Positions 1 through 35,568 of a stretch of 35,568 nt of DNA are shown one piece after another. A program made the translations under genes and the position numbers. The DNA is taken from positions 1-35,568 of the forward strand of contig JAMOVG010000248.1 in assembly GCA_027061725.1 (NCBI GenBank), in the 5' to 3' direction. Under the pieces are notes generated by a model, which searched no databases, was not told the DNA's origin, and saw only the letters and a list, made by a program, of their open reading frames with translations. Numbering within the stretch: the stretch's first letter is position 1; each line of letters begins with the position of its first letter. Origin of the DNA: Desulfobacteraceae bacterium. Its GTDB lineage: Bacteria > Desulfobacterota > Desulfobacteria > Desulfobacterales > JALSRD01.

Positions 1-408
<408 letters not shown>

Positions 409-822
409 TCAGCCGCGCTTGTTTCCCTTCAAAACGCCGCTGGCCAGAGAGATGCTCTTACGGCCGAAGGTCTCCAGGCAGGTGGCCAGTTCGTTCAGCG
501 GCATGTTTTTTCGTGAATTCAGTGCCTTGATGACGATCGGGAGGTTGACGCCGGAGATGACGTCGACCTTGCCCTCTTCGAGAAAAGAGTAGCTCAGGTT
601 GGAGGGCGTTCCGCCGAACATATCGGTCAGGATCAGCACCCCCTCGTGCTGGTTGACCTGCTTGATGCCGTCCTGGATCTTGCGCCGCAGCTCCTCGGCG
701 CTCTGGTTCAGGTCGATGGAAACCGGTACGATGGACTCGGGCCGGCGCCCGAGAATCGATTCGGCGGCATTGAACAATGCCTGGGCCAGATCCCTGTGGG
801 TGACGATTACCAGTCCGATCAT
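409..822 (-). CDS. PTS system mannose/fructose-type EIIA domain protein (stand-alone)
   Basis: A 137-residue protein of the EIIA-Man fold, beginning MIGLVIVTHRDLA. His9 in VTHRD matches the phosphorylated histidine of this family; the segments ILTDMFGGTPSN and GVNLPIVIKAL are also family hallmarks. I chose the ATG at 822 rather than the upstream in-frame start at 903 because the alignment to the fold begins at MIGLV and GGGAG lies 10 nt upstream. No EIIB, EIIC or EIID follows; gap comes next. It is therefore more likely a regulatory phosphoacceptor than part of a complete sugar permease in this locus. It takes the place that an NPr (HPr-like) gene occupies in the E. coli rpoN cluster. Its phosphodonor is not in the window. 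Confidence 0.9.
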   Translation of the reverse strand: MIGLVIVTHRDLAQALFNAAESILGRRPESIVPVSIDLNQSAEELRRKIQDGIKQVNQHEGVLILTDMFGGTPSNLSYSFLEEGKVDVISGVNLPIVIKALNSRKNMPLNELATCLETFGRKSISLASGVLKGNKRG

Positions 823-918
823 GTTGTGTGGGGTCTCCCATCCCCCTTTAGTTTTCGTTCGTCCGCGGGCCGTGCAGCCGCGGATGGGCATGCCTGACGC
901 CACCGGGGCGGCCGGCAG

Positions 919-1776
919 TCAAAGATTGATATCACGGTGGTGCAGCTCAATTTCGGAAACGCTGTTTTTCAGGTGACGGTACAGATTCTCCGCAATGGCC
1001 ACAGAGCGGTGCCGGCCGCCCGTGCAACCCACCCCGATGGTCAGGTACTTTTTCCCTTCCCGGCGGTAGAGCGGGAGCAGATAATCGAGCAGGTCGGCAT
1101 ATTTTGCAAGAAAAAGTTCCGTCTGGGGGTCTTCGAAGATGAATTTGCGCACCGCTTCGGAGCGGCCGTCCAGATCCCTCAGTTCAGCCGAAAAATACGG
1201 GTTTTTCAGGAAGCGCACGTCCGCCACCAGGTCGACATCCCCCGGAAGGCCGTACTTGAATCCAAAGGACAGCACCTGCACCCGCATCTCCGCCCCGGCG
1301 TTTCGTTTGCGGGCCAGGTCCTCCATTACCGCCCGCAGCTGATGAACGCTGTAATAGGACGTATCGATAATGCGTGAAGCCAGCGCCCGGATGGGCGCCA
1401 GCTGCACCTTCTCGAAACGGATGTTGTCGATCAGCCGGCGACTGCCCGACACGGGGTGCGGGCGACGCGTCTGGCTGAAACGATGCTGCAGGATGTCGTT
1501 CTCGGCCTCCAGGAAAACGACCTCCACGTCGTGGCCGGCCTTGCGCATCTCTTCCCATACGCCCGGAAATCGTTCCGTGAACCCCTTTTCGCGCATGTCC
1601 ATTACGAACGCGAAACCGGCCGCCTGCGGCTCATCGCTGCCCTGCAGGGCCATGAACTGCGACAGCAGCAGCACCGGCATGTTGTCGACACAATAGTACC
1701 CGGCGTCTTCCAGGGCCGCCATGGCGGTGTGCTTGCCGGCCCCCGAACAGCCCGTGATGATGATGAGTTCGGTCAC
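919..1776 (-). CDS. rapZ: RapZ-family nucleotide-binding RNase adapter protein
   Basis: A 285-residue protein, the usual length of RapZ/YvcJ. A Walker A motif, GCSGAGKHT, lies at residues 9-17, and the C-terminal domain carries the family signature GVGCTGGRHRSVAIAE. In E. coli RapZ directs RNase E to the GlmZ small RNA and so tunes glucosamine-6-phosphate synthesis for cell-envelope precursors; whether it acts on an RNA here is unknown. The start is GTG at 1776 with only a weak purine stretch upstream. It sits 64 bp after ptsN and 96 bp before the EIIA gene, the conserved rpoN-hpf-ptsN-rapZ order. Confidence 0.95.
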   Translation of the reverse strand: MTELIIITGCSGAGKHTAMAALEDAGYYCVDNMPVLLLSQFMALQGSDEPQAAGFAFVMDMREKGFTERFPGVWEEMRKAGHDVEVVFLEAENDILQHRFSQTRRPHPVSGSRRLIDNIRFEKVQLAPIRALASRIIDTSYYSVHQLRAVMEDLARKRNAGAEMRVQVLSFGFKYGLPGDVDLVADVRFLKNPYFSAELRDLDGRSEAVRKFIFEDPQTELFLAKYADLLDYLLPLYRREGKKYLTIGVGCTGGRHRSVAIAENLYRHLKNSVSEIELHHRDINL

Positions 1777-1840
1777 TTTTACTTCAGATAGAAAGAGGCC
1801 GTACCGGAGAGCGGCAGGCCTCCCGATCGCCTCTCATAGG

Positions 1841-2299
1841 TTAAAATTCTTCATCGTGCTCCTCGATGATGGTGTAGACCGCGTCGGCACTGCCGGCCTT
1901 GAGCAGCCGTTGCCGGAAGGGGTCGTCCTTGAGGATGCGCGATATCCTGGCCAGCATCTTGAGGTGCAGGCCGGTGGAGTTCTCCGGCGTGATCAGCAGG
2001 AAAAAGATGTGGGTGGGACGGCCGTCAATGGATTCGAAATCGACGCCCCGGCGGCTGAGGCCGAATCCCAGCACCAGGCTGTCCAGGTTCTTGAGTTTGC
2101 CGTGGGGAATGCCGATGCCGCCCCCGATTCCCGTGCTGCCCAGGCGCTCCCGCTCGATGAGTACATCCACGAGCTGCTGCTCGTCGACCCCGGCGATGGG
2201 GGCCACGGGACCCACCAGCTCCCGGATGACCCCTTCCTTGTCGCTGGATTTCAGGCCGACGATGATGGCTTCTTTCTTCAGGGCGTCCAGAATTTTCAT
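1841..2299 (-). CDS. ptsN: Nitrogen-regulatory PTS protein EIIA-Ntr
   Basis: A 152-residue cytoplasmic EIIA domain of the fructose/Ntr type. The phosphorylatable histidine is His66 in GIGIPHGKL, and upstream ERERLGSTGIGGG is the standard loop of this family. EIIA-Ntr is the terminal phosphoacceptor of the nitrogen PTS and in other bacteria controls potassium transport, stress responses and envelope functions by binding partners. The gene lies 99 bp after hpf and 64 bp before rapZ, as in most proteobacterial rpoN clusters. The ATG at 2299 matches the family N-terminus, but its ribosome binding site is weak. Confidence 0.95.
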   Translation of the reverse strand: MKILDALKKEAIIVGLKSSDKEGVIRELVGPVAPIAGVDEQQLVDVLIERERLGSTGIGGGIGIPHGKLKNLDSLVLGFGLSRRGVDFESIDGRPTHIFFLLITPENSTGLHLKMLARISRILKDDPFRQRLLKAGSADAVYTIIEEHDEEF

Positions 2300-2398
2300 A
2301 AGAGTATCATTCGGGGGCTGCGTGTCGTGTGTTTGCCGTTGCGCCGATCCCTTTCATTGGTCGGCGGCGCAGGCAGGACTGCCGTGAGATCCCGTCGT

Positions 2399-2929
2399 CT
2401 ATCCGCGCGGCTGGATCAGGCCGTAATCGCCGTCCTTACGCCGGTAAAGCACATTTACCCGGTTGGTGCGGGCGTTGGTGAACACCAGGAAACTGTCGTC
2501 GATGAGTTCCATCTGCATGGCGGCCTCCTCGACATCCATGGGTTTGTAGTCGATGTTCTTGATGCGGATGCGCGGTTCACGCTCCTCTGTGCTGAACTGG
2601 CCCTCGGCCGCCATCTCCTTGAGGCTGGCTCTGGCGCCGCTGCGGCGGCTGCGGACCTTTTCGCGGTTTTTCTTGATCTGCTTCTCCAGCTTGTCCAGGG
2701 CCATGTCGATGGCCGAATACATATCTTCGGTCTCTTCCTTGCCGATGACGGCAATGCGGTCTCCGGTGAGATTGATTTCGGCGATATGGCGAAATTTTTC
2801 CACCGAGAGCACCACATTGGCCTCCGCCGGGTTGTCCAGATATTTATCGAAACGGTCGAGTTTGCTGCTGACGTATGCCTTCAAAGTTTCCGAGGGGTCA
2901 AGATTTTTAAAGGTTACCGACGTCTGCAT
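2399..2929 (-). CDS. hpf: Ribosome hibernation promoting factor, long form
   Basis: A 176-residue protein with an N-terminal S30AE domain (about residues 1-100, beginning MQTSVTFKNLDPS) and a C-terminal dimerisation domain (about 115-176: IRIKNIDYKPMDVEEA, then LVFTNARTNRVNVLYRRKDG). Long HPF pairs idle 70S ribosomes into 100S dimers by itself, unlike the short HPF of E. coli. Two in-frame ATGs exist. AAGGAG directly abuts the first (2938) but lies 9 nt before the second (2929), so I chose 2929. It is located between rpoN and ptsN. Confidence 0.93.
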   Translation of the reverse strand: MQTSVTFKNLDPSETLKAYVSSKLDRFDKYLDNPAEANVVLSVEKFRHIAEINLTGDRIAVIGKEETEDMYSAIDMALDKLEKQIKKNREKVRSRRSGARASLKEMAAEGQFSTEEREPRIRIKNIDYKPMDVEEAAMQMELIDDSFLVFTNARTNRVNVLYRRKDGDYGLIQPRG

Positions 2930-3028
2930 ACCTCTCATCTCCTTTTTTCGGTATTGTTCAGATGGTGGAAGTAGGTTCGGCTGAAAGCGCGGCCCCTTTT
3001 GCAGGCCGGCGGTCGAGAGGCCGGTCCG

Positions 3029-4459
3029 TCAATACTGCCTCCGCTTGCTTGACGGCAGCACCTTGAGCATCTCGCGGTACTTGGCCACCGTGCGGCGGGC
3101 AATGTTGATGTTGTATTTCTTGAGGATTTCGGAGATCTGGTTGTCGCTGTACGGCTTGCGGCTGTTCTCATTTTCGATGATCTGGCGGATCAGGTCCTGT
3201 ACGCTCACCGACGCCACGGCGCCGCCCTGAACGCGGCTGATGGCGCTGTTGAAGAAGAATTTGAGCTCGAAGATGCCCTGGGGACAGTGAACATACTTGT
3301 TGGTCGTCACCCGGCTGATGGTCGATTCGTGCATGCCGATGTCCTCGGCCACATTGCGCAGCACCATGGGCTTGAGGTAGGCCACGCCCTTTTCGAAAAA
3401 TTCGCGCTGGAACTTGAGGATGCTTTCCATCACGCGGTAGATGGTCTTCTGGCGCTGATGGATGCTGCGGATCAGCCAGGTGGCCGAACGCATCTTTTCC
3501 TGCATGTACTCCTTGGCGCTGTCCGAAAGCTTGCCGTTCTGGCTCAGTGCCCGACGGTAGTAGGAGTTGACCTTCAGCCGCGGCATGCCGTTGTCGTTGA
3601 GCCAGATGACGAATTCGTTGTCCATCTTGTAGACATAGATGTCCGGGATGATGTGCTGGGCTTCCTCCTCGCTGAAAAGCCGCCCCGGCTTGGGCTCCAG
3701 CCGCTTGATGATTTCCACCGCGGCCACGATTTCCTTCATGTCCTTTTTCAGGGCACGGCTGAGGGCCTTGAAGTTGCGGTTTTGCAGGTGATTGAGGTGA
3801 TTCTCGATGATGTCCACCACCAGGGTGTCGTCCAAGCCCAGGTGGCGGGCCTGCAGCAGCAGGCACTCCCTGAGGTCCCGGGCGCACACGCCGATGGGAT
3901 CGAAAGTTTGCATGACCTTCAGGAAATCTTCCACCTCCGCGGGTTCGCACTGCGCGTTTTCGGCGATATCCTCAATGGAGGTGTCCAGGTAGCCGTCCGA
4001 GTTGAGATTCCCGATGATCAGGCTGCCGATGGTCTCTTCCTTTTCACCGGGCGCGGTCATCAGCAGCTGCCACAGGAGGTGGTCCTGGAGCGATTCGCGC
4101 CGGGCGATGAACGACTCGTAACTGGGCGCCTCATGACGTTCGATCTCGTAACTGGTCCGCCCCGGGGAGTTGTACTCGTCGATGTAGTTGCTCCAGTCAA
4201 TGTCGTCGGGGATGCGCTCCTCGATCTTGACTTCCTCTACAGTGGAGGCGTTTTCTTCCGAGGACTCGACGACTTCGGGCTGCTCGGCGGCGACAGTTTC
4301 CTGCACCTCTTCAAGAACCGGGTTCTCCTCCAGTTCCTGGCGGATGGCATCAACCAATTCCAGCCTGGAGAGCTGCAGCAGCTTGATGGCCATCTGCAGT
4401 TGCGGGGTCATGATGAGCTGTTGCGTCAGCTTCAGCTCTTGTCTCAGTTCAAGTGCCAT
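3029..4459 (-). CDS. rpoN: RNA polymerase sigma-54 factor
   Basis: A 476-residue sigma-54, a normal length. Region I is the glutamine- and leucine-rich start (ELRQELKLTQQLIMTPQLQ), followed by an acidic region II (about 55-90). The core-binding domain and the helix-turn-helix (HESTISRVTTNKYV) come next, and the RpoN box ARRTVAKYR lies at about 454-462 near the C-terminus. It directs polymerase to -24/-12 promoters that need an enhancer-binding ATPase. The stop of lptB lies only 6 bp upstream of its ATG, so the two are very likely cotranscribed. Confidence 0.98.
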   Translation of the reverse strand: MALELRQELKLTQQLIMTPQLQMAIKLLQLSRLELVDAIRQELEENPVLEEVQETVAAEQPEVVESSEENASTVEEVKIEERIPDDIDWSNYIDEYNSPGRTSYEIERHEAPSYESFIARRESLQDHLLWQLLMTAPGEKEETIGSLIIGNLNSDGYLDTSIEDIAENAQCEPAEVEDFLKVMQTFDPIGVCARDLRECLLLQARHLGLDDTLVVDIIENHLNHLQNRNFKALSRALKKDMKEIVAAVEIIKRLEPKPGRLFSEEEAQHIIPDIYVYKMDNEFVIWLNDNGMPRLKVNSYYRRALSQNGKLSDSAKEYMQEKMRSATWLIRSIHQRQKTIYRVMESILKFQREFFEKGVAYLKPMVLRNVAEDIGMHESTISRVTTNKYVHCPQGIFELKFFFNSAISRVQGGAVASVSVQDLIRQIIENENSRKPYSDNQISEILKKYNINIARRTVAKYREMLKVLPSSKRRQY

Positions 4460-4465
4460 GTCGTC

Positions 4466-5191
4466 TCAGTGCAAACAGAATTCGTCTCCCAGGTAAATAC
4501 GGCGGGCGATCTCGCTGGACGCGATTGTTTCCGGCGAGCCCGCTTCGATGACCTCTCCGTTGTTCAGGATGTAGGCCCGGTCACAGACTTCCAGGGTTTC
4601 CCGGACGTTGTGATCGGAGATCAAGATCCCGATCCTGCGGTCTTTCAGGTGCCCGATGATAGCCTTGATGTCGATGACCGCCAGTGGGTCGATGCCGGCA
4701 AAAGGCTCGTCGAGCAGGATGAAAGCCGGATTGGTTGCCAGCGCCCGCGATATCTCCAGGCGCCGGCGCTCACCCCCGGACAGCACACTGGCCTTCTGGT
4801 CCGACAGGCGGATGATGCCCAGTTCCTCCAGTAGGGTGTCCGCCCGCCGGTTGATCTCATCTCGGGAAAGTTTCATGCTCTCAAGAATGGCCGTGATGTT
4901 CTGTTTCACGGTCAATTTCCTGAAAACCGAGTTCTCCTGGGGCAGATACCCGATGCCCTTGCGGGCCCGGATATGCATGGGATAGTCTGTTATGTCCTCA
5001 TCGTCAAGAAAGACTTTCCCGTCGTTGGGGTGGATCATGCCGATGGCCATGTAGAAGGTGGTGGTCTTGCCGGCGCCGTTGGGCCCCAGCAGTCCCACTA
5101 CTTCTCCACTGCCCACGTGTATGCTGACATCGTTGACCACCTTGCGGCCGCCGTAAATTTTAACTAGGTTATCGAGGGATAGTTTTGCCAC
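4466..5191 (-). CDS. lptB: LPS export ABC transporter ATP-binding protein LptB
   Basis: A 241-residue ABC ATPase that drives extraction of LPS from the inner membrane with LptF and LptG. Walker A GPNGAGKT is at residues 36-43, the LptB-typical Q-loop segment GYLPQENSVFRKLTV at 81-95, the signature LSGGE at 137-141 and Walker B FILLDEP at 157-163, followed by AGIDPLAV and the H-loop ISDHNVRETL. The start is GTG at 5191 with a weak ribosome binding site. It is separated from lptA by 29 bp and from rpoN by 6 bp. LptF and LptG are not in this window. Confidence 0.98.
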   Translation of the reverse strand: MAKLSLDNLVKIYGGRKVVNDVSIHVGSGEVVGLLGPNGAGKTTTFYMAIGMIHPNDGKVFLDDEDITDYPMHIRARKGIGYLPQENSVFRKLTVKQNITAILESMKLSRDEINRRADTLLEELGIIRLSDQKASVLSGGERRRLEISRALATNPAFILLDEPFAGIDPLAVIDIKAIIGHLKDRRIGILISDHNVRETLEVCDRAYILNNGEVIEAGSPETIASSEIARRIYLGDEFCLH

Positions 5192-5220
5192 TGGATCCGC
5201 CGCGGACAGAAAAGCGCGCC

Positions 5221-5850
5221 CTATTGTTTCTTTTTCTCGTCGCCCCCGGTGATGCCGGCAGGATCGACCGTTTCGGAGAAAAACACCGCCTCTACGCGCT
5301 GCTTGCCGCGGCGCTGGACTGTGATGCGGTTGGAGCGTCGGTTGAAAGTGATTTTTTCCCCCGCGACGAAATTGGCCCCCTCGCTGATCTTGGCTTGCTT
5401 TCCGGTCAGGATAATCTCCCCGGTGCCCGGCGTGTACTGGGCCTTGTCGGCCACGGCGATGCGCTCGTCTATCTTGATGATCACATTGCCCTGGGCCACG
5501 ATTTTCTTGATGGACTCCTGGCCCCCCTTCTTCTGGCCCTTTTTTTTGCTTTTGCCAGGAGCGTCCATGCCGCCCTGGTAGTAGATCTTGAGCCGATCCG
5601 AAGAGATGGTCGTATTTCCCTGACGCACGTGCACATTTCCTATGAATTCCACCAGGTTCTGCTTGGGCTGCGATTCCAGCCGATCCGAGGTGATGTGGAT
5701 CTTCTGCGCTTCCCGGGTCTTGTCGGCGGTGATGGGCTTCTGGTCCGCTCCGACGGCCACGGGCATCGCCATGGCCAAAAGCAGCAGCAGCGCCCCCGCG
5801 GCGACTGTCTTTATTTTCGTCAGGTTGCGGTCAAAGCTTGAACTTCCCAC
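5221..5850 (-). CDS. lptA: Periplasmic LPS transport protein LptA (OstA-like)
   Basis: A 209-residue exported protein. A signal peptide with hydrophobic core GALLLLLAMAMPVAVGA (about residues 19-35) precedes a beta-jellyroll OstA/LptA domain recognisable by ITSDRLESQPKQNLVEFIG, GNVHVRQGNTTISSDRL and YTPGTGEIILTGKQA. It forms the periplasmic bridge that carries LPS from LptC to the outer membrane. A lysine-rich insert (KSKKKGQKKGGQ, about 116-127) interrupts the jellyroll and is unusual. The GTG start at 5850 has GAGGGG 7 nt upstream and overlaps the end of lptC by 20 bp, which suggests translational coupling. Confidence 0.93.
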   Translation of the reverse strand: MGSSSFDRNLTKIKTVAAGALLLLLAMAMPVAVGADQKPITADKTREAQKIHITSDRLESQPKQNLVEFIGNVHVRQGNTTISSDRLKIYYQGGMDAPGKSKKKGQKKGGQESIKKIVAQGNVIIKIDERIAVADKAQYTPGTGEIILTGKQAKISEGANFVAGEKITFNRRSNRITVQRRGKQRVEAVFFSETVDPAGITGGDEKKKQ

Positions 5851-6409
5851 TTAGAAACCCCTCTATGTTGCCGTTGAAATGGGTCGTGTTGGATTTCAGA
5901 TCGAAATACAGGGAGTCGGCCATGAGGTGCGAAAGGTCGTCTGAAATCAGCACGGGCTCATGGGTGAAAACCAGGCGCTTTTTGTGGCGGTAGCGCAGCA
6001 TATCGGTCTCCAGGGTGAAATTCTGGTATTGCAGGATCACGTTCCCCATGACGTCGATGTCGTTGGTGCTGGCCCGCAGAAAGCCCTTGTCAGCGGTCAG
6101 GTATGCCTTCTGGCCGTCCTTCATGTAAAAGATCACCGCGACGTCCTGCAGGATGACCTTCTGCCCGTTTTCAACGACTTCGGCCGACTGGGCGTCCAAG
6201 CTCCACTGCACCACGCCGTCCTTGGTGGAAACGTGGTGAACCTTGCCGATGGAGATGTCGGCCTTGGATTCCACCGGCGCGATTTCCGCCTCCTCGGTCG
6301 ATTCAGGGGTGCGGTAGGTGAGAAAGATGGCGGTCACACCGCCGACGATGGTGATCATCACCACGATCAGCGCGACGCGCAGCTTTCTGGATACACTGAT
6401 GTAGGTCAT
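5831..6409 (-). CDS. lptC: LPS export system protein LptC
   Basis: A 192-residue bitopic inner-membrane protein. One N-terminal membrane segment (about residues 12-31, VALIVVMITIVGGVTAIFL) is followed by a periplasmic LptA-like jellyroll containing ADISIGKVHHVSTKDG and LTADKGFLRASTNDIDVMGNV. It receives LPS from the LptBFG transporter and hands it to LptA. Its ATG overlaps the TGA of kdsC (ATGA, 6406-6409), and its end overlaps lptA by 20 bp, so kdsC, lptC and lptA form a tightly packed block. Confidence 0.93.
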   Translation of the reverse strand: MTYISVSRKLRVALIVVMITIVGGVTAIFLTYRTPESTEEAEIAPVESKADISIGKVHHVSTKDGVVQWSLDAQSAEVVENGQKVILQDVAVIFYMKDGQKAYLTADKGFLRASTNDIDVMGNVILQYQNFTLETDMLRYRHKKRLVFTHEPVLISDDLSHLMADSLYFDLKSNTTHFNGNIEGFLSGKFKL

Positions 6410-6924
6410 TGCAGAAAGATTCCTATGATATCATCCCAGCGCCCCTGGGCGTTGAGAATCGACTCGCATATTTCCCTAACGGCGCCCCGGCCCCCTTCGG
6501 CCCGAGTGACCAGATGCGCCCTGCGCTGCACCACGGGGTGCGCGTTGGCCACGGCGATGGCGAGCCCGACACGCCCCATCAGGGCAAGATCCGGCAGGTC
6601 GTCTCCCGCGAAGGCCATCTGCGGGGGCGTCAGCCCCGTTCGCGCGGAGAGGATCTCCACCACCGTGGTCTTGTCGGCCAGATCGTCGAAGAGCATTTCG
6701 ATGCCCAGTTCGCGGCATCGGTGCCGCAGGGCATCCGAGCATCGGCCGGTGGCAATGGCTGTCGGGATGCCCGCCCGCTGCAGCAGGCGGATTCCCAGCC
6801 CGTCCTTGACGTCGAAGCGCTTAATCTCCCGGCCCCTGCTGTCCAGTGTGATTTCACCGGTGGTCAGCACACCGTCGACATCCAGTATCAGCAGGCGCAC
6901 GGCCTTGAGAAGCTCGGAAATCAT
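6406..6924 (-). CDS. kdsC: 3-deoxy-D-manno-octulosonate-8-phosphate phosphatase
   Basis: A 172-residue HAD-superfamily phosphatase of the small, capless KdsC type. The nucleophile motif DVDGVL is at residues 15-20, the second motif lies around IATGRCSD, and AFAGDDLPDLALMGRVGLAIAVANAH is the conserved metal-binding and C-terminal part (quoted in two pieces: AFAGDDLPDLALM, then VGLAIAVANAH). It dephosphorylates Kdo-8-phosphate made by KdsA, giving free Kdo for the LPS inner core. The ATG at 6924 lacks a clear Shine-Dalgarno site. It follows kdsA by 96 bp on the same strand. Confidence 0.95.
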   Translation of the reverse strand: MISELLKAVRLLILDVDGVLTTGEITLDSRGREIKRFDVKDGLGIRLLQRAGIPTAIATGRCSDALRHRCRELGIEMLFDDLADKTTVVEILSARTGLTPPQMAFAGDDLPDLALMGRVGLAIAVANAHPVVQRRAHLVTRAEGGRGAVREICESILNAQGRWDDIIGIFLQ

Positions 6925-7020
6925 GATGCCGCGCCGGCCCGGTGTCGCCGTGGCGGCACCACCGCCTGTTGCCTTACAAGTATAATCATCATTGCCCCTT
7001 TGACAAATGCCGAAAAGGTG

Positions 7021-7872
7021 TCAACTGCCGAATGTCGGCTCTTCCCGGTGCAGGAGTTTGCGGATGGCCGTCAATTGGGCGAGCAGCGGCCCCACATCGT
7101 CAAGCCGCAGGGAATTGGGCCCGTCGCAAAGGGCCCTGTCGGGGTCGGGGTGCACTTCCATGAAGACCCCGTCGGCGCCGGCCGCCACGGCCGCCCGCGC
7201 CAGGGGCGCCGCGAATTCGCGCTGCCCCCCCGAACTGCTGCCTGCCCCGCCGGGCAGCTGGATGCTGTGGGTGGCGTCGAAAATCACCGGGCAGCCGGTC
7301 TGCTGCATGATGGCGATGCCGCGGAAATCCACCACCAGGTTGTTGTAGCCGAACATGGCGCCGCGTTCGGTGATCAAAATACGCCGGTTGCCCACCGATT
7401 CCGCCTTGGCCACCACGTTGGCCATGTCCCAGGGGGCCAGGAACTGCCCCTTTTTGATGTTTACCGGCCGGCCGGTGCGGGCGGTTTCCACGATCAGGTC
7501 GGTCTGCCGGCAGAGAAAGGCGGGGATCTGGATCACGTCCAGCACCTCGGCCGCCGGCGCCACCTGGGCAACGCTGTGCACGTCGGATATCACGGGAATA
7601 CCGAAGCGCTGCCGGATCTCGCCAAGCACGCTCAGCCCCTCTTCGGGACCGGGCCCCCGGAAGGATCGGATGGAGGTGCGGTTGGCCTTGTCGTAGGAGG
7701 CCTTGAAAATGAAAGGAAGGTCCATCCCGGCGGTCAGGTCCCGCAGGTACTCGGCGATGTGAAAAGTAATGTCGACGTCCTCGATGACGCAGGGGCCAGC
7801 GATCAGGAGCAGGGGCTGCCGCGCCCCAACCCGAAAATCACCGATACCTACACCGACTGTCTGCTGGCTCAT
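7021..7872 (-). CDS. kdsA: 3-deoxy-8-phosphooctulonate synthase
   Basis: A 283-residue DAHP-synthase-class enzyme that condenses phosphoenolpyruvate with arabinose-5-phosphate to Kdo-8-phosphate. Recognisable segments are LLIAGPCVIED near the N-terminus, FKASYDKANRTSIRSFRGPG, DVHSVAQVAPAAEVLDVIQ, PAFLCRQTDL and FDATHSIQLPGG. The reading frame is open to 7998, but the start at 7872 is preferred because the family match begins there and GGAGG lies about 10 nt upstream. It heads the minus-strand LPS/rpoN unit. A sigma-70-like promoter is visible about 80 bp upstream. Confidence 0.96.
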   Translation of the reverse strand: MSQQTVGVGIGDFRVGARQPLLLIAGPCVIEDVDITFHIAEYLRDLTAGMDLPFIFKASYDKANRTSIRSFRGPGPEEGLSVLGEIRQRFGIPVISDVHSVAQVAPAAEVLDVIQIPAFLCRQTDLIVETARTGRPVNIKKGQFLAPWDMANVVAKAESVGNRRILITERGAMFGYNNLVVDFRGIAIMQQTGCPVIFDATHSIQLPGGAGSSSGGQREFAAPLARAAVAAGADGVFMEVHPDPDRALCDGPNSLRLDDVGPLLAQLTAIRKLLHREEPTFGS

Positions 7873-7951
7873 GAATTTCCCGCCTCCGATAGCTCTTAAA
7901 CCGGTTCCCGCGCCGCCCGCAAACCCCCGCGAGCCCGCTGTTTTGGCTTCA

Positions 7952-7980
7952 TATTTATCCCGCAGGCGTTGAAAAGTCAA
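7952..7980 (-). promoter_or_regulatory. Candidate sigma-70-type promoter for kdsA and the downstream cluster
   Basis: On the minus strand, TTGACT (7975-7980) is followed after 17 bp by TAAATA (7952-7957). The -35 box is 5/6 to consensus and the spacing ideal; the -10 box is only a partial match. It lies about 80 bp upstream of the chosen kdsA start, in the kdsA/M23-peptidase divergent gap. It is a pattern match only. Confidence 0.45.
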
Positions 7981-8006
7981 GAAACGAAAAAACCCCAAAT
8001 CAGGCC

Positions 8007-8035
8007 TTGATTACCCTCTTTATTGTTGTTATTGT
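8007..8035 (+). promoter_or_regulatory. Candidate promoter for the M23 peptidase-recA unit
   Basis: TTGATT (8007-8012), a 17-bp spacer and TATTGT (8030-8035) lie within a T-rich stretch that includes the near-repeat TTATTGTTG. Both boxes match the sigma-70 consensus at 4 of 6 positions. It is about 115 bp upstream of the chosen TTG start. The evidence is weak but this is the only reasonable match on this strand in the gap. Confidence 0.3.
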
Positions 8036-8151
8036 TGCCATTCTTATTTCCACCCGGAGACACCCATTTCGTGTGCGAGTCGGCTTCGCGGGCGGATTTC
8101 ACACCAGTGCCGGGACCTTCCCGCCGCGGCCGCACGGAGGAGTTGAAAAGA

Positions 8152-9579
8152 TTGCTGGGCAAGAAAAAGCGATACAAATCCAAGCTGATCATCGTCGTGT
8201 GCCTGCTGGTGCTCATCCCGCTTGCCGTGGTGTTCTATATGAAGTTCGAGAGCGCCAGACCCACCGTGGAGGTCACGCCGCAGAAAGAGGCTATCGGAGC
8301 CACCCAGGAAATCCGAGTGACTGCCGCCGACCCCAAGAGCGGTCTGCGCGGCCTGCGGGCCGAACTGGTCAAGGACGGCAAGACCTATGACCTGCTGGAC
8401 AAGGCTTTCGCCGGAGACGTCTTTATCCGCGGCGGCGAGGTGCACCAGGCCGCAGAGACCTTCAAGATCGACAAGCGGGCGCTCAAAATCTCCGACGGCA
8501 AGGCCGTGCTGCGCATCGTGGTCTCCGACTACTCGTGGCGCAACTGGCTGCGCGGCAACCGGACGGTGCTGGAAAAACCCATCGTCATCGATACCCGTCC
8601 GCCACGCATTGAGGTGGTCAGCAAGGCCCACAACATCAACCAGGGCGGCGCCGGAGTGGTCATCTACCGGCTCTTCGAACCCTGTGAGAAAAGCGGCGTG
8701 CTGGTGGGGGAGAATTTTTTTCCGGGCCGCAGCGGCTACTACCGGGACCCGCAGCTGTACGTGGCCTTCATCGCACTGGACTACCGCCAGGGCGTGGGCA
8801 CCAAGATGGTGGTGACGGCCGTGGACAAGGCCGGCAACAGCGCCAAGGCGGGTTTTTATCACCACATCCGGCGCAAGCGTTTCCGTAAGGACGTCATCAA
8901 CATTACGGACGGTTTTCTGAAGCGCAAGATGCCGGAATTCGAAGCCGAAGTGCCCCAGACATCGGGGCAGCCCCTCATCGACGTGTTTTTGAAGGTCAAC
9001 GGCGAACTGCGGCGCAAAAACTACGACCAGCTGGTGGCCATCGGACGGCACAGCGATGCCCGCATGTACTGGAAGGGAACTTTCATGCGGCTGCCCAACT
9101 CTGCGCCGCGGGCCCGCTTTGCCGACCAGCGGGACTACAGGTACAAGGGAAAGGTGGTCGACCACCAGGTGCACCTGGGGGTCGATCTGGCTTCCCTGGC
9201 GCGGGCCAAGGTGCCGGCCGCCAACAATGGGCGCGTGGCCTTTACCGGCACGGTGGGCATTTACGGCAACACCGTGGTGCTGGACCACGGGTTTGGCCTT
9301 TTCAGCCTGTACTCCCATCTGAGCCGCATCGACGTGGAAAAGGGCCAGACCGTCCAAAAGGGCGAGGTGCTGGGGCTCACCGGCGCCACCGGCCTGGCCG
9401 GCGGCGATCACCTGCACTATGCCATGATGGTGCACCAGACCTTCGTCAATCCCATCGAGTGGTGGGATGCGGCCTGGATCCGCAACAACGTCACCGACAA
9501 GCTTGCCGAGGCGGGCGTACCGGCTGCAGCCCCGACGGACGCGTCGTCCGCCGGGTCCGGAAAGAGCGTGAAACAGTGA
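8152..9579 (+). CDS. Membrane-anchored M23 family metallopeptidase (LytM-type murein hydrolase)
   Basis: A 475-residue protein with a basic N-terminus, one membrane segment (about residues 10-27, LIIVVCLLVLIPLAVVFY) and a long middle region rich in beta-strand-like sequence. The C-terminal M23 domain has zinc ligands visible as HLGVD (His341, Asp345) and HLH (His420, His422), plus the family segment SLYSHLSRIDV. The active-site motifs are intact, so it could be a peptidoglycan endopeptidase. The frame is open from an ATG at 8023, but that lacks a ribosome site. TTG at 8152 has GGAGGAG at 8136-8142, 9 nt upstream, and puts the membrane anchor near the N-terminus, so I chose it. Its stop overlaps the GTG of the next gene. 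Confidence 0.88.
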   Translation: MLGKKKRYKSKLIIVVCLLVLIPLAVVFYMKFESARPTVEVTPQKEAIGATQEIRVTAADPKSGLRGLRAELVKDGKTYDLLDKAFAGDVFIRGGEVHQAAETFKIDKRALKISDGKAVLRIVVSDYSWRNWLRGNRTVLEKPIVIDTRPPRIEVVSKAHNINQGGAGVVIYRLFEPCEKSGVLVGENFFPGRSGYYRDPQLYVAFIALDYRQGVGTKMVVTAVDKAGNSAKAGFYHHIRRKRFRKDVINITDGFLKRKMPEFEAEVPQTSGQPLIDVFLKVNGELRRKNYDQLVAIGRHSDARMYWKGTFMRLPNSAPRARFADQRDYRYKGKVVDHQVHLGVDLASLARAKVPAANNGRVAFTGTVGIYGNTVVLDHGFGLFSLYSHLSRIDVEKGQTVQKGEVLGLTGATGLAGGDHLHYAMMVHQTFVNPIEWWDAAWIRNNVTDKLAEAGVPAAAPTDASSAGSGKSVKQ

Positions 9580-10742
9580 AAAAGAACAGCGTCACCAAAA
9601 GCTACGATCAGATCAACGAAAGGATCCGGCGTGGCGAGGTGGTGGTCGTGACCGCCGACGAGATGGTGGACATCGTGCGCGACAACGGCCCTGCCGAGGC
9701 CGCCCGTCAGGTGGACGTGGTCACCACGGGCACCTTTGCGCCCATGTGCTCTTCGGGGGCTTTCATCAATTTCGGGCATTCCGTGCCCGGCATCAAGGCC
9801 TCGCGGGTGTGGCTCAACCAGGTGCCGGCTTACGCCGGCGTGGCCGCCGTGGACTGCTACATCGGGGCCACCGAACTGCGACGGGACGACCCTGCCAACC
9901 AGGTCTACCCCGGGGAGTTCCGTTACGGCGGCGGGCACGTGATCCAGGACTTGGTGGCCAGCCGTCGGATCGCGTTGCGCGCCGAGGCGTACGGTACCGA
10001 CTGCTACCCGCGCAAGAGCCTGGAAAAACACATCACCCTCGACGCTGTTCGGCAGGCTACGCTGTGCAACCCGCGAAACGGGTACCAGAACTACAACTGT
10101 GCCATCAACCTGTCCAAGAAGACCATTTACACCTACATGGGGGCCCTGAAGCCCATGGCCGGCAACGCCAACTACTGTTCGGCCGGACAGCTCAGCCCCC
10201 TGATGAACGACCCGTACTACCGGACCATTGGACTGGGAACGCGCATTTTTCTCGGCGGCGGGGAAGGCTATGTCACCTGGCACGGCACCCAGCACAATCC
10301 CGGTGCCGAACGCACCGCCGGCGGCGTTCCCGTCAGTCCTGCCGGCACCCTGTGGGTCATGGGGGACATGAAGCAGATGAGCCCCGAGTGGCTGGTGGGC
10401 GTGAGCATCCAGGGCTACGGGGTGTCGCTGGCCGTGGGCCTCGGCGTTCCCATACCGATCCTGAACGAGGAGATGGCGCGTTTCACGGGGGTCTCCGACG
10501 AGGAAATTTTCACCCAGATTATCGACTACGGCAACGACTATCCCAACGGTCGCGCCAGGAGCCACGGCATGGTCAGCTACGCCGAGCTCAAAAGCGGTGC
10601 CATACAGCTCAAGGGACGGCGTATTCCCACCGTGCCGCTGTCGAGTGTTGTCAGGGCACGCCGGATCGCCGGACTGCTGAAGGAGAGAATCGCTGCCGGC
10701 GAATTCCTGCTGGGAACCCCTCAGTTTACGCTGCCGTCCTGA
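9576..10742 (+). CDS. Homocysteine biosynthesis protein, DUF39/HcyBio family (stand-alone domain)
   Basis: A 388-residue protein matching the DUF39/HcyBio family: KSYDQINERIRRGEVVVVTA, then VTTGTFAPMCSSGAFINFGH, VPAYAGVAAVDCYIGATEL and GGGHVIQDLVA. In methanogenic archaea and some sulfate reducers, members take part in making homocysteine from aspartate semialdehyde and sulfide-level sulfur, bypassing the usual acyl-homoserine routes. Cysteines lie in MCSSG, VDCYIG and YGTDCYP; one of these may be catalytic (inference). In methanogens a NIL/ferredoxin partner is encoded with it; none is seen here. The start is GTG at 9576, overlapping the stop of the M23 gene (GTGA), so translation is probably coupled. 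Confidence 0.88.
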   Translation: MKKNSVTKSYDQINERIRRGEVVVVTADEMVDIVRDNGPAEAARQVDVVTTGTFAPMCSSGAFINFGHSVPGIKASRVWLNQVPAYAGVAAVDCYIGATELRRDDPANQVYPGEFRYGGGHVIQDLVASRRIALRAEAYGTDCYPRKSLEKHITLDAVRQATLCNPRNGYQNYNCAINLSKKTIYTYMGALKPMAGNANYCSAGQLSPLMNDPYYRTIGLGTRIFLGGGEGYVTWHGTQHNPGAERTAGGVPVSPAGTLWVMGDMKQMSPEWLVGVSIQGYGVSLAVGLGVPIPILNEEMARFTGVSDEEIFTQIIDYGNDYPNGRARSHGMVSYAELKSGAIQLKGRRIPTVPLSSVVRARRIAGLLKERIAAGEFLLGTPQFTLPS

Positions 10743-10788
10743 CGGACGGACCGCCGGCCAGGGACCGGCAGGAAGGGATCGGTTGCGC

Positions 10789-11418
10789 ATGGCCAGTGGC
10801 AGTATCAGAGCTTTCATCGCCCTGGACGTGCCGGGGAATATCCGCAGCAACCTTTTGCAGTTGCAGGCGCTTTTGCGAAGGCAGGGGCTGCGGGCGAACT
10901 GGGTGCGGCCGGAGAACAGCCACCTGACGGTGCGTTTTCTGGGCGATGTGCCGCCGTCCGCCATATCCCTGATTCGCGCGGCACTGGACCCGCTGCCTGC
11001 CGCCCTGACGGCCCCGGCGCTCAAAGTTGGCAGCCTGGGCGTGTTTCCCGATTTGCGGCGGCCCCGGGTGATATGGGCCGGGCTGGGCGGTGAGATCGGG
11101 AAGCTGCGGGAAATCAAGCAGGCCGTGGATTTCGCCCTGGCGGCCGCTGACGGCGTTCTTTTCCCGATGGACAAGCGCGCCTTCCGGGCACACCTTACGC
11201 TGGGACGCTTCAAGCGGCGCGTGGACCCCGAACGGCTTGCGGGAGCCCTCAGGGCCGGCGCGGGGGGTGCACCGGCGGTTTTTGCCGCCGAGCGCCTGGT
11301 GCTGTACCGCAGTGAACGGACGCCCGGCGGGGCGGTGTACACGGCCCTGGGGCGCTGGACACTGCCCGCGGACAGACCCGGCGAAAATCGAACCTCAACC
11401 AGCAACCGGGAAACGTAA
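10789..11418 (+). CDS. thpR: RNA 2',3'-cyclic phosphodiesterase (2H phosphoesterase, LigT family)
   Basis: A 209-residue 2H phosphoesterase. The two catalytic HxTx motifs are HLTV at residues 45-48 ([11 protein letters not shown]) and HLTL at 135-138 (RAHLTLGRF). The start of the fold, [10 protein letters not shown], is typical. The family hydrolyses 2',3'-cyclic phosphate RNA ends; its cellular role is not well defined. The ATG at 10789 and an in-frame TTG at 10783 are both possible, with GGAAGGG at 10771-10777 serving either. It lies 46 bp after the DUF39 gene and 29 bp before recA, a linkage with recA seen in many bacteria. Confidence 0.92.
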
Positions 11419-11447
11419 ACCGTTTTTCTTACAGGAGGACTATCGAC

Positions 11448-12494
11448 GTGACTGTTTCAGCCGACAAGACCAAGGCTGTGGAAAGCGCCATGATCCAGAT
11501 CGAACGCCAGTTCGGCAAGGGCGCCATCATGAAACTCGGCAGCCGTGCCGTGGCCGATGTCCCGGTGATTTCCACCGGCTCGGTCTCTTTGGACAAAGCC
11601 CTGGGCGTCGGCGGGCTTCCCAAGGGAAGGGTCACCGAGATCTTCGGCCCCGAATCTTCCGGTAAAACGACCCTCGCGCTGCACGCCGTGGCCGAAGTCC
11701 AGCGCCAGGGCGGCATCGCCGCCTTCATCGATGCCGAGCATGCCCTGGACACGGCCTACGCCCGCCGGTTGGGGGTCAACTGCGACGAACTGCTGGTCTC
11801 ACAGCCCGACACCGGGGAGCAGGCCCTGGAGATCGCCGACATGCTGGTGCGCAGCGGCGCCATCGACATCGTGGTGATCGACTCGGTGGCCGCGCTGGTG
11901 CCGCGCGCCGAGATCGAGGGCGAGATGGGCGATTCCCACATGGGCCTGCAGGCGCGGCTCATGTCCCAGGCCCTGCGCAAGCTTACCGGCACCATCGGAA
12001 AGACCATGACGGCCGTGATTTTCATCAACCAGATCCGCATGAAGATCGGGGTGGTTTTCGGCAATCCCGAGACCACCACCGGCGGCAATGCGCTAAAGTT
12101 CTACTCCTCCGTGCGGCTGGACATCCGCCGCATCGGGGCCATCAAGGACGGCACCGAGGTGGTGGGCAACCGCACGCGGGTGCGGGTGGTCAAAAACAAG
12201 CTGGCGCCGCCTTTCAAAGACGCCGAGTTCGACATCATGTACGGCGAGGGCATTTCGCTGATCGGCGACCTCATCGATGCCGGTGTGACCGCCGGTGTGG
12301 TGGAAAAAAGCGGTTCCTGGTACTCCTACCAGGGCGAGCGCATCGGTCAGGGGCGCAACAACGCCAAGGCTTTCCTGAAGGACAACCCGGATATGCTGGC
12401 CAAGATCCACCAGCAGGTGAGGGTAGCCCTGGGACTCGCCGAGGAGGCCGGAGAGGCCGACGCGACAGGTGCTGCGGAAAAAGAGGCGGGCTGA
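11448..12494 (+). CDS. recA: Recombinase RecA
   Basis: A 348-residue RecA of normal length. Walker A GPESSGKT is at residues 67-74, followed by FIDAEHALD, the Walker B segment [14 protein letters not shown], and the loop segments [20 protein letters not shown] (20 residues) and [18 protein letters not shown]. It performs strand exchange in recombinational repair and induces SOS by promoting LexA self-cleavage. The start is GTG at 11448 with AGGAGG about 10 nt upstream. Only 29 bp separate it from thpR and I see no obvious LexA-type operator there, so it may be expressed from an upstream promoter. recX does not follow; alaS comes next after 210 bp. Confidence 0.98.
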
Positions 12495-12704
12495 ATCTTT
12501 AGCGGGTTCCGCTGTCGGCCGTCTAAACTTTAAGGTTTCCTTTTGGAAAATTTATAACACAATAACTACAAAGAAAAACCTGCAAGACAGTGCCTGTTTG
12601 CGGAAGGCCTCGGAATAGCGGCGCATTGCCTGCGGGGGCTTTTGGGTATTGCGGGCCGCGGACCAGCGTGTGCGGCGCAAAATCGTTAAGGGAGATCGAT
12701 TTCC

Positions 12705-15356
12705 ATGACCATCCAATCCATGACCGGCAACCAGGTTCGCCGAACCTTTCTGGAGTATTTCGAAAAACGCGGGCACCAGATCGTGCGCAGCTCTTCGCTG
12801 GTGCCCCAGGACGATCCCACCCTGCTGTTTGTCAACGCGGGCATGGTGCAGTTCAAGCGAGTCTTTTTGGGGGACGAAAAGCGCCCCTACGTGCGCGCCA
12901 CCACCTCCCAGAAGTGCGTGCGCGCCGGTGGCAAGCACAACGACCTGGAAAATGTGGGCTACACCGCCCGGCACCACACCTTCTTTGAGATGCTGGGCAA
13001 CTTCTCCTTTGGCGACTATTTCAAGGAAAAGGCCATCGAGTACGCCTGGGACCTGCTCACCAACGGCTACGGGCTGCCGGAAGACAAGCTGTGGGTGTCC
13101 ATCTACCTGGACGACGACGAGGCCGGCGACATCTGGCAGCAGCGCATCGGCGTGCCCGCCGATCGCATCCGGCGCTTCGGTGAGAAGGATAACTTCTGGG
13201 CCATGGGAGACACGGGGCCCTGCGGACCGTGCTCGGAGATCCACATCGACCGGGGGGCCGAGCACGGCTGTGGTCGCCCAGAGTGCACCCTGGGATGCGA
13301 GTGCGACCGCTTTCTGGAGATATGGAACCTGGTGTTCATGCAGTTCAACCGCGACGCCTCCGGTGAGATGACACCGCTTCCCAGCCCCAGCATCGACACC
13401 GGTCTGGGGCTGGAGCGCATGGCCTCCATCGTGCAGGACGTGCCCACCAATTTCGACACCGATCTGTTCCTGCCCATCATGCACCGCACCGGAGAACTGT
13501 CCGGCATGCGGCTGGGCCAGTCCGCCGAGACCGACGTGGCCATGAAGGTTATCGCCGACCACAGCCGCGCGGCGGCCTTTCTGATCGGAGACGGCATCCT
13601 GCCCGCCAACGAGGGGCGCGGCTACGTGTTGCGGCGCATCATGCGGCGGGCCATTCGTTACGGCCGCAACATCGGCCTGCAGAAACCTTTCCTGCACGAG
13701 ACCGCCAGCGTGGTTTTCGATGTCATGAAGCCTGCTTACCCGGAACTCTACGACTCGCGCGCCTTCATTACCAGCGTCATCAAGAACGAGGAGGTGCGTT
13801 TTTCCGAGACCCTGGACCACGGGCTCAAGGTGCTCAACGACGCCCTGGCCGAGCTTCGCGCCGACGGCCGCACGCGCGTGCCCGGCGAGCTGATTTTCAA
13901 GCTCTACGACACTTACGGCTTCCCGGTGGACATCGTGCGCGACGTGGTGCGCGACGAGGGGATGACCCTGGACATGGAGGGCTTCGAGCGCGCCATGGAG
14001 GGCCAGCGGCGTCGTTCGCGCACCGTGAGCACCTTTGCCGCGGCCGCCGAGGCCTACCGAAAACTGTCTTCCGCCGGGCGCCAGACAGCGTTCGTGGGAT
14101 ACGTCGGACTGGAGGCCGAGGCCGAAGTGCTGGCGCTGGTGCAAGACGGTCGTGAGCTGCAACAGGCCGAAGCCGGGCAGGAGGTTGAACTGGTCACCGA
14201 CGTGACGCCTTTTTACGCCGAGGCCGGCGGGCAGGTGGGCGACCGCGGCACGGTGATCGCCGGGGCCGGACGCATGCAGATCGAGGACACCGTCAAGGAT
14301 CCCACCGGCCTGGTCATCCACCGCGGCCGGGTGGTCGAGGGCGCTATCCGGCCCGGCGAAAAGGTGCGCCTGCGCGTGGACGACCGGCTGCGAGCCGCCA
14401 CGGCCCGCAACCACACGGCCACCCACATCCTGCACTGGGCGCTGCGCCAGGTGCTGGGCGACCACGTCAAGCAGGCCGGCTCCCTGGTGGCCCCGGACAA
14501 GCTGCGTTTCGACTTCACCCACTTCTCCCAGGTGGCGGAAGCGGACCTGATGCGCATCGAGGACATGGTCAACGCCCGCATCCGCGAGAACGTACCGGTG
14601 GTCGTTCAGGAGATGGACATGGACGAGGCCCTGAAGTCCGGCGCCACGGCCCTTTTCGAGGAGAAGTACGGCGAGCGCGTGCGGGTGATCTCGCTGGAAG
14701 AATTCAGCCGTGAACTGTGCGGCGGCACCCACACCGGGCGTACGGGAGACATCGGGCTGTTCAAGATCGTCTCCGAGTCCGGGGTGGCGGCCGGCATTCG
14801 GCGCATCGAAGCCCTGACCGGTGAAGAAGCCGTGCGCCACGTCCAGCAGAACGCGCATCTGCTCAACCAGGCGGCGCACCTGCTGCGCGAGACCCCGGCC
14901 GCGGTTCCCGAGCGCATCGAAAAGCTGCTTTCGGGCCTCAAGGCGCTGGAGCGCCAGGTGGAGGAACTGCGGGCACGCCTGGCCGCCCAGTCGTTGCAGG
15001 ACATCGAGGGCAGCATCCGGGAGATCGGCGGGGTGCGGGTGCTGGTGCAGAAGGTGTCGGCCGAAACACCGGCGGCCCTGCGCGAACTCGGAGACCGCCT
15101 GAAAGAGAAAATCGGCAGCGGCGTGGTGGTGTTGGGCAGCGCGGCCGGCGAAAAAGCCCTGCTCATCGCACTGGTCACCAAGGATCTCGCCGGGCGCTGT
15201 CACGCCGGCCGCATCGTCAAGCAGGTGGCCGCCGTGGTGGGCGGCGGCGGCGGCGGACGGCCGGACATGGCCCAGGCCGGCGGAACCCGGCCGCAGAAGC
15301 TGGACGAGGCCCTGGAAAAGGCCTACGAGGTGGTGGCCGAGACCTGCGGCGCCTGA
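12705..15356 (+). CDS. alaS: Alanyl-tRNA synthetase
   Basis: An 883-residue class II synthetase of normal length. The N-terminal catalytic core shows SSLVPQDDPTLLFVNAGMVQF and TARHHTFFEMLGNFSFGDYF (quoted in part), and the editing domain has the zinc-binding set HTATH (His570, His574) and CGGTH (Cys672, His676). The C-terminal DHHA1 domain ends in a glycine-rich GGGGGGRPDMAQAGG. It charges tRNA-Ala and clears mischarged Ser and Gly. ATG at 12705 is preceded by AGGGAGA. The 210-bp gap after recA holds a possible -10 element, TATAAC at 12553-12558, without a good -35, so promoter assignment is uncertain. Confidence 0.98.
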   Translation: MTIQSMTGNQVRRTFLEYFEKRGHQIVRSSSLVPQDDPTLLFVNAGMVQFKRVFLGDEKRPYVRATTSQKCVRAGGKHNDLENVGYTARHHTFFEMLGNFSFGDYFKEKAIEYAWDLLTNGYGLPEDKLWVSIYLDDDEAGDIWQQRIGVPADRIRRFGEKDNFWAMGDTGPCGPCSEIHIDRGAEHGCGRPECTLGCECDRFLEIWNLVFMQFNRDASGEMTPLPSPSIDTGLGLERMASIVQDVPTNFDTDLFLPIMHRTGELSGMRLGQSAETDVAMKVIADHSRAAAFLIGDGILPANEGRGYVLRRIMRRAIRYGRNIGLQKPFLHETASVVFDVMKPAYPELYDSRAFITSVIKNEEVRFSETLDHGLKVLNDALAELRADGRTRVPGELIFKLYDTYGFPVDIVRDVVRDEGMTLDMEGFERAMEGQRRRSRTVSTFAAAAEAYRKLSSAGRQTAFVGYVGLEAEAEVLALVQDGRELQQAEAGQEVELVTDVTPFYAEAGGQVGDRGTVIAGAGRMQIEDTVKDPTGLVIHRGRVVEGAIRPGEKVRLRVDDRLRAATARNHTATHILHWALRQVLGDHVKQAGSLVAPDKLRFDFTHFSQVAEADLMRIEDMVNARIRENVPVVVQEMDMDEALKSGATALFEEKYGERVRVISLEEFSRELCGGTHTGRTGDIGLFKIVSESGVAAGIRRIEALTGEEAVRHVQQNAHLLNQAAHLLRETPAAVPERIEKLLSGLKALERQVEELRARLAAQSLQDIEGSIREIGGVRVLVQKVSAETPAALRELGDRLKEKIGSGVVVLGSAAGEKALLIALVTKDLAGRCHAGRIVKQVAAVVGGGGGGRPDMAQAGGTRPQKLDEALEKAYEVVAETCGA

Positions 15357-15383
15357 TGTCGCACCGGTTTTTTGCAAGAACAC

Positions 15384-15421
15384 AAAGGCCGCGGAGAGCG
15401 AAGCTGCTCCCTGCGGCCTTT
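15384..15421. terminator. Candidate bidirectional terminator between alaS and pyrG
   Basis: AAAGGCCGC (15384-15392) pairs perfectly with GCGGCCTTT (15413-15421), with a further inner GGAG/CTCC pairing. It lies between the convergent ends of alaS and pyrG. No long T-tract follows on either strand beyond the TTT that is part of the stem, so it may act weakly or need extra factors. Confidence 0.6.
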
Positions 15422-15446
15422 GCGCGTCGTCGGGCGGACCGCCGGT

Positions 15447-17162
<1,716 letters not shown>

Positions 17163-17266
17163 TCACGGTGCCGGACTGGCTGTGTAAGCGCGCCGCAGCG
17201 CTGCTGAAGTCGCCCGACAGGTAGCACAACCGGTGCCTTTTGGAAAGCCAATTTTTGCCCGCCGCG

Positions 17267-18127
17267 CTACTGGTAGATCTTCTTGAAATCCTCGATGGTT
17301 TTCTGCACCTCTTCCATGTCGGGGGACTGCGGGGCGGCGACCGGCTTTTCCGTTGGGGCCGGCGTCGCCGCCTTGAACTGCTGCAGGTCGAAGAGGCCCT
17401 TGTCGAACGGTTCGTCGACCCGCGTGCGCACCACGGTAATCTCGCGCACCAGAATCTGGTTCTCGTAGCACTCCACGCGCATGGGATACCACAGGCCCCC
17501 GGCGAGCTGTTCCCATTTCTGGAAACGGAATTCGACCTGCTGCACCCCTTGGGCCGACGGCGTCGATGGGTACAGGATCCAGCGCACCGGCAGGAAGCGT
17601 TCCTGCTCGATCCACAACTGGGGAAGGGTGGTATCCGGGAAGGCGGCTCCCAGGACGTAGACCACCACAGGGCCGTCGTGCCCCAGGCTGGACACGCCGA
17701 TATCGATGTCCGCCGCCACCAGGCGGTTGCGCAGTTCCGTCCGGCTGCGGGCCAGCAGCAGATCCCGGTAGCGGTCCAGGCGGTGATCGGCGCCGGGAAC
17801 CACCCGTCCGTCTATAACGGTCACCTGCCGGCTGCCCCGTTGGATGAACGTTCGCCGGGCGACGGCCGTGGACACGTCCGAACGCAGGTCGAGGGGGAAG
17901 CGGTAGCGCAGGATCTCCGTGATTTCATGGCCCTGCCCGCTCTCGGCCAGGCCGAAGAGGACCTGTCGCTGTTCGACCAGCAGGGTGCGGGCCGATCCCA
18001 TCCCGCGGGCCGTCATGCCCACCAGGTAGGGGCCGGGCAGCACGTATGCCATGGCCCGGGGCGAGGCGCAGAACAACAGCAGAGCAGCCGCCGCAAGCGG
18101 CGGAAAGCGCCTGGAAAAAAGCCGCAT
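17267..18127 (-). CDS. Exported LolA/LppX-like protein of unknown function
   Basis: A 286-residue protein with a clear signal peptide: basic MRLFSRR, hydrophobic LAAAALLLFC and a probable cleavage after ASPRAMA (about residue 27). The mature part has a repeated strand-like pattern, with FLPVRWILYPS, VEFRFQKWEQLAGGLWYPMRVE and VREITVVRTRVDEPFDKGLFDL (given in part). Such patterns resemble the half-barrel of LolA-like lipoprotein carriers, in which a linear description of basis, weighting and derivative strands ends with a FD.GLFDL-type motif. I call this resemblance, not identity. The C-terminus is proline/alanine-rich then helical. The start has GGGAG about 7 nt upstream. It lies between the phosphatase and pyrG. 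Confidence 0.75.
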   Translation of the reverse strand: MRLFSRRFPPLAAAALLLFCASPRAMAYVLPGPYLVGMTARGMGSARTLLVEQRQVLFGLAESGQGHEITEILRYRFPLDLRSDVSTAVARRTFIQRGSRQVTVIDGRVVPGADHRLDRYRDLLLARSRTELRNRLVAADIDIGVSSLGHDGPVVVYVLGAAFPDTTLPQLWIEQERFLPVRWILYPSTPSAQGVQQVEFRFQKWEQLAGGLWYPMRVECYENQILVREITVVRTRVDEPFDKGLFDLQQFKAATPAPTEKPVAAPQSPDMEEVQKTIEDFKKIYQ

Positions 18128-18268
18128 CGTCGTCTCCCTGAGAGAATAATGGCAGAGGGCGGGTTCGCGGGTCTGGTACCGCGGCCCTCATGGCGGTTCA
18201 AAGAAAAGTCCCAGCTTCAACGGGGGTGGCCGTCCATGGGCCGTCTCGTCGTCCGGCGAACCGCCGGT

Positions 18269-18904
18269 TTACTGGGCGAAAAAAAAGATAAAGTCCGGCA
18301 GCTGCAGGCAGGTCAGCTTGCGCCCGTATACCGCCCCGGTGTCAATGCCGATTTTGTTGGGCTCCATCAGCGGCTCCCGGAAAGGTGTGTGCCCGAAGAC
18401 CACGATCTTGCCGAAGTCGTATTTGGAGCGGATGAACCGGCTGCGGATCCACATCATGTCGTGGGGAGACTGGCGCTCCAACGGCACCCGGGGTTTGAGG
18501 CCGGCGTGTACGAAAATGTACTCTTCGGTCTCGTGGTACAGCACCAGCGACTCGTAGAATGCCAGGTGGTCAGGGGGCATGGCGCGGGGATTGGCCCCGT
18601 GCCGCTCATAGCTGTCCAGCGTGGCCGTTCCGCCGTTGGCCAGGAAGCTGAAATCGTCCTCTCCCGACAGGAAGTCGAGCAGCATGGCCTCGTGGTTTCC
18701 CTTGAGGGTGATGACGCGGCCCGGGTACTGCTTCTTGAGCGCCACCACCCGATCCACCACAGCAAAGGGGTCCGCCCCCCGGTCGATGTAGTCTCCTACG
18801 AATAGCAGCCGGTCCCGGCTGAAGTCGATGTCAATACTGTCCAACAGTGCATCGAGCTTGTCGATGCACCCGTGGATGTCACCTACGGCGAAAATACGGC
18901 CCAT
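18269..18904 (-). CDS. PPP-family metallophosphoesterase (serine/threonine phosphatase or Ap4A-hydrolase-like)
   Basis: A 211-residue protein with the complete PPP metal-binding set: GDIHG at residues 8-12, GDYIDRG at 37-43 and GNHE at 69-72, plus downstream FVHAGL and VFGHTPF histidines. It should bind two metal ions and hydrolyse phosphoesters. Bacterial relatives act on phosphoserine/threonine/tyrosine proteins or diadenosine tetraphosphate, and sequence alone does not decide. No Shine-Dalgarno sequence precedes the ATG; instead a heptad repeat tract starts 6 bp upstream. It lies 104 bp after eno on the same strand. Confidence 0.9.
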   Translation of the reverse strand: MGRIFAVGDIHGCIDKLDALLDSIDIDFSRDRLLFVGDYIDRGADPFAVVDRVVALKKQYPGRVITLKGNHEAMLLDFLSGEDDFSFLANGGTATLDSYERHGANPRAMPPDHLAFYESLVLYHETEEYIFVHAGLKPRVPLERQSPHDMMWIRSRFIRSKYDFGKIVVFGHTPFREPLMEPNKIGIDTGAVYGRKLTCLQLPDFIFFFAQ

Positions 18905-18910
18905 GTCAAT

Positions 18911-18959
18911 CAGCTGTCAGGTTTCAGGTATCAGCCGTCAGGTATCAGGTTTCAGACGG
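18911..18959. repeat. Seven tandem heptanucleotide repeats (CAGNNNN)
   Basis: On the plus strand the 49 bp divide exactly into seven 7-bp units: CAGCTGT, CAGGTTT, CAGGTAT, CAGCCGT, CAGGTAT, CAGGTTT and CAGACGG. Every unit starts with CAG, and two pairs are identical. Read on the coding strand of the flanking genes these are CTGAAAC/CTGATAC-type units ending just before the phosphatase start. Heptad repeats of this kind are known from cyanobacteria (STRR sequences) and similar tracts occur in other genomes. Confidence 0.85.
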
Positions 18960-19008
18960 GGAGCCGTTTTCCCACCACCTGGTCGCTGAAAGAGAAACGC
19001 CTTTGCGA

Positions 19009-20368
<1,360 letters not shown>

Positions 20369-20378
<10 letters not shown>

Positions 20379-20397
20379 GCTTGGCGTCTCATGTCAA
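20369..20397 (-). promoter_or_regulatory. Candidate promoter for eno
   Basis: On the minus strand TTGACA (20392-20397, perfect) is followed after 17 bp by TAACAG (20369-20374), about 90 bp before the eno start. The -10 match is partial. The overlap with the plus-strand promoter implies that the two divergent promoters would compete for polymerase. Confidence 0.45.
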
Positions 20398-20446
20398 GAA
20401 GGGACGGGTGCTGTGAGCCATTCACCCGGGACAAGGAACCCCGCGC

Positions 20447-20857
20447 ATGACCGGCGACTACGATTTTTACAACATGGCGCATCTGGTGGTGGCGGCCATC
20501 CGCGTGCTCGAACACCAAAGCGGACAGCCGGCCACGGTCGAAGGCATCTGCCGCAAGCTTTCCTTTTCCCTGGACCGCGTCAACTTCATCTGCCACCGCT
20601 TGGAGAAACTGGGGGTCATCGAGCGTCCGGCCGGGGCCCACGGGGACCGGTTGTTCATCAGGGACCATCTCGGCATCGAGCGCATCGACCGCACCGAGAC
20701 CGAATCGCAGCTGGACAGGGAACTCAAGCAATTCCAAGCCTCCCGCAGCCACCTGGAGGAGAAGATCAACACCCTGCGAAAAAAGCAGGCCCACCGTAAG
20801 AAGGACCTCTTTGCCGACCTGGAAAGCCGCCTGAAAAAAGAGCTTCAGGGCGACTGA
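20447..20857 (+). CDS. Small winged-helix/coiled-coil protein of unknown function
   Basis: A 136-residue cytoplasmic protein. Residues about 8-75 look like a winged helix-turn-helix: VVAAIRVLEHQSGQPATVEG, then ICRKLSFSLDRVNFICHRLE with KLGVIERP as the wing lead-in. Residues about 82-134 are a highly charged predicted coiled coil rich in Glu, Lys, Arg and Gln. The layout suggests a dimeric DNA-binding regulator, but no function can be assigned. ATG has AAGGAA 8 nt upstream. It is divergent from eno, and its last 13 bp overlap the convergent YjbQ-family gene. Confidence 0.8.
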   Translation: MTGDYDFYNMAHLVVAAIRVLEHQSGQPATVEGICRKLSFSLDRVNFICHRLEKLGVIERPAGAHGDRLFIRDHLGIERIDRTETESQLDRELKQFQASRSHLEEKINTLRKKQAHRKKDLFADLESRLKKELQGD

Positions 20858-21288
20858 TTCGTGGTTCCCCAGATGGTCACCTCGACGGAACGCCTGCGGG
20901 CGCGGGCGTCGTGGTTGACGACGATCACCTGCTGCCAAGTTCCCAGGTGCAGGCGGCCGCCACGCACGGGCAGACTGATGGACGGCCCCATCAGGGCGGC
21001 CTGCACGTGGCTGTGGCCGTTGCCGTCATGCCAGGCCTTTTCGTGCTCGTAGACCGCATCCGGCGGCGCCAGGCGCTCTATGGCGCGCCGCAGATCCGCT
21101 ACCACGCCGGGCTCGTACTCGATGCTGGTCAGTGAACCGGTCGAGCCGGTCACAAACGCGCTCAGCACGCCTTGGTCTACGCCCGAGGCGGCCAGCACAC
21201 GCTGCAGTTCGGCGGTGATGTCCGCCATGTCCGGACCCTTGCCCAGGGCCACGCTGAAGCTGTCGCAGAAGACGATGGGCTGGTTCAT
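20845..21288 (-). CDS. YjbQ/UPF0047 family protein (secondary thiamine-phosphate synthase type)
   Basis: A 147-residue protein with the family signature at its C-terminal half: HNDGNGHSH-like WHDGNGHSHVQAALMGPS, then GGRLHLGTWQQVIVVNHDAR. YjbQ members show weak thiamine-phosphate synthase activity; their main role is unsettled. The in-frame GTG at 21294 lies inside the ribosome-site context; ATG at 21288 has AGGAG 7 nt upstream and is preferred. It follows the U32-family gene by 10 bp, so the two are probably cotranscribed; its 3' end overlaps the convergent winged-helix gene. Confidence 0.9.
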   Translation of the reverse strand: MNQPIVFCDSFSVALGKGPDMADITAELQRVLAASGVDQGVLSAFVTGSTGSLTSIEYEPGVVADLRRAIERLAPPDAVYEHEKAWHDGNGHSHVQAALMGPSISLPVRGGRLHLGTWQQVIVVNHDARARRRSVEVTIWGTTNQSP

Positions 21289-21298
21289 CGGCACACTC

Positions 21299-23287
21299 CT
21301 ATTTCATTCCCAGTTTCCAGTTCCAGAGGCCGGCCCGCTGCTTGATTTTCACGCCCGGCGGCACCGGTTCCCTCAGATGAATCAGCAGCCGGTAGCCCAT
21401 TCTGCGAAGGGCCTCGGTGTGCGCTTCCAGGTCGATGCGCCAGTTGGGAAAAATCCAGAAAAGATCCCCGTGGCGCACGTACCAGGCCTGTTCGCCCCGT
21501 GGGCTGCTGAAGGGTTCACCGGCTTTCAGGTCGGCCGGTGCGATGCGCGAGACGCCCAGCGGCCAATTTCCCGAGATTACGATGCCCAGGGGCAGGGTGC
21601 TCTGGGCCGACAGGCGGCGGTAGTCCGCGGCACCCAGCTCGGGGCTGACCACGGCGCCGGCGAACCCCATGGCCTGCAGGCGCTCCAGGGTCAGGGCATT
21701 GGTGATGTTGCAGAAGGGCCCCGCCCACAGGGTCAGGCGGCGCATGTCCGTGAACAGGGTCCGCTGCCAGGGCGCGTTTACCATGAAACGGCGTGCGCCC
21801 CGCGAGACGAGGCCGTCTATGGTGCGGCGCAGGCGCTCCTGTCCCCCGGGCCAGACCACCGGCGGCAGCCACCACCAGACGCCGGCCGGCGAGCCCCCCG
21901 CTTTGGGGGGAGGGGCGTCGGCATCGAGCCACAGGCCGAGGGCCCGATGCTTTTCGGCCGACGGCCGCCGCCGGGCGACGGTCATGTGCAGGGGTTTGCC
22001 GTGCGGCGCCGGCGCGGGCGGCGAGAGCCGGGGGCGCAAGGGCGCCGTAGCCGAAGCGTCGGAGCGCATCTCCGGCAGCTGCTTTTCCAGCGCCGCGATT
22101 TTCTTGTCCAGGGCGGGTTCGCGGCGGTCGGTGAGAAACACCGGCGTTCCCGGGGCCACGCCCGCGGCCGCGGACGGCGGCAGAATGAAGCGTCCTTTGG
22201 CCGGCACCGCCTTGGCCAAACGATAGAGGTGGTGTCCGCGGCCGTCCTCGTAGCCGATGCGCAGCTTGTCGCCGGGCAGCAGCGCCCGCCGGGGCTGGAG
22301 AATGGCCTTGCGCCCGCCGCCGCGGGTCTTGCCCACGAACAGGCCCGAGCCGGTCTGGCGCCCGGTATCCACCGGGTGCCGGGGGCGCTGGGGCAGGAAA
22401 TTGTAGTGGGTCGTGGTGCGCCCCAGGGCGTGGGCCAGCAGTTCCAGGGCCGCTTTTTTGGCCCCTGGATCGCCGCCTTCGTCGCGTAGCATGCGATAGG
22501 CGCGCACGGTGTAGTAAACGTAGTGGGGGCCTTTCTTGCGGCCCTCGATCTTCCAGGTGCGCACCCGTGGGATCTGCTGCAGCACGCGTACCAGCACGTC
22601 CAGGCTGAAATCCTGGCATGAGAAGCTGCGGCGGGCATCGGCGCGCTGGCGGAACATGCGGCGGCAGGGCTGCACGCAGCGTCCGCGCAGGCCGCTGCGG
22701 CCACCCAGGTAACTGCTCCAGTAGCACCGCCCCGAGACGCAGAAGCACAGGGCGCCGTGGATGAATACCTCCAGGTCCAGGCCGTCTGGGCAGGCCGCCG
22801 CCATGGCCCGGATCTCGTCGATGCCCAGCTCGCGGGGCAGCACCACGCGGTCGACACCCGGAATTTGCGCTGCGGCCCGCAGGGCGGCGGGGAAGCTGAC
22901 GTTGGCCAGCGTGGAGAGGTGCAGTGATCCCGAAAAGCCCGCCTGGCGGGCCAGTTCGGCAATGCCAGGGTCCTGAACGATGAGCGCATCGGCCCGCACT
23001 TGGCGTTCCAGTTGGGCGATGAGAGCGCCCGCGGCTGCCAGTTCGTCGGGCTTGACCACGGTGTTCAGGGCGACAAAGACCTGCCTGCCGAGTCGGTGGG
23101 CCAGTGCGGTTAGCCGCGCCAGCTCCGGCACGCTGAAGTTCTTGGCCTCCATGCGCGCCGAGAAGTGCTTCAGGCCGCAGTAAACAGCGTCGGCGCCGGC
23201 GGCCAGGGCCGCCAGGAAACTGTCGCGGCTGCCGGCCGGTGCCAGGATGGCCGGGAGGGACTGGTTTTCATTTTTCATGCTTTTCAT
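21299..23287 (-). CDS. U32 family peptidase-like protein (RlhA/TrhP/UbiU-type superfamily)
   Basis: About 662 residues. The N-terminal TIM-barrel-like U32 domain begins ILAPAGSRDSFLAALAAGAD and includes the U32 signature at about residues 172-212, with Cys residues in ALCFCVSGRCYWS and GRCVQPCRR. In characterised members (RlhA, TrhP, UbiU/V) such cysteines support RNA or quinone hydroxylation, in UbiU/V through an iron-sulfur cluster, so peptidase activity should not be assumed. The C-terminal half is proline/arginine/alanine-rich with a second, diverged barrel-like part. The start is uncertain: ATGs at 23287 and 23278 and a GTG at 23329 are in frame, none with a strong ribosome site. Upstream gene of the YjbQ-family gene. 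Confidence 0.88.
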   Translation of the reverse strand: MKSMKNENQSLPAILAPAGSRDSFLAALAAGADAVYCGLKHFSARMEAKNFSVPELARLTALAHRLGRQVFVALNTVVKPDELAAAGALIAQLERQVRADALIVQDPGIAELARQAGFSGSLHLSTLANVSFPAALRAAAQIPGVDRVVLPRELGIDEIRAMAAACPDGLDLEVFIHGALCFCVSGRCYWSSYLGGRSGLRGRCVQPCRRMFRQRADARRSFSCQDFSLDVLVRVLQQIPRVRTWKIEGRKKGPHYVYYTVRAYRMLRDEGGDPGAKKAALELLAHALGRTTTHYNFLPQRPRHPVDTGRQTGSGLFVGKTRGGGRKAILQPRRALLPGDKLRIGYEDGRGHHLYRLAKAVPAKGRFILPPSAAAGVAPGTPVFLTDRREPALDKKIAALEKQLPEMRSDASATAPLRPRLSPPAPAPHGKPLHMTVARRRPSAEKHRALGLWLDADAPPPKAGGSPAGVWWWLPPVVWPGGQERLRRTIDGLVSRGARRFMVNAPWQRTLFTDMRRLTLWAGPFCNITNALTLERLQAMGFAGAVVSPELGAADYRRLSAQSTLPLGIVISGNWPLGVSRIAPADLKAGEPFSSPRGEQAWYVRHGDLFWIFPNWRIDLEAHTEALRRMGYRLLIHLREPVPPGVKIKQRAGLWNWKLGMK

Positions 23288-23437
23288 CGTCGGAAATGCC
23301 GGGGTGTCGTCTGGCAAGAGCAATGGCACGTCGCTGGACGCCCGCTGAACCTGGGTGTACGCTGATCAGGAGGGAGCCCGGCTTCACGCATGCCAAGTGT
23401 TATTCGCGATTGCCTTGTGTCATCATTGAGGATTCGC

Positions 23438-23465
23438 TTGCCCGACGTCGATTGTGTCTTATACT
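23438..23465 (+). promoter_or_regulatory. Candidate promoter for the cooC-helicase pair
   Basis: TTGCCC (23438-23443), a 16-bp spacer and TATACT (23460-23465, 5/6 to the -10 consensus) lie about 70 bp before the cooC start, in the 245-bp gap divergent from the U32 gene. Confidence 0.4.
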
Positions 23466-23532
23466 ATGGGTGATTTTTTGAAAACAACCGAATTTTGACC
23501 CTTATACTTACTGCAGAAAAAGGAAACGCCCC

Positions 23533-24291
23533 ATGAAGATCGCTGTCAGCGGCAAAGGCGGTGTGGGCAAGACCACGTTTTCGGCGCTCATGATCCGGGC
23601 GCTGGACGCCGCCGGCAAACACGTACTGGCCATTGATGCGGACCCGGACGCCAACCTTGCCGGCGCCATCGGCATTCGCGGCGCCGATGCCATCACCCCC
23701 ATTTCCCAGATGAAAAACCTGATTTTTGAGCGCACCGGCGCCATGCCGGGAAGTGTCGGGCAGTTTTTCAGCCTGAACCCCAAGGTGGACGACCTTCCCG
23801 ACGCGCTTTCGATGAAGATGAACAACATCAAGATGATGCGCCTGGGGGGCGTCGAAAAAGGCGGTGCCGGCTGCTTCTGCCCGGAGAGTTCACTGCTCAA
23901 AGCGCTGGTGCGCCATGTGGTGGTGATGCGCGACGAGGTGGTGGTGATGGACATGGAGGCCGGTATCGAGCACCTGGGGCGTGGGACGGCCAAGGCCGTG
24001 GACAAGCTGATCATCGTCGTGGAGCCGGGGCGCCGCAGCATCGACACGGCCGGCAACATCCGGGGCCTGGCCGGAGAAATCGGCTTGACCGACATCCTGC
24101 TGGTGGGCAACAAGGTGCGCGGCGAAAAAGACGAGACCTTTCTGCGCCGACACTTGTCCGAATTCGAATTCCTGGGTTTCCTGCCCTACGACGAATCGCT
24201 CATCGAAGCCGACCTGGACGGGGTTTCGCCTTACGACACCAGTCCCGCCGCCCGCCAGGCCGTGCAGCAGATGATCGAAAGGCTGCAGTGA
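23533..24291 (+). CDS. cooC: CooC/AcsF-type ATPase for CO dehydrogenase nickel-centre maturation
   Basis: A 252-residue MinD/SIMIBI-class ATPase. The deviant Walker A GKGGVGKTT is at residues 7-15 with signature lysine Lys8. The CxC motif Cys114-Phe-Cys116 in GAGCFCPES and the segment VVVMDMEAGIEHLGRGTA distinguish CooC from other ParA-like ATPases. CooC dimers bind metal at the CxC pair and help insert nickel into the C-cluster of CO dehydrogenase or acetyl-CoA synthase. No CO dehydrogenase gene is in the window. Its stop overlaps the GTG start of the helicase gene by 4 bp. Confidence 0.92.
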   Translation: MKIAVSGKGGVGKTTFSALMIRALDAAGKHVLAIDADPDANLAGAIGIRGADAITPISQMKNLIFERTGAMPGSVGQFFSLNPKVDDLPDALSMKMNNIKMMRLGGVEKGGAGCFCPESSLLKALVRHVVVMRDEVVVMDMEAGIEHLGRGTAKAVDKLIIVVEPGRRSIDTAGNIRGLAGEIGLTDILLVGNKVRGEKDETFLRRHLSEFEFLGFLPYDESLIEADLDGVSPYDTSPAARQAVQQMIERLQ

Positions 24292-26453
24292 CCGGGCGCC
24301 GCGTGAGGTATTCCGGCCGCCGTCGCAGGGCACCCCTGCGCCAGGTGCGCATCAAGCCTGCGGCAGACGCCGGCCTGAAGAAAGTTTTCGCTCGTATCGG
24401 GGTGCCGCCCCGCAAGCCTTTCACGCCCGACCCCTTCCAGCTCAAGGCCCTGGAGGCCATTGAGCATGCCGATTGCCTGGTAACGGCCCCCACCGGTTCA
24501 GGCAAGACCTGGATCGCCGTGCAGGCCATTTCAAAAGCCCTGTCGGCCGGCCGTCGCTCCTGGTACGCTACGCCGCTCAAGGCGCTGAGCAACGCCAAGT
24601 ACGAGGAGTTCGGGAACCTGTTCGGAAAAGAGCGGGTGGGCATCCTGACCGGCGACCGCAAGGAGAATGCGGATGCCGAGGTGATCGTGGGCACTACCGA
24701 GATTCTGCGCAACCAGCTTTACGACGTCATGGGTTCGGGCGGAACCTTGGACACCGACCTGGTGGTGCTCGACGAGGCCCACTTTCTGGGAGACGAAGAG
24801 CGCGGCGTGGTGTGGGAAGAGGTCATGATTTATCTGCCGTCGCGCATCCCGCTGCTGATGCTGTCGGCCACGGTGGGCAACGCCGACCAGATCGCCCGCT
24901 GGCTGTCGAGCATCCGGGGGCAGCGCTGCATCGTTGTGGAGGACCACCATCGGCCGGTGCCCCTTTTTCCGCTTTTTCTGCATCCTTCGGGCATGCTGCT
25001 GCCGCTCATGGCGGGCACCCGGGACGGCGCCAAACGCCACGTCCACAAGAAGGTGGCCGCCGCCCTGCGGTCCCGCCAGGCCCAGCGGCTGGGGCCGTCC
25101 CACCGCCTGCCGCCTTTCGGTGACATCCTGCGCGTGCTCAAGAAGTTCCGCCTGCTGCCGGCCATTTTTTTTCTCAAATCCAGGGCCGATTGCGACCAGG
25201 CCCTGGAGATGTGCCGCGGCAACCGCATCGAGGATCCCGAACGGAGCCGGCGACTTCAGGAGCGCACCGACGAACTGGTCGAAGCCGCCGGCCCGGCGGT
25301 GGCCCGCCATCCGCAGCTGCGCCACCTGCGCCACCTGGCCGTAGCGTCGCATCACAGCGGGCAGCTGCCGGCCTGGAAGCAGGTGGTCGAGACCCTCATG
25401 AGCGAGGGCCTGCTGGACGCCGTTTTTGCCACCTCCACGGTGGCCGCCGGGGTCAATTTCCCCGCGCGAACCGTGGTGCTGGTGAACTCCGACCGCTTTA
25501 ACGGAACCGAATTCCTGCCGCTGACGGCTTCGGAGTTCCACCAGATGACCGGGCGCGCAGGACGCCGCGGCATGGACCGCATCGGTTTTGTGCTCATGGT
25601 GCCGGGCAAGTTCATGGACATCTGGCAGGTGGCGCGGCTCATCACGGCGCCTCCCACGGACGTGCACAGCCGCATCCGGATCAACTTCCCCATGACGCTG
25701 AACCTGCTGCTGTCCCACAGCCCGGAGCAGGTCGAAGACATGCTGGAGCGCAGCTTCGCCAATTTTCTGCTGCGCGAAAAGAACCGCAAACGGCGGGGAA
25801 GCCGGCAGAGCCTCGAAGACCTCAAGGCCGACTTCCAGCGTCACCTGTCCTTCCTCAAGGAAAAGGACTACGTGGACACCGACGACCGCTTGACCGCAGA
25901 CGGCGTATGGGCAGCGCGCCTGCGCATCGACCAGCCGCTGCTGATTGCCGAGGGCTTGCGCAGGGGCCTGTTTGCAGGGCTGTCCGCACCGCGGCTGGCC
26001 GGCATCATGGCCGCCTTCGTCAATGAAAGAGAAACCGACGAGCACCTTGAAAGCGAGGGCATACCCAGGCCGCTGCGACGGGATCACGCCAGTTTTCTGA
26101 GGGGGCTGGCCCCGTTGGTGCGGGACATGCAGCGCCGGGGGTTCGAAGTGCGGCCTTTCTACCTGAAGCCCGCCGCGGTGCTGCACGCGTGGGCCGACGG
26201 GCAGGCATGGGGACGGCTCACCGCCTGGGCACAGATGGCCGACGGCGACCTGGCCATGCTGATCCTGCGCACGGCCGACCACCTCAAGCATCTGCGCAGC
26301 CTGCGAAGAGAGTTTCCCAAAGTGGCCGCCGCGGCGAGAGCCGCTCTGGATCGCATCCTGCGGGACCCCGTGGATCCGGGCTACTATACCGGTGAGGAGC
26401 GCTTGGAAGAAGCGTCAGTCGACGAGCAGGGTCTGACCGGGATAGATCTTTGA
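24288..26453 (+). CDS. Ski2-like DEAD/DEAH-box helicase (superfamily II)
   Basis: A 721-residue helicase. Gln51 in the PFQLKALEAIE segment serves as the Q-motif, Walker A APTGSGKT is at 67-74, DEAH at 162-165 (LDEAHFLGDEERG), SAT at 193-195, and motif VI QMTGRAGRRG lies around 419-428. The second RecA domain (about 285-450) and the motif-VI form match Ski2/Mtr4/Hel308-like proteins. The C-terminal 270 residues are helical and lack a domain I can name. The N-terminus is arginine-rich. It is likely an RNA or DNA unwinding enzyme, substrate unknown. GTG start at 24288 overlaps cooC; its last 39 bp overlap the convergent mltD-like gene. Confidence 0.92.
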   Translation: MTGRRVRYSGRRRRAPLRQVRIKPAADAGLKKVFARIGVPPRKPFTPDPFQLKALEAIEHADCLVTAPTGSGKTWIAVQAISKALSAGRRSWYATPLKALSNAKYEEFGNLFGKERVGILTGDRKENADAEVIVGTTEILRNQLYDVMGSGGTLDTDLVVLDEAHFLGDEERGVVWEEVMIYLPSRIPLLMLSATVGNADQIARWLSSIRGQRCIVVEDHHRPVPLFPLFLHPSGMLLPLMAGTRDGAKRHVHKKVAAALRSRQAQRLGPSHRLPPFGDILRVLKKFRLLPAIFFLKSRADCDQALEMCRGNRIEDPERSRRLQERTDELVEAAGPAVARHPQLRHLRHLAVASHHSGQLPAWKQVVETLMSEGLLDAVFATSTVAAGVNFPARTVVLVNSDRFNGTEFLPLTASEFHQMTGRAGRRGMDRIGFVLMVPGKFMDIWQVARLITAPPTDVHSRIRINFPMTLNLLLSHSPEQVEDMLERSFANFLLREKNRKRRGSRQSLEDLKADFQRHLSFLKEKDYVDTDDRLTADGVWAARLRIDQPLLIAEGLRRGLFAGLSAPRLAGIMAAFVNERETDEHLESEGIPRPLRRDHASFLRGLAPLVRDMQRRGFEVRPFYLKPAAVLHAWADGQAWGRLTAWAQMADGDLAMLILRTADHLKHLRSLRREFPKVAAAARAALDRILRDPVDPGYYTGEERLEEASVDEQGLTGIDL

Positions 26454-28241
26454 TCGCGGCGAGAGGTGGTTGATGCGCAGCAGCCGCTCCACGGACATGT
26501 TGTGGATGGTGGCAATGCGGAAAGGGCTGTCGCCGGAGCGCACGCGGTACTGGCGCGTGCCGGCAGCCTGAGCCGTCTGCCGATGGTTGTTGCTGCGGAT
26601 GATCAGGACCTGGCCGATGTGCAGGCGGGTGGTTCGCAGGCCGTTGAGCCGTTGGATGTGGCGCGTGGTGGTGGAATAGCGGCGGGCGATGTTCCACAGC
26701 GAATCGCCCCTGCGCACAACGTGGCGGACGACGGTGCTTTTGCTCTTATTGGTGCTGCGCGTCGTGGAGGCGACCGGCAGGGGGGCTCCGCGACGCGGGA
26801 TCTTCAGGCGCTGGCCGGCCACGATGAGGTAGCGGCGGTTGAGGTTGTTGGCGCGCGCGATGCGGTGCACACTGGTGTGGTAGCGCCTGGCGATGGTGGA
26901 AATCGTTTCGCCGCGGCGCACGCGGTGCACCACATAGGTTCCCCCGCCGGGCGGCGGGCTGCTCTGGGGCAGGCGCTCGATCTTGGCCAGCAGGCCGTCG
27001 GATTTGCCGGGCGGTACCTTGAGTTCATACGGGTCCGGCGGCAGGATGCCCCGGCGCAGTTCGGGGTTCAGTGATTTGAGTTCGGCCGCGCTGACGCCGG
27101 CGACCTTGGCGACCCTGGACAGCTGCACCCGCCGGGCAACGGTCAAGGTGTCAAACGTCACCGGCGGGTCCGGCTTGACACCGATGAGGCCGTATTTTTC
27201 CGGGTTGTTGACGATATGCAGCGTAGCCAGGAAACGCGGTACGTAACGGGCCGTCTCCCGGGGAAGGCGGCGGTAGAGATCCCAGAAGTTGTCCAGGTAG
27301 TTGACCTGCTGATTGCGGATGACCCGCAGCACGCGTCCCTCGCCGCAGTTGTAAGCCGCCAGCACCGTGATCCAGTCACCGAAAATCTGGTGCAGTTCCT
27401 TTAAATACTCGATGGCCGCCCGGGTGGACTTGTAGGGGTCCAGCCGTTCGTCGATATAGCGGTTGCGTTTGAGTCCGAACTTGTAACCGGTGGAGGGGAT
27501 GAACTGCCACAGTCCCAGCGCGCGCGCCTTGGACAGTGCCTTGACCTTGTATCCGCTTTCGATCAGCGGCAGCCACGACAGTTCCTCGGGCAGGCCTGCC
27601 TCGCGCAGGGCTTTGGCGATGTACGGCCGGTAGCGTCCCGAGCGGCGGTAGGCGGCGAGGAACTGGTTCTTCTCGTGACCCTTGGTGAAAGCGTTGATTT
27701 CCTGCTGCACGTGGCTGTTGAGGTCCAACGGGATGGCGTTGTGGTGGCCGGTGACGACGATGTTGCGCGACGCGTAGATCTCCAGGATGCGCTTGGAGAT
27801 CAGGAAGCGCAGATCCTCTTTCTGCTGCGTGATGTCGGGGTTCTTCTCGGTGTTGATTTTCAGGATCAGGCTGTAGGCCTGGTCCAGCGCCTCCAGGGCG
27901 TTTTCCAGTTCCCCCTTCTGCCAGAAGTTTTGGGACAGCTCGCAAAAATCGAGGGCCTCGTCTAGCATCGCTTCCGGCGAAGCCGCTGTGTCGGTGGTAT
28001 CGGAAGATTTGTCCGGCGCGGCAGCCGCGTCCTTCCGGTCGCCGTCGATGGTCGTCTCGGCGGCCGGCGGTGATGTTAGGTCGAAGGGCGGTTTCTCGGC
28101 GGTCAGGTCGCCTTCGGCAGCTTGGGGATTTTCGGCTACGGCGGTATGGTCCGCCGGGGCGGATGCGGTTCCACGATGCCCGGGTGACGCGCATCCCGCA
28201 AGAATGAAGAGCACGCACAGTGCAGCAAGGTAATGTTTCAC
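26415..28241 (-). CDS. mltD: Lytic transglycosylase lipoprotein with three LysM domains (MltD-like)
   Basis: A 608-residue outer-membrane lipoprotein that cleaves peptidoglycan glycan strands. A lipoprotein signal ends LAGC with Cys17 as the lipidated residue. A low-complexity Ala/Pro/Asp linker follows, then a family-1 transglycosylase domain with catalytic Glu228 in LPLIESGYK and ALGLWQFIPSTGYKFGL, and the AAYNCGEGRV segment. Three LysM repeats begin near residues 435, 502 and 562 (RRGETISTIA, RRGDSLWNIA, RSGDSPFRIA). The frame opens at an ATG at 28280, but GTG at 28241 has AGGAG upstream and fits a normal lipoprotein signal. It converges with the helicase gene and overlaps it by 39 bp. Confidence 0.94.
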   Translation of the reverse strand: MKHYLAALCVLFILAGCASPGHRGTASAPADHTAVAENPQAAEGDLTAEKPPFDLTSPPAAETTIDGDRKDAAAAPDKSSDTTDTAASPEAMLDEALDFCELSQNFWQKGELENALEALDQAYSLILKINTEKNPDITQQKEDLRFLISKRILEIYASRNIVVTGHHNAIPLDLNSHVQQEINAFTKGHEKNQFLAAYRRSGRYRPYIAKALREAGLPEELSWLPLIESGYKVKALSKARALGLWQFIPSTGYKFGLKRNRYIDERLDPYKSTRAAIEYLKELHQIFGDWITVLAAYNCGEGRVLRVIRNQQVNYLDNFWDLYRRLPRETARYVPRFLATLHIVNNPEKYGLIGVKPDPPVTFDTLTVARRVQLSRVAKVAGVSAAELKSLNPELRRGILPPDPYELKVPPGKSDGLLAKIERLPQSSPPPGGGTYVVHRVRRGETISTIARRYHTSVHRIARANNLNRRYLIVAGQRLKIPRRGAPLPVASTTRSTNKSKSTVVRHVVRRGDSLWNIARRYSTTTRHIQRLNGLRTTRLHIGQVLIIRSNNHRQTAQAAGTRQYRVRSGDSPFRIATIHNMSVERLLRINHLSPRSKIYPGQTLLVD

Positions 28242-28336
28242 CGAATCTGAAACTCCTGACAACTGAAAAATGTAGCGCATTCAACACGCGCGGCAGCGGA
28301 AAACAGCGTGAAAAATCGGGCAAGACAGTTGCGCCT

Positions 28337-28366
28337 TAACTACCCGAAATACCGGGCGCCTGTCAA
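28337..28366 (-). promoter_or_regulatory. Candidate promoter for the mltD-like gene
   Basis: On the minus strand a perfect TTGACA (28361-28366) is followed after 18 bp by TAGTTA (28337-28342), about 95 bp upstream of the GTG start. Confidence 0.4.
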
Positions 28367-28472
28367 GAAGATTATGGCTCTCGGCAGACGTGAGAACCTT
28401 CGAAAAACACTTTCGGGGCCTTGCTGGTCTGGTGGGCCGAAACGCAATCCGGCCGCTGGGCGAAAAAAAATC

Positions 28473-28624
28473 TTGACTTTTGGGCGCCGATCCTTTTTAT
28501 GCCCCTGTGCGCCGGAAAAAGGTGTTTTTCGATACCGACGGCGCAAAAGGACTTGATTTAAATTGCGCAATGTGTATATTCGTTCAAGATTAAGCTTGAC
28601 AGCCATTGGGGATTGTTTTAAAAA
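28473..28624 (+). promoter_or_regulatory. Tandem promoter region for the tRNA-tuf-rpl-rpoB operon
   Basis: The 447-bp gap between mltD and the first tRNA has no convincing gene. It holds three sigma-70-like matches in the direction of the tRNAs. TTGACT (28473-28478) + 17 bp + TTTATG (28496-28501). TTGATT (28553-28558) + 16 bp + TATATT (28575-28580). A perfect TTGACA (28596-28601) + 17 bp + TAAAAA (28619-28624). The last is 65 bp before tRNA-Thr. Multiple promoters fit the high demand for EF-Tu and tRNA. The rest of the gap shows nothing I can name. Confidence 0.6.
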
Positions 28625-28688
28625 TAATGTTTCTTGAGTTTAGCGAGGCTGAAAGAGCGAATTTTACGCAGATTAAGATATAAATGAC

Positions 28689-28764
28689 GCCAGCGTAGCT
28701 CAGTTGGTAGAGCTACTGATTTGTAATCAGTGGGTCGGGGGTTCGAGTCCCTTCGCTGGCTCCA
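28689..28764 (+). tRNA. tRNA-Thr (anticodon UGU)
   Basis: 76 nt with encoded CCA. The acceptor stem pairs GCCAGCG with CGCTGGC. The anticodon stem is ACTGA/TCAGT with loop TTTGTAA, giving TGT. GTTCGAGTCC is the T-loop region. First tRNA of a cluster that matches the thrU-tyrU-glyT-thrT-tufB order of E. coli. Confidence 0.97.
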
Positions 28765-28789
28765 ACAGGCGAAACAAAGCGGTAATCAA

Positions 28790-28874
28790 GGTGGGGTTCC
28801 CGAGTGGTCAAAGGGAACAGACTGTAAATCTGTCGGCGATGCCTTCGGAGGTTCAAATCCTCCCCCCACCACCA
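28790..28874 (+). tRNA. tRNA-Tyr (anticodon GUA)
   Basis: 85 nt, class II with a long variable arm (TCGGCGATGCCTTCGGA region) and encoded CCA. The acceptor stem pairs GGTGGGG with CCCCACC. The anticodon stem ACAGA/TCTGT holds the loop CTGTAAA, giving GTA. It follows tRNA-Thr by 25 bp. Confidence 0.97.
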
Positions 28875-29093
28875 GTCCCAAAGGCGAGTCGTATGTAGGA
28901 GATTTCGACCAGCGCGTGAAATCGTCGATTGACTACATGACTTCCTTCATAAGTCTTGCCGCACCATAGAGCGTGCCAGCCGGTCTTTTCGCAGCATCTC
29001 TATGCCGCTGAGTGCCTTGTATGGAAAGTAGGATCCCTTGAAACGTCCGGCGGGGCGTTTCTGCGGGGAGATCCGGAGGGGGGTTGCGCAATA
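28875..29093 (+). other. Intergenic spacer within the tRNA cluster
   Basis: A 219-nt spacer between tRNA-Tyr and tRNA-Gly, long for this cluster. It contains a small inverted repeat, GAAACG (29040-29045) with CGTTTC (29056-29061), possibly a processing hairpin. I see no open frame of note and no tRNA-like fold in it. Confidence 0.5.
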
Positions 29094-29169
29094 GCGGGAG
29101 TAGCTCAGTTGGTAGAGCTTCAGCCTTCCAAGCTGAATGTCGCGAGTTCGAGCCTCGTCTCCCGCTCCA
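29094..29169 (+). tRNA. tRNA-Gly (anticodon UCC)
   Basis: 76 nt with encoded CCA. The acceptor stem pairs GCGGGAG with CTCCCGC. The anticodon stem TCAGC/GCTGA holds the loop CTTCCAA, giving TCC. It is followed directly by A and a run of nine T (29171-29179). Confidence 0.96.
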
Positions 29170-29264
29170 ATTTTTTTTTGTACGCGGGTAGCCTTCGCAG
29201 CGGCTGCGGAAACAGCTCAGAGCAACCAGCGCATAGCGATCAACCATAGAAATCTGAAAATGAC

Positions 29265-29341
29265 GCCCACGTAGCTCAGTCGGTAGAGCGCTTCCTTGGT
29301 AAGGAAGAGGTTCATCGGTTCGATTCCGATCGTGGGCTCCA
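29265..29341 (+). tRNA. tRNA-Thr (anticodon GGU)
   Basis: 77 nt with encoded CCA. The acceptor stem pairs GCCCACG with CGTGGGC. The anticodon stem CTTCC/GGAAG holds the loop TTGGTAA, giving GGT. It lies 115 bp before tuf. Together with the UGU tRNA it supplies two threonine isoacceptors in the operon. Confidence 0.97.
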
Positions 29342-29456
29342 CAGACATTGCGCCGGAAGCCGGAAGAGACCCGGGTACGAAGGGCCCGGACGGTGGCGCC
29401 GGCCGGCGAAAGATCCCGTTTCCGGACAGGAAAACCAATCACGGAGGAGACACAAG

Positions 29457-30650
<1,194 letters not shown>

Positions 30651-30662
30651 AGGAGACAGCCG

Positions 30663-30812
30663 GTGAGAGTAATCGTAACGCTCGCCTGCACCGAGTGCAA
30701 GCAGCGCAACTATACGACGACCAAGAACAAGCGGACCACGCCGGACAAGCTGGAATTCAGCAAGTATTGCCGGTTCTGCAAAAAGCACACGATGCACCGG
30801 GAAACCAAGTAA
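30663..30812 (+). CDS. rpmG: 50S ribosomal protein L33 (bL33), zinc-binding form
   Basis: A 49-residue protein, too short for many gene finders. It begins (GTG)[18 protein letters not shown] and has four cysteines arranged as CTEC and CRFC, the zinc-binding (C+) form of L33. The C-terminus [10 protein letters not shown] is typical. GTG start at 30663 follows AGGAGA by a few bases and lies 12 bp after tuf. The position between tuf and tRNA-Trp/secE is conserved in many bacteria. Confidence 0.95.
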
Positions 30813-30813
30813 T

Positions 30814-30831
30814 CGGCGGTGTACACCGCCG
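30814..30831 (+). repeat. Perfect 18-bp palindrome after rpmG
   Basis: CGGCGGTGT pairs exactly with ACACCGCCG, starting 2 nt after the rpmG stop codon. As RNA it would form a 7-bp GC-rich stem with a GTAC loop. No T-tract follows. It may be an mRNA-stability or processing hairpin before tRNA-Trp. Confidence 0.7.
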
Positions 30832-30863
30832 GAAAGGTGTCTCAGCATACACAGGATTTACGC

Positions 30864-30939
30864 AGGCCAGTAGCTCTAACGGTAGAGCATCGGACTCCAA
30901 ATCCGGGTGTTGGGGGTTCGAATCCCTCCTGGCCTGCCA
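30864..30939 (+). tRNA. tRNA-Trp (anticodon CCA)
   Basis: 76 nt with encoded CCA. The acceptor stem pairs AGGCCAG with CTGGCCT, discriminator G. The anticodon stem TCGGA/TCCGG (one G-U pair) holds the loop CTCCAAA, giving CCA. It lies between rpmG and secE, the common location. Confidence 0.97.
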
Positions 30940-30950
30940 ATCTTTATTAG

Positions 30951-31019
30951 GGCAAAGCTCAAAGCTTGAAGGTTGGGCGTGTGGCCTTGGCGCTTTCAAA
31001 TTTGAGCTTTCCCATTTTT
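30951..31019 (+). promoter_or_regulatory. Large hairpin with T-tract before secE (attenuator-like)
   Basis: AAAGCTCAAA (30954-30963) pairs perfectly with TTTGAGCTTT (31001-31010), and inside it TTGAA (30966-30970) pairs with TTCAA (30995-30999). Outside, GG and CC can also pair across one mismatch. The stem is followed by CCCATTTTTA, so it looks like an intrinsic terminator or attenuator. It lies between the end of tRNA-Trp and the secE ribosome binding site. Confidence 0.55.
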
Positions 31020-31028
31020 AGGAGCCCA

Positions 31029-31403
31029 ATGGCACGGCTACAGCGGAAGAAAAAATCGGTTGGCAAAAAAACCAGAGAGACCGCCAAGGACCGTCCGGCA
31101 GGCGCGGCGTCGTCGCCCGCCGCCTCACCGGCAGCAACACAGCCGGCCGTGGTCAAGGAGGTCCGCAAAAAGCCGGCTGCTCCGGTGAAACCGGCAGTTG
31201 TCAAGGAGAAGAAAGGGTATCTGCAGCAGGCGATCCAGTTCCTACGGGAAGTCAAGATAGAGCTGAAAAAGGTGACCTGGCCGACCCGCAAGCAGACCTT
31301 GGGGTCGACGGTGGTGGTCATCATCCTGGTGCTCCTGATCTCCCTTTTTCTGGGGCTGGTCGACATGGGACTGTCCGGCCTGTTCCGATCGATCCTGAAC
31401 TAG
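31029..31403 (+). CDS. secE: Preprotein translocase subunit SecE
   Basis: A 124-residue protein. Residues about 1-65 form a basic, Ala/Pro/Lys-rich extension (KKKSVGKKTRETAKDRPAG and onwards). The conserved SecE part follows: FLREVKIELKKVTWPTRKQT, then one membrane segment (VVVIILVLLISLFLGLVDMG) and GLFRSILN. It clamps SecY in the SecYEG channel. The frame is open from 30966, but ATG at 31029 has AGGAG just upstream and begins the coding-like sequence. It lies 16 bp before nusG. Confidence 0.95.
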   Translation: MARLQRKKKSVGKKTRETAKDRPAGAASSPAASPAATQPAVVKEVRKKPAAPVKPAVVKEKKGYLQQAIQFLREVKIELKKVTWPTRKQTLGSTVVVIILVLLISLFLGLVDMGLSGLFRSILN

Positions 31404-31419
31404 GTTCCGGGAGAAAAAA

Positions 31420-31950
31420 GTGGCTAAAAAATGGTACATCGTCCACGTCTATTCCGGGTTCGAAAAGAAGGTTAAGCGAGCCTTGGAAGAGCGTATCGCC
31501 TCCAGTCCGCATCCCGAGAAATTCGGTGAGGTGGTCGTACCCACCGAGCAGGTTGTGGAGTTGGTTAAAGGCAAGCGCAGGGAGTCGTCGCGCAAGTTCT
31601 ATCCCGGATACATCCTGGTCAACATGGAAATGGATGACGAGACCTGGCACATCGTCAACGATACCGCCAAGGTCAGCGGATTTCTGGGCGGGCGCCGCAC
31701 GCCGACACCGCTGTCGGACGAGGAGGCCGCCCAGATCCTGGAGCGCATGGAGGCCGGCAAGCGCAAACCCAAGCCCAAGTTCTACTTCGAACCCGGCGAC
31801 GAGATCCGGGTGATTGACGGTCCTTTCACCAATTTCAACGGCACGGTGGAAGAAGTCAACCCGGAGAAGGGCAAAATCCGGGTGCTGGTCAGCATTTTTG
31901 GCCGTTCGACGCCGGTGGAACTGGAATTCGTACAGGTTACCAAGTTATAG
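31420..31950 (+). CDS. nusG: Transcription termination/antitermination protein NusG
   Basis: A 176-residue factor. The NGN domain begins [20 protein letters not shown] and contains [18 protein letters not shown] and [16 protein letters not shown]. The C-terminal KOW domain is [19 protein letters not shown] and onwards. It binds RNA polymerase and links it to Rho or the ribosome. Start is GTG at 31420 preceded by GGGAG. It is 13 bp before rplK. Confidence 0.98.
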
Positions 31951-31963
31951 GAGTTCATCATAA

Positions 31964-32386
31964 ATGGCAAAAAAGGTTATCGCGCAAATCAAACTGCAGG
32001 TGGAAGCCGGCAAAGCCAATCCTTCGCCGCCCATCGGTCCGGCACTGGGTCAGCACGGTGTCAATATCATGGATTTCTGCAAGGCGTTCAATGCCCGCAC
32101 GGCCAACGACGAGGGCATGATCATCCCGGTGGTGATCACCGTCTTCCAGGACCGTACGTTCACCTTCGTCACCAAGACGCCGCCGGCTGCGGTGCTGCTC
32201 AAAAAGGCCGCCAAGATCGCCAAGGGCGCCGCCGACCCATTGCGGGAGAAGGTCGGCACCGTCACCAGGGAGCAGGTCGAGGAAATCGCCAAAATCAAGA
32301 TGGTGGATCTGAACGCCAACGATCTGGACGCCGCCTGCAGGATTATTGAGGGCACGGCGCGCAGCATGGGAATCGAGGTCGCCTAG
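31964..32386 (+). CDS. rplK: 50S ribosomal protein L11
   Basis: A 140-residue protein with [20 protein letters not shown] (20 residues), [20 protein letters not shown] and the C-terminal RNA-binding [20 protein letters not shown]. It forms the GTPase-associated centre with the L10/L12 stalk. ATG at 31964 is preceded by AGGAG. It precedes rplA by 70 bp. Confidence 0.98.
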
Positions 32387-32456
32387 GCCGCTTTTGCAAA
32401 AGCCGGTACGTTGTAAGACGGCCTGGCCAATGGAAAAAAGGAGTTCACTGAATACA

Positions 32457-33161
32457 ATGCCGAAACGGGGTAAGAAATATCTGCAATCCTTACAGAAAGT
32501 CGACACATCCGCCCGTCATGGCTTCAACGAGGCCATTGAGATGGCGCTGGATGCCGCCTATGCGCGTTTTGACGAATCGGTGGACGTAGCCGTCAAGCTT
32601 GGCGTCGATCCGCGACACGCCGATCAGATGGTACGGGGGACCGTGGTGCTTCCCAACGGCCTGGGCAAGGAGGTCAAGGTGCTCGTTTTCGCCAAAGGCG
32701 AGAAAGAGAAGGAGGCCCAGGAAGCCGGTGCGGATTTCGTCGGCGGCGATGACCTGGTCGAGAAGATCAAGGGCGGCTGGTTTGGTTTTGACAAGGCCGT
32801 GGCCACGCCGGACATGATGGGCACCGTCGGCAAGATCGGCCGACTGCTGGGGCCCAGGGGACTGATGCCCAACGCCAAGTCCGGCACCGTGACCTTCGAC
32901 ATCGGAAGAGCCGTCCAGGAACTAAAGGCAGGCAAGATCGATTTCCGGGTGGAAAAGGCCGGCATCGTGCATGCGCCCATGGGCAAAGTGTCTTTCGGCG
33001 TGGAGAAGATCCGAGAGAACCTGGCCGCTTTTCTGGAGACTATTCTTCGGCTCAAACCGTCTTCCAGCAAGGGTACCTACCTGAAGGGGATCGCCATATC
33101 CACGACCATGGGGCCGGGAATCAAGATAGACGCAACACAGGTCAAGGACTTTCTGAAGTAA
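32457..33161 (+). CDS. rplA: 50S ribosomal protein L1
   Basis: A 234-residue protein, normal length, starting [18 protein letters not shown]. Family segments are [39 protein letters not shown] and [20 protein letters not shown]. It binds the L1 stalk of 23S rRNA and in other bacteria represses its own mRNA. The frame is open from 32346, overlapping rplK, but ATG at 32457 fits the family start; the ribosome site AGGAG lies about 14 nt upstream, slightly far. Confidence 0.98.
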
Positions 33162-33162
33162 A

Positions 33163-33262
33163 CCGGGGCGCCCTGTCGCACGGGCGCCGGCCGGATTCAT
33201 TCCCTGGTTTTTTTCTGTTTGCTCACCGGGCCGTGAGGGCCCCTGTGGCGTGACCACAGGGG
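33163..33262 (+). promoter_or_regulatory. Two hairpins between rplA and the L10 leader
   Basis: GGCGCCC (33167-33173) pairs with GGGCGCC (33182-33188), starting 5 nt after the rplA stop; a seven-T run follows only about 20 nt later (33208-33214). A second stem, CCCCTGTGG (33240-33248) with CCACAGGGG (33254-33262), has 9 bp and a 5-nt loop. These may be processing or attenuation elements that set the L10/L12 ratio; their role is not shown by sequence alone. Confidence 0.5.
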
Positions 33263-33286
33263 CGTGGTCCGTAACTTTTACTACCT

Positions 33287-33352
33287 GTCAAAGACCGTAG
33301 GTGCACACGTTTGTGTTAAACGGCATGACCGGCCTACCGAGACGGAGTGGAA
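33287..33352 (+). ncRNA. Ribosomal protein L10 leader-like RNA element
   Basis: GACCGTAGGTG (33294-33304) and CCTACCGAGAC (33333-33343) flank an inner hairpin, ACAC/GTGT with loop GTTT (33305-33316), followed by TTAAA. GTAGG pairs with CCTAC, and the asymmetric GTG/CGAGA sides recall the kink-turn of L10-leader RNAs. It lies 50-110 nt upstream of rplJ, exactly where autogenous control by L10 is known in other bacteria. The match is from memory of the motif; a covariance search would decide. Confidence 0.65.
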
Positions 33353-33401
33353 CGAGGTACCTCCGGTTTTTTGCAGTTCGGAAGGGAGGTGTTTTCCAGC
33401 T

Positions 33402-33929
33402 TTGAAGCTTGACAAGAAGAAAAGCATTGTAGAGGAGCTCAGCGGCAAGTTTGCCAGGAGCAAGGTCGCTATCGTGACCGACTTCAAGGGACTCAACGTG
33501 GCTGCCATGAACAGCCTGAGGAAGAAGCTCAGGGAGGTCGACGTCGAGTACCGGGTGGTCAAGAATTCTCTTCTGACACGGGCTGCCGAGGGCAACGACG
33601 TGTCCCTGATCCGGGACAGTTTCGTGGGACCCAGCGCCGTGGCACTGAGCTATGAGGATCCGGTGGCCCCGGCGAAGGTCTTGACCGAGTTTGCCAAGGA
33701 GAACAAGAAACTCGAGATCAAGGCCGGCGTCATGGGTGGCAAACTGCTCGATGCCGAGGCCATCAAGGCACTCTCGGCGCTGCCTTCCAGAGAGGCGCTG
33801 CTGGGTCAGCTGCTGTCGGTGATGAACGGCGTGCCCACCAACTTCGTGCGCGTGCTCAACGCCATCCCACAGCAGATGGTTAACGTGCTGGTGGCCGTAA
33901 AGGACCAGAAAGAGCAGTCTGCCCAGTAA
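33402..33929 (+). CDS. rplJ: 50S ribosomal protein L10
   Basis: A 175-residue protein, normal length, beginning (TTG)[19 protein letters not shown], with [20 protein letters not shown] (20 residues) and [14 protein letters not shown]. It anchors the L12 dimers on the stalk. The frame is open from 33264, but residues before 33402 are not L10-like and overlap the leader RNA. TTG at 33402 is preceded by GGGAGGT with 11 nt spacing and is chosen. It lies 91 bp before rplL. Confidence 0.96.
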
Positions 33930-34020
33930 AGCGGCAGGCAGCCGAGACGAGAAACACTCGCGGCCGCGAACCAGCTACGCGGGCCGCAAAATGTACAATA
34001 GGAACTTCAAGGAGACCAAG

Positions 34021-34407
34021 ATGGCGGATATTACCAAAGAAGATGTAATCGAGTTCATTGCCAACATGACCGTGCTCGAGCTTTCCGAGCTGGTTAAGGA
34101 GATGGAAGAGAAGTTCGGTGTTTCGGCCGCGGCCCCTGTGGCCATGGTGGCCGGTGCGCCGGGCGCCGAGGGCGGCGGTGCGGCGGCCGAGGAAAAGACC
34201 GAGTTCGATGTGATCCTGGTGGGTTTCGGCGACAAGAAGATCCAGGTCATCAAGGAAGTGCGCGCCATTACCGGCATGGGCCTTAAGGACGCCAAGACCC
34301 TGGTCGACGGCGTTCCCCAGCCCGTCAAGGAAGGCATCACGAAGGACGAGGCCGAGAAAATCAAGGCCCAGCTGGAAGAAGCCGGCGCCCAGGTCGAGAT
34401 CAAGTAG
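34021..34407 (+). CDS. rplL: 50S ribosomal protein L7/L12
   Basis: A 128-residue acidic stalk protein. The N-terminal dimerisation domain ([20 protein letters not shown]) is followed by an alanine/glycine-rich hinge ([19 protein letters not shown]) and the C-terminal factor-binding domain ([20 protein letters not shown], then [20 protein letters not shown]). ATG at 34021 has AAGGAG 6 nt upstream. The frame is open from 33991, but the family start is at 34021. Confidence 0.98.
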
Positions 34408-34436
34408 CCAGGCGAGCTGCCTGCAGAACAACACAG

Positions 34437-34505
34437 CAGCCGGTCGGCGCCAGTGCCGACCGGCTGACGGAAAACGGCCGGCGGTCCCCTGGCGGGAACC
34501 CGGCC
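34437..34505 (+). terminator. Two strong hairpins between rplL and rpoB (attenuator or RNase III site)
   Basis: CAGCCGGTCGGC (34437-34448) pairs perfectly with GCCGACCGGCTG (34455-34466): 12 bp with a 6-nt loop. A second stem follows: GGCCG (34476-34480) with CGGCC (34501-34505), with inner GGT/ACC and CCC/GGG pairs. There is no T-tract. In E. coli the same interval holds a partial terminator and an RNase III site that separate ribosomal-protein from polymerase expression. Confidence 0.65.
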
Positions 34506-34537
34506 ACAACACTATGTACTAAGGTATTGGAGAGAGT

Positions 34538-35568
34538 ATGTCCCCACGGCCTCCGGCAACCAAACGGCTGAGGAAAAATTTCGGGAAAATCCGGGCCATC
34601 GTCGACATCCCCGATCTCATCGGCGTACAGCGCGAATCGTTCAATCGCTTCCTGCAGATGGACGTCGCGCCGGAAGATCGCACGGACACCGGGCTGCAGG
34701 CGGTGTTCAATTCCGTTTTTCCCATCAAGGATTTCACCGGCAGCGCTTCGCTGGAATTCGTTTCCTACCGCTTTGGCAAGGTCAAGCAGAGCATTGAGGA
34801 GTGCCTCTACCGCGGCATGACCTACGAGATCCCCATGCGCATCACCGTGCGCCTGGTGGTGTACGACATCGACCGCGAAAGCGGCGCCTCCAATATCCGT
34901 GACATCAAGGAGCAGGAGATCTATTTCGGCACCATCCCGCTGATGACCGACAAGGGCACCTTCATCGTCAACGGTACCGAGCGCGTGGTGGTCAGCCAGC
35001 TGCACCGTTCGTCGGGTGTCTTCTTCGATCATGACAAGGGCAAATCGCACTCCAGCGGAAAGGTGATCTACTCCTCGCGCATCATTCCGGTGCGCGGCTC
35101 CTGGATCGATATGGAGATCGATCCCAAGGACATCGTGCAGATCCGCATCGACCGGCGCCGCAAGATGCCTGTCTCCATCCTCTTCAAGGCCTTCGGTTAC
35201 TCGGTGGAAGACCTGCTGGACTATTTCTACCGCACGGAGACCGTCTACATCGAGGGCCCGCGCCTTTACAAACGCTTCGAGCCGGAGCTGCTCCAGGGCC
35301 AGCGCGCCGCCCGTGATATCACCGACCCCGCTGGCGAGGAGACCTTCGTGCGCAAGGGACGCATGTTCACCAAGCGTGCCATCAAGCGCATGCAGGCCGC
35401 CGGCATCGAACGCATCCGCATCGATGCCGAGGAACTTTACGGCAAGGTAGCCGCACGCGAGGTGGTCGACCCCGAGACCGGGGCCGTCATCCTGGCGGCC
35501 AACGAGGCCGTCGACGAGGACAGCCTGGAACGCTTGCGCGAGGCCGGCATCACGGAGCTGTCCATCCT
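34538..35568 (+). CDS. rpoB: DNA-directed RNA polymerase subunit beta (N-terminal part, runs off the window)
   Basis: The first 343 codons of the beta subunit. Recognisable segments are RKNFGKIRAIVDIPDLIGVQ (20 residues), ESFNRFLQMD, YGKVKQS-like FGKVKQSIEECLYRGMTYE, then IYFGTIPLMTDKGTFIVNGT and ERVVVSQLHRSSGVFFDHD, which belong to the protrusion and the first lobe region. ATG at 34538 has GGAGAG just upstream. The remaining catalytic parts and rpoC lie beyond the window edge. Confidence 0.98.
   Translation, partial: MSPRPPATKRLRKNFGKIRAIVDIPDLIGVQRESFNRFLQMDVAPEDRTDTGLQAVFNSVFPIKDFTGSASLEFVSYRFGKVKQSIEECLYRGMTYEIPMRITVRLVVYDIDRESGASNIRDIKEQEIYFGTIPLMTDKGTFIVNGTERVVVSQLHRSSGVFFDHDKGKSHSSGKVIYSSRIIPVRGSWIDMEIDPKDIVQIRIDRRRKMPVSILFKAFGYSVEDLLDYFYRTETVYIEGPRLYKRFEPELLQGQRAARDITDPAGEETFVRKGRMFTKRAIKRMQAAGIERIRIDAEELYGKVAAREVVDPETGAVILAANEAVDEDSLERLREAGITELSI

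Follow-up and report, generated by a model that had tools for sequence, protein, structure and literature searches.

The window, meaning the whole stretch of DNA that was analysed (35,568 nucleotides), is one contig of a Desulfobacteraceae assembly of 4.07 Mb (97.62% complete, 410 contigs). On its minus strand an enolase gene is followed by a gene for a calcineurin-like phosphatase, and about half of the spacer between them is taken up by a tandem array of heptanucleotides. The features of this locus are as follows.

18269 to 18904, minus strand: calcineurin-like phosphatase (Metallophos, PF00149; Pfam), with a start that lacks a Shine-Dalgarno (SD) sequence
18905 to 19008, minus strand: entire spacer between enolase and phosphatase, 104 bp long; its counterpart in the congener G001 measures 22 bp
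18911 to 18959, minus strand: heptad array of seven units, two rounds of a 21-bp triplet (direct reading, Tandem Repeats Finder and shuffles)
18964 to 18991, minus strand: putative opposing arm, decayed, following the enolase stop: TTTCAGCGACCAGGTGGTGGGAAAACGG (matches the copy on contig C400 weakly)
19009 to 20277, minus strand: enolase (PF00113/PF03952; Pfam), the upstream co-directional gene, its start taken from a codon-based gene caller

The longest open reading frame for enolase extends to 20325. The best ten named matches to the phosphatase are 58-62% identical and come from Desulfobacterales, Desulfobacteraceae or Deltaproteobacteria MAGs. The gene after it (17267-18052, minus strand) has no Pfam match at E ≤ 0.001, and an Rfam search of positions 18700-19300 returned zero matches at E ≤ 1.

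A first-pass annotation of this DNA had divided the 49 bp into seven CAGNNNN units ending 6 bp from the phosphatase ATG, and direct reading confirms both statements. The plus strand of 18911-18959 reads CAGCTGT, CAGGTTT, CAGGTAT, CAGCCGT, CAGGTAT, CAGGTTT and CAGACGG, and six bases (18905-18910) separate the tract from the ATG at 18904-18902 on the minus strand. Read on the coding strand, the tract consists of CTGAAAC, CTGATAC, CTGACGG, CTGATAC, CTGAAAC, CTGACAG and CTGA, in which a CTGA core recurs seven times with a period of 7, giving seven units of the 7-bp consensus CTGANNS. A longer period is present as well. The tract matches itself at 24 of 29 positions when shifted by 21 bp (three units) and at 29 of 43 when shifted by 7 bp, Tandem Repeats Finder assigns its best score of 73 to period 21, and the 21-bp triplet occurs about twice. 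The array is far above chance, with a score of 36.8 compared with at most 13.4 when the window was shuffled 40 times under a first-order Markov model.

The ATG at 18904 is well supported as the start of the phosphatase. An in-frame ATG, GTG or TTG lies 21 nucleotides before the GD(I/V)HG motif in 13 of 16 orthologous loci, as it does in the window; these 16 were examined from a set of 27, the remainder of which lie mostly on the other strand. The first-pass annotation had allowed in advance for a distal start codon with a proper ribosome site, and the phosphatase open reading frame contains no ATG, GTG or TTG farther upstream. The absence of an SD sequence that it reported is likewise real. 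The duplex predicted between the upstream region and a 9-nucleotide anti-SD tail has an energy of +0.4 kcal/mol, among the weakest 2% of 355 genes with a median of −6.5 kcal/mol, although this comparison is tilted toward strong SDs because the starts of those genes were set by a caller that rewards them. A weak start is not peculiar to the tract-bearing gene, as the phosphatase start in the congener yields −2.6 kcal/mol, which is also weak relative to that median, and several other orthologs have no clear SD as judged by eye.

This placement brings to mind translational control. Under such a model the repeats would take over from the SD sequence as a site for S1 or some other RNA-binding protein, and copy number would tune phosphatase synthesis. 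The tract is in the CTGANNS sense and sits at the SD position, and TAACTGA repeats, which in another register read CTGATAA, are described in such positions in Beggiatoaceae, where control of this kind has been proposed (PMC4679880). However, the congener has the gene without the tract. In G001, a diverged congener (66% protein identity), the enolase and phosphatase genes are both kept in the same order, and the 22-bp spacer between them is free of heptads. Either the tract arose in the source lineage or the G001 lineage lost it; the near-absence of the heptad family from the G001 genome (1 match, versus 23 in the source genome) favours gain in the source lineage. Moreover, the congener start is weak too, which makes it more probable that the insertion was merely tolerated than that it acts as a translational switch.

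The suggestion that the tract belongs to a dispersed repeat family was upheld by a genome-wide search of the kind proposed in the first-pass annotation. A three-unit pattern allowing at most one mismatch has 34 matches in the 4.07-Mb source genome (22 separate places, counted from the listing), compared with 3 for a reversed control, and a four-unit pattern has 23 compared with 0. In a source-genome sample of 438,379 bases, which includes the window and was in large part picked for pattern matches, 25 arrays scoring at least 11 are intergenic and four lie in called genes. The unselected part of that sample (183 kb, of which about 20 kb is N-masked) holds three arrays at a score of 11 or above and none for the reversed control. 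A search for k-mer enrichment in intergenic DNA with a crude ORF-based gene caller gave nothing clear; that caller was then replaced by a simple codon-based one, on which the gene calls rest. Dispersed tandem heptanucleotides are familiar from cyanobacteria as STRRs, whose units differ from those found here.

The intergenic arrays of the source genome are placed as mirror images. Twelve of the 25 are nearest a stop codon, and all of these have TCAG in the sense direction, at distances of −1 to 19 bp from the stop, while 12 of the 13 nearest a start codon have CTGA in the sense direction and one is opposite. This rule of TCAG sense after stops and CTGA sense before starts holds for 24 of 25 arrays (p = 1.5 × 10^−6 if all are independent, which two arms in one spacer are not). 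Several spacers hold both arms, and single-armed spacers also occur. Among the 13 start-nearest arrays the window tract is the only one within 17 bp; the remaining 12 are at distances of 17-147 bp, and in several cases an SD sequence intervenes between array and start. A family that is found about as often after stops, in the opposite orientation, and that otherwise leaves room before its start codons makes translational control unlikely, and this proposal of the first-pass annotation is not supported for the window tract.

Related heptads extend well beyond this genome. We examined 58 genomes of the order (the source genome, a congener and 56 representatives of other families, with one genome per species), and 44 contain matches when two mismatches are allowed. 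Overlapping matches within one array were tallied separately in these counts, and most genomes, though not all, have no match to the reversed control; pattern and control counts are 379 and 105 in G046, 69 and 23 in G042, 49 and 12 in G009, and 10 and 10 in G048. The main unit varies from genome to genome and includes CTGACTC, CTGAAGG, CTGAATG, CTGATAG and CTGACCC. The orientation of CTGA as an invariant was rejected, since its side differs between genomes: TCAG follows stops in the source genome, in G046 and mostly in G042, CTGA follows stops in G011 and G025, and G009 and G043 are mixed.

These comparisons bear on the possibility that paired arrays could serve as binding sites for a chromosome-architecture protein resembling IHF or HU. 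Heptads with a shared CTGA core, arranged in opposite-strand pairs according to the figure legends, have been described in Geobacter metallireducens (PMC2700814), and the breadth of occurrence across the order would fit such a role. However, a main unit that changes between genomes, together with a CTGA side that flips, is odd for one conserved binding protein, and the congener has only a single match. We regard this assignment as very unlikely.

A feature that persists when units change is the strand carrying more G residues. We took period-7 arrays, whatever their unit, from six relatives picked for many matches (G009, G011, G025, G042, G043 and G046), together with the CTGA arrays of the source genome. 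Each boundary contributed a single array within 100 bp, and in-gene arrays, arrays not flanked by called genes on both sides, arrays with equal G and C, and low-complexity runs were dropped. Across the seven genomes, the G-rich strand points from the gene into the spacer in 111 of 127 arrays near gene boundaries. Co-directional stops show this polarity in 51 of 58 cases (65 of 104 in array-free spacers; Fisher p = 0.0005) and co-directional starts in 29 of 35 (45 of 118; p = 2.6 × 10^−6). At convergent stops the ratio is 21:1 against a small background of 6:5 in array-free spacers (p = 0.0096), and at divergent starts the count of 10 of 12, against 52 of 102, is not significant alone (p = 0.062). 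Beyond 100 bp there is no strand bias (44 to 42). By genome, G043 has no bias (3 of 6) and the source genome is weaker (15 of 22) because units such as CTGACGG are nearly balanced in G and C.

The polarity helps in judging whether the arrays are simply microsatellites. Heptads could expand by slippage without any element, and their orientation could result from selection against SD-like sequences before starts and against Rho-prone sequences after stops. In favour of this, perfect arrays such as the CTGACAA run on contig C102 exist, as do single-armed spacers, and arms are not specifically paired (see below). However, SD mimicry and loss of downstream transcription should not matter between convergent stops, and the polarity found there counts against selection; the convergent-spacer bias appears unlike a product of selection on ribosome binding or downstream transcription. 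The copies in G011 also have a common core. Slippage by itself is thus improbable as a full account.

The polarity could instead reflect a law at the level of DNA, whereby the G-rich strand runs 5′ to 3′ from gene boundary into spacer. It is conceivable, though we hold it a long shot, that a dedicated, telomere-like end-extension activity lengthened the two 3′ ends of a broken spacer with G-rich heptads, using lineage-specific units. Several enzymes that might underlie the repeats were considered across the 58 genomes. Reverse transcriptases were rejected as an origin, as heptad matches do not track PF00078 (Spearman 0.05, p = 0.72), which is absent from eight of 16 heptad-rich genomes, the single-contig G011 included. 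A Y1 transposase (RAYT, PF01797) was rejected as the mover (Spearman 0.24, p = 0.064); it has no match in the source genome as assembled (97.62% complete) and is also absent from two of the 16 heptad-rich genomes. Ku was set aside, being present in one of 58 genomes. With both RVT_1 reverse transcriptases and Ku failing to explain the polarity here, any end-extension enzyme would be of another kind. Separately, G050 contains 43 RVT_1 matches; many of them have equal scores and an open frame of 484 amino acids, which represents a retroelement expansion.

The relative G011 offers the clearest view of an element. There, heptads (CTGAAGR) form the ends of a palindromic repeat of about 95 bp with a shared core, for example at L318:4176-4284. 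Within the 155.5 kb taken around heptad matches, 23 distinct places, the query's own included, match over at least 80 bp, 12 of them on both strands, with identities of 65-83% apart from the query's own copy. Many of the listed whole-contig matches lie at 2.05-2.34 and 3.6-4.0 Mb. A filled and an empty site were sought in G058, a congener of G011, where a 16-kb query has five matches. One site was compared: both genomes have its downstream gene, and no heptads are seen before this gene by eye, but the upstream gene differs. A minisatellite inside a MITE is reportedly described in Porphyromonas gingivalis (PMC4596501).

A few copies in the source genome can be aligned across both arms and the core, for example the spacers on C129 (37.2 kb) and C41, in alignments that carry no significance test. 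The window and C400 spacers share 51 identities over 72 columns. For the non-array part of the window spacer, six of 1000 shuffles reach the score against C400, although C400 is the best of 18 partners and the core match would not survive correction for that number. For the left half of the window spacer, the best score among the 18 other spacers with arrays is 13.4, and among 161 spacers lacking arrays it is 15.0 (means of 9.05 and 8.18, respectively), so that its top matches are no closer in the first group than in the second.

Tests of arm pairing gave a similar picture. Arms of the same spacer are not more complementary than arms elsewhere in the source genome (p = 0.57, 19 spacers), nor is pairing raised in G011 (p = 0.77, 23 spacers), G009 (p = 0.13, 8 spacers) or G046 (p = 0.28, 6 spacers). 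In G042, which has several unit types, same-spacer pairing exceeds background (p = 0.0005, 7 spacers). Predicted folds have a mean z of −1.53 in 17 array spacers, compared with −0.90 in 80 of the 132 array-free spacers (p = 0.077). A defined stem-loop element with paired arms is therefore not supported in the source genome, where neither same-spacer arm matching nor fold stability is significantly raised. By eye, G042 L278 and L280 are nested spacers with several heptad types in mirrored order, and in L278 mirrored heptads surround another palindrome, as if by repeated central insertion.

Our preferred reading is that the window tract probably belongs to a copy of a dispersed heptad-repeat element that is intergenic and lineage-specific, either as one of its arms or as the array that has survived. 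Such copies have mirrored arms at gene boundaries, with SNNTCAG units in sense close behind a stop codon, CTGANNS units in sense ahead of the following start, or both, and the copy at this locus would be a tolerated insertion. This reading draws on the dispersal of the family, its mostly intergenic location, its mirrored polarity and its absence from the G001 spacer. We prefer a decayed inverted-repeat element as its form, while slippage from a seed array is possible. The element would have entered or expanded in the enolase-phosphatase spacer after the split from the congener, and slippage that doubled the 21-bp triplet may then have lengthened the tract. Other arrays leave room for an SD sequence, whereas this one may have been tolerated up to the ATG because the phosphatase start was already SD-poor and there was little to protect. 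Any effect on phosphatase translation, if present, would be incidental.

Dispersed intergenic heptad-repeat families are already known, and the family of the source genome is new among them. A literature search for such heptads in Desulf- taxa, with subscription journals outside its scope, matched only PMC4692102 and PMC2700814. The latter describes class 3 “predicted global regulator binding sites” of G. metallireducens, which are MTYCTGA heptads for which IHF/HU binding was suggested. According to its legends, 15 of the 16 sequences aligned have five units, and the sequences are drawn as folding back and switching strands; the paper states that no such elements were found in G. sulfurreducens. 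These sites resemble the present family in being tandem heptads with a CTGA core, intergenic and multicopy in a delta-type proteobacterium. However, by description rather than alignment, their CTGAMTY differs from CTGANNS (PMC2700814): the window units CTGAAAC, CTGATAC, CTGACGG and CTGACAG do not fit it, while CTGACTC of G046 would.

In marine Beggiatoaceae, TAACTGA is described as one strongly preferred unit, mostly before starts, in 169 direct sets and one inverted set (PMC4679880). Those repeats are alike in containing CTGA and in lying mostly in the sense direction just upstream of starts, where they replace the SD sequence (PMC4679880); the present family differs in its degenerate units and mirrored arms. 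TAACTGA is not among the window units, which vary. The window tract shares its type of position, sense and over the SD site, and is atypical of its own family in this respect (one of 13 start-nearest arrays). Elsewhere in the source genome, a regular CTGACAA run after a stop codon (C102:858-913) is a one-base variant of the Beggiatoaceae unit.

A parallel in placement comes from Xanthomonas and Nostoc, whose GGGAATC and GGGGA(C/T)T heptads are described as mostly intergenic; two Xanthomonas genomes contain 70 and 75 convergent pairs, respectively (PMC4692102). Up to 50 bp beyond a stop codon the G-rich strand of these heptads is sense, and over the last 50 bp ahead of a start it is antisense; the mirrored arrangement at gene boundaries is alike. 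However, the unit is unrelated and G-quadruplex-capable (PMC4692102), whereas the window units contain no run of three Gs.

What looked like a candidate switch for the phosphatase thereby becomes part of a general pattern, and the finding cautions that a heptad array near a start codon is not automatically a regulator. Mirrored heptad arms border spacers in several genomes of the order, with lineage-specific units and a common strand polarity as in Xanthomonas and Nostoc. This polarity, convergent genes included, is a testable clue to the origin of heptad repeats.
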